Shown here piece after piece: positions 1 to 64,000 of a stretch of DNA of 64,000 bases. The notes beneath the pieces are model-generated. The model was not told the DNA's origin. It did not search any database and saw only the letters and a program-made list of their open reading frames with translations. Origin of the DNA: Collinsella sp. BA40 (lineage in GTDB: Bacteria > Actinomycetota > Coriobacteriia > Coriobacteriales > Coriobacteriaceae); the NCBI RefSeq assembly GCF_008014645.1, contig NZ_VOWY01000001.1, positions 124,001-188,000 on the forward strand. Reading direction: 5' to 3'. The translations under genes were made by a program, and so were the position numbers. Every line of letters begins with the position of its first letter. Positions within the stretch are counted from its first letter, which is position 1.

Positions 1-227
1 ACATCGTCATCGGCAAGGCTGGCCGTAGCCGTCACCTCGGTATCCGCCCGACCGTCCGCGGTACGGTCATGAACCCGGTCGACCACCCGCACGGCGGTGG
101 CGAGGGCAAGAACCACACCTCTGGTCGTCCCTCCGTTACTCCGTGGGGCAAGCCGACGAAGGGCTATCGTACCCGCAAGAAGAAGAAGGTCTCCAACGAC
201 CTCATCATCCGTCGTCGCAAGAAGTAG
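1..227 (+). CDS. rplB: 50S ribosomal protein L2, C-terminal 74 residues (5' end outside window)
   Basis: The frame beginning at base 3 reads without interruption to TAG at 225-227 and gives the highly conserved L2 tail, including the [17 protein letters not shown] stretch and a lysine/arginine-rich end ([19 protein letters not shown]). L2 is a primary 23S rRNA-binding protein needed for peptidyl transfer; the histidine in HPHGGGEG is the residue discussed for that role. The gene is cut by the window edge, not broken. It leads directly into rpsS, 30 bases downstream, in the usual S10-operon order. Function is secure from sequence and context. Confidence 0.98.
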
Positions 228-257
228 TTCGATACCGAGTTTTAGGAGTTAGCACTT

Positions 258-518
258 ATGAGCAGAAGTCTCAAAAAGGGCCCGTTCGTAGAGGCTCGCC
301 TCCTCTCGCGTATCATCGCGATGAACGAGGCCGGCAAGAAGGACGTCGTGAAGACCTGGTCCCGCGCGTCCACCATCTTCCCCGAGATGGTTGGCCACAC
401 CATCGCCGTCCACGACGGCCGCAAGCATGTCCCCGTGTACGTCACGGAGTCCATGGTTGGTCATAAGCTCGGCGAGTTCGCGCCGACCCGTACGTTCCGT
501 GCCCACAAGGCCAAATAG
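258..518 (+). CDS. rpsS: 30S ribosomal protein S19
   Basis: An 86-residue protein beginning [11 protein letters not shown], the hallmark S19 start, and containing the conserved [14 protein letters not shown] segment near the C-terminus. S19 binds the head of the small subunit with S13 and contacts tRNA and 23S rRNA. The start is supported by AGGAG about nine bases before the ATG. It sits between rplB and rplV as in nearly all bacterial S10 operons, and is presumably co-transcribed with them. The length is normal for the family. Confidence 0.98.
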
Positions 519-531
519 GGGGTCTACGTAA

Positions 532-903
532 ATGGCAACTAAGTCTACCGACATCGCGAGCCGCGAGGTCCGCGCCACGGCCAAGTACGTGCGCGTCTCC
601 CCGGGCAAGGCTCGTCTGGTCGTCGATCTGGTCCGTGGCAAGTCCGTCGCGGCCGCCTTCGATATCCTGCATTTCTGCGATCGCCACGTCGCCGTGGACG
701 TGGAGAAGGTTCTCCGCTCCGCCGTGGCCAACGCTGAGAACAACAACCAGATGCGCGCCCAGGATCTGGTCGTGAAGGCCGCCTACGTTGACGAGGGTCC
801 CTCGCTCAAGCGTATCCGTCCTCGCGCTAAGGGCTCCGCTTCCCGCATCCTCAAGCGCACCAGCCACATTACCATCATCGTCGCTCCTCGAAAGGAGGCA
901 TAA
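532..903 (+). CDS. rplV: 50S ribosomal protein L22
   Basis: A 123-residue protein with the L22 features: an N-terminal domain with the [21 protein letters not shown] motif and a C-terminal beta-hairpin region ending in [13 protein letters not shown]. The tip of that loop lines the peptide exit tunnel, where macrolide-resistance changes occur in other species. The gene starts 13 bases after rpsS and ends 5 bases before rpsC, so translation is probably coupled. The N-terminus is a few residues longer than in E. coli, which is common in actinobacterial homologues. Confidence 0.97.
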
Positions 904-908
904 GCGTC

Positions 909-1619
909 ATGGGTCAGAAAGTTTACCCCACTGGTTTCCGTCTCGGCATCACCGAGAACTGGCGCTCCCGCTGGTTCGCCGAGAAGAACTATGCCGAGAC
1001 CCTCGGTAACGACCTCGAGATCCGCAAGTTCCTGAGCAAGCGCCTCTCCCGTGCCGCTGTCTCCCGCGTCGAGATCGAGCGCGCCGGCGACAAGGTGAAG
1101 GTCATCATCCTCACCGCCCGCCCCGGCATCGTCATCGGTAAGAAGGGCGCCGAGATCGACGGCCTCCGCACCGAGCTCGAGAAGGTTGCTGGCGTCGAGA
1201 AGGGCCAGCTCTCCGTCGACGTCATCGAGATCAAGCGCCCCGAGCTGGACGCCAACCTCGTTGCCCAGTCCATCGCCGAGCAGCTCGAGGGCCGCGTGGC
1301 CTTCCGTCGCGCCATGCGCAAGGCTGTTCAGTCCGCTCGCAAGGCCGGCGCCAAGGGTATCCGTATCCAGTGCTCCGGTCGTCTGGGTGGCGCCGAGATG
1401 GGCCGTCGCGAGTGGTACCGCGAGGGTCGCGTGCCGCTGCACACCCTGCGTGCCAAGATCGATTACGGCACCGCCACCGCACACACCACCATGGGTTCCT
1501 GCGGTATCAAGGTCTGGATCTACCTGGGCGAGAAGCTCCCGGGCCAGCCTGTTCCCAACCCGGCTCTCGAGGGCTCTTCCCGTCCTCGTCGTCGTAATAA
1601 CGAGAGGAGGGGTCAGTAG
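909..1619 (+). CDS. rpsC: 30S ribosomal protein S3
   Basis: A 236-residue protein beginning [13 protein letters not shown], with the KH RNA-binding motif around residues 62-80 ([18 protein letters not shown]) and the C-terminal domain with [12 protein letters not shown] and [23 protein letters not shown]3 helps form the mRNA entry site and has helicase activity in the ribosome. AGGAG about 12 bases ahead, inside the end of rplV, supports the ATG. The stop codon shares one base with the rplP start. The tail after residue 215 is basic and poorly conserved, as is usual. Confidence 0.98.
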
Positions 1620-2047
1620 TGCTTGCTCCTAAGCGTATTCTCCACCGTAAGGTGCAGCGTGGCTCCATGAAGGGCCAGGCCAAGGGCAACACCCAGCTCC
1701 ACTTTGGTGAGTTCGGTATCCAGGCTCTCGAGCGTCACTGGATCACCAACCGTCAGATCGAGGCCGCTCGTATCGCCATGACCCGCTACATGAAGCGTGG
1801 CGGTAAGGTCTACATCACCATCTTCCCGGACAAGCCCATCACGAAGAAGCCTGCGGAGACCCGCATGGGTTCTGGTAAGGGTAACCCCGAGGAGTGGGTG
1901 GCCGTCGTCAAGCCGGGCCGCGTTATGTTCGAGATCGCCGGCGTCTCCGAGGAGATCGCCCGCGAGGCCCTGCGTCTTGCTCAGCACAAGCTGCCCATCA
2001 AGACCAAGATCATTACCCGCGCTAATCAGGACGGGGAGGCTAAGTAA
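1619..2047 (+). CDS. rplP: 50S ribosomal protein L16
   Basis: A 142-residue L16 that begins [15 protein letters not shown], matching the family start (MLxPKRxKxRKxxRG), so the GTG at 1619 is chosen as initiator. It overlaps the rpsC stop by one base (TAGTG), with GAGAGGAGGGG just upstream as ribosome-binding site. The conserved [28 protein letters not shown] segment is present. L16 organises the A-site region of the 50S subunit and is needed for late assembly. It is co-transcribed and translationally coupled to rpmC by another one-base overlap. Confidence 0.98.
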
Positions 2048-2262
2048 TGAAGCCCGCAGAGATTCGTGAGCTTTCGGACGAGCAGCTCGTTGAGAAGCTG
2101 AAAGAGAACCGTGCCGAGCTCTTCAACCTTCGCTTCCAGATGGCCACCAGCCAGCTGGACAACACTTCTCGCGTTTCGACCGTGAAGAAGGATATCGCAC
2201 GTATCCTCACCGAGCAGCGCGCCCGTCAGATCGCAGCGGAGAAGTCCGCTGTCACCGAGTAG
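2047..2262 (+). CDS. rpmC: 50S ribosomal protein L29
   Basis: A 71-residue helical protein with the L29 pattern: [14 protein letters not shown] at the start, ELFNLRFQMATSQLDNT in the middle and IARILTEQR near the end. L29 sits by the polypeptide exit and helps dock trigger factor and SRP. The ATG overlaps the TAA of rplP by one base (TAATG), giving tight coupling. The last ten residues form a short extension beyond the core, still within normal length variation. Confidence 0.97.
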   Translation: MKPAEIRELSDEQLVEKLKENRAELFNLRFQMATSQLDNTSRVSTVKKDIARILTEQRARQIAAEKSAVTE

Positions 2263-2278
2263 ATTTCAGGAGTAGAAC

Positions 2279-2548
2279 ATGGCTGAAACGACTGAAGCGC
2301 GCAACACGCGCAAGGTCCGTCAGGGCGTTGTCGTCTCCATCTCGGGCAACAAGACCATCGTTGTCCAGATCACCGAGCGCAAGCGTCATCCCAAGTATGG
2401 CAAGATGATGACCAGCACCAAGAAGCTCCACGCCCATGACGAGGAGTGCACGGCCGGCCTCGGCGACACCGTCAAGGTTATGGAGACCCGTCCTCTGTCC
2501 AAGATGAAGCGTTGGCGTCTCGTCGAGATCATCGAGCGCGCCAAGTAA
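2279..2548 (+). CDS. rpsQ: 30S ribosomal protein S17
   Basis: An 89-residue OB-fold protein. After a short charged N-terminus it shows the S17 core: [29 protein letters not shown], then [38 protein letters not shown]17 is a primary 16S rRNA binder in the body of the 30S subunit. TCAGGAG upstream supports the ATG. The gene is followed by the longest gap of the ribosomal cluster (103 bases), which holds a strong hairpin before rplN. Confidence 0.98.
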
Positions 2549-2574
2549 GCACGACGTGTAATACCCCCAGCGAT

Positions 2575-2620
2575 GTGCGCCTGCTCTGGCAGCCATCGGC
2601 TGCCGTTACGGGCGGCGCAC
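2575..2620 (+). promoter_or_regulatory. two-stage hairpin in the rpsQ-rplN spacer
   Basis: Two nested perfect inverted repeats: GTGCGCC (2575-2581) with GGCGCAC (2614-2620), and inside them GGCAGCC (2588-2594) with GGCTGCC (2598-2604) around a 3-base loop. No T-run follows, so it does not look like a terminator. It lies 31 bases before the rplN start at the classical S10/spc boundary. It could be an RNA processing site, a translational control structure or an internal regulatory element; the role is inferred only. Confidence 0.5.
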
Positions 2621-2651
2621 CTCTCGCTGGTCTAGGTTCGGAGGAACTACC

Positions 2652-3020
2652 ATGATTCAAATGCAAACCATGCTGAACGTCGCCGACAACTCCGGCGCAC
2701 GCAAGGTTCGCTGCATCAAGGTGCTTGGCGGTTCCAAGCGCCGCTATGCGGGAATCGGCGACGTCATCGTCGCTGCCGTGCAGGAGGCTACGCCTGGCGC
2801 CAACGTCAAGAAGAAGGACGTTGTCAAGTGCGTCGTCGTTCGCACCGTGAAGGAGGTCCGTCGCAAGGACGGTTCCTACATCCGCTTTGATGACAACGCT
2901 TGCGTCGTCATCAAGGACGACGGTTCGCCCGTCGGCACCCGTATCTTCGGGCCCGTCGCTCGCGAACTTCGTGATAAGAAGTACATGAAGATCGTCTCGC
3001 TCGCACCCGAGACCCTGTAG
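2652..3020 (+). CDS. rplN: 50S ribosomal protein L14
   Basis: A 122-residue protein, exactly the usual L14 length, beginning [27 protein letters not shown] and containing [24 protein letters not shown] at the end. L14 forms part of the inter-subunit bridge and is the site where the silencing factor RsfS binds. A GGAGG about six bases upstream supports the ATG. In most bacteria this is the first gene of the spc operon; here it is followed by rplX and then a terminator. Confidence 0.98.
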
Positions 3021-3035
3021 TTAGGGGAGACCACT

Positions 3036-3359
3036 ATGTCTATGTCCATCAAGAAGGGCGACAAGGTCGAGGTGCTCTCCGGCAAGGATCGCGGCAAGCA
3101 GGGCATCGTTCTGCGCGCGCTCCCCAAGGAGGGCAAGGTCGTTGTCGAGGGCGTCGCCATCGTCAAGAAGGCCGTCAAGCCCAACCAGCAGAACCAGCAG
3201 GGCGGTATCGTTCCGCAGGAGGCTGCTATCGACGCTTCCAACGTCAACCTCGTTTGCCCCAAGTGCAACCAGCGCACCCGCGTTGGCCACGAGGCCGGCG
3301 AGCTCGACGGTCACAAGACCAAGCTGCGCATCTGCAAGAAGTGCGGTCACAAGTTCTAA
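3036..3359 (+). CDS. rplX: 50S ribosomal protein L24
   Basis: A 107-residue protein with an N-terminal KOW motif ([20 protein letters not shown]), the conserved [22 protein letters not shown] segment, and a C-terminal zinc-ribbon-like pair CPKC ... CKKC seen in many bacterial L24 proteins. L24 is an assembly initiator that binds the 5' part of 23S rRNA. In the standard spc order rplE should follow within a few dozen bases, but here a long hairpin and a rho-independent terminator follow and the next gene is an unrelated oxidoreductase. Confidence 0.98.
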
Positions 3360-3384
3360 GGATTAGGTCCTAAGAACTCCCGCC

Positions 3385-3467
3385 GGGCGACCCCGGGAGG
3401 TTCCCTTCGGGTGTGTTCGAGGCTTTGCCTCTTAGAGCACCTTTCGGGAATCCTCCCGGGGTCGCCC
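3385..3467. terminator. long three-stage hairpin after rplX
   Basis: Perfect 16-bp outer arms (GGGCGACCCCGGGAGG at 3385-3400 and its complement at 3452-3467) enclose TTCCC/GGGAA, GTG/CAC and GAGGC/GCCTC stems. The same architecture, with an identical GTGTGTTCGAGGCT core but different outer arms, follows groEL at 27870-27946. It probably protects the mRNA 3' end or helps stop transcription. Confidence 0.75.
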
Positions 3468-3474
3468 TACGTTT

Positions 3475-3498
3475 ACGGACCTACGGGTCCGTTTTTTT
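3475..3498 (+). terminator. rho-independent terminator of the ribosomal operon
   Basis: ACGGACC (3475-3481), TACG loop, GGTCCGT (3486-3492), then a run of T to 3498. This canonical signal comes directly after the long hairpin and closes the rplX transcript. Confidence 0.85.
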
Positions 3499-3659
3499 GT
3501 CTAGGCGGGACATCGTGGCGAGATAGCCGTGTTCTGCATGAAGGGAATTTGCAAGAACCAATAGGAAAGTGAAAGAAAATACTCAATCTGGCGTACCAAC
3601 GCGATGCGCTCGCGATACAATCGTGGCAACTTGACCCTCCGTTTGATAAGGGGTTTGTT

Positions 3660-4748
3660 ATGGCTGATACGTTGGGCGCCCAGGCCGCACCGCTGGATGC
3701 GGCTGCTGCGGCCAAGGCGGCGTTCGCTGCGGTTGAGGGTAAGCCGTTTCCCTTCGACGTCTTCTCTGCTCCTCAGCTGCGCTGGGCGGTCGTTGGTTGC
3801 GGCGTGATCGCGAATCAGATGGCTCAATCGCTGGCGCTTGCCGGTCGTTTGCTGCATGGTGTTTGGAACCGCACGCAGGAGAAGGCGGTCGGTTTTGCCG
3901 AGCGCTTCGCCGTCGCGCGCGTGTACGAGTCCATCGAGGAGCTCTGCGCCGACCCCGATCTTGATGCCGTTTATATCACGACCCCCCATAACACCCATAT
4001 CGAATATCTGCGTATCGTTTTGAGCGCGGGCAAGCACGTGTTGTGCGAGAAATCGATCACGCTCAACTCCACCGAGCTCGCGACGGCTCAAATCATCGCG
4101 CGCGAGCACGGCGTCGTTCTTATGGATGCCACCACGGTCCTCCACATGCCGCTCTACACCGTGCTGCGCCGCCGCATGGACTCCGGTGAATTTGGTCGCA
4201 TGCGTCTGGCCCAGGTGAACTTCGGCAGCTATCACAGCTACGATGACCTCTCGAATCGGTTCTGGAATAGGGGCCTGGCCGGCGGCGCGATGCTGGATAT
4301 CGGCGTCTACGCGCTGTCTGTCGCCCGTCTGTTCATGGAAACCCAACCGCATGAGGTCGTATCCCTGGCGAACGTGTTCTCCACGGGCGTCGACGAGGAG
4401 AGCGGTTTTGTCACGCGCAACGTCGAGGGCCAACTCGGCGTCTTCTCTCTGTCCATGCATGCGAAGCAGCCAAAGCGCGCGACGATCTGCTTCGATGATT
4501 GCTACATCGAGGTGATGGCGTATCCCCGCGCCGACAGAGCCGTCATCACGTGGACGGCGGACGGGCGCCGCGAAGAGGTCCAGGCGGGCGTCGAGGCGTA
4601 TGCACTGTGCTATGAGATCGCGGACCTGGAGAGCGCCGTGGCGGGCGACGCGTCGAAGCGCGAACTCATCGAGCTCTCGGCGGATGTCATGGAGACCATG
4701 ACAAAGCTGCGCTCCGATTGGGGCGTCGTCTATCCGGAAGAGGAATAG
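3660..4748 (+). CDS. Gfo/Idh/MocA family NAD(P)-dependent oxidoreductase
   Basis: A 362-residue protein with an N-terminal Rossmann fold: RWAVVGCGVIA at residues 41-51 carries the GxGxxA dinucleotide signature, followed by a family-typical DAVYITTPHNTH strand and HVLCEKSITLN. The usual EKP is EKS here (E130-K131-S132), a mild deviation. The C-terminal half has the family's sheet domain (VNFGSYHSYDD, GGAMLDIGVYALSVARLFM). Members oxidise or reduce sugars, inositols or biliverdin; the substrate cannot be read here. The start has AAGGGG six bases ahead, and TACAAT at 3616-3621 is a plausible -10. The first 40 residues form an extra alanine-rich N-terminal segment. It stands alone and converges on the U32 gene. 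Confidence 0.9.
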   Translation: MADTLGAQAAPLDAAAAAKAAFAAVEGKPFPFDVFSAPQLRWAVVGCGVIANQMAQSLALAGRLLHGVWNRTQEKAVGFAERFAVARVYESIEELCADPDLDAVYITTPHNTHIEYLRIVLSAGKHVLCEKSITLNSTELATAQIIAREHGVVLMDATTVLHMPLYTVLRRRMDSGEFGRMRLAQVNFGSYHSYDDLSNRFWNRGLAGGAMLDIGVYALSVARLFMETQPHEVVSLANVFSTGVDEESGFVTRNVEGQLGVFSLSMHAKQPKRATICFDDCYIEVMAYPRADRAVITWTADGRREEVQAGVEAYALCYEIADLESAVAGDASKRELIELSADVMETMTKLRSDWGVVYPEEE

Positions 4749-4813
4749 GCCGGGGCGCGAGAAGACGCTTCCAAATAGGATAGCGGTGCTCGCACGGTTT
4801 CTTGCGAGATACA

Positions 4814-4857
4814 AAAACGCGCGGTCCGCACCTTAAGGAGGGCGAATCGCGCGTTTT
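4814..4857. terminator. bidirectional terminator between convergent genes
   Basis: AAAACGCGCG (4814-4823) pairs perfectly with CGCGCGTTTT (4848-4857), giving a T-tract on either strand. It lies between the oxidoreductase (+) and the U32 gene (-). Confidence 0.75.
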
Positions 4858-4896
4858 AGCGTACCGATTGGTGCGAGGCGCCGGGATTCGGCGCGT

Positions 4897-7431
4897 TTAC
4901 TCTACGCCTACGAAGAGGCAGCCGGTCGAGGTGCCGGGAAGGCGTTTGGTCGGGGTTCGCCCGGCGAGGGCGGCGTCAAGGGCGCGGCGCGCGTGGACGA
5001 CGGTGCGCTTGAGCTCGTCTTCGTCCATAAGGGTGGCGTCTACCATGAAGTGGGATACGCCGGCGGAGAGGAGCTGCGGAATCTGGGGGGTAAGGTCGAT
5101 CGGCGTGCCGTCGTAGAGGTGGGAGCGGCCGTGGATGTCGGTGGTTACGGGAAGCATCTTGCCGTCGATGTTTCGCAGCCAGAGGCGTTGGCGGCGCAGT
5201 CCGCAGCGCGTGCAGTCGTGGATGCAGGCGTTGGCAACCTGGAGGATGCAGTGCTCGCTCGTCATCACGCGCGGCCTGCCATATACCTCGATACCGAAGG
5301 CAAGGGGCGCTGAGGGAGCGAAGCGCTCGATCTCGGCGAGGGTCAGTTCGGGTGAGAGCCAGGCGAGCTGTGCGCCGGATTCAGCAAGCATGGTCGCGCA
5401 TGCGAGGTTGTGCACGGGGATGCAGGAACGTAGCTGGGCACGGGCGCCTCGAGTCGATGCCAATGCGAGCTCGGATATAGTGCCGACGGCAACGGGCGCG
5501 TCCGGGATGATCCAGGGGTCTAGGCGAGCGTGGTCCGCCTCGCGGCACACCTCGTCGAGCACGGGGACGATCCCAAGTTCCAGGATCTCATGCGGCTGGA
5601 TATCGCTTGCAGCGAGCGTGTCTGCCGTGAGATAGATGGCGTCGGCGCCGTGCTCTCGCGCGGTCCGGGCGGCTTCGAGGCTCAGGGCCGTCACGCATAG
5701 GACGGCGCGCCGGGAGTCGGATTCGGTATCGACGGCGACGGTGTCAACGCCGGCGCCTTCGCGCGCGATACAGGCGCGTCCGGCGATGTCATCCAAACGA
5801 CCCAGTTCGCGGTCGCGTGAAGCGTATGGAGCGAGAAGCGCCTCTTCGAGTGCGGCGCAGGCGGCGGCGCGAACCTTGTGTACGGCCGAGAAGCCCATGC
5901 CGCAGGTATCGTCCATATCGATGTCGAAGGACGCCGCCTCAAAAGGCGAGGAGCCCATGCGGCCCACGTGCTCGACGAGGTCGTCGCGGGTGACGGCGCG
6001 TGTCCGAGCGGCTTCCACGATGAAGCCGGTAGCCTCGGCCGCACGGCTATCATCGTCGACGCAGGAGAGCGCGACGGCGAAGGGTTCGCCCAGACGGGCG
6101 CGCACCTTCACGTGTACGGGGCGCTTGCGCGGGATATCGCGCTTGAGCACGGCGTTTGCCGTATCGATGGCGCTTTGGCTGCGAATGATGCGAACGCGGC
6201 TACCCGCGGGCATGGCGCGCGGGATATCGCACTGGATGGTTTCGCCCGTCTGCGCGTCTTCTGGCGCGATCGTGGTGAGGAATTGGTCGAACTCGTCGTC
6301 GTGGCGAAGCTCGAGCAAGTCGCCTTTCCCAACGGGCTCGAAGAGGCGGATCCGTGCGACGGCGGCGCGACGGCGGCGGTCGTCGGGGTGCAGGCCGCGA
6401 ACGTCACGGCGCGCGGGCGCGCTGCCCAGCACCTCGCCAACCAGCTGGCCGCGGTTATTCGACCGTTCGTAGCTCATCATCTCGTCACCCGAGGCGCCGT
6501 GCTGGTACTCGGTGGTGAAATCGCGGTTGAAGCAGCGCTTGAGCTGGCGCGCCCGCGCTTGGGCGCTCTCGGGGTCCGTGCGGCGTCCGGCCAGGATGTC
6601 GTCGAGCTGGCGGCGGTATACGTCAACGATGGAGTAAACGTAGTCCGGGGCCTTCATGCGGCCCTCGAGCTTGAGTGCGGCGGCGCCGGCATCGAGCAGC
6701 TCGGAGACCATCTCGGACGTGTTGGTGTCACGCGGGCACAGCGGGCGCTCGCGGTTTGCGGGCGAGAGCACGCGGCCCTGTTCGTTAACGAGCTCGTAGG
6801 GCAGGCGGCAGGGTTGGGCGCACATGCCGCGGTTGGCGGAACGGCCCGCGCGGGCGAAGCTCGACAGCAGGCAGACGCCGGAATAGCAAAAGCAGATGGC
6901 TCCATGGGCGAACACCTCGAGGTCGATGCCGACCTGCGAGATCTGGGCTATCTCGGCCACGGAGAGCTCGCGTGAAAGCGTGACGCGATCCGCGCCGGCA
7001 TCGCGGCACCAGGCGGTGCCGCGGGCGTCGTGGATGTTCGCCTGCGTGGAGACGTGCGTTTCGATCTGCGGCATGAGGCGGCGCACCTCGCGGAAGAGGC
7101 CCCAGTCCTGGATGATGAAGGCGTCGGCACCCAGGCGCGCGGAGCGGCGGACGAGCTCGAGCGCCTCGAGCATCTCCTCGTCCTTGATGACGATGTTCAC
7201 AGTCACGTAGACGCGTGCGCCGGCGAGGTGCGCGGCGCGGCAGGCGGCCTCGAACGTATCGTCGGTGAAGTTGTCGGCCTTGCGGCGGGCGTTGAACGAG
7301 CCCATGCCGCAGTAGATGGCATCGGCGCCGGCGGCGAGCGCGGCGGCGAAGGGCGCGGGGCCGCCGGCGGGGGCGAGCAGCTCGGGGCGAGGGACGTGGT
7401 GCGGGATATGCAGGGTGTCGCGCAGGGTCAT
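4897..7431 (-). CDS. large U32 family protein (RlhA/TrhP-like, with C-terminal DUF3656-type region)
   Basis: An 844-residue protein. Residues 15-330 are the U32 core: a TIM-barrel start (PELLAPAGGPAPFAAALAAGADAIYCGMGSF), then the U32 signature around residues 172-190 (E-x-F-x2-G-x-I-C-F-C-x-S-G-x-C-x-x-S) and GMCAQPCRLPYEL with conserved cysteines. A long C-terminal half ends in GCLFVGVE. Proteins of this group are annotated as collagenase-like peptidases, but E. coli RlhA and TrhP hydroxylate rRNA C2501 or tRNA U34 using prephenate, so an RNA-modification role is likelier. I chose the ATG at 7431 (GAAAGG seven bases ahead); an upstream ATG at 7539 would add 36 atypical residues. Confidence 0.88.
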   Translation of the reverse strand: MTLRDTLHIPHHVPRPELLAPAGGPAPFAAALAAGADAIYCGMGSFNARRKADNFTDDTFEAACRAAHLAGARVYVTVNIVIKDEEMLEALELVRRSARLGADAFIIQDWGLFREVRRLMPQIETHVSTQANIHDARGTAWCRDAGADRVTLSRELSVAEIAQISQVGIDLEVFAHGAICFCYSGVCLLSSFARAGRSANRGMCAQPCRLPYELVNEQGRVLSPANRERPLCPRDTNTSEMVSELLDAGAAALKLEGRMKAPDYVYSIVDVYRRQLDDILAGRRTDPESAQARARQLKRCFNRDFTTEYQHGASGDEMMSYERSNNRGQLVGEVLGSAPARRDVRGLHPDDRRRRAAVARIRLFEPVGKGDLLELRHDDEFDQFLTTIAPEDAQTGETIQCDIPRAMPAGSRVRIIRSQSAIDTANAVLKRDIPRKRPVHVKVRARLGEPFAVALSCVDDDSRAAEATGFIVEAARTRAVTRDDLVEHVGRMGSSPFEAASFDIDMDDTCGMGFSAVHKVRAAACAALEEALLAPYASRDRELGRLDDIAGRACIAREGAGVDTVAVDTESDSRRAVLCVTALSLEAARTAREHGADAIYLTADTLAASDIQPHEILELGIVPVLDEVCREADHARLDPWIIPDAPVAVGTISELALASTRGARAQLRSCIPVHNLACATMLAESGAQLAWLSPELTLAEIERFAPSAPLAFGIEVYGRPRVMTSEHCILQVANACIHDCTRCGLRRQRLWLRNIDGKMLPVTTDIHGRSHLYDGTPIDLTPQIPQLLSAGVSHFMVDATLMDEDELKRTVVHARRALDAALAGRTPTKRLPGTSTGCLFVGVE

Positions 7432-7762
7432 AACATGCCTTTCAAATGGTTGAACAGCAGCGATTATACGTTGAAGGCGGCGTGTCTGGCGGGGGGCGCG
7501 GGGATTCGCGGCGCCCTCCCACAAATGCGCCAAATGCATATGCGCGGGTATGGAAGCGCGGCGCGGGCGGACGTGCGTGAGCGAGGCGTTTCGTTTGCGC
7601 GGCGCGGACGCGCTGCATTACCATCGGGAGGACGGTACCGGTTCTCGCGCGGGCGCGCGATGGACCTCGGACGCTGGCCGCTCGCATCGGTCGGTCGGCG
7701 TTCAACGAAGTTCGAGCGGTCGCGCGCGACGGCGTCGCGTCCGGCTGGTAAGGGGTGGGCGA
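7432..7762. other. 331-base GC-rich spacer between divergent genes, nothing recognised
   Basis: It lies between the starts of the U32 gene and the ABC substrate-binding gene, so it should hold both promoters. It is very GC-rich with short palindromes (for example around CGCGCGGGCGCGCG) but no clear -35/-10 pair, and no TPP or other known riboswitch core was recognisable by eye. Confidence 0.4.
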
Positions 7763-8800
7763 ATGAACGGCATGATGACGCGGCGTGCCTGGCTGTGCTC
7801 GACGGCGTCGGCTTGCGCGGCCATCGCGATGGCCGGCTGCGGTGCGCACGAAGTTTCCGGCGGCGCGCAGCCGGGGTCGGGGTCGCCCGCCGACGCGATG
7901 CGCATCGCCTCGCTCAAGGGGCCCACGTCGATCGGGCTCGTCCCGCTGATGGCCTGGGCAAAAGACGGCAAGGTGCCGGGTTCGCCCGCATTCTCGCTCA
8001 TGGGCTCCATCGAAGAGGCCGCGCCGCGGCTGTTGCGCGGCGATGCCGATATCGCGCTTCTGCCGGCCAATATGGCGAGCGTCCTGTATGCCAAGACGGG
8101 CGGCGGAATAGCGGCGCTCAACGTGAATACGCTGGGCGTGTTGAGCGTGGTCGCGGGCGATGGGCGCGTGTCGGAGCTGGCGGATCTCGCGGGTGCCACG
8201 GTGCACCTCGCGGGCAAGGGCGCCATCCCGGAATATACGGTGCGTTACCTGCTGGATGCGGCGGGGTTGTCCGATGCGGTGCGGCTCGAGTTCAAGAGCG
8301 CGCCGGACGAGGTCGCGGCGCTGCTCGTGGAAGATCCCGACAGGATCGGCGTGCTTCCCGAACCCTTCGCCACGGCGGCCTGCGCGCGAAGCGAGCGGTT
8401 GGCTCCGCGTATCGACCTTGCGGAGGCGTGGGAGCGCGCAGCGGGTGCGAGCGGTTCCAAGCTGGTCACGGGCGTGACGGTGGTGCGCCGGGCGTTTGCG
8501 CGCGATCATCCCGAAGCCGTGCGCGCGTTTGCCGCCGCCCATCGCGCGAGCGCGGCAGAGGTGGTGCGGCACCCGGATGCGTGGGCGCAGGCGGTTGCCG
8601 ATGCGGGGATCGTGGCGAAGGCCGAGCTGGCGGCGCGTGCGATTCCGCGCTGCAACATTGTGTGCCTCGAGGGAGCCGAGATGCGCGATGCGCTCCGCGG
8701 ATACCTCGGGGTGCTGTACGACGCCGATCCCGCATCGGTGGGCGGTTCCTTGCCGGGAGAGGACTTCTACCTTGATGTAGAGGCGGGCGAGGGCGCATGA
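7763..8800 (+). CDS. ABC transporter substrate-binding lipoprotein (SsuA/ThiY/NMT1-like)
   Basis: A 345-residue protein with a twin-arginine-like N-terminus (MTRRAWLC) and lipobox AMAGC, so cysteine 26 should be lipidated and the protein anchored outside the membrane. The body resembles periplasmic binding proteins of the nitrate/sulfonate/taurine and thiamine-precursor class: IASLKGPTSIGLVPLMAWAKDG, then GDADIALLPANMASVLYAKTGGGIAALNVNTLG, then LAGATVHLAGKGAIPEYTVRYLLDAAGL. The start at 7763 has AAGGGG ahead. It overlaps the fused permease-ATPase by four bases (ATGA), so the two form one uptake system. The ligand is unknown; aromatic, pyrimidine or sulfonate-like molecules are typical for the class. 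Confidence 0.88.
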   Translation: MNGMMTRRAWLCSTASACAAIAMAGCGAHEVSGGAQPGSGSPADAMRIASLKGPTSIGLVPLMAWAKDGKVPGSPAFSLMGSIEEAAPRLLRGDADIALLPANMASVLYAKTGGGIAALNVNTLGVLSVVAGDGRVSELADLAGATVHLAGKGAIPEYTVRYLLDAAGLSDAVRLEFKSAPDEVAALLVEDPDRIGVLPEPFATAACARSERLAPRIDLAEAWERAAGASGSKLVTGVTVVRRAFARDHPEAVRAFAAAHRASAAEVVRHPDAWAQAVADAGIVAKAELAARAIPRCNIVCLEGAEMRDALRGYLGVLYDADPASVGGSLPGEDFYLDVEAGEGA

Positions 8801-10206
8801 GGCGGCTGCGTATCCTTGCGTTCGGTCGTGCCTCGGCGCTCGCCGCGGCGGGCTGGCTCGTGGTGTGGCAGCTCGTCTCGTGGGCGGTCGCGGCTCCGGT
8901 GGTCCTGCCCGGTCCTCTCGAGGTGGCCGGCGCGCTCGTCGCGGGGTTGGGCGACGGGGCGTTCCGGCGCGCGATCCTGTGGTCGGCGGGCCGGATCATG
9001 CTGGGGCTTGGGATGTCCTATCTGCTAGCTGTGCCGCTGGCATGGGTGTCGCGCCGTTGGGATGCCGTGCGCGCGGCCGCGCGCCCGCCCTTGCGCGTGA
9101 TGCACGCCGCTCCCATCGCGTGCACGGCGGTGCTGTTGCTGCTGTGGTTCGGTTCGGCATGGGTGGGGTGCGCCGCCGTGGTGCTGGTAGCGCTGCCGAG
9201 TTTGTATTTTCCCCTGCTTGCCGGCCTGGATGCAGCACCTGCGCAGCAGCGCGAGGTCTTCGATGCCTTCGATGTTCACGGGCCGCGCCGCTGGCTCGGT
9301 TCGACCTGGCAGCAGACGGTCCCCGCGCTTCGCGCGGCGGGCGCGGGCGCGGTTGGCATGGCTTGGAAGGCGGGCGTGGCGGCCGAGCTCATCGGCATCT
9401 CGCAGGGAAGCGTGGGCGAACAGGTCTTCCAGGCGAAGGTCCTGCTCGAGACCGCCGATGTGTTCGCATGGGCGATGGTGGTGGTGCTGCTGTCGACGGC
9501 GTGCGAGCGCGTGCTGGATGCGGTGCTTGCGCAGAGCGCATCATGGGCGCTGCGAATCGCGACCCGCGTTCGGCGATCGAGCGGGGAGGGCACGTGCTGC
9601 GGCGCCGTTTGCCTGCGGCATGCGCGTTCGGCGCATGACGGGTGCGCTCCGGTCTCGCTGACGGTGGCGCCAGGAGAGCGCGTCTGCCTCATGGCGCCCT
9701 CGGGGGCGGGCAAGACGTCGTGCCTGCGCATGATCGCCGGCCTCGACGAGCCCGCGGCGGGCGCGGTCGAGGTGCGCGGCCGTATCGCGATGCGGTTCCA
9801 GGAACCGCGTTTGATCGAGAGCGCCACAGCTGTTCAGAACATCGCCCTCTTTGCGAATGGTGCGCTCGATATGGCGGATATCGCGGCGAACCTCGGCGCG
9901 TTGGCGCCGGGTCTGGATGCGTGCGCACCGGTATCGTCGCTTTCGGGCGGCCAGCGCGGCTGCGTGGCGCTTCTGCGCGCCCTCGGGGCGCCCGCCGATA
10001 TCGTGTTGCTAGACGAGCCGTTTTCCGGGCTTGACGAGGCGGCGCATCGCGCCGCGGCGGCTTGGGTGGCGGAGGCGGCGGGGAAGCGCGCGCTCGTGGT
10101 GGCCACGCACGATCCGCGCGATGCGGAGCTGCTGGGTGCTCGCGTGGTCGTTTTGGATGCGCCCGGCGGAGGCGCGGACGGGTCGGCACCGAGCTGTTGG
10201 GAATAG
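8797..10206 (+). CDS. ABC transporter with permease and ATPase fused in one chain
   Basis: 469 residues carrying two normally separate subunits. Residues 1-255 are an SsuC/TauC-type inner-membrane permease with about six hydrophobic segments and an EAA-like loop (GAVGMAWKAGVAAELIGI). Residues 270-469 are a nucleotide-binding domain: Walker A GAGKTS ending at residue 308, signature LSGGQ at 382-386, Walker B IVLLDEP with D406-E407, and the switch histidine in ATHDPRDAE. The ATPase domain is short for the family and its Q-loop region (MRFQEPRL) is intact. It starts inside the stop of the binding-protein gene. One chain would give a 2+2 transporter by dimerising. The following XdhC-like gene suggests, weakly, a link to molybdoenzyme or purine metabolism. 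Confidence 0.87.
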   Translation: MRRLRILAFGRASALAAAGWLVVWQLVSWAVAAPVVLPGPLEVAGALVAGLGDGAFRRAILWSAGRIMLGLGMSYLLAVPLAWVSRRWDAVRAAARPPLRVMHAAPIACTAVLLLLWFGSAWVGCAAVVLVALPSLYFPLLAGLDAAPAQQREVFDAFDVHGPRRWLGSTWQQTVPALRAAGAGAVGMAWKAGVAAELIGISQGSVGEQVFQAKVLLETADVFAWAMVVVLLSTACERVLDAVLAQSASWALRIATRVRRSSGEGTCCGAVCLRHARSAHDGCAPVSLTVAPGERVCLMAPSGAGKTSCLRMIAGLDEPAAGAVEVRGRIAMRFQEPRLIESATAVQNIALFANGALDMADIAANLGALAPGLDACAPVSSLSGGQRGCVALLRALGAPADIVLLDEPFSGLDEAAHRAAAAWVAEAAGKRALVVATHDPRDAELLGARVVVLDAPGGGADGSAPSCWE

Positions 10207-10259
10207 TCGATGCGGAGCAAGGAGCCGCGGTACGAGTTGATATGCGAAGGAGCGAGTCA

Positions 10260-11297
10260 ATGGAAAAGCTAGAGGTAGTTCGTTCGGCAGCCGCATCCCT
10301 TGAAGCGGGGAGGCCGGTCGAGCTCGTGGTGCTCGCGGCCACGCGCGGGCCGTCGGCGCGCGGGGCCGGCGCGTGGCTCGTCGTGAACGAGGAGGGCGCG
10401 TGCGCGGGTACGGTGGGCGGTAGCGCTATCGAGACGCTGGCGATCCGTACGGCGCGCGAGCTGCTTGCGGCCAAGCGGTCGTGCTTGGCAAGCTATGACC
10501 TGGGCGGCCGGGCGGGCGAGACGGGGGCGGCCTGTACCACCGTCTGCGACCTTGCATATCTCTATTTCGATAGCGATAAGCTGGAGTTTTGCAAGCAGCT
10601 TGAAAAATCCCTGGTAGAACGTATCGATTGCGAGTTGTTTGTCGACCTGTCGCGCTTCGACGGCGCCCGCGCGCGCGGTGCCGAGCCCCTCCGCGGAGCA
10701 AGCGTCTCGGCGAGTATCGATGGCTCGCCGACGATTCGCCTGCAGGCTGCGGGGACGGCTCGCGCCGAGGACCCCGAAGGACTCCTCGGGGGCGGCGCGT
10801 ATGTCGAGCGCTTGTGTCCCGAAGGACGCGTCTACATCATGGGTTGCGGCCATGTGGGCCGCGCGCTGGCTCCGGTGCTTGCGCGCGCCGGGTTCTCCGT
10901 GGTGGCGTGCGACAACCGGGTCGAGGCGCTCGAGGGCGCGGGGCTGCCCGAGGGCGTGGAGCGTCGTCTGGTCGACTACGGCGACCTTTCCGGCACGTGT
11001 GCCATCGGCGCCCGGGATCTGGTGGTGTGCTGCACGTTGTCGCATGGCAGCGATTACGCCGTGGTGGAGCAGGCGCTCGCGGCGGTGCCGGCGTACCTGG
11101 GCTGCATGGGAAGCCCCAAGAAGGCGGCGCACTTCAAGGAGGGGCTTGCTCGGGCCGGCGCGTCGCCCGAGCTCGTCGAGCGCCTTCATATGCCCGTGGG
11201 CGTGCCGATGGCCTGCGAGACGCCGGCCGAGATCGCGATCAGCATCGCGGCCGAGATGATCGATGTGCGCCGCACCGTGTTGATGCCGCGCCCCTAG
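10260..11297 (+). CDS. XdhC/CoxI family protein
   Basis: A 345-residue protein. The N-terminal XdhC-CoxI region shows RPVELVVLAATRGPSARGAGAWLVV and GTVGGSAIETLAI, and the C-terminal Rossmann domain starts YIMGCGHVGRALAPVLARAGF (glycines at 195, 197, 200) and includes LGCMGSPKKAAHFKEGL and HMPVGVPMACETPAEIAISIAAEM. XdhC proteins bind molybdenum cofactor, promote its sulfuration and deliver it to xanthine dehydrogenase-type hydroxylases. The ATG at 10260 is preceded by AAGGAG; an in-frame ATG at 10242 is possible. No hydroxylase subunit is nearby, so the client enzyme must be encoded elsewhere. It follows the ABC fusion by 53 bases and may share its transcript. Confidence 0.88.
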   Translation: MEKLEVVRSAAASLEAGRPVELVVLAATRGPSARGAGAWLVVNEEGACAGTVGGSAIETLAIRTARELLAAKRSCLASYDLGGRAGETGAACTTVCDLAYLYFDSDKLEFCKQLEKSLVERIDCELFVDLSRFDGARARGAEPLRGASVSASIDGSPTIRLQAAGTARAEDPEGLLGGGAYVERLCPEGRVYIMGCGHVGRALAPVLARAGFSVVACDNRVEALEGAGLPEGVERRLVDYGDLSGTCAIGARDLVVCCTLSHGSDYAVVEQALAAVPAYLGCMGSPKKAAHFKEGLARAGASPELVERLHMPVGVPMACETPAEIAISIAAEMIDVRRTVLMPRP

Positions 11298-11353
11298 CGC
11301 CGGCGTTTCCGTGCTCGGGGCGCGGCACCGCGCGCTTCCGGCGATGGCCCGCG

Positions 11354-12616
11354 CTACTCCTCGCCCAGGAAGTCGATGGCGTACTGCGCGGCGAACATGC
11401 TGCCGCGGGCCAGTACCGACTCGTCGACCTTGTAGAAGCACGAGTGCTGCGCGAAGGTGGCGCCGATCTGGGGGTTACGGCAGCCTACGAACGCCAGCGC
11501 GCCCGGCACCTCGTGCAGGTATTCGGAGAAGTCCTCGCCCGAGAGCGTGCCGCGGTAGGTACCCACGGCCTCTTCACCCAGCACCTTGACGAGGGCGTCG
11601 CGCCCGCGCTGGGCCGCGGCAGGGTCGTTGTCGACCTTGAGGTTGGCCACGGTGTAGTCGGTGAGCTCGGCCTCGGCGCCCAGGGCCATGGCGGTATGGC
11701 TCACGATGCGCTTGATGAGCTCGGGCATCATCTGGTGCGCGGTGGAGCCGTAGGTGCGCACGGTGCCGGTGAGGTAGGCCGAGCCGGCGATGACGTTGCG
11801 GGCGGTGCCGCCGTGGATCTCGCCCACGGTCACCACCGCGGGCTCGTAGGGGCTGATCTCGCGCGAGACGATCGTCTGCAGCGCGTTTACGATCTCGGCT
11901 GCCGCCATCACGGCGTCCGCGCCGCGCTGGGGCATGGCGCCGTGGCAGGAGGTGCCGTGGATGTCGATGCGGAACCAGTCGGTGTTGGCCATGCGCGGGC
12001 CGGGCTCGATGGAGATCTTGCCCGCGTCGACCTCGCTCCAGATGTGCATGGCGAAGGCGCCGTCGCAGTCGCGCGTCGCGCCGGCTGCCACCATCATCTT
12101 GCCGCCCTTGCCGTTCTCCTCGGAGGGTTGGAACACCACGCGGATCTCGCCGTGGATGTCGTCGGTCATATGGCGCAGGATCTGCAGGGTCCCCAGCATC
12201 ATGGCGATGTGGCAATCGTGGCCGCAGGCGTGCATGAAGCCCTCGTTGACGGACGCGAACTCCTCCTCGGTGCGCTCGGTCACGGGAAGGGCGTCGATGT
12301 CGGCGCGCAGCAGCAGGCGGCGGCGCGGGGTGCCGTCGGCGCGGTAGGCGTCCGGGGCGGTGCCGCGCAGCGTTGCTACCACGCCGGTCTCGAGCGGGCG
12401 CTCGTAGGGGATGTTCATGGCGTCGAGCTGGCCGCAGATGTCGGAGGTCGTGCGCACCTCGTGCAGGCTCTGCTCGGGGTACTTATGGAAGTGCCGACGC
12501 TGGCGGATGATATAGGGCTCGAATTCCGCGCCGATCTCGCGGATGCCCTGCGTGATCTCTTCGCTCGTATGAACGTGCTCGTGGTCCATGATCTGCTGCG
12601 CTCTGGTCTTTACCAT
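11354..12616 (-). CDS. M20 family metallo-amidohydrolase (N-acyl amino acid / aminoacylase type)
   Basis: A 420-residue M20D-type hydrolase. Metal-binding and catalytic motifs are visible: RADIDALPVTE, then FMHACGHDCHIAMMLG (Cys-Gly-His-Asp), then FQPSEENGKGG with the paired glutamates, and a late HSCFYKVDE histidine. A dimerisation domain sits between (ISIEPGPRMANTDWFRIDIHGTSCHGAMPQRGADAV). Relatives cleave N-acyl or indole-acetyl amino acids, or hippurate; the exact substrate cannot be called. I set the start at ATG 12616 (MVKTRAQQ); a start at 12676 would add 20 residues and its ribosome site is no better. It converges with the XdhC-like gene. Confidence 0.87.
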   Translation of the reverse strand: MVKTRAQQIMDHEHVHTSEEITQGIREIGAEFEPYIIRQRRHFHKYPEQSLHEVRTTSDICGQLDAMNIPYERPLETGVVATLRGTAPDAYRADGTPRRRLLLRADIDALPVTERTEEEFASVNEGFMHACGHDCHIAMMLGTLQILRHMTDDIHGEIRVVFQPSEENGKGGKMMVAAGATRDCDGAFAMHIWSEVDAGKISIEPGPRMANTDWFRIDIHGTSCHGAMPQRGADAVMAAAEIVNALQTIVSREISPYEPAVVTVGEIHGGTARNVIAGSAYLTGTVRTYGSTAHQMMPELIKRIVSHTAMALGAEAELTDYTVANLKVDNDPAAAQRGRDALVKVLGEEAVGTYRGTLSGEDFSEYLHEVPGALAFVGCRNPQIGATFAQHSCFYKVDESVLARGSMFAAQYAIDFLGEE

Positions 12617-13152
12617 GCTTAACAACAACCTTTCCGCTGTGCTTTCGTAAACGGTACGCTGCTTTAACTCTATCACGGTGCATCGCCTATCACCTCAAAT
12701 TAGGGACAGGCACTTTTCCGAGGTTGGGTGCGCTCAATTTAGGGACAGGCACTTTTCCGAGGTTTGAGGGCGCTTCGAATACGTGCTCGTTTCCAGCGCG
12801 GGGTGCCCGGCGCTTCGGCAAGGTGGGTTATTGCTGCTCCAACGGCTCGCATTCCGCGCGTAAAAGCTACTTGGAACGAGGGAGAAAAGGCCTCGTTCCA
12901 AAATGAGCCTCCAAACGGCAAAACGGCGCGCTCGCACGGTCGCGGCGGCCCATGCGCCTCAACGCGATCCCGCCTCAGAAAAGTGCCTGTCCCCTTTCTG
13001 AGGGGTGCGTTTCCGGGCGGCAAAACGGCGCGCTCGCATAAATACGTGCACGGGGAGGGGCGCTGGGCGGTATGATGCACCCGTATGCCGCGCGATTCCG
13101 GTTGGAGCCGCGCCGGCGCTCTCTCATCCATGCGAATCGAAGGCGGCGGAAT
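12617..13152. repeat. gene-free stretch with REP-like hairpins, GGGACAGGCAC family
   Basis: Three copies of the core GGGACAGGCAC lie here: 12703-12713 and 12742-12752 on the plus strand, and 12983-12993 on the minus strand. The last is the loop of a hairpin whose arms are CCTCAGAAA and TTTCTGAGG. The rest of the 536 bases shows no credible coding region, although promoters for the two flanking divergent genes must be here. Confidence 0.7.
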
Positions 13153-14799
13153 ATGGCTTTCCAGGCAGATTATGTGGTGCGTTCGCGCACGGTGTTTACG
13201 TCGGAGCCGGGCGAGGAAAAGCCGCGCGAGCTCGCGTTCGCGGTGGCGGGCGAGCGCATCGTGCAGGTGGGCGCGCCCGACGAGGTGCTCGCCTCCGTGC
13301 CCGCGGACACCCCGGTGCGCGACTTCGGCGATGCCTTCGTCTGCCCGGGCTTCCACGACGCGCACCTGCATTTCTTCCACACCGCGCTCGGCTCCTCGCC
13401 GTTCCTGCTCATGCACATGGGGGACAGCGAGGCGGAGCTGGTGGAGCGCACGAAGGAGTTCGCGGCCGGCCTGCCGAGTCATGCCTGGGTGGTCACCCAG
13501 GGCTGGCGCGATTACCGCTGGGACCCGCCGGTGCCGCCCACCAAGCGCTCCATCGACGAGGCCTTCCCGGACCGTCCCTGCGTCATGTACTCGGGTGACG
13601 GCCACACGCTGTGGCTGAACAGCCGCGCGCTGGAGGAGCTCGGCGTCACCCGCGATTCCGTGCCGCCGCAGGGCGGCAGCTACGATAAGGACGAGGACGG
13701 CGAGCTCACGGGCATCGTTCGCGAGGCGGCCGCGATGGAGCTGCTGCCGCGCTGCTTGGAGTGGCTCACCGAAGAAGACATCGCCCGCGCTTACGCGGAC
13801 CAGATGGGCCGCATGGCCGAGCAGGGCATCACCTCGATCTGCGATATGGCCCTCATGCCGCATCCGGGCTGCGATTTCGTTCGCGACGACGTGTACGAGA
13901 AGCTCTCCCGCGAAGGCGGGCTCACGTTGCGCGTGCATATGTATCCCACGCTGCTCGACGATCAGTCGCGCCTGGAAGACCTGCAGGAGCGCTATGCCGA
14001 TGATGAGTTCCCGCTGCTGCGCGCGCCGGGGTTCAAGCAGTTCTTCGACGGCGTGAGCAGCCAGCACACCGCGTGGCTCACCGACCCGTACACCAACGCG
14101 CGCACGCCCGGCGACTGCGGGCGCCCCACGGTGCCGGCCGACCGCATGCGTGAGCTGGTGCTGGCGGCTGCCGAGCGCGGTCACTCCGTGCGCATCCATG
14201 CGATCGGCGACCGCGCGATCCACGAGGCGCTCGACATCTTCGAGGAGGCGCGCGCCTGGTACGGCGAGCCCCTGCAGGGACGAAACACGCTCGAGCATCT
14301 GGAGAACCTGCTGGAAGGCGACATCGATCGCCTGCGCGAGGTGGGCGTGCTGGCGAGCTCCCAGCCCGGCCATATCACGCTGGATCCCGGTGGCCCCGAG
14401 CGCGACCTGGGGCCCGAGCGCAGCCGCATCATGTGGCCGTTCGCAACCTACGAGGAGCGCGGCGTGGAGCAGGCGTTCGGCACCGACTCGCCCATCACGG
14501 CGGTGACCAGCATGGACGTGCTGTACTGCGCCGTTACGCGCCAAGATCCCTTCACGCATGAGCCCGCGGGCGGCTGGCTGCCGAGCGAGCGCATCTCGGC
14601 CGCCGACGCGCTGCGCATCTACACCGCCGGCAGCGCCGCGGCGGCGGGTCGCGAGGACGAGCTGGGGCAGATCGCGCCCGGCTACCTCGCAGATTTCGTG
14701 GCGCTCGACCGCGACATCACCGCCTGCGCACCCGACGACATCCAGCGCGCGCAGGTGCTCGCCACCTTCGTGGGCGGTCGCCAGGTATACGAGCGGTAG
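13153..14799 (+). CDS. YtcJ-type amidohydrolase (amidohydrolase_3 family)
   Basis: A 548-residue metal-dependent amidohydrolase. The N-terminal small domain leads into VCPGFHDAHLHFF, with the HxH metal ligands. Later come a VMYSGDGHTLWLNSRALEELG block, HSVRIHAIGDRAIHEALD (metal or catalytic histidines), GRNTLEHLENL, FGTDSPI (aspartate ligand) and the C-terminal LADFVALDRD segment that closes the small domain. YtcJ-like enzymes hydrolyse amides or formamides; the substrate is not predictable. The ATG at 13153 is preferred, with a purine-rich GAAGGCGGCGGA upstream. Its last 253 bp recur at 17935-18187, with three residue changes around residues 517-523 (APGYLADF here, ATGMLADF there). Confidence 0.88.
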   Translation: MAFQADYVVRSRTVFTSEPGEEKPRELAFAVAGERIVQVGAPDEVLASVPADTPVRDFGDAFVCPGFHDAHLHFFHTALGSSPFLLMHMGDSEAELVERTKEFAAGLPSHAWVVTQGWRDYRWDPPVPPTKRSIDEAFPDRPCVMYSGDGHTLWLNSRALEELGVTRDSVPPQGGSYDKDEDGELTGIVREAAAMELLPRCLEWLTEEDIARAYADQMGRMAEQGITSICDMALMPHPGCDFVRDDVYEKLSREGGLTLRVHMYPTLLDDQSRLEDLQERYADDEFPLLRAPGFKQFFDGVSSQHTAWLTDPYTNARTPGDCGRPTVPADRMRELVLAAAERGHSVRIHAIGDRAIHEALDIFEEARAWYGEPLQGRNTLEHLENLLEGDIDRLREVGVLASSQPGHITLDPGGPERDLGPERSRIMWPFATYEERGVEQAFGTDSPITAVTSMDVLYCAVTRQDPFTHEPAGGWLPSERISAADALRIYTAGSAAAAGREDELGQIAPGYLADFVALDRDITACAPDDIQRAQVLATFVGGRQVYER

Positions 14800-14929
14800 G
14801 CCCGCCCCCTCAAATTAGCGTTCTTTTGGGACGGGGTTATTTGTCCCACCTTCTCAAATTAGGGACAGGCACCAATCTGAGAGGCGCCCCGCTCTCAGAT
14901 TAGGGACAGGCACCAATCTGAGAGGTGCC
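14547..14929 (+). repeat. 383-bp direct repeat, copy A (3' end of amidohydrolase gene plus downstream hairpins)
   Basis: Matches 17935-18317 at a constant offset of 3388 bases with no gap and about ten scattered substitutions. It covers the amidohydrolase codons from the middle of ARQDPFTHEP to the stop and then about 130 bases of downstream REP-like hairpins. Identity starts at TCCCTTCACGCA and ends at GAGGTGCC. It marks the left edge of a 3.0-kb accessory segment. Confidence 0.93.
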
Positions 14930-15110
14930 CCGCTCTCGTTCTTTTGGGACGGGGTTATTTGTCCCGCCTTCTTATTCGGGAAGGTTAAACCTGCTGCTAT
15001 GCCGACGGAAGGCGGGTGCTCGTTTTGCTTTGCATCGGCATGGTTTGTGATCGGGTGACGGGGTTCGCGTGAAAAGGCGGGACAAATAACCCCGTCCCAA
15101 AATGAGTCCG
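14815..15110. repeat. cluster of REP-like hairpins of both families
   Basis: GGGACGGGGTTATTTGTCCC occurs at 14828-14847 and 14946-14965, and its reverse complement at 15079-15098. GGGACAGGCAC cores occur at 14862-14872 and 14903-14913; the second sits in a hairpin with arms CTCAGATT and AATCTGAG. No gene is supported between 14800 and 15147. Confidence 0.85.
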
Positions 15111-15147
15111 ACGCTCGCATGGCGGGGCAGCGTGTCGCTTAGCGTTT

Positions 15148-16122
15148 CTACTTCGAATGCTTGTTCACGTATCGTAGGCGCTTGGCGCGCTCCTGACATG
15201 CGGAGCAGCAGTATAGCGTGTCGAGACGACGGTTCATTTCGCGCGGCGTGAAGGTGCGCCCGCATTCCGGATTAGCACAGGTGCGGTAGGCGTTGTTATT
15301 GAGCAATCCGCGTGCGAGCTGGATGAAGACGCCGTCGATAAGGTCGTAGAAGCGCTTGTGCTCCGCTCCTTCCGTCACGAGCTGAATCAAGGGCACCGCC
15401 TTTCCGAGGATTATAGATAGGTATTCCGAGGCCTCCTTAGCGCTGAGGGCTTCTAGGACCGTCATTGGCCCAAGATCTTCCCGCTGTACTCGCAGCAGGT
15501 CTTTGACGACCGCTTGCGCGTCAAGCACCGTCGCGATTGCCTCGCGAAACGAGACGGCACTCAGTTGATTGATGAGCATGGTATCTACGTATTCTTCGTT
15601 CGGAACAGCATCGTAGAGTGCTTGGGATGCCTTGATTCCCGACAGTTGATCCGCATGGCGGCGCTCGCGCGCGCCCGCGAAGACATCTCCATCCGGCTCG
15701 GGGCGTAGAACTGCATGCATATCCTCGTCATAAGGCTTGCGTTTGCGTGCGCCGGTGATGCGCCCGTACTTTTTCTGGAAGTCGAGTAGATCCTGAATAT
15801 CGAGAGGGTTCAGGTCGAGAAACTCGTTGCAGTAAAAGCCCTTGGGAAGGGTGTGCATGGGCTGGGTTCCCTTCTGCATGCGCTGCAGATTCATGGCGAA
15901 ACAGCAAGTATCGAGGTCTTGGGGTTCTACGACGGTCTTCGATCGGGGTCCAAATTCATCAAAGTATTCCATCGTGCCCGTCCCCATCGTCCATATAGGA
16001 AGAGTGCATACGAGAATCTCTTCCGGTAGGGGTACAGACGCGAACTTGAATGTTATTTCCGCTCTGATGGGTTGGTGGATGAGGTCCTCTTCACTAGCTT
16101 TGATTCCACTGTGGTCCACCAT
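15148..16122 (-). CDS. hypothetical protein with C-terminal CGNR-like zinc finger
   Basis: A 324-residue protein. The last 45 residues contain CANPECGRTF, then ten residues later YCCSACQERAKRLRYVNKH, a four-cysteine knuckle like the CGNR/ABATE-associated zinc finger that ends many putative nucleic-acid-binding or stress-response proteins. The first 250 residues resemble nothing I can name; they include a helical region with VKDLLRVQREDLGPMTVLEALSAKEASEYLSIILG. GGAGTGACCG precedes the ATG. It is divergent from the DUF4417-like gene across an AT-rich, palindrome-bearing spacer, and lies within the segment bracketed by the 383-bp repeats. It may be the regulator or defence component of this small island, which is speculation. 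Confidence 0.7.
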   Translation of the reverse strand: MVDHSGIKASEEDLIHQPIRAEITFKFASVPLPEEILVCTLPIWTMGTGTMEYFDEFGPRSKTVVEPQDLDTCCFAMNLQRMQKGTQPMHTLPKGFYCNEFLDLNPLDIQDLLDFQKKYGRITGARKRKPYDEDMHAVLRPEPDGDVFAGARERRHADQLSGIKASQALYDAVPNEEYVDTMLINQLSAVSFREAIATVLDAQAVVKDLLRVQREDLGPMTVLEALSAKEASEYLSIILGKAVPLIQLVTEGAEHKRFYDLIDGVFIQLARGLLNNNAYRTCANPECGRTFTPREMNRRLDTLYCCSACQERAKRLRYVNKHSK

Positions 16123-16147
16123 CGGTCACTCCTCTAACTAAATAACG

Positions 16148-16157
16148 TAACTAGTTA
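16148..16157. promoter_or_regulatory. perfect palindrome TAACTAGTTA in AT-rich divergent spacer
   Basis: TAACTAGTTA (16148-16157) is followed by the half-site AACTAG at 16166-16171, and TACTAT at 16175-16180 could be a -10 for the rightward genes. The position between divergent island genes suits an operator. Confidence 0.4.
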
Positions 16158-16230
16158 GTAATTATAACTAGACCTACTATGAAATCAAGGCGGGAATAGG
16201 TCCGTTTCTTGAGTAGAAAGGGGTTTCATT

Positions 16231-16896
16231 TTGAACTATGAAACCTACCGAAGCGTTTTCAACGCTGACATTAATACGGGGGCAACACCGTATGGGGAGT
16301 GGGATATGCCACTCATGTGCCGTGTAGACGCTCTTCCGCCCTCGTTGGTTCCCTATGATCGAATTAACAGGGAAGTGAATCACGATAAATGGGTTCACTT
16401 CTGTATCCATGATGCTCGTTTTATGAGCCTGTGGCGTAATCCTTGGAAGCAACTATCTCGACTTCAGTGTTTTAAGGGGTGCATTGCTCCTGATTTCAGC
16501 ATGTTCTGGGGCTATCCGCGTTATATGCAGCTTGAAGCCGTTTGCCGCAGTCGCGCTATTGGAGCATGGATGCAACGTAATGGGTGTGTAGGAGTGCCAT
16601 TTCTGCGCTGGGGCCTTAAGAATACGTACGATTTTTCATTTTCTGCCGTAGAGCCTGAAGGCACGATTGCCGTTGGAACAATTGGCTGCTTTGGGAACAG
16701 TGAGACAAGGAAGGTGTTCGAGGACGGCTTTGGTCCGATGCGAGAGATTGTGAGGCCAAAGCGGGTTTTGGTGATAGGTTCTGACCGTAGCGGCGTGTTT
16801 GATGAGGCACGTCAAGACGGTATCGAAATCATTTCATATGAGGGAGAAACGGCTCGTTACTATCGCGAGAAGGGGGTGCGCAATGGGATCGGCTAA
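16231..16896 (+). CDS. DUF4417-like protein
   Basis: A 221-residue protein starting at TTG 16231, supported by AAAGGGG eight bases upstream; the nearby ATG at 16238 is out of frame. The sequence has a tryptophan- and proline-rich fold with KGCIAPDFSMFWGYPRYMQLEAVCRSRAIGAWMQRNG and a later VGTIGCFGNSETRKVFEDGFGPM, which fits the DUF4417 family that is common on phages, plasmids and integrated elements of Firmicutes and Actinobacteria. Biochemical role unknown. G+C is visibly lower than in the flanking genes (26 of 60 in the line from 16381). It is the first of three overlapping genes. Confidence 0.72.
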   Translation: MNYETYRSVFNADINTGATPYGEWDMPLMCRVDALPPSLVPYDRINREVNHDKWVHFCIHDARFMSLWRNPWKQLSRLQCFKGCIAPDFSMFWGYPRYMQLEAVCRSRAIGAWMQRNGCVGVPFLRWGLKNTYDFSFSAVEPEGTIAVGTIGCFGNSETRKVFEDGFGPMREIVRPKRVLVIGSDRSGVFDEARQDGIEIISYEGETARYYREKGVRNGIG

Positions 16897-17275
16897 GGGG
16901 GATACAATGGCTTTGCGGGCAGGTAGATCGCTTGAGGAGAATCTGGAAGAGCTCGTTAAGTACTTCCCGGTGGATGAAAGAGGATACTTTGGGACCAAAG
17001 GTGTTTCGCGGAAGGAGCGGATTCGCAACATCGCCACGGAAGCGCCAGGCCGCACTGCCGCGGAGTTTGCTGCTATTGCCGCGGCGAACCCCTCTGTCGT
17101 TCGGCCGCTTCCCGCCAAAGGTTTCATGTGGATCATGCGCGACGGCGGCAGGGTGACGTATCGGTGGACGTCAACTTCCGATGGAACACCGGTGGTTGAA
17201 TTATCCTGCAATGGCGTCCTGGGTATCGCGGATCAGAAGATTCACTTCGTTCCCTTAAGAAAGGGGAGGCTGTAA
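16883..17275 (+). CDS. hypothetical protein (130 aa), island gene
   Basis: A 130-residue protein overlapping the end of the DUF4417-like gene by 14 bases and the next gene by one. Two starts are equally good: ATG 16883 (AAGGGGG six bases ahead) and ATG 16907 (AAGGGGG five bases ahead). The N-terminal half is helical and basic (EENLEELVKYFPVDERGYFGTKGVSRKERIRNIA, quoted in part); the C-terminal half looks beta-rich and ends in GVLGIADQKIHFVPLRKGRL. I do not recognise the family. The compact tail and its one-base coupling to a larger acidic partner would suit a toxin with its antidote, but nothing in the sequence proves this. Confidence 0.6.
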   Translation: MGSAKGDTMALRAGRSLEENLEELVKYFPVDERGYFGTKGVSRKERIRNIATEAPGRTAAEFAAIAAANPSVVRPLPAKGFMWIMRDGGRVTYRWTSTSDGTPVVELSCNGVLGIADQKIHFVPLRKGRL

Positions 17276-17850
17276 TGGTCGATATGGATATGCGTTTTAG
17301 CAACGAGGAGATTGAGCTGCTTTGTGGGGCTAAGGGCAACGTCCTCGAAGCGATTGGCTACGTGCCCGTTACAAGCGGCTTGGCATTCGGGCGTGTACGG
17401 CTCTATCTTAGCGGCGGAGCATTCGACATTGTTTCCCGCATGCACGATATCGACTATTCCGGCAATGGGGAGGTTGATGATGACGATGCCTTTCTTTCCA
17501 TCGAGCAGGGCCTAGGCAGCGTTGCCGCTTTGAGCGAGCTTTCAGGGGAGGAGATGCGCGTGGAGTGCGGCAAGGTCGTGAAGCGTGTCCTGGTGGCGCA
17601 GGATTCGGTTGATTCCTACGAGGATGGCAAGCTGACGTTCAAAACTGCCTATCCCCAGGCGGTGCTGTTTGATTTTGGAGATCAGATGATGAGCATCGAT
17701 AAACAAGCTTGCAATTGGATGATGCTTACGGTGAAGTTCGGCGAGAACGTTGATGAGTTGGTATATGACTCGGGGAAGGGCTGGGAGGTTAATTCGGATG
17801 GCTCTCCTGAGATTCGCAACGAATTCAAACGGGAAATGCTGGAGTTATAG
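17275..17850 (+). CDS. hypothetical acidic protein (191 aa), island gene
   Basis: A 191-residue acidic protein whose ATG overlaps the previous stop by one base (TAATG), with AAAGGGGAGG upstream. It has no signal peptide or membrane segment and no motif I recognise. Mid-sequence DDDDAF and many glutamates make it strongly negative, opposite to its basic partner upstream. This complementarity and the tight coupling are compatible with a two-protein complex such as toxin and immunity protein, as inference only. It ends 54 bases before a REP-like hairpin and the second copy of the 383-bp repeat. Confidence 0.6.
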   Translation: MVDMDMRFSNEEIELLCGAKGNVLEAIGYVPVTSGLAFGRVRLYLSGGAFDIVSRMHDIDYSGNGEVDDDDAFLSIEQGLGSVAALSELSGEEMRVECGKVVKRVLVAQDSVDSYEDGKLTFKTAYPQAVLFDFGDQMMSIDKQACNWMMLTVKFGENVDELVYDSGKGWEVNSDGSPEIRNEFKREMLEL

Positions 17851-17903
17851 CCAGTTATGCTCGCAAGGCTGCCATTGAATTTCTCGGGCAACCTCGAAAA
17901 GGG

Positions 17904-17923
17904 GGGACAAAATACCCCGTCCC
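17904..17923. repeat. REP-like hairpin at the island's right edge
   Basis: GGGACAAAATACCCCGTCCC, a variant of the second REP-like family, ends 11 bases before copy B of the 383-bp repeat begins. Confidence 0.75.
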
Positions 17924-17934
17924 AAAATGACCCG

Positions 17935-18187
17935 TCCCTTCACGCACGAGCCCGCGGGCGGCTGGCTGCCGAGCGAGCGCATCTCGGCCGCCGACGCGCT
18001 GCGCATCTACACCGCCGGCAGCGCCGCGGCGGCGGGTCGCGAGGACGAGCTGGGGCAGATCGCGACCGGCATGCTCGCGGACTTCGTGGCGCTCGATCGC
18101 GACATCACCGCCTGCGCACCCGACGACATCCAGCGCGCGCAGGTGCTCGCCACCTTCGTGGGCGGTCGCCAGGTATACGAGCGGTAG
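17935..18187 (+). pseudogene. 3' fragment of the YtcJ-type amidohydrolase
   Basis: An open frame equal to the last 83 codons and stop of the gene at 13153-14799. It lacks the metal-binding barrel and any ribosome-binding site, so it cannot be functional alone. It reads ATGMLADFVALD where the full gene has APGYLADFVALD; GxLADFVxLD is the more usual family form, which hints that this fragment may be the original gene end and the other the replacement. Confidence 0.85.
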
Positions 18188-18317
18188 GCCCGCCCCCTCA
18201 AATTAGCGTTCTTTTGGGACGGGGTTATTTGTCCCACCTTCTCAAATTAGGGACAGGCACCAATCTGAGAGGCGCCCCGCTCTCAGATTAGGGACAGGCA
18301 CCAATCTGAGAGGTGCC
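17935..18317 (+). repeat. 383-bp direct repeat, copy B
   Basis: Partner of 14547-14929. It includes the gene fragment and REP-like hairpins at 18216-18235, 18250-18260 and 18291-18301, and ends 28 bases before the stop of the helicase gene. Confidence 0.93.
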
Positions 18318-18344
18318 TCCTGTCGGCTATCTTGACCGGATTGC

Positions 18345-21300
18345 CTATAGCGTGAGCAGGCCCTGGTCGAAGGCGTTGGGGAAGAGGAACTTGCGACGCT
18401 TGGGGCGTCCGTGTTTATCGGTGCCCAGCACCACTTCGATGAAGCCGCCCTCTCGATCGATGTCGATGACCTCGCCGTAACCAAAGGCTTTATGGAACAC
18501 CGTGTCGCCGGGTTCGAGCGCGTCGAGCTTGGCATCGGTCACTGCAGGCGGCTCGTGCCAGTCGAGTTTGCGCTCCTCCGGATATCCGGCGAGCCACCAG
18601 CCTGCGCGGCCTCTCGTAGCCTGGCTGCCGCGGAAGGTGAACTCGAAGCGGGCCCCGCGCTCGGCGAGGGCCGTCATCGCGTCGTCGAGCTCGCCGCCGC
18701 CGATCACCCAGAGGTTGCCTCGGTTCGTCTCGCGAAGATCGGTGTAGGTGAGTCCGCGCTCCTCGAGCGCTTCCACGACCCAGTCCCGCCTCGCGCCGTG
18801 CGCCGCCTCAGCGCCATGGGCCGCTGCGTCACTTGAGGCGGGGGCGCCGTGGGATGCCGTGACACCGTGCGGGCGCGCATCCACGCCAGCGCTGCCGGCC
18901 GAGGACGTTGCGGCACGCACGTGCGCGGCGGCGCCGGGTCCATGGACGGGACGGGACGGAGCGGCAGGTCTAGCGGCACCGCTTCGAGGTCGATTGCGCT
19001 CCTCTGTAGACTCGTTGCCCGCAGCCGCCCTCACCAGTCGTCCGGTCTCGTCCAACAGCGTGTCCTGGCGGGCCATCTCCTCGAAGTCCTCTTTGGTCAG
19101 GGAGGTGTCGAACAGGCCCACGCGCGCGTCGTAGCTGTGCTTCTCGATGCCGGTGTAGGAAAGGCTGGCGTCCTCATAGCGGCGGAACTTGTACACCGCG
19201 TCGTTCATCACGGAATCGCGGAACACCCCGAGCGACACCAGCAGCTCGAAGTCCTTCACCGAGAGGCCCGTGACCTTCTTGAGCAGGCCGGGTTCCAGCT
19301 GCGTGATGACCTCTTTCAGGCTCTGCTCGCGGTAATCGGTGAGGTACATGAACACGGGGATGCGCGTGGCGAACTTGATCAGCTTCTCCTGGATCTGCTT
19401 GCGCTTGCTCTTGAATTCTTTCTCCTCTTCGGAGAGCTCCTTCTTCTCCTTCTTGCTAAGCTCGCCGCCCTCCTTCTTGACCTTCTTGACGTGCTCGGAC
19501 TTGTTGATGATGGTCTCGATGTCGTCGTTCAGGCTGCGGAAGCCCTCGATATTGCTGAGGGCGCGCATGGCCTCGGCGTTGTCGAGCAGACGGCGCAGCG
19601 TGTCGTTGTCCACGTTGACCAAAAGCGCGCTCTCCCAGCGGCGCGCCAGCAGCGTGGCCGAGGTGCCCGCCATGGCGATGTCCAGGATGTCCGCGGCGTT
19701 CACCTCGCGCATGGCGCTGCCGTCGTAGGCGAGCACGGGCAGGAACTTGATGAAGTCCGCGACCTTCTTCTCGGGGTTGGGCTCGTCCACGGAGAGCTGG
19801 CAGCTGTAATCGGACACCATGGCCAGCGCGCGGTCGAGCGCGAAGTCGAAGACGTAGCATTCCTGCTTGATGACCTGCGTGCGGCCGTCCTCGTCCTTGG
19901 CGGTCCAAGGGCTCTGCACGCGGAAGGCGGTTTGGAAGTACGTCTCGGGGCTCTTGAGGTTGCGCAGCATGAACACGCCGGTCCACGGGCGGATGGTGAC
20001 GCCGGTGGTGAGCTTGCCGCACGACAGGGTGATGGTCTTGGTGGTCAACGGGTTGCCCATGGCGCGGCGCACGGGATCGACGGCCTCAAGGCCGATACCC
20101 GCGTCGGAGCCCGCCGCTATCAGCACCCGGTAATCGTGGTAAAACGCGTTTTGCCGTTCGGCCAGCAGGTTCGCCATGGCGTGGCACGATGCCACGTTGG
20201 GCAGGAACCACAGGGTGTGCGTGAGGTTGGCGAGCAGCGCCGCGTGGCTGAAGGGCAGCACCGGCTTCTGCGCGCCCATCTTGAGCTCGTCGGTGGTGGT
20301 CTCGGCCAGCGCTCCGCGGATCAGGTCGAGCCATTTCTGCACGTAGTCCTTGTATTTAAACTGCGCCTCGGCGCCCTCGCCGGTGGCGGAGAAGAACACG
20401 TTGAGGTCGAACTCGTCGAATTCTCCCGCGCGCGCCACGCGGGTGATGGAGTCGGGCACCTTGTAGGTCATGAGGACCATGCGGGGGAGGGCCTCGTACG
20501 GATTCGGCGTAAACGGGTGCGACCGCGCCCAGTCCTGCTTAGCCTGCTGTTCGTCGGAGTAGGTCCAGTTGAAGATCTGGTCCTCGATGAACTCGCCGGA
20601 GGTGAGCGCGCGGAAGGGCGTTCCAGAGAGGTAGAGGTAGCGGTCTGCCTGAATGGGCAGCCAGGTCTCGTCGAGGCTGTTGCCCGTGGATGCCGCGTCC
20701 ACCTCCTTTTCGGTGGATTCGACGACGTCGTCCTCGTCTGCCGGCTTGGCGAAGAGCTTTTGAGCGCTGTCGCGCCAGGCGCCGAAGTGGTATTCATCGA
20801 AGGCGACGAGGTCCCAGTGCTCCAGGTGGACCCACTCGTTGCGCGGTTTGATGGCGCCGGTGGCGCGGTCCACGCCCAGGAAGTCCTGGAACGAGCCGAA
20901 GCATACGATGGGGCGCGCGGGGTCGCACTCCTCGTAGGCCATGGCGCCGCGCGAGACGAACTGCCAGCCCTCGAAGTCGATATGGCTCTCCAGGTCCTCG
21001 CGCCACGCGTCCTCGACGGCCGGCTTGAAGGTGAGCACGAGCACGCGCTTCATGTTCATGCGGCGGGCGAGCTGGTAGGTGGCGAAGGTCTTGCCGAATC
21101 GCATCTTGGCGTTCCAGAGGAACTTGGGCACGCTGCGGTTGCCCGGCTGCTCGCAGGCGCGGAAGTACGCCTCCGTCTTGTTGACGGCATCGAGCTGCTC
21201 GGGGCGCATGGCGAAGTCCTCGGTGCGCTCGCGTTCGTAGCTGGTGCGGTCGCGGACCTGCAGCCATGCGTTGCGCACGTCGGCGGGCGTGCAGCGGAAC

Positions 21301-21590
21301 CACTCGCCGTTGGGATTATCGAAGCCCATTTGCCTGAGGCGCTTATGGACCGCGTGGTCCATGAAGGAGGAGCCGTCCGTGCGCATGGCGCTTTCGGCGA
21401 ACATGATCTCGTAGGGCTTGCCCTCGTCCGGCTGGATGACGGGGAACTGCTGCGCCACGCGTCGTTCAACGTCGATTTCCGTATAGCCGACCTTGAGGAA
21501 ATGCGCGTGGTCCGGATTCTTGTCGCGATACGCGTAGATGGAAGGGCGGACCTCCGGACGCGCGGGGAAGAAGGTGCGGGATGCTGCCAC
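18345..21590 (-). CDS. GIY-YIG/DEAD-box helicase restriction-type protein
   Basis: A 1081-residue multidomain protein starting at GTG 21590. Residues 15-110 look like a T5orf172/GIY-YIG-type nuclease (IYAYRD, FLKVGYTEIDVERRV, DHAVHKRLRQMG, GEWFRC). Next is an SF2 helicase core: MRFGKT Walker A at 163-168, DEYH at 265-268, SGTPFRAL motif III, and TTGVTIRPW with FQTAFRVQSP as late motifs. A lysine/glutamate-rich coiled segment follows near residue 690. After an alanine/histidine-rich linker (about 880-940), the C-terminus has a WVIGGGELDDAM...GRAGWW module and a PcrA-tail-like Tudor domain (GDTVFHKAFGYGEVIDID). It follows the methyltransferase gene by nine bases. A restriction or anti-phage effector is the likeliest role. 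Confidence 0.82.
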   Translation of the reverse strand: MAASRTFFPARPEVRPSIYAYRDKNPDHAHFLKVGYTEIDVERRVAQQFPVIQPDEGKPYEIMFAESAMRTDGSSFMDHAVHKRLRQMGFDNPNGEWFRCTPADVRNAWLQVRDRTSYERERTEDFAMRPEQLDAVNKTEAYFRACEQPGNRSVPKFLWNAKMRFGKTFATYQLARRMNMKRVLVLTFKPAVEDAWREDLESHIDFEGWQFVSRGAMAYEECDPARPIVCFGSFQDFLGVDRATGAIKPRNEWVHLEHWDLVAFDEYHFGAWRDSAQKLFAKPADEDDVVESTEKEVDAASTGNSLDETWLPIQADRYLYLSGTPFRALTSGEFIEDQIFNWTYSDEQQAKQDWARSHPFTPNPYEALPRMVLMTYKVPDSITRVARAGEFDEFDLNVFFSATGEGAEAQFKYKDYVQKWLDLIRGALAETTTDELKMGAQKPVLPFSHAALLANLTHTLWFLPNVASCHAMANLLAERQNAFYHDYRVLIAAGSDAGIGLEAVDPVRRAMGNPLTTKTITLSCGKLTTGVTIRPWTGVFMLRNLKSPETYFQTAFRVQSPWTAKDEDGRTQVIKQECYVFDFALDRALAMVSDYSCQLSVDEPNPEKKVADFIKFLPVLAYDGSAMREVNAADILDIAMAGTSATLLARRWESALLVNVDNDTLRRLLDNAEAMRALSNIEGFRSLNDDIETIINKSEHVKKVKKEGGELSKKEKKELSEEEKEFKSKRKQIQEKLIKFATRIPVFMYLTDYREQSLKEVITQLEPGLLKKVTGLSVKDFELLVSLGVFRDSVMNDAVYKFRRYEDASLSYTGIEKHSYDARVGLFDTSLTKEDFEEMARQDTLLDETGRLVRAAAGNESTEERNRPRSGAARPAAPSRPVHGPGAAAHVRAATSSAGSAGVDARPHGVTASHGAPASSDAAAHGAEAAHGARRDWVVEALEERGLTYTDLRETNRGNLWVIGGGELDDAMTALAERGARFEFTFRGSQATRGRAGWWLAGYPEERKLDWHEPPAVTDAKLDALEPGDTVFHKAFGYGEVIDIDREGGFIEVVLGTDKHGRPKRRKFLFPNAFDQGLLTL

Positions 21591-21599
21591 GATAGGCTC

Positions 21600-23144
21600 C
21601 TAAATCATTTCAGGAATGGCGTCAAGAACCGCCTGCCTCTCATTGGCAGACAGGCTATATTTCTCAAAGAGGTCTTCGTCCTTCCAGGGGCGTGACCAGT
21701 TTTGGCAGGGGACAAATTCGAATGATTTTGGTGCCATGTCTTGAGTGGATGTTCGTGTCGCAACTAGATATCTGACGAATCTTGTTTTGAGATAGGTCAC
21801 GATGTTTTCAGCTGTTTCTCTGTCCTCACCAAGAACAATAACGTTGTAGGTGTTGGAGCTGCAGCTTCCAGGCTCGCTGATTTTTGGGTTGCCGAGAATC
21901 GAGCTGTTGGGATTCCCGGCTCGAGGAATCAGGACTTTATATAAGTCAATTGCTTGTTGGTTTCGCGTGATATTTTTCGGCTGAATCCAACATGTCCCGT
22001 GGGCTACATAAACTTTTATGCAATAGTTCTCGGTTTGAGTTTTTCTAACAGGGTAGCTCGACGCGCCATCGGCGGTTTGAAGTGTTCCCGTTTCGCCATT
22101 CCAGATAATCCTGGTATGGAAACCAAAAAATCGTCCTGCATTCATTAGTGCGGACATTGGCTCTTCATTAAGCTGTTTCACCTTGTTGAGTACGGAGATT
22201 TGCGTTGTGCTTCGGATAAAGGTGCTCATTCCGGGCTCAAGAAGCGGGCGCGTGCAGGAGGTTGTTTCGTTCCCATTGTGGGAGAAAATGGTGCAGAGGC
22301 CCTCCGAATCGCGCTCGCGGAGGAAGTAGCAGACTCCACCTTTGATCTCTACGCCAGGAAAGCAATCTGAGGCATTTGGATAATCATGCAGGATTCGAAT
22401 GTGGCGGTCATTCAGCATTTCTGATCTGAATGAATCGAGCCCTCTGCCTCCCACAAACCATCGAGCGGGAATAATCATTGCCAGGAATCTGGGCGATAGC
22501 TTTTTGGCCTGCTCGACAAACTTTTGATAAATGGGCATAGCCGATGCGCTGTTGCCACCATCACTCAACTGGTACGGCGGGTTACCGACGATCACGTCGA
22601 ACTTCATATTCAAAATCCTTTCCGGATCGTCGGCGTGAATGAATTCGTACGCATGGGTTTCGAGCGCGGCGTCGCGGTCGTATTCGGCGTTGCTCGCGCC
22701 GCAGTATTTGCAGCGGTTGTTCAACCATGTGTGCTGGATGGTGCGGTGGCGCACGTTGCCCTCGGAGCTGTCGAATTCCACAACGCTGAAGCGCCCGTTG
22801 GGAAACTTGCTGCAATACAGGCTGCGGCGCGCCAGCAGGCTCGTGAGCTCGGTGATGGCGATGCCGTAGAGCTGCTCGTGCATGATGTGGTCGACGCGTT
22901 CCTGCAGGTCGGGATATACGTGCTCGAGCCCCTTGATGAAGCGCTTGGCGGCTTCGCGCAAAAACACGCCCGATTTGCAGCAGGGGTCCAAGATCTTGAT
23001 GGTGGGGTCGCTCCAGATCTCGGATGGCAGCATGTCCAGCACGTCGTTGGCGAGCTCCGGCGGCGTGAAGACCTCGTCGTTGCTCAGATTGGCCAGACAG
23101 GTCAAGACGTCCGGGTTGTACGCCTTCTCGAGCAGGCTAGCCAT
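21600..23144 (-). CDS. Eco57I-type adenine-N6 DNA methyltransferase with mosaic recognition domain
   Basis: A 514-residue protein. SAM-binding motif I is DPCCKSGVFL at 53-62 and the catalytic motif IV is NPPYQLSDGG from N188, so this is an N6-adenine methyltransferase of the gamma/Eco57I class. Residues after about 195 should form the target-recognition region. The DNA for that part (21600-22560) is markedly lower in G+C than the catalytic part (one 60-base line counted 42% against 60%), suggesting replacement by recombination. GGGAGGTG supports the ATG. It overlaps the upstream methyltransferase-like gene by eight bases and precedes the helicase, so the three act as one operon. Confidence 0.87.
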   Translation of the reverse strand: MASLLEKAYNPDVLTCLANLSNDEVFTPPELANDVLDMLPSEIWSDPTIKILDPCCKSGVFLREAAKRFIKGLEHVYPDLQERVDHIMHEQLYGIAITELTSLLARRSLYCSKFPNGRFSVVEFDSSEGNVRHRTIQHTWLNNRCKYCGASNAEYDRDAALETHAYEFIHADDPERILNMKFDVIVGNPPYQLSDGGNSASAMPIYQKFVEQAKKLSPRFLAMIIPARWFVGGRGLDSFRSEMLNDRHIRILHDYPNASDCFPGVEIKGGVCYFLRERDSEGLCTIFSHNGNETTSCTRPLLEPGMSTFIRSTTQISVLNKVKQLNEEPMSALMNAGRFFGFHTRIIWNGETGTLQTADGASSYPVRKTQTENYCIKVYVAHGTCWIQPKNITRNQQAIDLYKVLIPRAGNPNSSILGNPKISEPGSCSSNTYNVIVLGEDRETAENIVTYLKTRFVRYLVATRTSTQDMAPKSFEFVPCQNWSRPWKDEDLFEKYSLSANERQAVLDAIPEMI

Positions 23145-23835
23145 AGCGCTGCACCTCCCAGTAGTTGGTGAGGGGGTATTCCTTTATGGCAGAGGGGATG
23201 TACGCGTTGATCTCGGTGTCGTACTCCCAATCGGTATGAGCGCGGACTCCATCGGCCCCCGCGTCGTCGAGCGCGAAGAGCGAGAGGGTCTCGCCTTTGG
23301 CGGTGTTGCCGTCCAGCAGCTCGCTTAGCAGGAAGTCGCGGCGTTTGACCTTGTCGCCGGTCACGAGCGACCACTCGGCAAAGGTGATGGGGTCGCCGTT
23401 GGAATCCTTGAGGGTGAGGGCGTCGCCGCACAGGATGTTCTGATGCAGCAGGTAGCGGACCGCTTCGAGGAATAACGCATCCGGTTTCTTGATGGCCCGC
23501 TTCGCCTCGGCTTCGACGATTCCGTACAGGCGCTCGCGGCATTCCTCGGCGTTGTCCTCCAGGATGTCCACGCCGTACAGGCTGCTCACGGCCACGAAGG
23601 CGTAGCGCATGTAGTCGTCCGGGCTTTTCTTGTACTGCTGCGCCACCACGGCGAGCTTGCGGCGCAGGACTTCGGCTAAGAAATTACCGTTTCCGCAGGC
23701 AGGCTCCAAGAAGCGCGACTCGATGCGCTCCGTCTCCTGCTTGACCATGTCGAGCATCGCGTTGACTTCGCGTTCGTTGGTGAAGACCTCTCCGTGCTCC
23801 TGCACTCTCTTGCGAGATTTGACTTGCTGAGCCAT
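23137..23835 (-). CDS. methyltransferase-like subunit with motif I but no motif IV
   Basis: A 232-residue protein. VFTNEREVNAMLDMV and LEPACGNGNFL (residues 43-53) form the SAM-binding start typical of N-6 DNA methylases, and NILCGDALTLKD matches the following acidic motif. The catalytic (D/N)PP(Y/F) box is absent: the expected region reads TFAEWSLVTGDKVKRRDFLL. It is therefore probably a partner or specificity subunit for the complete methyltransferase encoded next to it, not an independent enzyme. The ATG at 23835 is preferred over an upstream codon at 23913 because the latter would run through the operator-like repeats. It is the first gene of the leftward restriction operon. Confidence 0.8.
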   Translation of the reverse strand: MAQQVKSRKRVQEHGEVFTNEREVNAMLDMVKQETERIESRFLEPACGNGNFLAEVLRRKLAVVAQQYKKSPDDYMRYAFVAVSSLYGVDILEDNAEECRERLYGIVEAEAKRAIKKPDALFLEAVRYLLHQNILCGDALTLKDSNGDPITFAEWSLVTGDKVKRRDFLLSELLDGNTAKGETLSLFALDDAGADGVRAHTDWEYDTEINAYIPSAIKEYPLTNYWEVQRYG

Positions 23836-23847
23836 AGAGAAAGTCCC

Positions 23848-23918
23848 GTCGACTGTGTGGAATATAAACCACAACAGTGTAACGCGAAACCTTAAATTGT
23901 CGACTATAAACAACAGTG
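23848..23918. promoter_or_regulatory. paired operator-like repeats and divergent promoter of the restriction operon
   Basis: GTCGACT followed by ATAAAC and ACAACAGTG occurs twice: 23848-23879 (with a short insertion) and 23899-23918. A rightward promoter TTGTCG (23898-23903), 17-base spacer, TATTCT (23921-23926) overlaps the second copy. Such paired sites between methylase and XRE regulator genes are typical of C-protein control. Confidence 0.65.
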
Positions 23919-23948
23919 CGTATTCTGCATGTCAATACGATTGCTGAT

Positions 23949-24239
23949 ATGAAGGCAGATGACGCATACATATCTATTTACAAGGCGATCGGCGTCAACG
24001 CCGCTCGCCTACGGAGCCAGCAGAATCGCTCTCAAACTTTTGTTGCCGAGCGCGCTGGCATCGATAGGTCTGCCTTAAACAGATTTGAAAGCGGAAAATA
24101 CAACCCCTCGATCGAGTGGCTGTGCAAGCTGGCGGACGGGTTGGGCGTTCCCGTGGTCGAGTTCTTTTCGGGATTGGAGGTTGCCGCTCCGGGCGACATC
24201 GCCAGGGCTGGTGCGTGCGGTACCGCGAAAAGGGAGTAG
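23949..24239 (+). CDS. XRE-family HTH regulator (C-protein-like)
   Basis: A 96-residue protein with a Cro/C1-type helix-turn-helix: VNAARLRSQQNRSQTFVAERAGIDRSALNRFESGKYNPSIEWLCKLADGLGV is classic for the family (quoted as a span, residues about 18-69). Size and position, divergent from the methyltransferase genes, match controller proteins that delay restriction until methylation is established. The ATG at 23949 has no clear ribosome-binding site and follows the predicted transcription start by about 16 bases, so the mRNA has a very short leader, as in other C genes. A GTG start at 23916 would overlap the -10 region. Confidence 0.82.
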   Translation: MKADDAYISIYKAIGVNAARLRSQQNRSQTFVAERAGIDRSALNRFESGKYNPSIEWLCKLADGLGVPVVEFFSGLEVAAPGDIARAGACGTAKRE

Positions 24240-24399
24240 GGTATCCGGGCTTTTGACCTGCTGGTCGATTTTCGCTTCACGTTGCGCGGCGTCCGAGCGT
24301 GACGCCCCGACCAGGCTTTGGCATCGGGCACGTTTCTGTCGTGCGGCCTCGCGCTACCGCGAGAAGGTGCTTGGAGCGAGCTTGTTTTCGCTGCGGCGA

Positions 24400-24520
24400 G
24401 CAAATGTACGATTTTATTGCCTTGCGCCGAGTATAGAGAAAGCGGCAATGCGTCTACCTGCGGTTTTACGAGGCGATATCCACGTATACTCGGTGCTCTT
24501 CGAAATAATCGTACATTTGC
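24400..24520. repeat. 121-bp symmetric palindromic element
   Basis: Outer arms GCAAATGTACGATT (24400-24413) and its complement (24507-24520), inner arms CCGAGTATA (24427-24435) and TATACTCGG (24485-24493), each separated by exactly 13 bases on both sides. It lies in the 370-base gene-free stretch 24240-24610 between the XRE gene and a small zinc-ribbon gene. It may be a MITE-like insertion or a structured RNA. Confidence 0.7.
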
Positions 24521-24610
24521 GCGCCATTCCTCGTGTAACAAGGGGCGCGCCGCCGGCCTGCGGGGCCACAGGGGCTGCCCGCCGTGGAACGGAGCGCATG
24601 CCTCGCGTCG

Positions 24611-24856
24611 CTATTGGTCGGCGAACCTCAGGCAGCCCTCGTTGATGAACCACTCGAGGTGGCCGCAATCTTCGCAGATGAGCGCGACGGCGCTCTCGTT
24701 GAAGCAGTCGAGGTCCATGGCGCTCATAAGCGCCGTGTTGAGCTGCGCCTCGCGTTTTTTGAAGCGATCGCATCCGCAATGCGAGCAGGTGACGAGCTTT
24801 CCCGCGGCGGTGTAGCTCTCGGGTCCATCCGACTTTCCAAATCCAAAGAAGCCCAT
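24611..24856 (-). CDS. small zinc-ribbon protein (81 aa)
   Basis: An 81-residue protein beginning MGFFGFGKSDG, with cysteine pairs in TCSHCGCDRF and ALICEDCGHLEWF that form a probable zinc ribbon. Similar short proteins of unknown role occur widely as hypothetical zinc-binding proteins; DNA, RNA or redox roles are all possible. GGAAAGGA lies before the ATG, and TACAAT on the minus strand near 24902-24907 is a possible -10. It is a single-gene unit facing the restriction operon's regulator. Confidence 0.65.
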   Translation of the reverse strand: MGFFGFGKSDGPESYTAAGKLVTCSHCGCDRFKKREAQLNTALMSAMDLDCFNESAVALICEDCGHLEWFINEGCLRFADQ

Positions 24857-25739
24857 GGCGCGATCCTTTCCAAATAATGAGCGCGTACTGTAATGACCTT
24901 TATTGTATCGATGGCGCTTTGCGCAGGGGAGGTTTTACGGTGAACGAGCGCAATCGACTTTGAAAGACGGGCGGGCTGCATCGATAGCTGTTTCATAAAG
25001 TATGAGACACGGCGCTCGCGAGAGCCCCATCTGAGTTTCATGCGGCTGCAGCGCCGTTGTCGTCCTAGATGCTCCTCTCTGGTGGCGCTCTGGCAGTAAA
25101 TGCACAAAATGAGTCCGAGGGCGCTCTTGCAGACGGCATGAATATTTTAAAGTTGCCGCGATACTGGATAACTGTTGCGTAATGTGAGCGGTAAGGCGGG
25201 TATTTTCGCTGAAAGCGCTTCCGAAGGCGCTTGGGGCGATTGCTAATGGCCGTTCGAATGCCGCTCTGGCATCCTTTTGGACTCAATTTCTACATTTAGT
25301 GCCATTGGATCACCTCCGCGGTGGCAAATCGCGCGGAATCACGTCTACGCGTATTTTTTCTATGCATTCCGGTTCTGCGTTTATGCATTTGAGGAATGAG
25401 GGCACCGCTTTGCAAGGTCGATGCCGCTTTTGGTGCCTGTCCCCATGTGCGCACGATGGGGTTCGTGCGGAGGGGCCTCGATTCCAAGGCGATTCACCGG
25501 TCGATTGGCGCCAGGTCCAACACTCTCAAATCGACTAGTGGATTGACGTTCTGCGCCGCGTGCGAAGGATCGGTCTGGGTCTCATCGGTCTTCATGGAAG
25601 CGCATCTTGTGTCCTTCTGCGAGGGTCACATCGTGCCTGGCGGACGCACTTATCTGCTTGTGCGGTGCATGAACTTTCAACGACTAATACGGCGCTCAGG
25701 AAATCTAAGTGCCGAGTTATAAGATTTTTTGAAGTCACG
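24857..25739. other. 880-base stretch without a supported gene
   Basis: Several short open frames exist but none has a convincing ribosome site, codon bias or recognisable motif. It holds one GGGACAGGCAC core on the minus strand (25433-25443) and an AAAATGAGTCCGA motif near 25109 that also follows a REP-like hairpin at 15102. No RNA gene was recognised. It may be decayed sequence. Confidence 0.5.
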
Positions 25740-25768
25740 TTGTATAAGTCCGCACGGCTGGGTACTAT
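25740..25768 (+). promoter_or_regulatory. putative groESL promoter
   Basis: TTGTAT (25740-25745), 17-base spacer, TACTAT (25763-25768), about 70 bases before groES. No CIRCE (TTAGCACTC-N9-GAGTGCTAA) and no HAIR inverted repeat is visible here. Confidence 0.5.
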
Positions 25769-25795
25769 TCAGGGCGTACGAAAAACCGTAAGGGT

Positions 25796-25819
25796 TCGCG
25801 CAGGTTTCGCCCTGCGCGA
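25796..25819 (+). promoter_or_regulatory. hairpin in the groES leader
   Basis: TCGCGCAGG (25796-25804), six-base loop, CCTGCGCGA (25811-25819): a perfect 9-bp stem ending seven bases before the AGGAGG ribosome site. It may influence groES translation or mRNA stability. Confidence 0.55.
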
Positions 25820-25839
25820 CACGTTAGGAGGAATCCCCA

Positions 25840-26124
25840 ATGCTTAAGCCTCTTGGTGACCGCGTTCTCGTCAAGCCCGATGCGGCCGAGCAGAAGACCG
25901 CTTCCGGCCTGTACATCGCCAGCAACGCCCAGGAGAAGCCGCAGCGCGGCGAGATCATCGCCGTCGGCGCCGGCAAGGTGGCCGATAACGGCGAGCGCCT
26001 GCCCATGGACGTGAAGGTGGGCGACGTCGTCATCTACGGTAAGTTCGGTGGCAACGAGGTCAAGGTCGATGGCGAGACCTACCTGCTCATGCGCGCCGAC
26101 GACATCTACGCCGTGGTCGAGTAA
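25840..26124 (+). CDS. groS: co-chaperonin GroES
   Basis: A 94-residue protein with the GroES features: MLKPLGDRVLVKPDAAEQKTASGLYI, a mobile-loop region (EQKTASGLYIASNAQEK), GKVGDVVIYGKFGGNEVKVDGETYLLMRADDIYAVVE-type second half (spans quoted in part). It caps GroEL and closes the folding chamber. GGAGG seven bases ahead supports the ATG. It is 83 bases before groEL and surely co-transcribed with it. Confidence 0.98.
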   Translation: MLKPLGDRVLVKPDAAEQKTASGLYIASNAQEKPQRGEIIAVGAGKVADNGERLPMDVKVGDVVIYGKFGGNEVKVDGETYLLMRADDIYAVVE

Positions 26125-26150
26125 CTTTTCGTTTCCGCAACGCAGTTTGA

Positions 26151-27845
<1,695 letters not shown>

Positions 27846-27869
27846 GCGAAACGCTTAGAACTCCCATTG

Positions 27870-27946
27870 GAACCCCGGAGGGTTCCTTGCGGGTGTGTTC
27901 GAGGCTCCGCCTCTCAGAACACCCTCAAGGAATCCCTCCGGGGTTC
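27870..27946. terminator. long multi-stage hairpin after groEL
   Basis: Outer 13-bp arms GAACCCCGGAGGG (27870-27882) and complement (27934-27946), with inner stems and the same GTGTGTTCGAGGCT core as the post-rplX hairpin. TAAGCG-AAA-CGCTTA (27843-27857) overlaps the groEL stop just before it. The remaining 260 bases up to 28209 hold no gene but contain a consensus TATAAT at 28144-28149. Confidence 0.75.
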
Positions 27947-28209
27947 TCTGCGTTCAAGCCATTCGAGCTTGCAAGAAAAAAAGAGGTTGGTGCGCTCGGC
28001 TTCGCGGCTTTGCCGCTTGAAAAGTCGCGCTTTGGGATCCTCTGGGGGATTCCTGCGTTTACAGCGCCTCGGGGCTTATGCGGAAGAGGGGTCGGTGCGC
28101 TCGAGGCTTTTCTTGCGGTTTCGGTGGGTGCGGCGAGAGGTCGTATAATGCCGGGCGGAGACGAGTGTCCTTGGCGGTTGTAGGCTGCGGGCGAATTGGG
28201 GTGATCGGT

Positions 28210-29091
28210 GTGAGAACGCGAGACGTGCTTGCTTTGGGCGCGGCGGGTGTCACCGCGGCGGCTGCATGGGCGGCCTGGTCGAACGGGGCTATTCAGACAA
28301 CATCGTACGAGCTCGTCGTCGATCGGTTGCCGCGGGCTCTCGACGGCTTGAGAATCGCCCATATCTCCGACCTGCACAATGCGGAGCTGGGTCGCGGCAA
28401 CGGGCGCTTGATCAAGCGGATCTGCCGCGCGAGACCAGACCTCATTGTGGTTACCGGCGATTTGATCGACTCGCGGCGCACGCGTATCGATGCGGGCGTG
28501 CATCTTGCAGCTCGGGCGGCACGGGAGGCGCCTACCTATTACGTGCCGGGAAATCACGAGGCGCGCCTGCAAGAGTATCCGCAAATCGCGAGCAGCCTGG
28601 AACGTGCGGGCGTGGTTGTTCTGGAAAACGGGGCCGTGCCATTTGAACGAGACGGAGGGCAACTGATCCTGCTGGGTCTTATGGATCCGGCCTTCCAACG
28701 TCCGTATCCGCGCGGAGCGACGCCCCGGATCATCGATGAACAGCTGGCACGCGTTCTGGCCACGGCGGGTATCGATTGCAGAGATGCGACCGCGCCGTGT
28801 ACGGTGCTGCTTACGCATCGGCCGGAATTGCTCGACGTATATGCGGCGCACGGTGTTGACGTGGCATTCGCGGGCCATGCCCATGGGGGCCAGGTGCGGC
28901 TGCCGGGTGTGGGGGCGCTGTTCGCTCCGAGCCAGGGGTTCTTCCCGGCCATCACGGCGGGCGTGCACACAAGCGGGCGCACGCAGCTGGTGGTGAGTCG
29001 CGGCCTGGGCCCGAGCGTGGTGCCGCTTCGCGTGAACAACCGGCCAGAGCTCGTGGTGGCAACCCTGCGCTGCAGGCCTGCCGCTGTGTAA
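28210..29091 (+). CDS. membrane-anchored metallophosphoesterase (YkuE-like)
   Basis: A 293-residue protein. One N-terminal hydrophobic segment (VLALGAAGVTAAAAWAAW) should anchor it, with the catalytic domain outside. The calcineurin-like set is complete: ISDLHN, VVTGDLID, YVPGNHE, LLTHRPE and GHAHGGQVRLPGVG, giving a two-metal site. YkuE-type enzymes and relatives cleave UDP-2,3-diacylglucosamine or other phosphoesters; the substrate is open. I picked the GTG at 28210 with GGGGTG upstream; GTG 28201 is an alternative. TATAAT at 28144-28149 is a likely -10. Confidence 0.85.
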   Translation: MRTRDVLALGAAGVTAAAAWAAWSNGAIQTTSYELVVDRLPRALDGLRIAHISDLHNAELGRGNGRLIKRICRARPDLIVVTGDLIDSRRTRIDAGVHLAARAAREAPTYYVPGNHEARLQEYPQIASSLERAGVVVLENGAVPFERDGGQLILLGLMDPAFQRPYPRGATPRIIDEQLARVLATAGIDCRDATAPCTVLLTHRPELLDVYAAHGVDVAFAGHAHGGQVRLPGVGALFAPSQGFFPAITAGVHTSGRTQLVVSRGLGPSVVPLRVNNRPELVVATLRCRPAAV

Positions 29092-29248
29092 GCAAGTGGG
29101 TAGCTGCGTGGGTTGTATTTGTAAGGCCGGGGCCTGTGCCGCCTTCAAAGGTAATGAAACGGGTCGAATTCGCGCTTGATGCCGCTGGTGTCCGGGCGGA
29201 GTGCTATGGTTTCCCAACCTATTGGTTCCTGGGAGAGGGAGGCATGCT

Positions 29249-29830
29249 ATGTATTGTCCGTCGTGTGGTGCGAAGGTGGATGAGGGGTCGCGCGTTTGTT
29301 CGGCGTGCGGCTGCTTTGTGGATCAAGGCCCGACGCCGCCGCAGGCTTCACCTGTGACGCCCGAGGACGCCCCGGCATCCCCTGGTGAGATTCGAGAGGT
29401 TCCCGCTGCATCGTACGGTGTGCCCCAGGTTCCCGTGAACGCGTCGCGCAGCCTGCTCACATGGATCGTGCTCACGTTTCTTACCTGTGGGATCTACAGC
29501 TGGTACTTCATCTACACGCTTGCAAACGATATGAATCGCATCTGCCAGGGCGATAACGAGGAGACGCCCGGTCTGCTCGTCTTCATCCTGCTTTCCATCG
29601 TCACGTGCGGGTTTTACTCGTACTGGTGGTATTACAAGATCGGTAACCGCATGCAGGCGAATGCGCCGCGCTATGGGTTGATGTTCCAGGAGAACGGTAC
29701 CACCATTCTGCTATGGATGATCGTCGGTTTGCTGCTGTGCGGCTTGGGGCCCTTCGTTGCCATGTATATCATCATCAAGAATTCCAATGCGCTCGCTGCG
29801 GCCTATAACGCGCGCTTGGTCCGCGCGTAG
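29249..29830 (+). CDS. zinc-ribbon membrane protein with DUF4234 domain
   Basis: A 193-residue protein beginning MYCPSCGAKVDEGSRVCSACG, a zinc ribbon with two CxxC pairs, then a proline-rich linker and a DUF4234-type domain with three to four membrane spans (LLTWIVLTFLTCGIYSWYFIYTLANDMN, LLVFILLSIVTCGFYSYWWYYKIGNRM, and a last hydrophobic pair near 150-175). GGGAGAGGGAGG supports the ATG at 29249. Members often sit beside DUF2752 or TM2-domain genes, as here, but the function is unknown; a role in envelope or cell-surface homeostasis is a guess. Confidence 0.8.
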   Translation: MYCPSCGAKVDEGSRVCSACGCFVDQGPTPPQASPVTPEDAPASPGEIREVPAASYGVPQVPVNASRSLLTWIVLTFLTCGIYSWYFIYTLANDMNRICQGDNEETPGLLVFILLSIVTCGFYSYWWYYKIGNRMQANAPRYGLMFQENGTTILLWMIVGLLLCGLGPFVAMYIIIKNSNALAAAYNARLVRA

Positions 29831-29853
29831 CACGGGCGAACCGAGGTTCCAAG

Positions 29854-30327
29854 GTGGTCGATATCCTGAAGCGGGTGCTTGTGCTCGGCGCATTCGTTGT
29901 TGCCAGCGCCCTTGTCCTCCTGGTTTCGGGTATCGGCTGCCCCATTCGTTTCGTAACGGGCATCTCGTGTCCTGGTTGCGGATTAACGCGCGCATGGCTC
30001 AGCGCACTGCAATTTGATTTCGCTGCCGCCATGGCGTATCACCCGCTCTTTTGGCTGGTGCCGCCCACGGTGCTGCTGGCCGTGTGGTTTGATCGCTTGG
30101 GTGGTCCGAACCGGCCGGCCGGGGCGGAGGGCGCTCGCGCCCGTTGGATCCTGGGCGTCTGCCTGGGCGCGGCGGTAATCGCGTTCGTGGCCCTGTGGCT
30201 CGTGCGCCTATCCGACCCCGCGGACGCCGGGCTGCTCCGTGCGGGCGCGCTTCCACAGGGCGTGCCCGCAGATATCGTGAACGTTCGTTGGCTGCGCTCT
30301 GTCGAGATGGCTTTCAGGCGGTGGTAG
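29854..30327 (+). CDS. DUF2752 membrane protein
   Basis: A 157-residue integral membrane protein starting at GTG 29854. It has the DUF2752 fingerprint CPIRFVTGISCPGCGLTRAWLSAL (read as GxxCPxR...SCPGCGLTRA) after the first membrane span, then YHPLFWL and two more hydrophobic segments. The cysteines in CPGCG could bind metal or form disulfides. It follows the DUF4234 gene by 23 bases, a pairing common in Firmicutes and Coriobacteria, so the two are probably one operon. No biochemical role is established. Confidence 0.83.
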   Translation: MVDILKRVLVLGAFVVASALVLLVSGIGCPIRFVTGISCPGCGLTRAWLSALQFDFAAAMAYHPLFWLVPPTVLLAVWFDRLGGPNRPAGAEGARARWILGVCLGAAVIAFVALWLVRLSDPADAGLLRAGALPQGVPADIVNVRWLRSVEMAFRRW

Positions 30328-30336
30328 GGCGATAGA

Positions 30337-30369
30337 TGCACGCCTCGTTCCGAGGGGCGATTGCGTGCA
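30337..30369. terminator. hairpin between convergent DUF2752 and amylase genes
   Basis: TGCACGC (30337-30343) pairs with GCGTGCA (30363-30369), with an inner CCTCG/CGAGG stem. No strong T-run; likely a weak bidirectional terminator. Confidence 0.5.
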
Positions 30370-30390
30370 CGTCGCGGACGGGGCTTCGGA

Positions 30391-31872
30391 TCAGACTGTC
30401 TGCTTGAGGTAGAGCACGCCGAAAGGCGGAATCTCGAGCGATCCGTCGAGACCGAGCGCCTCGCTACAGGGTGCTGCCGTCGAGCCATCTCCGGGCGCGC
30501 ACGCCATCAAGACGTCGAAGGAGCCGTGTAGCCCGCTGTCATGGAACGTGAAGGGCGCATCTTCGGCGTTCACGGCAACGAGCACGCGTTCGGCGGCCTG
30601 CTCGCCGTCGGCCGGGGCATCGCGTTCGAAGAGCAGCTGCTTGTTGGTGATGATGATGTTGCGATAGCTGCCGTGGCACAGCGCGCGCGACGAGCGGCGC
30701 ACGTGGTTCAGGCGATCGATGAACGCGGTGAGCTCGTTGGGCCCCTCGCCGCTCTCCCAGCCGGATGCGGGATTCGCCAGCGCATCGGCATCGGGCGCAT
30801 CGAGCGCGGGCCGAAGCTCGACATCGGCCAGGTAGCCGGTGCCCTTGGCGCCGAGCCGCCCCCATTCGCTGCCGTAGTAGAGGCAGGGGATACCGGGCAT
30901 GCCGAAGAGCACGCCATAGGCGGCCGCCAGATGGCGCTTCTCGGTGAGGATGCTTGCCAGGCGCGAGACGTCGTGGTTATCGGCGAAGCTCACCAGATGC
31001 TTGCCGCGGTAGATGCACCACGGGTCGCCGCCGTACTGGCGGTGCAGGGAATGCGCGATCTCGAACATATTCATCGAGTTGAAGCTCGAGTACAGGCCCT
31101 TATAGCACTCGTAGTTGGTGCACGAGTGCAGCATCTCGTCGTTGACGATGAGGTTGTAGTCGCCGTGCAGGACCTCGCCGATGAGGGGGAAGCCGTCGCC
31201 CGGCGTGCCGTCGAAGCGCGGCTCGGCGCCGAGCTCGTCGGCAAGTCCGCGAAGCCGGCGAACGAAGTCGCGGTCCAGGCTGTAGGCGACGTCGAGGCGC
31301 AGGCCGTCAACTCCTAGCTCGCGCTTCCACATGCGAACGGTATCAAGTAGATAGTCGACGACGGCGGGATTGCGCAGGTTGAGCTTGACCAGGTCCTGAT
31401 TGCCCTCCCAGCCTTCATACCAGAAGCCGTCGCCGAAATGCGTGTCGCCATCGAAGTTGAGGTTGAACCAATCCTTGTAGGGGGAATCCCAGCGATGCTC
31501 GCGCACATCGCGAAACGCCCAGAAGTTGCGGCCGACGTGGTTGAACACCGCATCGATGATCACGCGGACGCCACGGGCGTGCAGCGCGTCGATGGTTTCG
31601 GCAAAGTCCTCGTTGGTGCCCAGGCGACAGTCGACGACGCGTAGGTCGCGCGTGTTGTACCCATGGGTGTCGGAGGCGAACACGGGGTTGAGCAGGATGG
31701 CGCCGATCCCGAGCTCTCCCAGGTACGGGGCCCAATCGATGAGTTGCTTGATGCGGTGGCGCTCAACCTGCCCGCGTGCACCGGCTTCATCGTCGAGTGC
31801 AGGCGCGTCGAACGGGCAGTCGAGCATGCCCAGCGGATAGATCTGATAGAGCGTTGTATCGAAAGCCCACAT
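30391..31872 (-). CDS. glycoside hydrolase family 13 alpha-amylase-type enzyme
   Basis: A 493-residue cytoplasmic GH13 enzyme (no signal peptide). The barrel motifs are in order: IDAVFNHVG (region I), VDGLRLDVAYSL with nucleophile D194 (II), LIGEVLHGDY with acid/base E233 (III) and FADNHDVSRLAS with H300-D301 (IV). An N-terminal carbohydrate-binding domain of cyclodextrinases is missing, since the barrel starts near residue 5 (YQIYPLGM). It should hydrolyse short alpha-glucans or maltodextrins, perhaps with transfer. AAGGAG supports ATG 31872; longer starts are unlikely. No sugar transporter or regulator is adjacent. Confidence 0.88.
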   Translation of the reverse strand: MWAFDTTLYQIYPLGMLDCPFDAPALDDEAGARGQVERHRIKQLIDWAPYLGELGIGAILLNPVFASDTHGYNTRDLRVVDCRLGTNEDFAETIDALHARGVRVIIDAVFNHVGRNFWAFRDVREHRWDSPYKDWFNLNFDGDTHFGDGFWYEGWEGNQDLVKLNLRNPAVVDYLLDTVRMWKRELGVDGLRLDVAYSLDRDFVRRLRGLADELGAEPRFDGTPGDGFPLIGEVLHGDYNLIVNDEMLHSCTNYECYKGLYSSFNSMNMFEIAHSLHRQYGGDPWCIYRGKHLVSFADNHDVSRLASILTEKRHLAAAYGVLFGMPGIPCLYYGSEWGRLGAKGTGYLADVELRPALDAPDADALANPASGWESGEGPNELTAFIDRLNHVRRSSRALCHGSYRNIIITNKQLLFERDAPADGEQAAERVLVAVNAEDAPFTFHDSGLHGSFDVLMACAPGDGSTAAPCSEALGLDGSLEIPPFGVLYLKQTV

Positions 31873-32051
31873 AGCGGCTCCTTTGCATCGGCGCGGCCGC
31901 GGGCGAGCGCGCGACGCCGCGCGTGGCCGGTATGGTTTACGGACGGCTGTTACCATACCGCGCAAATATGTTGGGGGAGCCGCCTATTCGACAGGTGTCG
32001 GCAGGGGATTCGAAGGCGGTCGGGATCTCTTGCGATCCGTCCGTAAAGCAT

Positions 32052-32075
32052 GCGAGGCCCCGCATGGGGCCTCGC
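32052..32075 (-). terminator. terminator of the APC permease gene
   Basis: GCGAGGCCCC (32052-32061), four-base loop, GGGGCCTCGC (32066-32075), a perfect 10-bp stem 25 bases beyond the permease stop on the minus strand. Confidence 0.75.
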
Positions 32076-32099
32076 GAAGAGAGCGGCTTGTGGCGGTGC

Positions 32100-33518
32100 C
32101 TATGCCTGTAGGCCGGCCCGGCGCTTGCGCATGAGGAACGTGGCGGCTGCAAGCAGTGCGACCAGTACGCCGACGAACGGCCAGCGCGTGGGGTCGGCGA
32201 AGCTCGAGATGCCGACGGCAAGGGAGCTCACCGTGGCCAGGGCGGGAACGACGGCGCGCTTGATGCGGCCGGTGCGGGTGGCCGCGGGCCCCGCGGGATC
32301 GTGCAGCATGGCCTGTACGTAGAAGAGCGGCATGATGAAGAGGTTGAGACCTACGGCGATCTCGGAGATGTCGCCGTTGGGCAGCAGGCCGTTGACGGTC
32401 ACGAATGCGTGGACGGCCATCCACAGCAGGACGGATCCCAGCGCCACGAGCGCGCTGTTAAGCGGGAAGCGCAGCGTAGGGTTCATCTTGAGGAGCTGCT
32501 TTTCAAACGGGACCTCGCCAACTGCTGCCAGCGCATAGGGCATGCGAAGGATCGAAAGGACCAGTCCGTTGGCGGTGCCGGCTACGGCGATGAACGCGAT
32601 GAGGTTGGGCCATGTCGCAGCCTGGGGGCCGAAGAGCTCGACGAACAGCAGCGAGAGGCTGGCATCGCCTGCGGCCATGACCTCCTGTGGCCCCAGGAAG
32701 CAGGAGATGCCGACGAAGTACGCGATGTAGAGCGTGAGGATGATGGCGGGCCCGGTGACAAGGGCGATGGGCAGGTTGCGCTTGGAGTTCTTGATTTCGG
32801 GCGCGATGCCCGCCGCGGCGGTCCAGCCGTCGAACGCGAAGGCGACGGGCGCCGCCGCGATAATCCAGCCGGCTCCGGCGGCCGGCGCTTGCTGGATGCC
32901 TTCGGTCAGGTAGCTCGTGGGGTCGGCGAACAGGATGCCGACGATGCCCACGACGATGAGCGGCAGCACCTTGAATAACGTGGTGGCGTTGGCGAACCAG
33001 CCGCCCAGTCGCGGCCAGCAGACGTTCCATACGAAGCAGGCCAGCAGGAAGGCCAAGCCGATGGCCATCTGCATCCAGAATCCGCCCGGCAGCCCGAAGG
33101 CCATGCAGGCGTACACGCCCACGACCCAGCAGATGATGCCGGTCACGATGGGCAGGTAGACGAAGGTGAAGTTCCAGCCGATGAAGGTGAGGCGGTGCGG
33201 GCCCAGGAACTGCTCGGCATAGGCGATGGGGCCGCCGGCGCCCGCGGTCTGCGACGCGAAGCGGGCGAGCGTGAGGCCGCCGAAGACGATGGTGGTGGCG
33301 GCGAGCAGGAACATGGCGACGCCGAGCGCGACGTTGCCGCCGGTGGCGATGAGGATGTTATCGCTCTTGAAGAAGATGCCCGATCCGATGGAGATGCCCA
33401 CGATGAGGCTGAGCGCGGTGGCAAGCGAATAACGCTCGACATGCGCGTCGTGGATGTGCTCGGTGCCGACGGGTCGTGCGGGCGCGCCCGCATCCGTGCG
33501 TTGCGTTTCTCGATTCAT
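32100..33518 (-). CDS. APC superfamily amino acid permease
   Basis: A 472-residue transporter with about 12 hydrophobic segments. The first span carries the APC signature ATALSLIVGISIGSGIFFKSDNIL, and AGGPIAYAEQFLG, PVAFAFDGWTAAAGIAPEIKNSKRNLP follow (typical of segment 6 and the next loop; quoted in part). It probably takes up or exchanges an amino acid by proton or substrate antiport; the substrate cannot be told. The C-terminus is short and basic. It is followed downstream by a perfect terminator and preceded by the small holin-like gene 15 bases away, whose stop comes just before this gene's start region on the opposite side, so the two may be co-transcribed. Confidence 0.88.
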   Translation of the reverse strand: MNRETQRTDAGAPARPVGTEHIHDAHVERYSLATALSLIVGISIGSGIFFKSDNILIATGGNVALGVAMFLLAATTIVFGGLTLARFASQTAGAGGPIAYAEQFLGPHRLTFIGWNFTFVYLPIVTGIICWVVGVYACMAFGLPGGFWMQMAIGLAFLLACFVWNVCWPRLGGWFANATTLFKVLPLIVVGIVGILFADPTSYLTEGIQQAPAAGAGWIIAAAPVAFAFDGWTAAAGIAPEIKNSKRNLPIALVTGPAIILTLYIAYFVGISCFLGPQEVMAAGDASLSLLFVELFGPQAATWPNLIAFIAVAGTANGLVLSILRMPYALAAVGEVPFEKQLLKMNPTLRFPLNSALVALGSVLLWMAVHAFVTVNGLLPNGDISEIAVGLNLFIMPLFYVQAMLHDPAGPAATRTGRIKRAVVPALATVSSLAVGISSFADPTRWPFVGVLVALLAAATFLMRKRRAGLQA

Positions 33519-33533
33519 GAGGCCGGGGCTACC

Positions 33534-33902
33534 TTATGCGTCCTTGGTGGCGACGCCCAGAATCGTGCAGGCGATGCTCACGATGATGGATCCGGCGAGT
33601 GCCGAGAAGAAGCCGGAGATGGCGATACCCGATCCCAGCAGGTTCACAGAAAGCCAGCTGGCGAGCTCGAGCATGAAGCTGTTGATGACCAGCTGGAAGA
33701 TGCCCAGCGTGAGGATGGTGAGGGGGAACGAGATAAACGTGAGCAGCGGCTTGATGAGCGAGTTCACGAATCCCAGGAAGAGGCCCACGAACGCGAAGCT
33801 CATCCAGGCATCGGCGGCGCCGAAGGGCTCGATGCCGGGAACGAGGGCGGTGGCGATCGCGACGGCGATGGACGTGAGCAGCCAGTTGAGAATGAAGCGC
33901 AT
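33534..33902 (-). CDS. phage-holin-4-like small membrane protein
   Basis: A 122-residue protein with four predicted membrane helices (FILNWLLTSIAVAIATALV, AFVGLFLGFVNSLIKPLL, TFISFPLTILTLGIFQLVINSFML, and a C-terminal segment). It matches the chromosomal Phage_holin_4_2 / YvlD group, especially SLIKPLLTFISFPLTILTLG and LVINSFML. These proteins are not lysis factors as far as known; some belong to envelope-stress operons. AAGGAGG seven bases before the ATG fixes the start. It lies upstream of the APC permease gene by 15 bases and divergent from apbE. Confidence 0.85.
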   Translation of the reverse strand: MRFILNWLLTSIAVAIATALVPGIEPFGAADAWMSFAFVGLFLGFVNSLIKPLLTFISFPLTILTLGIFQLVINSFMLELASWLSVNLLGSGIAISGFFSALAGSIIVSIACTILGVATKDA

Positions 33903-34049
33903 GACGTACCTCCTTGCATGCCTTGCAGGCGCTATGATTGGTTGGAGCGTGTATATCCTGCACAGGGTACCATGCCCTGAAGTCACAAGAATCCGTATCG
34001 CGGTCTCTCCACGACTCACGCGAGCGATATGCTGTTAGGCGGAGTTCAT

Positions 34050-35114
34050 ATGTCGCAGCAATATGTATATGGCGAGCCGACCTCGGCCCGTCCGTTCGAC
34101 GCCGTCGACGGATCGCGCGCCATAGCCTTCTTCATCTTCAACACCAACGTGCACCTGCATGCCTATGCGGGCGACGGGGAGGCGCGCGACGACGACGGGG
34201 TGGCCGCCCGCCTGGATGCGGCCCTTGAGGCCTGCCGCGATCGCTGCCTGTTTTTCGAGCACGTGTTTTCGCGCACGCGCGGCGACTCCGATATCTCTCG
34301 CGCTCACGCCGCCGCGCCCGCGCCCGTGGCCGTGGCGCCTGAGACGGCCGAGCTCACGCGGGCGGCGCTTGAGTACTGCCGGGCGAGCGGCGGGCGTTTC
34401 GATATCACCATGGGCACGGTCACCTCGCTGTGGGATTTCCATACCGGCGTGGTGCCGAGCAAGCTCGCGTTGGCGCGGGCACTTCCGCACGTAGGGTACG
34501 AGCGCGTTGTTCTTGGCGGAACGCCCGGGCACCCCGAGCTCGCCATCACGGATCCGCGCACCGTGCTCGACCTGGGAGGCGTTGCCAAGGGCTATATCGC
34601 CGACGACCTGGCCGAGCGCTTCGCGGCGTGCGGGGTCTCGCGCTTCGTTATCAATCTGGGCGGCAACGTGCTGGTGCGCGGCGGGCGCCCGGCGGCGGCC
34701 GACGCTCGTCCCCCCGTGGCGGCGGGCACGCCCTGGCGCATCGGCATCGTGAACCCGCGCGACCCGGGCCATCACCGCGCGATCGTCGATGTGGCCGATG
34801 GCTCCGTCGTCACGAGCGGCGTGCACGAGCGCCGCTTTTCGAAAGGCGGCGTCACCTATCATCATATTCTCGACCCTCGGACGGGTATGCCCGCGCAGAC
34901 CGATGCCGTGAGCGCGACGATTCTGGCGGCGCGCTCGATCGATTGCGACGGCTACTCCACCACCGCGCTCATGATGGGCGCCCGCGCGGCCATCGATTTT
35001 ATCGAGGGCATCGACGGGGTGGAGGCCGTGATGATCGACGAGCGCGACGAGGTGCTGTGGACCTCGGGACTTGAAGAACGCCTGTCGCTGATTCCGACGC
35101 TGCCGCGTTGGTAG
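34050..35114 (+). CDS. apbE: FAD:protein FMN transferase (ApbE-like)
   Basis: A 354-residue protein with ApbE features: an early FNTNVHLHAY strand, SDISRAHA, the FDITMGTVTSLWDF block, DLGGVAKGYIADDLAERF (FAD-binding), FVINLGGNVLVRG, and HHILDPRTGMPA near the C-terminus. ApbE attaches FMN to a threonine of target flavoproteins such as RnfG/NqrC subunits or extracellular electron-transfer proteins. No signal peptide or lipobox is seen, so it would act inside the cell or use a different export route. GGCGGAG precedes ATG 34050. No target gene with a flavinylation motif is visible nearby. Confidence 0.88.
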   Translation: MSQQYVYGEPTSARPFDAVDGSRAIAFFIFNTNVHLHAYAGDGEARDDDGVAARLDAALEACRDRCLFFEHVFSRTRGDSDISRAHAAAPAPVAVAPETAELTRAALEYCRASGGRFDITMGTVTSLWDFHTGVVPSKLALARALPHVGYERVVLGGTPGHPELAITDPRTVLDLGGVAKGYIADDLAERFAACGVSRFVINLGGNVLVRGGRPAAADARPPVAAGTPWRIGIVNPRDPGHHRAIVDVADGSVVTSGVHERRFSKGGVTYHHILDPRTGMPAQTDAVSATILAARSIDCDGYSTTALMMGARAAIDFIEGIDGVEAVMIDERDEVLWTSGLEERLSLIPTLPRW

Positions 35115-35331
35115 GGGTGCCCGTGCATAACCGCGTGCAGTTGACCATGAACATAGAACGGCTGATTTCAGCATGAAATGTAAGCAATCGGTGGCGATTA
35201 CGTGCATTGCTTTATTTGAGTGGTGTAGGATGTACGGTACTGGCATAATTGCCTGCTTGTGAATAGTACGGCTTCGCCTGTGAATCAGCAGCTGCGTCCC
35301 GGGCGGGCCCTTGTGATTGAAAGGTGGGTTC

Positions 35332-35628
35332 ATGAACATTGAGAAGATGTTCGAGCGTCCCGATGTAGACCAGCTGGTGCAGTCGTTTCTCCTGCTCGAG
35401 AACGCCGACGACGTGCGGGCGTTCCTCACCGACCTGTGCACCCCGCGCGAGATCTGCGACTTCGCCCAGCGTCTCCAGGTTGCCCGCTATCTTGATGAGG
35501 GCGAGCCCTATGTCGAGGTCCAGGCGCGCACGGGCGCATCGTCCACCACGGTGAGCCGCGTATCCAAGTCGCTCAACGGCGAGTACGGCGGATACCGCCG
35601 CATCCTGGTGAAGTTCGGCGACCAGTAG
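35332..35628 (+). CDS. YerC/YecD-type TrpR-related regulator
   Basis: A 98-residue protein with the Trp-repressor superfamily fold. It contains LLLENADDVRAFLTDLCTPREICDFAQRLQVARYLDEG, then the helix-turn-helix YVEVQARTGASSTTVSRVSKSLN (spans quoted in part; residues about 57-80). This is the YerC/YecD family, usually a DNA-binding regulator of unknown target, not the tryptophan-bound TrpR. AAAGGTGG supports ATG 35332. It is a single-gene unit with a perfect 14-bp terminator 48 bases beyond its stop. Confidence 0.88.
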   Translation: MNIEKMFERPDVDQLVQSFLLLENADDVRAFLTDLCTPREICDFAQRLQVARYLDEGEPYVEVQARTGASSTTVSRVSKSLNGEYGGYRRILVKFGDQ

Positions 35629-35676
35629 GACCGCGGGCCGGCGCCCTGCATCGGCATCATCTGAATGCTGCGAAAC

Positions 35677-35720
35677 GAGGACGGGCTCGGCTGCGCTCTG
35701 CGCGCGCCGAGCCCGTCCTC
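35677..35720 (+). terminator. terminator after the TrpR-like gene
   Basis: GAGGACGGGCTCGG (35677-35690) pairs with its complement (35707-35720), loop CTGCGCTCTGCGCGCG. The loop is almost the same as in the terminator at 36249-36282. Between 35721 and 35966 the sequence becomes AT-rich (35740-35800) but shows no gene. Confidence 0.8.
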
Positions 35721-35966
35721 TGCTTCTGATGCGCATAGCTAGTTAATTGGTATACAACAAAATCGTATATTCCAAGACCGTCTATCCAAAATATATAGCC
35801 ATTCAGGGATTGGGCGATTAGTGTTCCTTCGCAGGCAGCGGGGTTTCATTTATACCTAGAGCAAAGATAGGTTGAACATGATGCGGTATGTAATCACTGC
35901 CTGTAGGGGCTGAGGCTATACGAGCGAAGTCCATACCCAGGTTTCCGAAGTGGAGTTTCAGACGCC

Positions 35967-36239
35967 ATGACTACCATGAGGCATCGATCGAATATGGTGA
36001 AGTTCATTCTTTGTCTCGCGCTCATGGGCGCCGGCCTGGGGGCGAGTTTCATCATTGACGCATGTGGCATCTTGGAGAAGTACGGCCCTGGGAGCGTTCA
36101 GGCGATTCGACCCTTGGGATCGATCGCGTGCCTCGTTGGGTCGATCTGGATGCTCGTTCTGACGTTGAGGTCGAATGGCGGTAATCAGCACTGGCGGCAT
36201 GCGGCTCAAGGATTGCAGGGCCGACTATTGGCAAAGTGA
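35967..36239 (+). CDS. small membrane protein (90 aa), hypothetical
   Basis: A 90-residue protein with two hydrophobic segments (KFILCLALMGAGLGASFIID, and IACLVGSIWMLVLTL) joined by a short loop. No family recognised. Start uncertain: ATG 35967 has a weak GTGGAG upstream, and ATG 35997 (MVKFIL) would place the start right at the first helix. Its stop is ten bases before a strong terminator, which argues for a real transcription unit. Confidence 0.5.
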   Translation: MTTMRHRSNMVKFILCLALMGAGLGASFIIDACGILEKYGPGSVQAIRPLGSIACLVGSIWMLVLTLRSNGGNQHWRHAAQGLQGRLLAK

Positions 36240-36248
36240 AGCTGCGGG

Positions 36249-36282
36249 ACGGGCCCGGCTGCGCTCAGCGCGCCGGGCCCGT
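36249..36282 (+). terminator. terminator after the small membrane protein gene
   Basis: ACGGGCCCGGC (36249-36259) and GCCGGGCCCGT (36272-36282), followed by TCGCTTTT. Shares the GGCTGCGCTC(T/A)GCGCG loop of the 35677 terminator. Confidence 0.75.
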
Positions 36283-36391
36283 TCGCTTTTGCAAGCGGAG
36301 CCGCATGAAAGGCGATTTCTCCGAGCCTTCGCAATCTGTCCGCACGGGCGTGTAGGATAGGGGGAGTCAACTTCGATCGAGGACGGAGAGC

Positions 36392-39300
36392 ATGGCGCTT
36401 ACGGTATACGAGACAACATCGGGGTCATCGCTGTCGGCGGCGGAGGTTTCGCTGCTCATCGATGCCGCAAAAACCTACGGCAGGGCAACGCTGCTCGTTG
36501 CCTCCTTTGCCGAGCGCGAACGGTGCCGCGCCGCCCTGGCTCGCGCGGGCGCCGGCATGGGCATCGACGTGGCGACGCCGGCGACGTGGGTCGCGGGGAT
36601 CTGGGAGCTGCTCGGCGACGGCCGCAGAATCGCGACGCCCATCGAGCGGCGCATGCTCATGGCGAGTATCGTCGCCGTCGCCCAGCCGGAAGAGCTCGCG
36701 CCGTTGCGCGGCAATCCGGGTACCGTGCGCCTGCTCGCGGATATCGCCGCGGCGCTGCTGCCGGCCATTGTGCCCGCGCCGGCGCTCGAGAAGGAGGCCC
36801 CCGTCGCCTCGAGCGATGCCGAGCGCGTGGTGTTCGGCCTGGTCGAGCGCTATGCCGCCGCGCTAGCCGAGCGCGGCTTGGTCGAGGCGTCCGAGGCGGC
36901 GTGCCTGCTCGCGCGCATCGTCAGGGACGGGCGCCCCGCCTGCGCGCGCTTCGTCGCCGTCCGCGACGTCACGTTACTTCCCGCCCATATCATGCAGCTC
37001 GTTCGCAGCATCTCGCACGCCGGTGATGCGGCGTTCCTGTTGAGCACGCAGCAGGTTTCGCTGGCACGTTCCCTCGGTGCGCAGGAGGTTGTCGCGCTGG
37101 GCGAGGAGTCCGCGCCCGATGCCGCGCCCGCGCCCACGTTTGTCGAGGCCGCCGGTCCGCATGTGCGGGCCGCGGCCTACGCGGACGCCATCGCGGAGCT
37201 GGTGGGCGCGGGCCGCGACGTCGTGGTCGCGGCGGCCCGTCCGGCCGATGCGTTCGAAGCGGTCTCGGAGCGCCTGGCCGCCCGCGGCATCGCCTGCGAG
37301 GCCCCCGTGTCCTGTCGGTTCGGCGATACGCAGGTGGGGTGCCAGTTCACCGCGCTGCTCGACCTCGTGGGCCGTATGCAGGAGGCGGGCGAGAGCCTGG
37401 AGCGCGCCGACCTTTGGTGGCCCGCGCCCGAGCTGACCGACTGGCTGTATTCCCCGCTGTCGGGTGTCGATGCCTTCGCGGCGCGCCGGTTCGACAAGAA
37501 GCTGCGCTCCAATCGCGCGCTGGGTCCCGAGGGCGTCCTGCGCGCGCTGCAGGGCGTCCAGACGCAGGCCGAGGCGTCGCGCAAGAAGCTCGACCCCGCC
37601 AACCCGTATGCGCAGGTGCCCGCCGTGTGCTCCAGCGTGGTGAGCTATCTCATGCAGGATCGCCCGGTCTCTGCGCTCAAGGCGCTGTGCACGGTGGCCT
37701 CGGCGCTGCCGGGTTCGGCCTTTGGTTGGACGGGCGGTACGGTGCGCGCCAACATCGAGGTCACCATGGCGGCGCGGGCCATCGAGCTCGTGCTCGACCA
37801 GGCGCGTGCGCTGGACGTGCCGCAGGCGGCGGCCGTCTCGGTGCTCGACATGTTGTCGGTCACGGCGGCGGCGCGCAGCGAATCGGCGGATTTCGCCCAT
37901 GCCGGCCCCGACGGCGCCGATACCTCCGCGCAGCCCGTCGCGTGCTTCATGACGCTCGCCGACGCCGCCCTGCTGGATGCGGGCTCCATCGACGCGTTGT
38001 TCGTGGCCGATGTAGATATCGACAGCTTCCCGTTGGCGCATAAGGAGGGTCCGCTTGCCGAGCTCGCATCGGCGCTCTCGTTCGCGCCGGTGGAGCTCGA
38101 GCCCGCGGCGCGCATGCGCGACCTCATGGCACGCGCCATGGCGGCGGCGCGCGGCGAGGTGGTGCTCGCGCGCGTGACGCATGACCGCCAGGCCAAGGAC
38201 CGCTATCCCGCCGCCATCTGGACCGAGCTGCTCGCTCGCCAGCGCGCCGCCGGCGTCGCGCCCCGCGTGCGCATGGTGGGCGAGGGCGACATCGTGCGCG
38301 ACCTCGACCCCGCGGCGACCGCGCGCATGAAGCGCCGGCGCGTCTCCTGCCTGCCGCCCCAGAGCCTCGGCGAGGACGCCGTGCCCTATCTGGTGCTCTA
38401 TCAGCGCGACCCGAAGGACCCGGAGCGCCTGGTGCCTCGCCAGCTCTCGGCGTCGCAGATCGAGAGCTATGCGAGCTGCCCGCTGTGCTGGTTCATGTCC
38501 TCGCGCGTGCGCCCCGCCTCGCTCGATGCCGGTTTCGGCAACATGGAGAAGGGCAACTTCGTGCACGACGTGCTCTATCGCCTGCACGAGCGCCTGATCG
38601 AAGACGGCGTCCCGCGCGTGATCGAGCGCAACCTCGACGCGTGCATCGAGGTGCTGCGCGAAGTCTTCGACGAGGTCCGCGCCGAGCACGAGCGCAACAA
38701 GACGTCGAGTTCGGGCGCCCTCGTACCCCACGGCGCCCTGCAGCGCGTGCAGGTCGACGAGATCTTGCCGCAGCTCGAGGGCGTGCTGCGCTACGAAGCG
38801 GGCGCCTTGGCGCCGTTCGCGCCCGTGTACCTGGAATACTCGTTCAACGAGTTGGGCGTCGAGTATGCCGGGCGTCCGCTCGGCGGCCGCATCGACCGCG
38901 TGGACGTGGATGCCGAGAACCGCGCGATGGTGATCGACTACAAGCACCGCTCCGACGTGAACGCGTTCAAGCTGGCCGATCCCACGGTTGCGAAGAAGGA
39001 CGGGACGGTGCCGGCGGACGACCCCGACTGGCTGCCCGAGCACACGCAGACGCTCATCTACGCCCAGGCCCTGCGCCGCTCCGAGCTGGCGCTCGATGCG
39101 CGCGGCGGCATCTACTTCGCCACCAAGGGCTCCAAGCCCGCGATGCGCGGCGCCGTGTCCGAGGAGTTCGCCGAACAGGAGCCGGGAGACGGCCGCGTGC
39201 CCGGCCTCGCCGCCGGCTTCCCCGATGTCGAGCACGGCGGCACCATGGGGTTCGAGGCCCTGCTCGACCGCGTGGAGGAGACCATCTCGCGCCGCCTCGA

Positions 39301-39394
39301 CGAGCTCGAGGCCGGCGTCGTCACGGCCGCGCCCATGCCCGCTGCGCGCTGCAGCTTCAACCACGACCTCGGATTCGAGCGGAGGAACGCATAG
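36392..39394 (+). CDS. addB: AddB-like subunit of helicase-nuclease (PD-(D/E)XK nuclease)
   Basis: A 1000-residue protein. The N-terminal 650 residues resemble the inactive helicase-like scaffold of AddB/RexB and lack a Walker A motif. The C-terminal nuclease shows LSASQIESYASCPLCWFMS, then GNFVHDVLYRLHERL, GGRIDRVDVD (D835) and MVIDYKH (D849-Y850-K851), the PD-(D/E)XK core. Only two cysteines are seen at the iron-sulfur position (SCPLCW), fewer than the four of Bacillus AddB. It pairs with AddA, starting three bases after this stop, to process double-strand DNA ends for RecA. Start ATG 36392 follows GGACGGAGAGC. Confidence 0.85.
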   Translation: MALTVYETTSGSSLSAAEVSLLIDAAKTYGRATLLVASFAERERCRAALARAGAGMGIDVATPATWVAGIWELLGDGRRIATPIERRMLMASIVAVAQPEELAPLRGNPGTVRLLADIAAALLPAIVPAPALEKEAPVASSDAERVVFGLVERYAAALAERGLVEASEAACLLARIVRDGRPACARFVAVRDVTLLPAHIMQLVRSISHAGDAAFLLSTQQVSLARSLGAQEVVALGEESAPDAAPAPTFVEAAGPHVRAAAYADAIAELVGAGRDVVVAAARPADAFEAVSERLAARGIACEAPVSCRFGDTQVGCQFTALLDLVGRMQEAGESLERADLWWPAPELTDWLYSPLSGVDAFAARRFDKKLRSNRALGPEGVLRALQGVQTQAEASRKKLDPANPYAQVPAVCSSVVSYLMQDRPVSALKALCTVASALPGSAFGWTGGTVRANIEVTMAARAIELVLDQARALDVPQAAAVSVLDMLSVTAAARSESADFAHAGPDGADTSAQPVACFMTLADAALLDAGSIDALFVADVDIDSFPLAHKEGPLAELASALSFAPVELEPAARMRDLMARAMAAARGEVVLARVTHDRQAKDRYPAAIWTELLARQRAAGVAPRVRMVGEGDIVRDLDPAATARMKRRRVSCLPPQSLGEDAVPYLVLYQRDPKDPERLVPRQLSASQIESYASCPLCWFMSSRVRPASLDAGFGNMEKGNFVHDVLYRLHERLIEDGVPRVIERNLDACIEVLREVFDEVRAEHERNKTSSSGALVPHGALQRVQVDEILPQLEGVLRYEAGALAPFAPVYLEYSFNELGVEYAGRPLGGRIDRVDVDAENRAMVIDYKHRSDVNAFKLADPTVAKKDGTVPADDPDWLPEHTQTLIYAQALRRSELALDARGGIYFATKGSKPAMRGAVSEEFAEQEPGDGRVPGLAAGFPDVEHGGTMGFEALLDRVEETISRRLDELEAGVVTAAPMPAARCSFNHDLGFERRNA

Positions 39395-39397
39395 CTC

Positions 39398-42300
39398 ATG
39401 GACCTTTCAACACTGATGCCCCAGCAGCGCGATATCGTGACCACGCTCGACCGGCCGCTGTTCGTGTCGGCGGGTGCGGGCTCGGGCAAGACCTTCACCC
39501 TTACGCGCCGCATCCTGTGGGCCCTCTCGCCTGAGTCCGGTCCGTTCATCATCAGCTTGGACCAGGTGCTGGCCATTACCTTCACCAAGGATGCCGCAGC
39601 GGAGATTCGCGAGCGCGTGCGCAGCGCGCTGGTCGAGGAGGGTATGGACGAGATCGCCCTGCAGGTCGATGATGCGTGGATCTCGACCATCCACGGCATG
39701 TGCGCCCGCATCCTGCGCGCCCACGCGCTCGAGCTGGGTATCGACCCCGAATTCACGGTGCTCGACGAGTCGGTGTCCGGCCCGCTTATGGACCTCGCCG
39801 TCGACCGCGTGATCGCGCGCGAGCGCGGCGGACTGCATGCGCTGCAGACGTGGTTCCCGCTCACGGGCGAGGTGGGCCCGGGCGGCCGCGAGGCAGGCAC
39901 GAGCGCGCGCCAGCTGGTGCGCACGCTGCTCGAGCGCGCGAGCGCGGCGCGAAACGGCTTCGACGACATCAAGTTCGCGCGCGGCTCCGTTGACTTTTCG
40001 GGCCTGCACGATGCGTATCGCCCGTGCCTGGAGGCGAGCGCCAAGGCCGCCGAGACGGCCCAGGCGGCCATCGCGGCCATCGAGGCGTACCTGACGGGTC
40101 CGCGCACACGCGACGACCTCGCGGCCTGCATGCTGGCATGCGGGATGCCCCGCGCGAGCAAGGCGTTTCCCAAGGAGCAGGTGGCGCTGCTCAAGGCCGA
40201 GGCGGCCGACGCGTTCATCAACGCCTATATCGCTACCGGCGCCGACGCCCTCGATGAGCTGATGGGCCTGGCGCGCGCGGTGGCGGCGGAATACGCCGCG
40301 CTCAAGGAGGAGCGCTCGGCGCTGGATAACAACGACCTGCTGCGCCGTACGTACGAGGCACTGCGCGACCACGCGTCCATTCGCGAGGTCTATGCGGGCA
40401 AGTTCGCCATGGTGATGATCGACGAGTTCCAGGATACCGACCAGCAGCAGGTGGACCTCATCAACTTCCTTACGGGCGAGGGCGGTCGCGCGCTGTGCAC
40501 GGTGGGCGACGCCCAGCAATCGATCTACCGGTTCCGCGGCGCGGAGGTGGAGGTCTTCCGCCGCGCCCAGCGCCGCATCGAGGAGGGGGCCGCGTCGGCA
40601 GGGGAGCGAGCGGGCGCTGCCGTGTCCGCCCAGGGCTCCGTGGTGAAGCTGGTCAAGAACTTCCGCAGCCATGCGGAGATTCTGGAATACGTGGCGCGCG
40701 TGTTCGACGACGAGCAGGGCGGCATCATGCCGAGCTTCCTCAACCTGTTGCCGCACGATGGCCGCGACGACGGCCTGCGCGCCGCGGGCGCCTCGCGCCG
40801 CCAGGCCCTGCTCGTCGCAGGCGGTACCACCGAGGAGCGCACGGCGGCCAAGGCCGCGGCCATCGCGCGCCGCTTCCGCGCGCTCGCCGATGCGGGCCAG
40901 CCCGTGGGCGGCATGGTGCTGCTGCTGGGCGGCATGCCGCGGGCCGGCGTCTACGCCGACGCGATGCGCGCCGAGGGGCTCGATTGCGTGATCAGCGGCG
41001 GCTCGGTCTTCTCGGGCACCGAGGAGGCCAAGACGGTCCGCGCGCTCGCGTACACGCTCGGCAACCTCATGGATACGGCGCAGGGCCTGGCCCCGCTGCT
41101 GGCTTCTCCGCTGTTCGCCCTGGGCGCCCAGGAGTTCCTGGCGCTCTCCACCGCGCTCGACCAGCAGACGGGGGAGACCCGTCGCCGCAATATCGAGGCG
41201 GGCCTCCTGACCGACGAGGACGCGCCCGGTTTCGGCGAGCTGCCGCTGCTCGATCGCGCCCGCGCGGTGCTGCGCCCCGCGTTGCGTCGCGTCGGCCGCG
41301 ACAGCTTGGCGGGCATCGCCCGCGACGTGGTCAACGAGTCAGGTTTGATGGTCCGCCTGGAAGCGCGCGGCGCCGAGGGGCGCGCCGCCGCCGCGAACAT
41401 GCTCAAAGCGCTCGATGCCCTCGCCGAGGCGGAGGCCGAGGTAGGCAACGCGCCACGCCAGGTGGCGCTCGCCTACGACCGCTTCCTGTCCGGCAAGCAG
41501 GCGCCCGGTGCGCTGAACGAGGAGGGCGGCAACGCCGTGCGCATCATGACGGTGCACGCGAGCAAGGGCCTCGAGTTCCCGGTGGTGGCGGTCTCCGAGT
41601 GCTTCGGCATTCGTCCGAACGGCGACCGTATGCAGATGGTGCGTCGCGAGGACGGCACCGTGGGCGTGGCGGCGCTGCCCGCGCGCTTCCCGCACGGTCG
41701 CGATTCGGCGGGCAATTTCGTCGACGGATCCGAGGTCGAGAAGCAGTTCAAGAAGTTCTTATCGGGCAGCGGGGCCACGGGCCCGTGGCTCGATGCGAGC
41801 CTCGTGGACGACGTCTGCGCCACGGGGTCGGCCGCGGAGGCCTGGATGTCGATGCGCGACGAGGAGGACCGGCTCGCGCTGGAGGAGCGGGCGCGCCTGC
41901 TCTACGTCGCCATGACGCGTGCGCGCGAGGTGTGCCTGCTCGCGCTCGATGCCGAGGTCGGTCGCGGCCGCGTGGCCGAGCTCGCCCTCAAGCCCGAGCG
42001 CGATCTCACGCCTTCGGTGCTCGAGCGCATCCTGCCCGATGAGGGCGCGTCGCTCGCCTGCGACCGCCTGGTGTTCGACAACGCGCAACCGGGGGATTTC
42101 GAGCTCCTCGCGCTCAAGGGCTTCGTGAGCGGCGGGGTGGCCTACGAACCCAACGCCTACGTTTCCGAGGGCCGCCTCGTGGCAGGCGTCCCGTTGCCGG
42201 CGGACGCGGGCGCTTCCACCGAAGCCGCGGGGGAGGCCGAAGCCGCTTCCGTTCCGGCGTCCGATGCCGCCCCCGCTCCCGCCGGGGAGCCCGACAGCTT

Positions 42301-43081
42301 CACCGTGGTCGAGCCGGGCTCGGTGTATCGGCGCGTCGTGCCGGCCGTCCGTCCCGCGCGCTCGTCGTATAGCTACTCGTCCATCTCGGCGGCGCTCCAC
42401 GCCGAGATGGAGGACCGCGCCGCGGCAGGTTCGCATGCTTCGGCAGACGAGGGCGCCCCGGCGAGCGAGGCCGCGACGCCCGAGGAGGTCGCCGCCATGC
42501 ACGAGGAGCGCGACGCCGCGCTCGCGGCTGCACACGTGGGCGATCCCACGGCGTTGGGCAGCGCGTTCCATGCCGCCTGCCAGTGGCTGATCGAGCTCGA
42601 CCGCGCTGAGCTGCCCGTCGAGCGAGCCGACGCCCTGTGCCGCTACTGGGGCTGCACGCCCGAGCAGCGCACGCGCTTCGACGACGCCATGGCGCGCTGG
42701 CTTGCCAGCGACGTGCGCGCCGAGGCGCTTTCCTGGCCGTGTCGCCGCGCGGAGGTGCCGTTCTACACGCTCGGCATGGACGAGTTCTCCCAGGAGTTCG
42801 GCGAGTTCGCCGAAGGCGCCATCGACCTGCTGTGCACCGATCCTGCCCGCCCGGGTTGCGCCCTGCTTATCGACTACAAGACCGGCGGCAGCCCGGCCGA
42901 GTCGCCCGAGCAGCTGCGGGAGAAGCACGCCCTGCAGGCCCGCGTCTACGCCGATGTCCTGCGTCGCGCGGGTTACACCGACGTTGCCCTCAAGTTCGTT
43001 CGCGTGGAGGTGCCCGATCCGTCGGCTCCCGCCCAACCCCAGGTGGTCGTGTACGCCACGGAGCGCGCCGCCGAGTGCTAG
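39398..43081 (+). CDS. addA: AddA-like UvrD-family helicase-nuclease
   Basis: A 1227-residue protein. Superfamily 1A helicase motifs are in order: GAGSGKT (residues 26-32), ITFTKDAAAEIRERV, ISTIHGMCARIL, MIDEFQDTDQQQ (D342-E343), VGDAQQSIYRFRGAE, MTVHASKGLEFPVV (near 717) and LLYVAMTRA. The C-terminal nuclease has ALGSAFHAACQWLI and LIDYKTGG (D1159-Y1160-K1161). With AddB it forms the RecBCD-like end-resection enzyme. It starts three bases after addB, so coupling is strong. An acidic alanine/proline-rich insert sits near residues 930-1040. A 14-bp hairpin 27 bases after the stop ends the operon. Confidence 0.92.
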   Translation: MDLSTLMPQQRDIVTTLDRPLFVSAGAGSGKTFTLTRRILWALSPESGPFIISLDQVLAITFTKDAAAEIRERVRSALVEEGMDEIALQVDDAWISTIHGMCARILRAHALELGIDPEFTVLDESVSGPLMDLAVDRVIARERGGLHALQTWFPLTGEVGPGGREAGTSARQLVRTLLERASAARNGFDDIKFARGSVDFSGLHDAYRPCLEASAKAAETAQAAIAAIEAYLTGPRTRDDLAACMLACGMPRASKAFPKEQVALLKAEAADAFINAYIATGADALDELMGLARAVAAEYAALKEERSALDNNDLLRRTYEALRDHASIREVYAGKFAMVMIDEFQDTDQQQVDLINFLTGEGGRALCTVGDAQQSIYRFRGAEVEVFRRAQRRIEEGAASAGERAGAAVSAQGSVVKLVKNFRSHAEILEYVARVFDDEQGGIMPSFLNLLPHDGRDDGLRAAGASRRQALLVAGGTTEERTAAKAAAIARRFRALADAGQPVGGMVLLLGGMPRAGVYADAMRAEGLDCVISGGSVFSGTEEAKTVRALAYTLGNLMDTAQGLAPLLASPLFALGAQEFLALSTALDQQTGETRRRNIEAGLLTDEDAPGFGELPLLDRARAVLRPALRRVGRDSLAGIARDVVNESGLMVRLEARGAEGRAAAANMLKALDALAEAEAEVGNAPRQVALAYDRFLSGKQAPGALNEEGGNAVRIMTVHASKGLEFPVVAVSECFGIRPNGDRMQMVRREDGTVGVAALPARFPHGRDSAGNFVDGSEVEKQFKKFLSGSGATGPWLDASLVDDVCATGSAAEAWMSMRDEEDRLALEERARLLYVAMTRAREVCLLALDAEVGRGRVAELALKPERDLTPSVLERILPDEGASLACDRLVFDNAQPGDFELLALKGFVSGGVAYEPNAYVSEGRLVAGVPLPADAGASTEAAGEAEAASVPASDAAPAPAGEPDSFTVVEPGSVYRRVVPAVRPARSSYSYSSISAALHAEMEDRAAAGSHASADEGAPASEAATPEEVAAMHEERDAALAAAHVGDPTALGSAFHAACQWLIELDRAELPVERADALCRYWGCTPEQRTRFDDAMARWLASDVRAEALSWPCRRAEVPFYTLGMDEFSQEFGEFAEGAIDLLCTDPARPGCALLIDYKTGGSPAESPEQLREKHALQARVYADVLRRAGYTDVALKFVRVEVPDPSAPAQPQVVVYATERAAEC

Positions 43082-43108
43082 GCCGCCTGCATCCGCATCC
43101 CGGTGTCA

Positions 43109-43143
43109 AGCGCCCGCATCCGTTCCCCGCGGATGCGGGCGCT
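43109..43143 (+). terminator. hairpin after addA
   Basis: AGCGCCCGCATCCG (43109-43122) and complement (43130-43143), a perfect 14-bp stem with a 7-base loop; only a weak T-rich tail follows. Confidence 0.65.
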
Positions 43144-43216
43144 GTCGTCTGCGCTTCCCGTCCGGCGTTGCGCGGGGCGAACAAGCTATGGTGCTTTCGA
43201 TTGCCGGCTGGACATA

Positions 43217-43246
43217 CGAACGGATGTCCGCATGCTCGGTTACAAT
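43217..43246 (+). promoter_or_regulatory. LexA-box-like site and -10 of the dnaE promoter
   Basis: CGAACGGATGTCCG (43217-43230) differs at one base from the Gram-positive SOS box CGAACRNRYGTTYG. TACAAT follows at 43241-43246, so the box covers the region a -35 element would occupy. The site also forms GGACAT/ATGTCC. Confidence 0.5.
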
Positions 43247-43356
43247 CGGTAGCGTTCGAAAAGGGGGCCGAAGGGGCGGGGTTGCGCAGTGCGCGCCTCC
43301 GTCGCGCTTCGCGCCCAAGCAGATTCTTTAGCACATCAGATCGGAGACAACGGCAC

Positions 43357-46300
43357 ATGGCATTCGTCCACCTTCACAACCACTCCGAGTACTCGATGCT
43401 CGACGGCGCGACCCGTATCTCGGATATGGTCAAGCGCGCGGTCGACCTCGGCATGCCGGCGGTGGCGCTCACCGACCACGGCTACATGTACGGCATCCCC
43501 GAGCTCGGCCTCGCCTGCGACGCCATCAATCATGGCACGCCCGAGTACAAGACCTGGAGCCACGACAAGTCGTTCCTCGAGAAGGGGCGCCGCGACGAGC
43601 TCGAGCAGCCCGATCCCGAGGCCGATCCGCGCGCCTACGCCCAGTTCCAGAGGGATATGGCCGCATGGGACGCCGAGGGCAGCCTCGACTCCACCAAGCC
43701 GCCCCTGGTCATCAAGCCCATCTTCGGCTGCGAGGTCTACTTCACGCCGGATGACACGCTCGCCCGCGACCGCAAGCCCGAGCTCTACCATATGGTGCTC
43801 TTCGCCCGCAACGAGCAGGGCTACGTCAACCTCATGCAGACGGTGTCGGAGGCCGCGGTCGACGGCTTCTATTACAAGCCGCGCGTCACCCTGGACAACC
43901 TGCGCCGCCACCGCGAGGGCCTTATCGCCAGCTCGGCGTGCATCGCCGGCATCATCCCCAAGTGCATCGACCGCGGCGACATGGCGTCGGCCCTCCAGTG
44001 GGCCGAGACCTTCCGCGACCTGTTCGAGCCCGGAAGCTTCTATATCGAGATCCAGGAGCACGGCATCACCACCGATTCCGGCATGACCGACGAGCAGATG
44101 GACCGCCAGCTCATCGAGATCGCGAAGCAGATCGGCGTCAAGGTCATCGCCACCAACGACTTCCACTACCTCACGCGCGACGACGCCCCCATCCAGGACG
44201 TCATGATGTGCATCGGCATGAACTCCAAGGTGGACGACCCCAACCGCATGCGCATGCAGGGCTCCGAGTTCTACATGAAGACCGAAGACGAGATGCGCGC
44301 GATGTTCCCGTACTGCCCCGAGGCGTGTGACAACACGGTTGAGCTGGCCGAGAAGTGCGACGTCGAGCTCGACTGGGACAGCATCATCCTGCCCAACTAC
44401 CCGCTGCTCGACGAGGGCGAGACGCATGAGAGCCAGTTTCGCCGCGAGTGCGAGGCGGGCCTCGCCCTGCGCTACGGCGACGACTGGGATGGCAAGGAGA
44501 TCGGCGGCGTCGACATCCGCGAGCGCTTCGAGTTCGAATACAAGGTCATCTGCGACAAGGGCTTCGCCGCATACTTCCTCATCGTTGCGGAGTACGTGCG
44601 CTGGGCCAAGCAAAACGGCATCGGCGTCGGTCCCGGCCGTGGATCGGCCGCGGGTGCACTCGTCGCGTATGCCATGGACATCACCACCTTCGACCCGCTG
44701 TCGAACGGCCTCATGTTCGAGAGGTTCCTCTCTCCCGAACGTACCGAGATGCCCGATATCGATATGGACTTCGACGATGAGCGGCGCCTCGAGGTCATCG
44801 AGCATGTTCGACAGCTCTATGGCCCCGAGAAGGTCACCCACGTCATCACGTACTCCACCATCAAGGCCAAGCAGGCCATCAACGACGCCGCGCGCGTGCT
44901 GGACTACCCCGTCTACATGGGCCAGCGCCTGTCCAAGATGGTCTCGGCCGACCCGGGCGTGAAGCTTCGCCAGGTGCTCGAGAAGCAGCCGGGCAAGGAG
45001 GACCTCTACAGCCCGGACTTCGCCGATGCCTACCGTCAGGACGATGACGCCCGCCGCATCATCGATACCGCGCTCTCCATCGAGGGCCTCACCCGCGGCG
45101 AGGGCGTGCACGCGTGCGCGGTCCTTATCTGCCGCGACGCGGTGAACGAGCACGTGCCCACCAAGCTCGATACCAAGGGCGGCGTCGAGATCACCCAGTA
45201 CGAAGGCCATACCGTCGCGGACATGGGTCTGCTCAAGATGGACTTCCTGGGCCTGCGCACCCTCACGGTCATCTCGAAGGCCAAGGCCAACATCAAGGCC
45301 AACTACGGTATCGATATCGACCCGGACAAGATTCCCTTCGACGATCCCAAGATCTTCGAGCTCATGAGCGCGGGCCGTACCGCGGGCGTCTTCCAGGTCG
45401 AGTCCGCGGGCATGACGGCCACCATCAAGAACATGAAGCCCACCGAGTACAAGCACGTGGTCGCTCTGATCGCCCTGTACCGCCCGGGCCCCTTGGGCGC
45501 CGGCATGGTTACCAGCTACATCAACCGTATGAACGGCAAGGAGCCCGCGGTCTCCTACGACCCGCGCCTCGACGGCATCCTGGGCGAGACCTACGGCACC
45601 ATGGTCTACCAGGAGCAGGTCATGCTCATCTCGGTCGAGATGTGCGGCTTCTCCAAGGGCGAATCGGACTCCCGTATCCGTAAGCCCGTTGCCAAGAAGA
45701 AGATCAAGATGCTCACGGACCAGGTATTCAAATGGTCCGATGGCGAGGACGAGACCATCTACGACCACTGGATGAACGGTGCGGAGCGCAACAACTACAA
45801 GCGCGAGACCGCCCAGCGCATCTGGGACGACGTTCTCGAGTTCGCCTCCTACGCGTTCAACAAGTCGCACTCCGCCGGCTATGCCATCCTGGTTATGCAG
45901 ACCGCTTGGCTGAAGGCCCATTACCCCAACGAGTACATGGCCGCCGTGCTTACCTCCTATACGGGCAAGACCGACAAGATCGTGCACTACGTTTCCGCGT
46001 GCCGCCACGACGGCATCGCGGTCCTGCCGCCGGATGTCAACGAGTCCGGCAAGGAGTTTACCGCTACGTCCGAGGGCGTGCGCTTCGGCCTGGCCGGCAT
46101 CCGCGGCGTGGGCGAGGGCGTCGCCCAGGCGATCATCGACGAGCGAGAGGCGAACGGCCCGTACAAGAATCTGCACGACTTCGTCGACCGCGTCGACTCG
46201 AGCCAGGCCAACCGCCGCGTCATCGAGGCCCTTATCAAGGCAGGCGCCTTCGATGCCACCGGGTATCCGCGCCGTCAGCTCATGCATTTCGTGGACAAGG

Positions 46301-47163
46301 CCAATCCCGAGAACATCATCGATGCCGCCACCAAGCGGCAGAAGGACCGTGCGAGCGGCCAGACCTCGCTCTTCGACGTCTTCGGCGACGTCGAGGGCTC
46401 GGGCTTCGAGGTCGTGATCCCCGATCCGGATGGCAACGAGTGGGATCGCCACATGAAGCTCTCGCAGGAGCGCGAGGTTTTGGGCATCTACGTTTCGGAC
46501 CATCCCCTGCGCCCCTACGAGTACGCGCTCGGCAAGGCGCGCGAGTTTACGCTCTCGCAGATCGACACCGGCTACGAGACCATGGCGCCCAATGGCGAGG
46601 GCACCATCAACCAGGAGATTCCCGAGGGCAAGCCTTTCTGGTTCGCCGGCATGGTGTCCGAGGTCTCCAAGCGCGTCACCAAGAATGGCGACCCCATGGC
46701 CATCGTTACCCTCGAGGATATGGAAGGCGAGGCCACGGTCGTGGTCTTCCCCAAGACGTACAAGGCTGCCGAGAGCTGCCTGTACGGCGAGACGGATCCC
46801 GAGACGGGCGCCGTGCTGTCCGACGCCTTCATCCGCATCCATGGCAAGCTCGAGCGCTCCGACCGCGGAGACCAGATCATCGCGCAGGAGATCTTGCCCC
46901 TCGAGCTCAACGAGGAGACCAACCGGCCCAAGGTCTTCGAGGTCATGGTGCCCAGCTCGCGTTTCACGCAGAGCAATATGTCGCGCTTGGCCACGGTGCT
47001 TGCCACCAACCCCGGCGGCGACCGCGTCGAGCTCTTCGTCGAGCAAGCCGACGGCCAGACCATGCGCGCCGAGATCCCCACACGCGTGAACGCCCGCTCC
47101 ATCCCGCTCATCGCGGAGGTGAAGGGGATCGTCGGCTCCAACGGCCGCGTCACGGTGATTTAG
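43357..47163 (+). CDS. dnaE: DNA polymerase III subunit alpha
   Basis: A 1268-residue replicative polymerase of the DnaE1 type. The N-terminal PHP domain starts [15 protein letters not shown]. The polymerase core includes [21 protein letters not shown] and [10 protein letters not shown] with catalytic D467, D469 and D471, RKPVAKKK and [24 protein letters not shown]. Helix-hairpin-helix and OB-fold ([21 protein letters not shown], read in part) domains follow, near residues 900 and 1100. Full length and the OB domain argue against the short error-prone DnaE2. ATG 43357 has GGAGACAACGGCAC upstream. An SOS-box-like sequence lies 127 bases before the start. Confidence 0.95.
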   Translation: [1268 protein letters not shown]

Positions 47164-47179
47164 CCACCAGGCGGCCAAT

Positions 47180-47239
47180 TTGCCCTTCAAGCCGGAGTCG
47201 CGCCGCCCTAAGGCGTGCGCGCTCCGTCTTTCAGGGCAA
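47180..47239. terminator. long hairpin after dnaE
   Basis: TTGCCCT (47180-47186) pairs with AGGGCAA (47233-47239), with inner CGGAG/CTCCG and CGCC/GGCG stems. Its plan resembles the hairpin at 47376-47427. Confidence 0.55.
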
Positions 47240-47375
47240 CTTGACTCGCCTTGCGGCTAGATCACGCGGTCGGGGCGTTTGCATGTTTCGTCTCCTTTAG
47301 CCTGCGGCTGTGCCGCTGCCTTCGGGGCAACCCGCTCCGAATGAGGGCCTAGACGGCGACCGTGGGGCCAGTTTG

Positions 47376-47427
47376 CCCCGCAAGCCAGGGATGCGCCGTC
47401 CTACGGTGCGCTCCCTGCCTTGCGGGG
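47376..47427. terminator. long hairpin after the 82-aa gene
   Basis: CCCCGCAAG (47376-47384) pairs with CTTGCGGGG (47419-47427), inner AGGGA/TCCCT stem. It lies four bases beyond the stop of the leftward gene, facing the dnaE hairpin. Confidence 0.6.
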
Positions 47428-47430
47428 TGG

Positions 47431-47679
47431 TCAGTTTGCGGCCTCGAGGCAGGGGAGCTCGTCGTCGGGTTGGGCGATGTCGCGGATGGCGGCTTCGCGT
47501 CGCAGGGCATGGCCCATCGCCCGCTGGGTGTACCAGCTGATCGTCTGGGGATTCGCGAGTTGGTCTATGGTCACCGTCGCAACATAGAGCTCGGGAAACG
47601 CCTCCGGATCGATAGGCGCGCACTCCGGATCGTCGACGATCTCCAGTGCGAGATGCTGCTTCGGATAATACAGGGCCAT
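47431..47679 (-). CDS. hypothetical protein (82 aa)
   Basis: An 82-residue protein beginning MALYYPKQHLALEIVDDPE and ending with an acidic PDDELPCLEAAN. AAGGAGG six bases upstream strongly supports ATG 47679. The sequence is mixed with no membrane segment: TVTIDQLANPQTISWYTQRAMGHALRREA (span read in part) in the middle. The YYPKQHLALEIVDD start recalls small proteins that accompany type II endonuclease-like folds, but I cannot assign it. It is monocistronic and divergent from the dehydrogenase-Etf operon. Confidence 0.6.
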   Translation of the reverse strand: MALYYPKQHLALEIVDDPECAPIDPEAFPELYVATVTIDQLANPQTISWYTQRAMGHALRREAAIRDIAQPDDELPCLEAAN

Positions 47680-47915
47680 ACAACCTCCTTGCGTCAGTGC
47701 ACGCGGTCGCATATGGTATCCGCGGGCGATGGGAGGCCTATCCTAGCAGGCAAATCTTTCAAAAAAGCACCCCTGACCTTGCAGAATTCATACAATTGCG
47801 GGTAGACGGGGCGTGCGCCGCAGAGGCGATTTCTCGAGATTTTCTCCTTCATAGGTCCGTCATAGATGGGCGCGTTAACGACTTGAAACAATCATGCGGC
47901 ATACTTCGCCATACG

Positions 47916-47931
47916 CTTTAGTACGCTAAAG
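47916..47931. promoter_or_regulatory. inverted repeat upstream of the dehydrogenase-Etf operon
   Basis: CTTTAG (47916-47921), TACG, CTAAAG (47926-47931), ending nine bases before the AAGGAGG ribosome site. A possible operator or leader hairpin. The 270-base spacer 47680-47949 holds no other recognised feature. Confidence 0.4.
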
Positions 47932-47949
47932 AATACTAAGGAGGCGCGC

Positions 47950-49566
47950 ATGCAGGGGGTCAAACCCATGACGGAAGAGTTCGCCGAGTACCGCCGCGAT
48001 GAGTCGCGTACGTGCGGCGCTGCGGACACCATATCGTTTCCCGTTTCCGAGCACGAGCTGCGGGCGCAGATCGGTTGGCTTGCCGACCACGCGCCATCGG
48101 CATCCATCACGGTCCAGGGGGCGCGCACGGGGCTGGCGGCGGGTGCGGTTCCGTGCGGAGGGCATGTGTTCAACCTCTCCAGGATGAACGCGTACCTGGG
48201 ACTTCGGCGGGATCGCGACGGCGGGTACCACCTGCGCGTCCAGCCGGGCGTGGTGCTGTCGGAGCTGCGACGCCATCTTCGCTCCCGATCTATTCCCGCA
48301 GTCAATTGGGATCCTGCATCGCGTGCTGCGCTCGATGCGCTCTATGCCGGCTGCGAGCAGTTCTTTCCCACGGACCCCACGGAGACGTCGGCGTGCCTGG
48401 GCGGAATGGCGGCGTGCAACGCGTCCGGCGCGCGCAGCTATCGCTACGGCCCCATGCGTCCTCACGTGAGCGCGTTGCGCGTCGTCCTGGCAACGGGCGA
48501 GGCTTTGAGCTTGCGCCGCGGCGCGTGCCGCGCGAACGGCGGGCGCCTCGTCCTCGTAACCGAGCAGGGCCGGTCAATTCCGCTCGAGCTCCCTGCGATT
48601 CCGTCTCCTTCGTGCAAGAACGCCGCGGGCTACGCGATCGCCGACGACATGGATGCCGTGGACCTGTTTATCGGCTCCGATGGAACGCTCGGCATCATCA
48701 CCGAGCTCGAGCTCGAGCTTCGGGAAGCGCCTCAAGCGGTATGGGGTGCGTGCTGCTTCTTCGCAAGCGAGGAGTCGGCGCTGGATTTCGTCATAGCGGC
48801 GCGCCCCGCGCTGAAGCGAGCGCTCGCATTCGAATATATAGACGGCGAGGCCCTGGATGTGCTGCGGGGCGTGCGCACGGAAGGCGGATCATTCAGCTCG
48901 CTTCCCAATGCGCCTCGAGCGGCTCGCGCGTGCGTGTACGTCGAGCTCGCCGGCGCCGCGGCGGGCGAGGTGCTGGAAGAGCTGAAGCTCTTGAGCGAGC
49001 TGCTACGCGCCGCGGGCGCACGCGGGGAGGACGCCTGGGTGGCGCGCACCGACGTCGACCGCGAGCGCCTGCGCCTCTTCCGGCACGCCGTGCCCGAGTG
49101 CGTGAACACGCTCATTGACCGCCGTCGACGCGATATGCCGAGCATAGCCAAGCTGGGGTCCGATATGGCGGTGCCAAGCGAATGCCTGCGCGACGTCATG
49201 AAGCTCTACCGCGACGGCATCGGGAAAGCGGGGCTTCAGTCAGCGGTATGGGGCCACATCGGCGACAACCACCTGCACGTCAACATCTTGCCGCGCGACG
49301 AGCGGGAATACGCGCGCGGCAAGGAGCTCTTCGCGCATTGGGCGCATGCGGTGTCGGCGATGGGCGGGTCGGTGTCGGCCGAGCACGGTGTTGGCAAGAT
49401 CAAGCGCGATTACCTGCTTGCGATGTACGGCGGGGAGCGCGTGCGCGCGATGGCGCGTTTGAAGGCGCGGCTCGACCCCATGTGCCGGCTGGGGCGCGGC
49501 AACCTGTTCGACGAGGCGCTGCTGGACGAGGTGGCTGCCGAGATGCAGGGAGGGGAACGGCCATGA
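47950..49566 (+). CDS. FAD-binding 2-hydroxyacid (lactate/glycolate-type) dehydrogenase
   Basis: A 538-residue flavoprotein of the GlcD/LctD type. The N-terminal FAD_binding_4 domain shows ITVQGARTGLAAGAVP (pyrophosphate binding), RVQPGVVLSELRRHL, and LGGMAACNASGARSYRYGPMRPHV. The C-terminal FAD-oxidase domain has VWGHIGDNHLHVNILP with metal-binding histidines and SVSAEHGVGKIKRDYL. It should oxidise lactate, or a similar 2-hydroxyacid, to the keto acid. AAGGAGG supports ATG 47950. The next two genes, overlapping by four bases each, encode EtfB and a ferredoxin-fused EtfA, so electrons probably go to NAD with ferredoxin as a co-donor (confurcation), as in Acetobacterium LctBCD. Confidence 0.88.
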   Translation: MQGVKPMTEEFAEYRRDESRTCGAADTISFPVSEHELRAQIGWLADHAPSASITVQGARTGLAAGAVPCGGHVFNLSRMNAYLGLRRDRDGGYHLRVQPGVVLSELRRHLRSRSIPAVNWDPASRAALDALYAGCEQFFPTDPTETSACLGGMAACNASGARSYRYGPMRPHVSALRVVLATGEALSLRRGACRANGGRLVLVTEQGRSIPLELPAIPSPSCKNAAGYAIADDMDAVDLFIGSDGTLGIITELELELREAPQAVWGACCFFASEESALDFVIAARPALKRALAFEYIDGEALDVLRGVRTEGGSFSSLPNAPRAARACVYVELAGAAAGEVLEELKLLSELLRAAGARGEDAWVARTDVDRERLRLFRHAVPECVNTLIDRRRRDMPSIAKLGSDMAVPSECLRDVMKLYRDGIGKAGLQSAVWGHIGDNHLHVNILPRDEREYARGKELFAHWAHAVSAMGGSVSAEHGVGKIKRDYLLAMYGGERVRAMARLKARLDPMCRLGRGNLFDEALLDEVAAEMQGGERP

Positions 49567-50360
49567 ACATCATCGTGTGCGTGAAGGCGGTGCCGGGTAG
49601 CACCGAGGTCAAGATGGATCCCGCGACCAACACCATCGTCCGCGACGGCGGCGCTTCGGTGATCAACCCCTTCGACGCCGCCGCGCTCGAGGTCGCCCTA
49701 CGCCTCAAGGATGATGCGGTGCGACAGGGGCTCCCATGCCGGGTCGCGGTGCTCTCCATGGGCATCCCGACCACGGCGGAGCTGCTGCGCGACTGCATCG
49801 CGCGCGGTGCCGATGACGCACTGCTCCTGTCCGACCGCGACTTCGCCGGAGCCGACACGCTTGCCACGACGTATGCCCTGGCCTGCGGTGTTCGCCGTCT
49901 AGGCGGGGCGGACCTGGTGCTGTGCGGCAAGTTGGCGGTCGATGGCGACACCGCCCAGATCGGACCCGAGCTGGCGGGCGCGCTGGATGCGCCCTGCATC
50001 GCCGGGGTGACCGAGGTGCTCGAGGTCGCGTCCGGGCGCGTATGCGCGCGCCGCGAGGTGGACGGGGGAGCTGCGGTTGCCGAGGCGCCGCTGCCCGCGG
50101 TGCTGACGGTATCGAAGGACGCGGCCCAGCTGCGCATGGCGAGCATCGCGGGCGTCATGGCGGCGGAGGGCGCGCGCATCGAGGTGCTCTCGGCGCGCCA
50201 GGCGGGTGCGGACCCGGCGCGCATCGGACGTGCGGGTTCGCCCACGCAGGTGGTGCGCTCGTTCGTTCCCAAGGCCGATGCGTCGGGCATCCCGATCGAG
50301 GGGTCCGTGGACGAGCAGGCCGATGCGGTGGCGGCGCTGTTGAAGGAGATGGGCATATGA
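49563..50360 (+). CDS. etfB: electron transfer flavoprotein beta subunit
   Basis: A 265-residue EtfB beginning MNIIVCVKAVPGS, with VINPFDAAALEVALRLKD, VLSMGIPTTAELLRDCIARGADDALLLSDRDFAGADTLATTYALA (typical AMP/FAD-binding loop) and DGDTAQIGPELAGALDAPCI. It binds the second cofactor (AMP or, in bifurcating forms, FAD) and NAD. ATG 49563 overlaps the dehydrogenase stop (ATGA), and its own stop overlaps the EtfA start, so three subunits are made in step. The GDTAQIGPELA and DRDFAGADTLAT motifs are those found in bifurcating EtfB proteins, which carry FAD where house-keeping forms carry AMP. Confidence 0.92.
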   Translation: MNIIVCVKAVPGSTEVKMDPATNTIVRDGGASVINPFDAAALEVALRLKDDAVRQGLPCRVAVLSMGIPTTAELLRDCIARGADDALLLSDRDFAGADTLATTYALACGVRRLGGADLVLCGKLAVDGDTAQIGPELAGALDAPCIAGVTEVLEVASGRVCARREVDGGAAVAEAPLPAVLTVSKDAAQLRMASIAGVMAAEGARIEVLSARQAGADPARIGRAGSPTQVVRSFVPKADASGIPIEGSVDEQADAVAALLKEMGI

Positions 50361-51577
50361 GCGGGTTGATGGTTGACGCGGACCGCTGCATCGGGTGCGG
50401 GCGCTGCGTCAAGGCATGCGGCAGCGGCGGCATCGTGGTCGAGGGTCCGCGGGGTGCGCGGCGTGCGCACGCGACCGAGTCGTGCATCGCCTGCGCCGCG
50501 TGCGTGGACGCCTGCCCCGTGGGGGCGCTGGCGTTCGAGCGGCCGTCTGCCGCGGATTCGGCCGGCTGTGCGGATGCCCGCGATTATTGGGTGTTCGTCC
50601 AGATCGATGAGCACGGCAGCCCGCTTGGCGTTTCTTTGGAGCTGATGGGTCGTGCGCGCAGCCTTGCCGACGTGCGCGGCTGCCGTGTGGTCGCGCTGCT
50701 CCCCGAGGGGCTCGCGGGCGATCGGGGCGTGTCCGCGCGCCTCATCGCCGCGGGCGCCGACGAGGTCGTGCGCTGCCGCGACGAGCGCTTCTCCGCATGC
50801 GATGCCGCGGTGCATGCGGAATGGGTCTGCGAGCTGGCGCGTCGGCGCAAACCCGAGGCCATCCTCTACGGCGCCACGGTTTTCGGTCGCGAGCTCGCGC
50901 CCGGGGTTGCCGTGCGCCTGCAGACCGGCTTGACCGCCGACTGCACCTCGCTTGATATCGATCGGAAGACGGGCCTTCTGCTGCAGACCCGTCCGGCGTT
51001 CGGCGGCAACCTCATGGCGACCATCGCGTGCCCGTCGTATCGCCCGCAGATGGCCACGGTTCGCCCCGGGATCTTCCCCATGCCGCGTTATGACGAAGCC
51101 CGCGCGGGCGAGGTGGTAGACGTTCGCCTGGATGCCGCCGTACGGCCCCGGGTCGTGCTGCGCGGCGTCGAGCGCACGCGGGAGGCGGACGCCCTCGTCG
51201 ACGCCGAGGTACTCGTGGTCGCGGGCCGCGGTATCGGATCGAAGAAGAATCTCGCGCTCGCGGGCGAGCTGGCCCGCGCCCTGGGCGGGAAGCTCGGCGG
51301 CACGCGCCCCCTGGTTGAGGCGGGTTGGCTCGAGCCCTGGCAGCAGGTGGGGCAGACGGGCGTAGCCGTGGCGCCCCGCGTCCTGTTGAGCCTGGGGGTG
51401 TCCGGCGCCATCCAGCATGTATCGGGTATATCCGCCGCCCAGTCCATCATCGCGGTGAACGACGATGCGCGCGCACCCATCTTCGATGTGGCGCGCTACC
51501 GCGTGGTGGCCGACTGCGTCGCCTTCGCTTCCGAGCTTCTCGAGCGCCTCGATTCCCAACGCGGGGACAGGGGCTAG
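50357..51577 (+). CDS. etfA: electron transfer flavoprotein alpha subunit with N-terminal ferredoxin domain
   Basis: A 406-residue fusion. Residues 1-62 are a two-cluster ferredoxin: C11, C14, C17, C21 and C43, C46, C49, C53-P54. Then comes EtfA, ending with the FAD-binding region VVAGRGIGSKKNLALAGELARALGGKLGGTRPLVEAGW, VGQTGVAVAPRVLLSLGVSGAIQHVSGI and IIAVNDDARAPIFDVARYRVVADC (read in part). A ferredoxin-bearing EtfA next to a GlcD-like dehydrogenase is the layout of the electron-confurcating lactate dehydrogenase complex. In the first cluster the usual proline after the fourth cysteine is absent (CGSGG). ATG 50357 overlaps the EtfB stop. Confidence 0.92.
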   Translation: MSGLMVDADRCIGCGRCVKACGSGGIVVEGPRGARRAHATESCIACAACVDACPVGALAFERPSAADSAGCADARDYWVFVQIDEHGSPLGVSLELMGRARSLADVRGCRVVALLPEGLAGDRGVSARLIAAGADEVVRCRDERFSACDAAVHAEWVCELARRRKPEAILYGATVFGRELAPGVAVRLQTGLTADCTSLDIDRKTGLLLQTRPAFGGNLMATIACPSYRPQMATVRPGIFPMPRYDEARAGEVVDVRLDAAVRPRVVLRGVERTREADALVDAEVLVVAGRGIGSKKNLALAGELARALGGKLGGTRPLVEAGWLEPWQQVGQTGVAVAPRVLLSLGVSGAIQHVSGISAAQSIIAVNDDARAPIFDVARYRVVADCVAFASELLERLDSQRGDRG

Positions 51578-51707
51578 GTCGAGAGCGCGTTCAGGCTCTC
51601 ATCTGCAGGTGAATGGCTCTGCCGCTTGCATGCTTCGGCCATCTGATCGATCCGGGTCTACAATGGGCATAACGGAGTCATGTCTTATCGACGAGGAGCG
51701 AGGTGCG

Positions 51708-52925
51708 ATGGCGGAAGAGAGGGCGCTGCCGATCAGGCGGCAGAGGCAGGCCGGAACGTTTCTCACCTATGTGCAGTGGCGCATGGATACGTTTGACGAA
51801 CGGCCCCTTTGCGCGGTCGACAGTCTCGTGTTCGCCTGGCTCGCCTACACGCACCTCGACGCCGCGCAAGGCGCTGCGTGCCAGCTCGAGGGCATCGCGC
51901 TGCACGAGCTGCTGCGCGCCGAGTCGTTCGAGAGCATGTTCGGTTCGAGCTGGGATCCCGAGGGAAGCCGCGACCTCCTGTTCTCGGTCTGCGCGAGTCC
52001 GCGCTTCCGCGATGTACGGCTGGCGGCGTTCCGCTTCACCACGAGCCGCGACAGCGAGGAACAGTTCGCAGCCATGACGTTCTACCTGCCCGACGGTTCA
52101 TCGTATATCGCGTTTCGCGGAACCGATTCCACCATCGTGGGGTGGAAGGAAGACTTCAACATGACCTTCCTCAACCCGGTTCCCGCCCAGGAGGAGGCGC
52201 GCGCGTATCTCGATGCGGTGGCGAGCGCCGTGCCCGGCCCGCTGTATGTGGGCGGTCATTCCAAGGGAGGCAACCTGGCGGTCTACGCGGCCGCCATGTG
52301 CGCGCCCGAGCACCACGCCCGCATCGTGCGCGTCTTCTCGCATGACGGTCCCGGATTCCACCGTGAGTTCTGCGCATCGAGCGCGTACCGCCGCGTGTTG
52401 CCCTGCATGGTGAAGACGGTGCCCAAGTCCACGATGATCGGCGCCGTGCTGTCGGAAAGCCCCGACTGCCGCCCGCTCATCGTGGAGAGCGGGGGCTTCT
52501 CGCTCTTCCAGCACAACCCGTTTCTATGGGAGGTCGATGTCGACGCCTGCGCGTTCGTGCAGGCGGACGGCTTCACCGCGTCGTCGCGCTTCTTCAACGC
52601 GACCCTCGATGCCTGGATGGACAAGTACACGCTGGCCGAGCGCGAGCGCTTCGTGGATACGCTGTTCGACGTTATCGGCGTGACTGGCGCTACGCGGTTC
52701 TCGGACATCATGGCCGACCGCAAGCGCACCATTCCGCTCATGCTCGATACGGTCGAGGGGCTCGACCCCGAGCTCCAGCAGTTCGTCAAGGACGTCATCC
52801 GTTCCTTTGCCAAGACGGCGACGGTGGATAAGGCAGCTGGTGCCGCGGGCGATCTGCTCGATACGATCAAGAGCGCGCGGCCATCGATGAAGCTGCCGAC
52901 CCCTCAAATTGGGGACAGGCACTAA
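51708..52925 (+). CDS. DUF2974 (Mbeg1-like) alpha/beta hydrolase
   Basis: A 405-residue protein with the DUF2974 plan: an early TYVQWRMDTFDERPLCAVDSLVFAWLAY, an oxyanion strand SYIAFRGTDSTIVGWKEDFNMTF and the nucleophile elbow GGHSKGGNLAVYAA (serine in GHSKG), then SHDGPGF with the likely acid. It is a predicted cytoplasmic serine hydrolase or lipase-like protein; the substrate is unknown. GAGGAGCGAGGTGCG precedes ATG 51708. The last eight residues (TPQIGDRH) and the stop codon are encoded by a REP-like hairpin, so the natural C-terminus may have been altered by insertion of the repeat. Confidence 0.85.
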   Translation: MAEERALPIRRQRQAGTFLTYVQWRMDTFDERPLCAVDSLVFAWLAYTHLDAAQGAACQLEGIALHELLRAESFESMFGSSWDPEGSRDLLFSVCASPRFRDVRLAAFRFTTSRDSEEQFAAMTFYLPDGSSYIAFRGTDSTIVGWKEDFNMTFLNPVPAQEEARAYLDAVASAVPGPLYVGGHSKGGNLAVYAAAMCAPEHHARIVRVFSHDGPGFHREFCASSAYRRVLPCMVKTVPKSTMIGAVLSESPDCRPLIVESGGFSLFQHNPFLWEVDVDACAFVQADGFTASSRFFNATLDAWMDKYTLAERERFVDTLFDVIGVTGATRFSDIMADRKRTIPLMLDTVEGLDPELQQFVKDVIRSFAKTATVDKAAGAAGDLLDTIKSARPSMKLPTPQIGDRH

Positions 52926-52976
52926 TCTGAGAGGCGGGACTGCTCAGAAAAGGGACAGGCACTAATCTGAGCAAGG
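52902..52976. repeat. two REP-like hairpins, first one overlapping a gene end
   Basis: GGGACAGGCAC cores at 52912-52922 and 52952-52962, each followed by ACTAATCTGAG-type arms. The TAA of the first gives the stop of the DUF2974 gene. A further ATCTGAGCAAGGCG echo follows to about 52995. Confidence 0.85.
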
Positions 52977-53040
52977 CGTAATCTGAGCAAGGCGGGCCTG
53001 GGCTGGCTCTGGCGCCGGGTCCAGGCGCCTTGTCGGTGCA

Positions 53041-53769
53041 TTATTCTGCGATGACGACCTCGCGGTTCTCGGATGTCACGAGCTCCTTGACGGCGATCGT
53101 CGCGCCCAGGTAGCGCTCGACCAGCTCGGCAAGCTCGTCGGTCGCGGCGCGGCAGTCCTCGACGCGCGCGGGGTCGGTGCACTCCACGATGAGGAAGGCG
53201 TTCTCGGTCTCGTCGGTGAGCGCGGTGCGCACGCCGTCGCGCCAGTTCCAGCAGCGGCAGACGGCGCCGGCGTCGTCCAGGTAGGCGAGCTCGCCGGGGA
53301 GCGTCGGGTCGTTCTCGGCGCCCTCGCCCAGCGGCGTGAAGTCGTCGCCGCCCTCGGTGACGCGCAGGACGAGGTCGCCCCGGAAGGCGTCGATGTCCTC
53401 GCCGCCGAGGGGTAACGCGTATTTGAGCGAGATGGCGTTGTAGATATCGACGGACGGCGAGATGCTGCCCACGGGGTTGCCCTTGAGCACGCGCTTGAGC
53501 AGGTTCTCGATGGAGCATCGCGCGCCGCGCTTGGTCTTGAACTGCTGGTAGGCCTGGCGCCATACGCGCACCGGGGCGTTCTCGGAGAGCGTGGGCGACT
53601 CCAGGTGGCGCTCGGCTTGCGCATTGGCACGCGCGAGCAGCTGCTCGATGGCCGCGGCGTCCTCGGGCGCCACGTCCGCCGCGGGCTTCATGCCGCGCGC
53701 GACCACGACGCCGAACGACGCGCCGTCGAAGAGCTCCCAAAACGAGGCGTCGGTGACGAACTTCTTCAT
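53041..53769 (-). CDS. B3/B4 domain protein (phenylalanyl-tRNA synthetase beta-like domain)
   Basis: A 242-residue protein containing the stand-alone B3/B4 tRNA-editing fold: AYQQFKTKRGARCSIENLLKRVLKGN and ISPSVDIYNAISLKYALPLGGEDIDAF, GDLVLRVTEGGDDFTPLGEG and AVCRCWNWRDGVRTALTDETENAFLIVE (spans quoted in part). Such proteins, like the B3/4 domain of PheT, may edit mischarged tRNA or sense D-aminoacyl species, but the function of the free form is not settled. AGGAG seven bases ahead supports ATG 53769. It lies alone between repeat clusters, followed by 114 bases of repeats before the DUF2974 gene. Confidence 0.85.
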   Translation of the reverse strand: MKKFVTDASFWELFDGASFGVVVARGMKPAADVAPEDAAAIEQLLARANAQAERHLESPTLSENAPVRVWRQAYQQFKTKRGARCSIENLLKRVLKGNPVGSISPSVDIYNAISLKYALPLGGEDIDAFRGDLVLRVTEGGDDFTPLGEGAENDPTLPGELAYLDDAGAVCRCWNWRDGVRTALTDETENAFLIVECTDPARVEDCRAATDELAELVERYLGATIAVKELVTSENREVVIAE

Positions 53770-54129
53770 GATGCAACTCCTGTTCTTTTCGGGCGCCTGC
53801 TCCCGTTCCGCCGTTCGGCCTCTCGATGCAGGGGCGGGCGCTGCAATGAGGTGCGTTTGGCGGCGCGGCGCAGGCGCTATGAAAACGAGCGCCCACCCGC
53901 CGGCCACCTTCAACGTCCTACGGTGCCGGCACGTGAGCGCTCGCGCGCTGCCCCCATCCGGAGAAGGAGGCGAATATGTCCCTGTTAGTGTAGCGCCAGG
54001 GGCGTGAAACCTCAAATTGAGGATGGAGACAAAACGAGACGCCGCATGGAAGGCAGCGGCATGCAAACGGGCGTGATGCTCAGGGCGCGGGCCGCTTGTG
54101 TGCCGCGTCTGCTGGAGCGCAGCCTCAGA
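53770..54129. other. 360-base spacer with likely promoter of the B3/4 gene and a REP-like hairpin
   Basis: On the minus strand TACACT near 53986-53991 could be a -10 for a leader running to 53769. CCTCAAATTGAGG at 54002-54014 is a short palindrome. No gene is supported. Confidence 0.4.
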
Positions 54130-54153
54130 TTAGTGCCTGTCCCTTTTCTGAGG
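54123..54153. repeat. REP-like hairpin overlapping the methyltransferase gene end
   Basis: Arms CCTCAGA (54123-54129) and TCTGAGG (54147-54153) enclose GTGCCTGTCCC (54133-54143). Read on the minus strand it encodes the last residues PQKRDRH and the TAA stop of the methyltransferase. Confidence 0.85.
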
Positions 54154-55011
54154 TTTGCGGGCCACGATGGTGAACATGAGGGGCAGCCGCGGAGACCCTT
54201 GGGGCAGGCGCCAGGATTCATCCTCTGCGTGGAACTCGAGCATGGGGAGCGACTGCCATTCGGCCACCTCGTCTTCCGCGAATCCCTCGATCGAGAGGCC
54301 GGCGCCCAGGAGTGCGCTTGCGATCTCTGCGAAGTCGTGCGTCCAGTTATGGTTTCTGGTGTGCGCGAGCCTCCGCGTCGTCTCGTTGCCGGGATCGGTG
54401 GTGTAGGTGACATCCATGTCGTAGGAGCTTTGCGAGCCCGATACGTAGTCGCAGCATGCCTCGAGCCCCGAGAAGCCGAGGGCGGCGAGCAGCGGGTGAT
54501 CGTCGCGGATCATGAAGGCGCCGCCGGGCGCGAGGAGCCGCTCGATGGAACGCGCCCAGTCGGCGAGGTCGGGCAGCCAGGTGATCGTGCCGGCGCTGGT
54601 CACGATGGCATCGAAGGTGCCGATGTGATCTTGGAGCGCGTCGGCCGCGAACCGCGCATCGCCCTCTGCGTAGCGCACCTCGACGCCCGCCTGGCGCGCG
54701 AGCTCGCGTGCATGGGCGAGGGCGGCAGGTGAGAAATCCAGCCCCCAGGTTTCGGCCGCGCCTAGACGCGGCCAGCAGAGGGTGTCGGTGCCGATATGGC
54801 ATTGCAGGTGCAGCAGCTTGAGGCCCTCGACCGTGTTGTTCGGTAGATGCGGCCGCAGCGCCTCGTAGTCCCTGCGAGCGACGCCTGTGATGGCGCGCGG
54901 GTCGCCCGTGAGGGCGGAGAGGTCGCCGTACCCGCCGTGTGCATGGACCTCGGCGCGGTCGTCCCAGCTGGCGCGGTTCACGTCGATGAGGGGCGCATCG
55001 TCGTTTGCCAT
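54130..55011 (-). CDS. class I SAM-dependent methyltransferase
   Basis: A 293-residue enzyme. After an N-terminal WDDRAEVHA segment, the SAM-binding core reads LKLLHLQCHIGTDTLCW, then TWGLDFSPAALAHARELARQAG with acidic loop, VRYAEGDARFAADAL and FDAIVTSAGTITWLPDLADW. The first motif reads LQCHIGTDTL, as in a subset of small-molecule methyltransferases. The substrate is unknown. AAAGGA five bases upstream supports ATG 55011. Its last seven residues (PQKRDRH) come from a REP-like hairpin, the same ending pattern as in the DUF2974 gene. It is divergent from the TetR gene. Confidence 0.83.
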   Translation of the reverse strand: MANDDAPLIDVNRASWDDRAEVHAHGGYGDLSALTGDPRAITGVARRDYEALRPHLPNNTVEGLKLLHLQCHIGTDTLCWPRLGAAETWGLDFSPAALAHARELARQAGVEVRYAEGDARFAADALQDHIGTFDAIVTSAGTITWLPDLADWARSIERLLAPGGAFMIRDDHPLLAALGFSGLEACCDYVSGSQSSYDMDVTYTTDPGNETTRRLAHTRNHNWTHDFAEIASALLGAGLSIEGFAEDEVAEWQSLPMLEFHAEDESWRLPQGSPRLPLMFTIVARKPQKRDRH

Positions 55012-55045
55012 GGTATTCCTTTCATATTTCCGCTTTGGTGTCACC

Positions 55046-55093
55046 TTGCTTCGTCGTTATCGCAAGACTACTATACATACCAACAGTATGTAT
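55046..55093 (+). promoter_or_regulatory. TetR gene promoter with palindromic operator
   Basis: TTGCTT (55046-55051), 17-base spacer, TACTAT (55069-55074). ATACATAC-CAACA-GTATGTAT (55073-55093) is a perfect 8+8 palindrome over the start region. A matching site precedes the MFS gene at 55854-55870, pointing to one regulator. Confidence 0.75.
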
Positions 55094-55109
55094 GAGGAGG
55101 CGGTCGTGC

Positions 55110-55796
55110 ATGGCGAGAAACAAGCATCCCGAGGAGACGGTCGCGAGGATCCTCGACGTCGCGATGCGCCTGTTCGTCGAGCGCGGCTACGAGCAGACGA
55201 GCATGCAAAACATCATCGACGAGCTGGGCGGCCTTACCAAGGGTGCGGTCTACCATCATTTTTCGAGCAAGGATGATATCTTTCTCGCCGCCATGGACCG
55301 CGTGATGGCGCCCGGCGTGGAGCGGTTGCGTAGGATTCGCGATGCCGAGGGCATGACCGGTCGCGAGAAAATCCAGGCGATGTTCGATAGCGGTGCACGC
55401 GGGATGGACTCGGCCTTCTTCTCCCAAGCCGATCCCGAGCTCGATCCCATGAGGAACCCGCGGATGCTCGCCACCGAGTATCGCGATTTGTTCGCCGTGA
55501 GCGCCCATGAGCTCATGATGCCCGTGATCGAGCAGGGCGTGGAGGACGGGACCATCCAGACCGAGTATCCGCGCGAGCTCGCCGAGGCGATCGCCCTACT
55601 CAACAACTTGTGGTGCGTCCCGGCGTTCTTCCCTGCACGCGATGAGGGGGAGCAGGCGCGGCGCGTGGCGTTCATGAATGCCTTTATGAAGGGCATGGGG
55701 TTGGATATCGTGCTGGATCCGCAGGTGAGTTTGGAAACCTGGCGGCGCCGCTGTGGAGGTCGGCCCGCAGATGAAGGCGCGCAGCCCCTTGGATAG
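55110..55796 (+). CDS. TetR/AcrR family regulator
   Basis: A 228-residue regulator. The N-terminal helix-turn-helix is typical: EETVARILDVAMRLFVERGYEQTSMQNIIDELGGLTKGAVYHHFSSKDDIF (residues about 7-57, read in part). The C-terminal ligand domain is not identifiable. GGAGG nine bases upstream supports ATG 55110. It is encoded just before an MFS exporter, and both promoters carry the same CATACCAACAGTATG site, so this protein probably represses itself and the exporter until an inducer binds. A terminator separates the two genes. Confidence 0.9.
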   Translation: MARNKHPEETVARILDVAMRLFVERGYEQTSMQNIIDELGGLTKGAVYHHFSSKDDIFLAAMDRVMAPGVERLRRIRDAEGMTGREKIQAMFDSGARGMDSAFFSQADPELDPMRNPRMLATEYRDLFAVSAHELMMPVIEQGVEDGTIQTEYPRELAEAIALLNNLWCVPAFFPARDEGEQARRVAFMNAFMKGMGLDIVLDPQVSLETWRRRCGGRPADEGAQPLG

Positions 55797-55820
55797 TCCT
55801 GCGGGCACATGGTAGAGAGG

Positions 55821-55840
55821 AACCGCTTCGGCGGTTTTTC
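55821..55840 (+). terminator. terminator of the TetR gene
   Basis: AACCGC-TTCG-GCGGTT (55821-55836) followed by TTTC, a classic tetraloop terminator 24 bases after the stop. Confidence 0.8.
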
Positions 55841-55853
55841 TCGGCAGTAAAGA

Positions 55854-55870
55854 ACATACCAACAGTATGT
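55854..55870 (+). promoter_or_regulatory. second TetR-type operator, upstream of the MFS gene
   Basis: ACATAC-CAACA-GTATGT, followed by ATGA as in the first site. It lies 26 bases before the MFS start, where bound repressor would block transcription. Confidence 0.7.
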
Positions 55871-55895
55871 ATGAACCTACGGGAAGGCGGCTTCG

Positions 55896-57137
55896 ATGGG
55901 AACGATGGTTGAGAAATCGGATAAGCGCACGTTCGCGCTGATCCTGCTCGCACAGTTCTGCTCGCTGCTGGGCCAGGAGGTGCTGCAGTTCGTCTTGCCG
56001 CTCTACCTGCTCGACGTGACGGGTTCCGGCGCGCGTTTCGGTTTGGCGATCGCATGCGGCTTCGTGCCCTATACGCTGCTGAGCCCGATCGGCGGCGTGC
56101 TGGCGGACCGCACGCGCAAACGCGGCATCATGATGGGCGTGAACGCTGCGCTGGTCGCCGTACTGTTGGTGTTCCTGGGGTTCAAGGATACCGGGGACCC
56201 CTTTTCGCTGGTGGTGTTCGCCACTATGGCCTCGTTCGTGGCGCAGGCGCTCTATCAGCCGTCGATCCAGTCGACGGTGCCGTTCGTGCTCGCTGCCCCC
56301 GACGTGCCGCGCGGTGTGGCGCTCGTCAGCCAGATCGGCAGCTTGACCACGCTCAGCGGACCCGTGGTGGGTGCGGCGGTCTACGGTGCGGTGGGGCTGG
56401 TGCCCGTGGTCTGGGTGTCGCTCGCCGCGTTCGCGGTGTCCGGCGCGTTGGTGGCGCTCGCGGTGAGGTTCCCCTGCGAGCCCGCTTCGTGGGAGGGTAG
56501 CGCGCTTGCCGTGGTCCGCGATGACCTGGCCGAGGCGGTTCGCTATCTGCGCAATAAGCCGATATTGCTGGGCGGCATGGCGACGGCGACCTTCGTGAAC
56601 GTGTCGGCGGGCGCGCTCATCAGCGTGGGCACCGTGTACGTGGTCACCATCACGCTCGGGCTCCCGGCGGCGTATGCCTCGTTTGCCCAGATGTCGATGG
56701 GGGCGGGAAGCCTGGTGGGCCATAGCCTGCTGGCCATCGCGCCGCGGTATTTCTCGCTGAGGCGCTCGGCGCCCTACGTGGGCGGAATCGCGGCGGCCAT
56801 GGGCGTCGCCGCCTGGGCGCTGTCTCCTGTGGCTTTCATGGCGCCCATGGCGGTGTTTCTGATTCTGACGGCGAGCTATGCGTTCGCGACGATGTCCGGC
56901 GGTCTCATGGGCTCCTGCATGCTGGCGGAGTTGCAGGCGGGGGCTCCGTCGGCTTTGGTGGGCAAGCTCATTGCGCTATTCATGACGCTGGTGAACTGCG
57001 CCACGCCGTTGGGCCAGGCTGTCTTCGGCGTCCTCTTCGACGTGGCGCCGGCGTGGTTGATCGCGCTGGCGACTGCGATCGAGTTGGCGGTTGTTACCGT
57101 GGTGTGGCGGCATTTTCTGCGCCGTCGCGCTTCCTAG
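55896..57137 (+). CDS. MFS family exporter
   Basis: A 413-residue transporter with about 12 membrane segments. The first reads FALILLAQFCSLLGQEVLQFVLPLYLLDVTGS, and the loop after segment 2 holds GGVLADRTRKRGIMM, the MFS signature (G-x-L-A-D-R-x-x-R). Overall it resembles the MFS_3/drug-efflux type used for macrolides and other compounds. Shared operators with the adjacent TetR gene suggest inducible efflux of a toxic compound; the compound cannot be guessed. GGGAAGG precedes the ATG; a second ATG nine bases later (MVEKSDK) is possible. Confidence 0.88.
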   Translation: MGTMVEKSDKRTFALILLAQFCSLLGQEVLQFVLPLYLLDVTGSGARFGLAIACGFVPYTLLSPIGGVLADRTRKRGIMMGVNAALVAVLLVFLGFKDTGDPFSLVVFATMASFVAQALYQPSIQSTVPFVLAAPDVPRGVALVSQIGSLTTLSGPVVGAAVYGAVGLVPVVWVSLAAFAVSGALVALAVRFPCEPASWEGSALAVVRDDLAEAVRYLRNKPILLGGMATATFVNVSAGALISVGTVYVVTITLGLPAAYASFAQMSMGAGSLVGHSLLAIAPRYFSLRRSAPYVGGIAAAMGVAAWALSPVAFMAPMAVFLILTASYAFATMSGGLMGSCMLAELQAGAPSALVGKLIALFMTLVNCATPLGQAVFGVLFDVAPAWLIALATAIELAVVTVVWRHFLRRRAS

Positions 57138-57180
57138 CCGCCCATTTCGCGCGTTTGCGGGCCGCTGCGAAGGCGTCTCG

Positions 57181-57326
57181 TGCAAAAGTTCCGACTTTTC
57201 CCATCCGTTCCCCAAACTCCTTTCTATACCGCTTATATAGCAATTTCTGAGCTGGGGTTTTATTTGGAGAAAACAGCAGCTACTTGGTTTTTTTGAGAAT
57301 CGATGGGAAAAGTCGGAACTTTTGCA
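57181..57326. repeat. 146-bp element with perfect 25-bp inverted ends
   Basis: The left end 57181-57205 (begins TGCAAAAGTTCCGACTTTTC) is exactly the reverse complement of 57302-57326. The 96 bases between are AT-rich. It has no open frame of note. A MITE-like insertion or a large bidirectional hairpin is likely. Confidence 0.8.
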
Positions 57327-57327
57327 A

Positions 57328-57356
57328 AAGCGGGGCTCGCGACGCGAGTCCCGCTT
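57328..57356 (-). terminator. terminator of the flavin-binding gene
   Basis: AAGCGGG (57328-57334) pairs with CCCGCTT (57350-57356), inner CTCGC/GCGAG stem. On the minus strand TTTTGC follows. Confidence 0.7.
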
Positions 57357-57409
57357 AGATGCGAGCTGCGGTTTATCGTTTTTCGGCGCTCATCCGGGAT
57401 GCCGCTCCA

Positions 57410-57940
57410 TCAAGATCTCGCGACGGCGCCCTTGCCGTTGGGAATGCGACGGCCCGCCTTCCCCGAAATATGCTCGAGGTCGATGGCCCATACGGCGGTG
57501 AGGGGCAGCTCGCGCTCGATGGCGCCACTGATCTCGTCCTTGTATTCGGGCGCGTACTTCAGGCAGAGCTGGGCCAGCGCGCGGCGGACCTGGGCGGGGT
57601 CGGCGACGCGCCGCACGGTGCCCGTGGCGATGACGCTGGCGTAGCGCGTGGTGAAGAAGCCGGGCTCGCCGTTTTCTTCCACAAAGACGGGCTCCATGTC
57701 CACGGCGACGGTGACGCAGACGCGCGGGTCGCGCTCCCAATCGTCGGTCTTCTGGCCGCCGGCGGCGCCGGTGTGAATGAGCAGGGTGTCGCCGTCCAGC
57801 ACGTAGGAGAGCGGCGTGGCGTAGGGGTGGCCGTCCGCGTCGACGGTGGCGACGACGCAGTACTCGCCGTCGCGCAGGATCTCGCGCGCCTCGTCTTCGG
57901 AGATCGCGCGTTCGGGCAGCTGCTTCATGGGATGGTGCAT
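57410..57940 (-). CDS. pyridoxamine 5'-phosphate oxidase-like flavin-binding protein (NimA/HugZ-type)
   Basis: A 176-residue protein with a split-barrel FMN-binding fold: REILRDGEYCVVATVDADGHPYATPLSYVLDGDTLLIHTGAAGGQKTDDWERDPRVCVTVAVD (residues about 19-80, read in part). It then has the strand pair FFTTRYASVIATGTVRRVAD. This pattern suits the NimA nitroimidazole-reductase group, in which DNA-damaging drugs are reduced harmlessly, though many members have unknown substrates. AAAGGA six bases ahead supports ATG 57940. It is monocistronic and bounded by repeats. Confidence 0.83.
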   Translation of the reverse strand: MHHPMKQLPERAISEDEAREILRDGEYCVVATVDADGHPYATPLSYVLDGDTLLIHTGAAGGQKTDDWERDPRVCVTVAVDMEPVFVEENGEPGFFTTRYASVIATGTVRRVADPAQVRRALAQLCLKYAPEYKDEISGAIERELPLTAVWAIDLEHISGKAGRRIPNGKGAVARS

Positions 57941-58043
57941 GGTGGGTCCTTTCATGGGGGCGGTTCTTTAGCTGGTTTCAGGTTGGCGTTTCACTTCGGC
58001 ACCCGTCCCCAATGCGAGGCTGCGTTTTCGTCCACGGCCCGCG

Positions 58044-58113
58044 GTCTCAGAAAAGCGCGTCTCAGAAAAGGGTCTCAGAAAAGGGTCTCAGAAAAGTGCC
58101 TGTCCCTTTTTCG
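58044..58113. repeat. short tandem repeats of a REP-like arm, ending in a full REP-like hairpin
   Basis: GTCTCAGAAAAG occurs at 58044, 58059, 58072 and 58085, the last two steps with a period of 13 bases. The last copy continues into GTGCCTGTCCC at 58096-58106. Half-arms have thus been multiplied next to one complete unit. Confidence 0.8.
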
Positions 58114-58127
58114 AGGCGGGAGAAAAA

Positions 58128-58160
58128 GGCCGCCGCCTGGATGCGTTCCAGGCGGCGGCC
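58128..58160 (-). terminator. rho-independent terminator of purL
   Basis: GGCCGCCGCCTGG (58128-58140), 7-base loop, complement (58148-58160). On the minus strand TTTTT follows, as expected of a terminator reached by purL transcripts 52 bases past the stop. Confidence 0.9.
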
Positions 58161-58180
58161 CTCATGCGGTTAGGCGGAGC

Positions 58181-58200
58181 GGGGCAAAATGCCCCGTCCC
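58181..58200. repeat. REP-like hairpin of the second family
   Basis: GGGGCAAAATGCCCCGTCCC, a variant of the GGGACAAATAACCCCGTCCC unit, between the purL stop and its terminator. Confidence 0.65.
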
Positions 58201-58212
58201 AAGCTGAGTCAC

Positions 58213-61200
58213 TTATGAGAAGTAGGCGACGCCGCTCTCGAACAGCGGCATGAACTTCTCGCCGGGGACGTTCTTGTACAGGCCGTCGCCGCGGCGCTCC
58301 ACGTGGCCCATCTTGCCGAACACGCGGCCGTCGGGGCTGGTGATGCCCTCGATGCAGGCCACGGAGCCGTTGGGGTTCACGTCGAGGTCCATGGACGGCA
58401 TGCCCGCCACGTCGACGTACTGCGTGGCGATCTGGCCGCCGGCGCGCAGCTGCTCCAGCACCTCGTCGTTCGCCACGAAGCGGCCCTCGCCGTGGGAGAT
58501 GGCCACGGTGTAGAGCTCCTCGGGGTCGCACTGGGAGAGCCACGGCGACAGGTCGCTGCAGATGCGCGTGCGGACCAGGCGGCTCTGGTGACGGCCGATC
58601 TCGTTGAAGGTGAGCGTCGGCGCGTCAGCCGTGGCGTCCACGATGTCGCCGTAGGGCACGAGGCCCAGCTTGACGAGCGCCTGGAAGCCGTTGCAGATGC
58701 CGAGCATCAGGCCGTCGCGGGACTGCAGCAGGTCGCGAACAGCCTCGGTGACCTCGGGTGCACGGAAGAACGCGGTGATGAACTTGGCGGAGCCGTCGGG
58801 CTCGTCGCCGCCGGAGAAGCCGCCGGGGATCATGACGATCTGGGACTCGCGGATGCGGCGCGCCAGCTCGCGGGTGGATTCGGCCACGTGCTCGGGCGTG
58901 AGGTTGTTGATCACGAAGACGTCGGCCTCGGCGCCGGCGGCACGGAAGGCGCGCGCGGAGTCGAACTCGCAGTTGTTGCCGGGGAAGACGGGGATGACCA
59001 CGCGGGGCTTGGCGATCTTGAGTCCGCCGTAGGTCGCGCGGACGCGGCCCTCCTCCTCGCAGCGGTAGCGCTCCTCGGGAATGAGCTCCTCGGGGGCGTC
59101 GACGTCGTCGGCGGCGCTGCGGTAGGGGAACACGCCCTCGAGCGCGCTCGCCCAGGCCTCCTGCAGCTCGTCCAGATCGAGCGTCTCGCCGTAGGCGGTG
59201 AGCTCGTAGGGCTCGCAGGTCACGCCGAGCTCGACGATCTCCACGCCGTCGAGCTGCGGCAGCGCCACGCCCTCGTCCAGCTCCACGATGAAGCAGCCGT
59301 AGGCGTGGTCGAACAGGTCGCGCGCGTCGGCCTCGTAGTAGGCGTCCGACACGGTGAAGCCGATGCGGTTGCCCAGGCAGGCCTTGAAGAGCGCCTCGGC
59401 CAGGCCGCCGAAGCCGGCGGTGGACACGGCGAGCGCGCGGCCCTCGCGCACGAGGCCCTCGACGGCGCCGAAGGCGGCGAGCAGGGAGTCGGTCTCGGGC
59501 AGCAGGTCGTCGACCTGGTAGGCGGGCTGGATCAGCGCGACGCGGTGGCCGGCGCCCTTGAACTCGGGCGAGACGATGTTGGCGAGCTTGCCCACGGCGA
59601 CGGCGAAGGAGATGAGGGTCGGCGGGACGTCGAGGTCCTCGAAGGAGCCGGACATGGAGTCCTTGCCGCCGATGGCGCCGGCGCCGAGCTCGACCTGGGC
59701 CATGAGGGCGCCCAGGACGGCGGCCATGGGCTTGCCCCAGCGCTCGGGCACGTCGCGCAGGCGCTCGAAGTACTCCTGGAAGGAGAGGTACGCCTTGGTG
59801 TGGTCGAAGCCGGTGGCCACGAGGCGCGCGATGCTCTCGACGACGGAGAGGTAGGCGCCGCGGTACTGGTCGGCCTCCATGATGTAGGGGTTGAAGCCCC
59901 AGGCCATGCCGGAGACCGTGGTGGTCTCGCCGTCCACCGGGAACTTGGCGACCATGGCCTGGCTCGGGGTGAGCTGGCGCTCGCCGCCGAAGGGCATGAG
60001 CACCGTGGCCGCGCCGATGGTGGAGTCGAACCGCTCGGACAGGCCCTTGTTGGAGCAGACGTTGAGGTCGCTCACGAGCAGGCGCATGGCCTCGGCGAAG
60101 GAGTCGACCTCCTCGGCGCCCGGAACCATGGGCACGGTGCTCTCGAAGACGTTCTCGAGGCTGCCGAACTCCTCGAGCGCGGCCTGCGCGAGGTCGCTCT
60201 CGGGGTCGATGGGCGCGACGCCCTGGGCGGGAACGTGGACGTCCTGGAACTTGGGCGCGCCGTTGGAGTTGAGGAACTCGCGGGAGAGGTCGACGATGGC
60301 GTCGCCCTGCCATGCCATGCGAACGCGGGGCTCGCACGTGACCTCGGCGATCACGGTCGCCTCGAGGTTCTCCTCCTCGGCGTAGCCCATGAACTCGTCG
60401 ACGTCGGCCTCGGCCACGGCCACGGCCATGCGCTCCTGGGACTCGGAGATCGCGAGCTCGGTGCCGTCCAGGCCGTCGTACTTCTTGGTGACCATGTCGA
60501 GGTCGATGTAGAGGCCGTCGGCCAGCTCGCCCACGGCGACGGAGACGCCGCCCGCGCCGAAGTCGTTGCAGCGCTTGATCAGGCGGCAGGCGTCGCCGCG
60601 GCGGAACAGGCGCTGCAGCTTGCGCTCCATGGGGGCGTTGCCCTTCTGGACCTCGGCGCCGTCCTTCTCGATGGACTCGACGTTGTGGGCCTTGGAGGAA
60701 CCGGTGGCGCCGCCGATGCCGTCACGGCCGGTGCGGCCGCCGAGCAGGATGATCTTGTCGCCGGGGGCGGGACACTCGCGGCGGACGTGGCTCGCGGGCG
60801 CCGCGCCCACCACGGCGCCGACCTCCATGCGCTTGGCCATGTAGCCGGGGTGGTAGAGCTCGGACACCTGGCCGGTGGCCAGGCCGATCTGGTTACCGTA
60901 GGAGGAGTAGCCGGCCGCCGCGGTGGTCACGAGCTTGCGCTGGGGCAGCTTGCCGGCGATGGTCTCGGACACGGGGACGGTCGGGTCGGCCGCGCCGGTG
61001 ACGCGCATGGCCTGGTAGACGTAGGAACGGCCCGAGAGCGGGTCGCGGATGGCGCCGCCCACGCACGTGGCCGCGCCGCCGAAGGGCTCGATCTCGGTGG
61101 GGTGGTTGTGGGTCTCGTTCTTGAAGAGGAACAGCCAGTCCTGGTCCTCGCCGTCCACGTCGACGGTCACCTTGACGGTGCAGGCGTTGATCTCCTCGGA

Positions 61201-62058
61201 CTCGTCGAGGTTGGTGAGGGTGCCCTGGGCTTTCAGCCACTTGGCGCCGATGGTGCCCATGTCCATGAGGCAGACGGGCTTCTCGTCGCGGCCGAGCTCG
61301 TGGCGCATCTCGAGGTAGCGCTCGAAGGCGGCCTGGACGGTCGCGTCGTCGATCTCGATGTTCTCGAGGACGGTGCCGAAGGTGGTGTGGCGGCAGTGGT
61401 CGGACCAGTAGGTGTCGATCACGCGGATCTCGGTGATGGAGGGGTCGCGGCCCTCATCGATGAAGTACTGCTGGCAGAAGGCGATGTCCGCCTCGTCCAT
61501 GGCAAGGCCGCGCTCGGCGATGAAGGCGGCCAGGCCGGCCTCGTCGAGCTCGCGGAAGCCGTCGATGACCTCGACGGGCTCGGGGGCGGGGACGTCCTGG
61601 ATGAGGGTGTCGGGCAGCTCGAGCGAGGCCAGGCGCGCCTCCACGGGGTTCACCACGTAGCGCTTGATGGCCTCGATATCGGCATCGGAGAGGTCGCCGT
61701 CGAGGATGTAGACCTTGGCGGAGCGGACGTGCGGGCGCTCGCCCTGGCTGATGAGCTGGATGCACTCGCTGGCGGAATCGGCGCGCTGGTCGAACTGGCC
61801 GGGGAGGAACTCCACGGCGAACGTCGCGATGCCGCCCTCGGGCAGCTCGTCGTAGACGACGTCGACCTGCGGCTCGGAGAACACCGTGGGGACGCAGCGG
61901 GCGAACAGCTCGTCGTCGGCGCCTTCCACGTCGTAGCGGTTGATGAGGCGGAGCGATGCCAGCGTCTCGATGCCCAGGATGTCGACGAGCTCGGATTTGA
62001 GCTGCCGCGCTTCCACATCGAAGCCGGGTTTCTTCTCCACGTAAACGCGAGAGACCAT
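58213..62058 (-). CDS. purL: phosphoribosylformylglycinamidine synthase, single-chain
   Basis: A 1281-residue enzyme combining the N-terminal PurS-like, the central ATP-dependent synthase and the C-terminal glutaminase domains. Visible markers: DTYWSDHCRHTTF, FKNETHNHPTEIEPFGGAATC, GGKDSMSGSFED, and, in the glutaminase domain, VVIPVFPGNNCEFDSARAFRAAGAE, GGFSGGDEPDGSAKF and GICNGFQALVKLG with catalytic C1122, then SHGEGRFVA. It makes FGAM from FGAR, glutamine and ATP in purine synthesis. AGGAAGGCAGGCACA precedes ATG 62058. It is a single-gene unit with a terminator, while most other actinobacteria use separate PurL, PurQ and PurS. Confidence 0.95.
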   Translation of the reverse strand: MVSRVYVEKKPGFDVEARQLKSELVDILGIETLASLRLINRYDVEGADDELFARCVPTVFSEPQVDVVYDELPEGGIATFAVEFLPGQFDQRADSASECIQLISQGERPHVRSAKVYILDGDLSDADIEAIKRYVVNPVEARLASLELPDTLIQDVPAPEPVEVIDGFRELDEAGLAAFIAERGLAMDEADIAFCQQYFIDEGRDPSITEIRVIDTYWSDHCRHTTFGTVLENIEIDDATVQAAFERYLEMRHELGRDEKPVCLMDMGTIGAKWLKAQGTLTNLDESEEINACTVKVTVDVDGEDQDWLFLFKNETHNHPTEIEPFGGAATCVGGAIRDPLSGRSYVYQAMRVTGAADPTVPVSETIAGKLPQRKLVTTAAAGYSSYGNQIGLATGQVSELYHPGYMAKRMEVGAVVGAAPASHVRRECPAPGDKIILLGGRTGRDGIGGATGSSKAHNVESIEKDGAEVQKGNAPMERKLQRLFRRGDACRLIKRCNDFGAGGVSVAVGELADGLYIDLDMVTKKYDGLDGTELAISESQERMAVAVAEADVDEFMGYAEEENLEATVIAEVTCEPRVRMAWQGDAIVDLSREFLNSNGAPKFQDVHVPAQGVAPIDPESDLAQAALEEFGSLENVFESTVPMVPGAEEVDSFAEAMRLLVSDLNVCSNKGLSERFDSTIGAATVLMPFGGERQLTPSQAMVAKFPVDGETTTVSGMAWGFNPYIMEADQYRGAYLSVVESIARLVATGFDHTKAYLSFQEYFERLRDVPERWGKPMAAVLGALMAQVELGAGAIGGKDSMSGSFEDLDVPPTLISFAVAVGKLANIVSPEFKGAGHRVALIQPAYQVDDLLPETDSLLAAFGAVEGLVREGRALAVSTAGFGGLAEALFKACLGNRIGFTVSDAYYEADARDLFDHAYGCFIVELDEGVALPQLDGVEIVELGVTCEPYELTAYGETLDLDELQEAWASALEGVFPYRSAADDVDAPEELIPEERYRCEEEGRVRATYGGLKIAKPRVVIPVFPGNNCEFDSARAFRAAGAEADVFVINNLTPEHVAESTRELARRIRESQIVMIPGGFSGGDEPDGSAKFITAFFRAPEVTEAVRDLLQSRDGLMLGICNGFQALVKLGLVPYGDIVDATADAPTLTFNEIGRHQSRLVRTRICSDLSPWLSQCDPEELYTVAISHGEGRFVANDEVLEQLRAGGQIATQYVDVAGMPSMDLDVNPNGSVACIEGITSPDGRVFGKMGHVERRGDGLYKNVPGEKFMPLFESGVAYFS

Positions 62059-62157
62059 TGTGCCTGCCTTCCTGTTGGAACGGTCGGACCATGTCGCCGG
62101 CGGCGGTCGATGCGACGCGCCTTCGCGCGCGGCGCCCCCTTGAGCCGGACGACGTTA

Positions 62158-62173
62158 CATAAACGTCTTTATG
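62158..62173. promoter_or_regulatory. palindrome CATAAA-CGTC-TTTATG upstream of purL
   Basis: A perfect 6+6 inverted repeat 100 bases before the purL start, in a spacer that also holds the rightward iron-transport promoter. A possible operator; the regulator is unknown. No purine riboswitch was recognised in the leader. Confidence 0.4.
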
Positions 62174-62309
62174 ATACGACACCCCGCCCTGGTTGTGGGC
62201 TTTCAGGTGCCGAAACAACCAGAGTATCCGCACCTTGGCGCGCTGCCGTCCGCGTGCGGCCTCCGGGCTCGGTCTCGATGCGGCCGGCTTCGCTTGTTAC
62301 CCGTTGTTC

Positions 62310-62338
62310 TTGACTCAAATTATTTCTTTGCGAGAATA
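62310..62338 (+). promoter_or_regulatory. putative promoter of the metal ABC transporter
   Basis: TTGACT (62310-62315), 17-base spacer (rich in T and A), AGAATA (62333-62338), 48 bases before the permease start. No Fur or DtxR box could be recognised with confidence. Confidence 0.6.
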
Positions 62339-62385
62339 AAGCCCGTTCCGCCGAATACGGCGCAAGTACCTCGAGGAGCTTCCGC

Positions 62386-63501
62386 ATGAACCGCCCCCTG
62401 CCGCCCACATCTTCAGAGCCGTCGCCCGCCGCGTGCGAGCGCCCCGCGCGCGAGCGCGGCGCCGCGCGGGCCCGCGCGTCGATCGGTATCGCGCGGCGCC
62501 ATGCGAACCTGGTGATCGCCGCCGCGGGGGTGCTGCTGCTCGTGCTGATGGGCGCCTCGCTGCTGCTGGGCCGGTTCCCCATCGATCCCGTCCACGCGGT
62601 CCTCATGCTCGTCGACCGCGTGCTCCCCGTCGAACAGGTGTGGACCGACCAGCAGGCCACGCTCTTCTTCAACGTGCGCCTGCCGCGCATCGCGCTGTCG
62701 GTCATCGTGGGCGCGAGCCTGGCCGCCGCGGGCGCGGCGTTCCAGGGGACGTTTCGCAACCCGCTCGTGTCCCCCGACGTCCTCGGCGCCTCCCAGGGGG
62801 CCGCGCTCGGCGCGGCCGTCGCCCTGCTGACGGGTGCCGGCGCGTATGCGGTGTCCCTGTGGGCGTTCGCGTTCGCCATGGCCACGGTGCTCGTCGTGAT
62901 GGCGGTCAGCGGCCGCGCGCGCGGCGTCGACCATGCGCTCACGGTGGTGCTGGTGGGCGTGATGGTGAGCAGCCTGTGCCAGGCGGGCGTGAGCTTCGCC
63001 AAGCTCGTCGCCGACCCCAACGACCAGCTGCCCGCCATCACCTACTGGCTCATGGGCAGCCTCACGAGCGCGCGGGCGGGCGACATCGCCTTCGTGCTGC
63101 CCCCCGTGCTGCTGGGCGCGGGCATCCTGTTCGCGCTCAGATGGCGCATCAACCTGCTCACCATGGGCGATGACGAGGCGCGCACCATGGGCGTCGACGC
63201 CCGCCGCATGCGCCTGGCGGTGATGTTCGCCGCCACGCTGCTCACCGCGGCGAGCGTGTCCGTCAGCGGCATGATCGGCTGGGTCGGCCTGGTCGTGCCT
63301 CATATCGCGCGCATGCTGATCGGGTGCGATTACCGCCGCCTGCTGCCTGCGAGCATGCTGTTCGGCGCGTCGTTCCTGCTGGTGGTGGACAACGTTTCGC
63401 GCTTGGCGTATTCGGCCGAGATCCCCCTGGGAATCCTGACCGCCTTCATGGGCGCGCCGTTCTTCCTCTACCTGATCTTGCAAAGGAGGGCCCGCGTATG
63501 A
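62386..63501 (+). CDS. FecCD-type iron/cobalamin ABC transporter permease
   Basis: A 371-residue permease with about ten membrane segments. The family blocks are present: FFNVRLPRIALSVIVGASLAAAGAAFQGTFRNPLVSPDVLGASQGAALGAAVALL (read in part), LPAITYWLMGSL, and near the C-terminus MIGWVGLVVPHIARMLIGCDYRRLLPASMLFGASFLL. It should move iron-siderophore, heme or cobalamin complexes. The first 35 residues form an extra basic N-terminus. GAGGAG supports ATG 62386. The ATPase gene follows with a four-base overlap (ATGA), and the binding protein is expected beyond the window or elsewhere. Confidence 0.92.
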   Translation: MNRPLPPTSSEPSPAACERPARERGAARARASIGIARRHANLVIAAAGVLLLVLMGASLLLGRFPIDPVHAVLMLVDRVLPVEQVWTDQQATLFFNVRLPRIALSVIVGASLAAAGAAFQGTFRNPLVSPDVLGASQGAALGAAVALLTGAGAYAVSLWAFAFAMATVLVVMAVSGRARGVDHALTVVLVGVMVSSLCQAGVSFAKLVADPNDQLPAITYWLMGSLTSARAGDIAFVLPPVLLGAGILFALRWRINLLTMGDDEARTMGVDARRMRLAVMFAATLLTAASVSVSGMIGWVGLVVPHIARMLIGCDYRRLLPASMLFGASFLLVVDNVSRLAYSAEIPLGILTAFMGAPFFLYLILQRRARV

Positions 63502-64000
63502 GCATCGAGATCCGCGACCTGTCCTTCAGCTACGGCACGCGACGCTGCGGCGGGGCGGGCGAGCCCTATGACGTCTTGCGCCATATCGACCTCGACGTGC
63601 CGGACGGCACGTTGGTGAACGTGCTGGGCCCCAACGGCGCCGGAAAGTCGACGCTCTTCCGCTGCCTGCTCAACCTCGAGGAGGGCTATTCGGGTTCGAT
63701 CAGGGTCAGCGGGCGCGACCTGCGCGCCATGACGGCCCGCGAGCGCGCCCGCGAGGTCGCGTTCATCCCGCAGTCGCATGATGCGGTCTACGACTACAGC
63801 GTGCTCGACATGGTGCTTATGAGCACCGCGCCCGAAGTGGGCCTGTTCGGTACGCCGAGCGCGGAGCAGGAGCGCCGCGCGTGGGAGGCGCTGGAGCGCG
63901 TGGGCATCGCCCGCTTGGCGCATCGTCCCGCCACGCAGGTCTCCGGCGGCGAGCAGCAGCTGGCGCTCATCGCGCGGGCCCTGGCCCAGAACGCGCGGAC
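63498..64000 (+). CDS. FecE/FepC-type ABC ATPase, N-terminal part (cut by window end)
   Basis: An open frame from ATG 63498 running off the window, giving 167 residues. It shows IEIRDLSFSYG, Walker A VLGPNGAGKSTLF, Q-loop region REVAFIPQSHDAVYDYSVLDMVLM and the ABC signature QVSGGEQQLALIARALAQ. It belongs to the iron-siderophore/cobalamin uptake ATPases and starts inside the permease stop, so they are coupled. It continues in frame to base 64000. Confidence 0.93.
   Translation, partial: MSIEIRDLSFSYGTRRCGGAGEPYDVLRHIDLDVPDGTLVNVLGPNGAGKSTLFRCLLNLEEGYSGSIRVSGRDLRAMTARERAREVAFIPQSHDAVYDYSVLDMVLMSTAPEVGLFGTPSAEQERRAWEALERVGIARLAHRPATQVSGGEQQLALIARALAQNAR

Follow-up and report, generated by a model that had tools for sequence, protein, structure and literature searches.

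The window analysed here, a 64,000-nt stretch of the genome of Collinsella sp. BA40 (1.93 Mb, the source genome, referred to below as G000), carries two unrelated genes that finish in nearly the same residues, a third gene between them, and a set of hairpin repeats at and behind the gene ends:

51465..52925, + strand: DUF2974/Mbeg1-like gene (PF11187), with its TAA and final seven codons within hairpin 1; the start is uncertain, 51465 versus 51828 (our own gene caller)
52902..52931, + strand: hairpin 1, CCTCAAATT-GGGGACAGGCAC-TAATCTGAG, the source of PQIGDRH-stop (TAA at 52923-52925)
52943..52971, + strand: hairpin 2, a direct repeat of hairpin 1 at 40-nt spacing, just 3' of the DUF2974 stop
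52963..52994, + strand: two tandem copies of TAATCTGAGCAAGGCG, a duplicated right arm of hairpin 2
53041..53769, - strand: B3/4-domain gene (PF03483), between inverted hairpins
54124..54153, - strand: hairpin 3, CCTCAGAAAA-GGGACAGGCAC-TAATCTGAG, the source of PQKRDRH-stop (TAA at 54132-54130)
54130..55044, - strand: SAM methyltransferase gene, with its TAA and final seven codons within hairpin 3; the start is uncertain, 55044 or 55011

The DUF2974 gene closes on CCT CAA ATT GGG GAC AGG CAC TAA (52902-52925, plus strand), translated as PQIGDRH-stop, and the methyltransferase gene on CCT CAG AAA AGG GAC AGG CAC TAA (54153-54130, minus strand), translated as PQKRDRH-stop; the codons thus confirm the original prediction that these genes share near-identical DRH-stop tails, and both tails lie inside hairpin copies. 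The same prediction derived the tails from the hairpin core, and the seven codons and the stop are indeed repeat-derived, but the PQ of each tail is the left foot of the hairpin, which lies outside the core; the other residues come from arm and loop, and the right arm begins with the TAA. Matches to the 14-base core with up to two mismatches number 13 in the window against an expectation of 0.20 (100 shuffles, none of which reached 13). As RNA, hairpins 2 and 3 fold clearly (z -3.7 with 0 of 200 shuffles as good, and z -2.8 with 2 of 200, respectively), and the fold of hairpin 1 is weak (-9.6 kcal/mol, z -1.0, 35 of 200 shuffles equally good). Rfam returned no match across 52500-55200, and a terminator scan of 52700-54400 returned two matches (shuffle mean 1.0), neither on a hairpin. 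Hairpins 2 and 3 match each other perfectly over 29 nt in inverted orientation and stand 1152 nt apart, with the B3/4-domain gene between them.

Tails of the same genes in relatives

Relatives of the methyltransferase were taken from named genomes and numbered 80, all of which are covered by the count of DRH-stop endings, with other endings described from 42 of them. The DRH-stop tail was found in one of the 80, that of Collinsella phocaeensis Marseille-P3245T (G016, NZ_FQLR01000002.1; 83% identical), where the core is present within 60 nt of the stop. The other tails among the 42 mostly read VARKP or VARRP followed by 0 to 11 residues, and a relative from the same genus that lacks the repeat (G027, 60% identical) ends in RKPKA-stop. 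None of 16 relatives of the DUF2974 protein carries the repeat tail; in G015 two cores in inverted orientation follow the gene's own stop at a distance of 55 nt, and in G026 there are none at this place. Distant relatives bearing the same tails without the repeat were looked for among these 80 and 16 sequences and were not found, and the absence of the tail from repeat-free relatives of both genes supports the proposal that the repeat rewrote two unrelated C-termini.

Three further genes were compared in the same manner. The HD-domain gene (PF01966) of G000 ends in DTFPSN-stop, encoded by CCCTCGAATTAG on a hairpin, and among the 22 of 30 fetched loci that were compared, 14 have no repeat within 75 nt and show other endings (five QAE, two GKE, and seven others). 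In G037 the gene ends in DTFTSN-stop on a variant hairpin with GGGACTGTCCC, and in G016 and five other genomes the core follows an intact stop. The YbjQ-like gene (PF01906) ends in RTSD-stop on a hairpin of G000, one residue longer than relatives that end, for example, in RTS-stop or RKA-stop (12 of 17 loci, of which 10 were readable and two were dropped). Among the 30 genomes compared for HolA (DNA polymerase III delta), G029 ends in CTGK-stop on a hairpin, and the core is absent from that stop in the other 29; G020 and G039 terminate at the codon used in G029, with CTRG-stop as the ending, and G014 runs on for six more residues. Taken across genes, these comparisons indicate that the repeat replaces the last codons, with a change in length of about -6 to +6 residues. 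No clean pair of filled and empty sites displaying the exact insertion junction occurred among the loci compared, the HD-gene repeats are not followed by any recognisable trace of the old stop, and at the same gene the repeat copies differ between near relatives.

The repeat family and its placement at gene ends

The constant part of the repeat is its loop, GGGACAGGCAC, which is present in 65 exact copies in G000 (34 forward and 31 reverse, against 0 and 1 for a reversed-pattern control) and was found in 39 of 43 Collinsella genomes. A CTC at nine to seven bases 5' of the loop and its mirrored GAG are paired in 63 or 64 of the 65 G000 copies. The stem varies by species, being TGGGAAAA in G029, CCACCACAAAG behind the HD gene in several genomes, and TCAATT in G015. 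Covariation of the inner stem within a single genome was considered and rejected: the innermost pair of G000 is paired in 42 of 65 copies against 42.5 expected for independent columns, and the clearest excess of pairing falls on pair -11/+11, outside the core stem (35 against 23.0 in G000; 48 against 35.4 in G016). Since the inner stem pairs like independent columns, the case for structure consists of the near-constant outer stem and the species-specific complementary stems. No GTAG (or GTRG) head was seen by eye beside the palindrome in the 65 G000 copies with 25-nt flanks, and the repeat is therefore not a GTAG REP. Part of the G000 copies have GGGGACAG at the start of the core, which fits GGGGWSAS, and others have AGGGACAG.

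The position of the repeats relative to genes was surveyed in 147 clusters (39 in G000, 55 in G016, and 53 in G029), representing 65 of 65, 92 of 109, and 80 of 120 loop copies, respectively. Clusters inside a called gene number 0 of 39, 2 of 55, and 1 of 53, and both of those in G016 are loop matches without a stem; like REPs, this is a short palindromic repeat in many copies, nearly all of them outside genes. With gene ends taken from our own codon-usage caller, in which wrong calls are possible, 3' ends within 15 nt of a repeat number 19 in G000, 18 in G016, and 32 in G029 (69 in total), and 5' ends within the same distance number 0, 0, and 1. When each cluster was placed at random within its own gap, the mean counts of 3' ends were 8.9, 8.8, and 12.3, and the observed values were reached in none of 5000 runs for each genome. 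Within 30 nt, 5' ends number three in each genome against random means of 4.5, 6.0, and 9.0, clearly low in G029 only. The preference for gene ends that the original prediction raised as a possibility is thus present in all three genomes.

The repeats are also oriented. At the 3' ends within 15 nt, the repeat lies on the gene's strand in 17 of 19 cases in G000 (p 0.0007), 17 of 18 in G016 (p 0.0001), and 21 of 32 in G029 (p 0.11). Plus-minus pairs yield strand agreement by construction, and clusters of a single orientation within 30 nt were therefore counted separately; of these, 10 of 11 (p 0.012), 12 of 13 (p 0.003), and 12 of 19 (p 0.36) follow the gene's strand, the orientation bias of G029 being weak.

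A hairpin contains the stop codon of 16 genes across the three genomes, five in G000, two in G016, and nine in G029; this may be an undercount, because the hairpin-ended transposase gene of G029 (see below) is missing from the caller's rows. In the source genome GGGACAGGCACTAA is present ten times, with an in-frame stop, judged on our own gene calls, in two, which are the two genes already reported. The DRH frame is only one outcome: the G000 stops comprise the TAA behind the loop twice and a TAG in the left arm in three more genes. In G016 they are that of the methyltransferase and that of a second gene that passes through the hairpin to a TGA (TSERGQALF-stop), and in G029 eight genes end in GK-stop and one in GI-stop, with the core on the gene's strand in six and on the opposite strand in three.

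The flanked transposase gene

A single match to PF01797 (IS200-like Y1 transposase) exceeds the cut-off in G000 (C28:109249-109584), and its gene is accompanied by two loop copies on each side, with both sides pointing inward. Its translation contains an HUH (HIH) and a YVHDNP motif. The NCBIfam model REP_Tyr_transpos (NF047646) matches it at E 2.6e-19 with 69.6 bits, below the cut-off of 80, and the protein is accordingly described as working like a RAYT and is not filed as an NCBIfam-defined one. A sequence comparison with the PDB gave no match at E 0.01. HTH_23 matches the C-terminus of the G036 protein weakly (E 1.4e-4, 22.0 bits, below the cut-off of 24.6) and those of G029 and G016 more weakly still, and none is listed for G000; the G000 and G029 proteins align through the C-terminal part at 38% identity.

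Thirty Y1 loci of the genus (29 and L041), a subset of all matches, were surveyed. The eight loci above 130 bits have no adjoining core, and among the 22 RAYT-like loci below 60 bits inverted cores are found at four and are absent beside 18; at one locus of G026 (L138), inverted GGGGACAS occurs and the core is absent. The four loci with a Y1 gene between inverted repeat copies, the arrangement expected of a REP/RAYT pair, belong to G000, G016, G029, and G036, whose genomes hold 65, 109, 120, and 39 copies of the repeat and rank third, second, first, and fifth of 43. The other 18 genomes with RAYT-like loci hold 0 to 50 copies (p 0.0016 against the four); G040 holds 50, yet a flanked locus is absent among the loci fetched. 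This ranking of copy numbers supports, short of proof, a role of the flanked transposase as the probable mobiliser of the repeats.

The transposase gene can itself end inside its own repeat. In G029 and G036 it closes on AGK-stop, using the TAG that its flanking hairpin carries; on the other side, an iron-hydrogenase gene closes on MGK-stop on a hairpin, which in G029 has the loop variant GGGACAGTCCC. The transposase genes of G000 and G016 terminate a few bases short of the hairpin. The flanking copies have AGGGACAG in all four cases at the G000 locus, and GGGGACAG is present at those of G029 and G016. It is conceivable, and we put it forward tentatively, that the repeat has a built-in stop because the transposase gene can terminate within it, in which case copies would spread a ready-made gene end and insertions across gene ends would be self-terminating. 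Nine unrelated genes of G029, that of DNA polymerase III delta included, would then share GK or GI endings for this reason. Given where the G000 and G016 transposases stop, such an inherited stop fits one branch only.

Origin of the shared tails and comparison with known repeats

The observations are very probably explained by REP-like non-autonomous repeats that, multiplied by the flanked IS200-type transposase, supply new stops where they lie at or over gene 3' ends. An IS200-type (Y1, HUH) transposase, encoded between inverted hairpins, would multiply the repeat. The copies occur chiefly directly downstream of gene 3' ends or over them, and in two of the three genomes the GGGACAGGCAC strand mostly follows the gene direction. 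Where a copy lies over the last codons, the former stop has gone and the hairpin provides another: a TAA following the loop gives DRH-stop, a TAG in the left arm gives SD-, SN-, or GK-stop, and in other cases a TGA in the right arm is used. Copies inside or before genes would be lost to selection, and copies giving an early in-frame stop would be tolerated. We infer that movement of the repeats is due to the transposase and that their bias towards gene ends comes mainly from selection; tolerance is the best-supported reading of the gene-end location, to which a functional role or a target preference could add. Tolerance alone does not account for the strand bias in G000 and G016.

A function at gene ends, as a terminator, an mRNA-protecting element, or an element acting at the end of translation, would make the shared tails a by-product of a selected 3' element. 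This we regard as doubtful. The 3' position and the strand bias are what it would lead one to expect, the HD gene is followed in several genomes by CCACCACAAAG-loop-CTTTGTGGTGG and a T-run with a terminator-like fold (-25.3 kcal/mol, z -5.3), and ribosome stalling is ascribed to E. coli REPs lying no more than 15 nt from a stop (cited in PMC12306157). The window hairpins, however, have no T-run and were not flagged by the terminator scan, the HD-gene repeats of G000 are followed by a separate inverted repeat that, by reading, has the look of a terminator, and the copies at one gene differ between near relatives. Rather unlikely is a transposase that prefers targets near stop codons, with gene ends as hot spots by mechanism. 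Such a preference would fit the steep clustering at distances of 0 to 15 nt, five cases of exact contact in G029, and the HolA stop of G020 and G039 (ATAG GGGAG) at the codon of the G029 hairpin TAG, but each of the three stop codons occurs before repeats, the gaps range from 0 to more than 50 nt, and TAG is in no clear excess near sense repeats (14/20, 19/28, and 12/22, against 52/86, 38/73, and 46/82 elsewhere).

Two narrower readings were rejected. The perfect 29-nt inverted repeats around the B3/4-domain gene, in a layout resembling that of the transposase gene, invite the view that hairpins 2 and 3 bound a composite element with this gene as passenger. In C. phocaeensis (L113), however, the B3/4 gene follows the methyltransferase gene with a loop between the two and none behind (11 kb fetched), and in G038 (L106) it stands near the DUF2974 relative with the loop absent from the 12 kb fetched; the B3/4 gene is thus an old neighbour, and on this synteny the composite element was rejected as highly improbable. 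That DRH-stop, common to two unrelated proteins, is a conserved functional C-terminal motif with a merely secondary likeness to the repeat has next to no probability: the tail is missing in the repeat-free relatives, which refutes it for the relatives examined, and other genes take other tails from other frames.

The preferred reading, that mobile repeats supply new gene ends, concerns a phenomenon already known, of which Collinsella offers one more well-supported case. Searches of the open-licence literature, supplements excluded, yielded no account of such repeats in this genus, and the accessible part of PMC8040213 deals with Collinsella and with palindromic RNAs in broad terms and does not mention the repeat. 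What this analysis adds is a description of the family with its transposase, counts from three genomes, the finding that unrelated genes are affected repeatedly, and two genomes in which the transposase gene itself ends on the hairpin stop. According to the orthologue comparisons, many genes, including that of DNA polymerase III delta, have had their C-termini changed by a small mobile repeat. For annotation this means that DRH, SD, SN, or GK endings shared among Collinsella proteins may stem from the repeat and are not necessarily functional motifs.

Among known systems, GTAG REPs often provide the TAG stop of flanking ORFs and lie mainly behind genes, often less than 20 bp from the 3' end (Di Nocera 2013, PMC3733652, accessible part). 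The Collinsella repeats resemble these REPs and their RAYTs, as portrayed in the available portions of that paper and of Nunvar 2010 (PMC2817692), in being short palindromes of many copies, single or in inverted pairs, behind genes, in having inverted copies that flank a Y1 transposase gene, and in that REP termini supply TAG stops; they differ in lacking the GTAG head, the constant part being the loop GGGACAGGCAC and the stem being species-dependent. With the E. coli REPs of PMC12306157, for which its accessible text proposes translation control, they share hairpins right behind stops, but the Collinsella sequence differs and 16 stops lie inside the hairpin. The RU-1 element of enterobacteria, which removed the normal stop of the amidase ECA3499 and gave it a new C-terminus (PMC2759123, in the part available), is likewise a mobile repeat that replaces a stop; unlike the Collinsella hairpins, it is 127 bp long and, in that part, is known from individual cases rather than from a genome-wide gene-end bias. 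TIRYT transposases are flanked by inverted repeats, some of them GGGGWSAS (PMC3733652, accessible part), and most belong to subclass 2.1, with a C-terminal HTH and, as far as the accessible text of Quentin 2018 (PMC6006769) extends, no REP-like sequences found nearby. The Collinsella system may be akin to these TIRtrons: GGGGACAG, present at the start of the core in many copies, fits GGGGWSAS, and the transposase is IS200-like, its G036 version having a weak match to an HTH at the C-terminus. In contrast to subclass 2.1, as that text presents it, the Collinsella repeats are hairpins, of which the four genomes that have a flanked gene carry 39 to 120 copies. The findings also suggest that inverted repeats of the GGGGWSAS type may turn into high-copy REP-like hairpins.

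Duplicated end of the amidohydrolase gene

The 3′ end of one gene is present twice in the window, together with the pair of repeats that lies behind it:

13072-14799, amidohydrolase gene (PF07969)
14547-14937, first copy of the gene end with its repeat pair
17935-18325, second copy

The copies are spaced 3388 nt apart and share 97% identity over 300 nt, and between them lie a DUF4417 gene and genes without a Pfam match. The stretch with the DUF4417 gene looks like an island that was inserted at the gene end and is accompanied by a second copy of the amidohydrolase end.

Variant and possibly decayed repeats

At 58043-58104, right-arm units (GTCTCAGAAAAGG) continue in tandem from the hairpin at 58093 with a step of 13 to 15 nt, and the arm duplication at 52963-52994, behind the DUF2974 gene, is of the same kind. 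A single loop copy on the minus strand (25430-25443) is without the usual CTC/GAG stem; it is either a remnant or matches by chance. Positions 54010-54045, which separate the B3/4 gene from the methyltransferase gene, hold a palindrome, CCTCAAATTGAGG, followed by GGAGACAAAACGAGA; a similar stretch is found at the equivalent position in C. phocaeensis, and this may be a second type of repeat in a decayed state.

HD gene ends in other genomes of the genus

In genome G037 (locus L346), the HD gene (PF01966) ends on a hairpin in which GGGACTGTCCC replaces the loop, giving a TSN-stop tail at the position of PSN-stop in Collinsella sp. BA40; the two hairpins reflect either a shared or a repeated insertion. 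The usual loop of the repeat lies within a long perfect hairpin 3′ of the HD gene at L361 (G010), L362 (G019), and L363 (G012), where a T-run follows the hairpin, an arrangement that resembles an intrinsic terminator.
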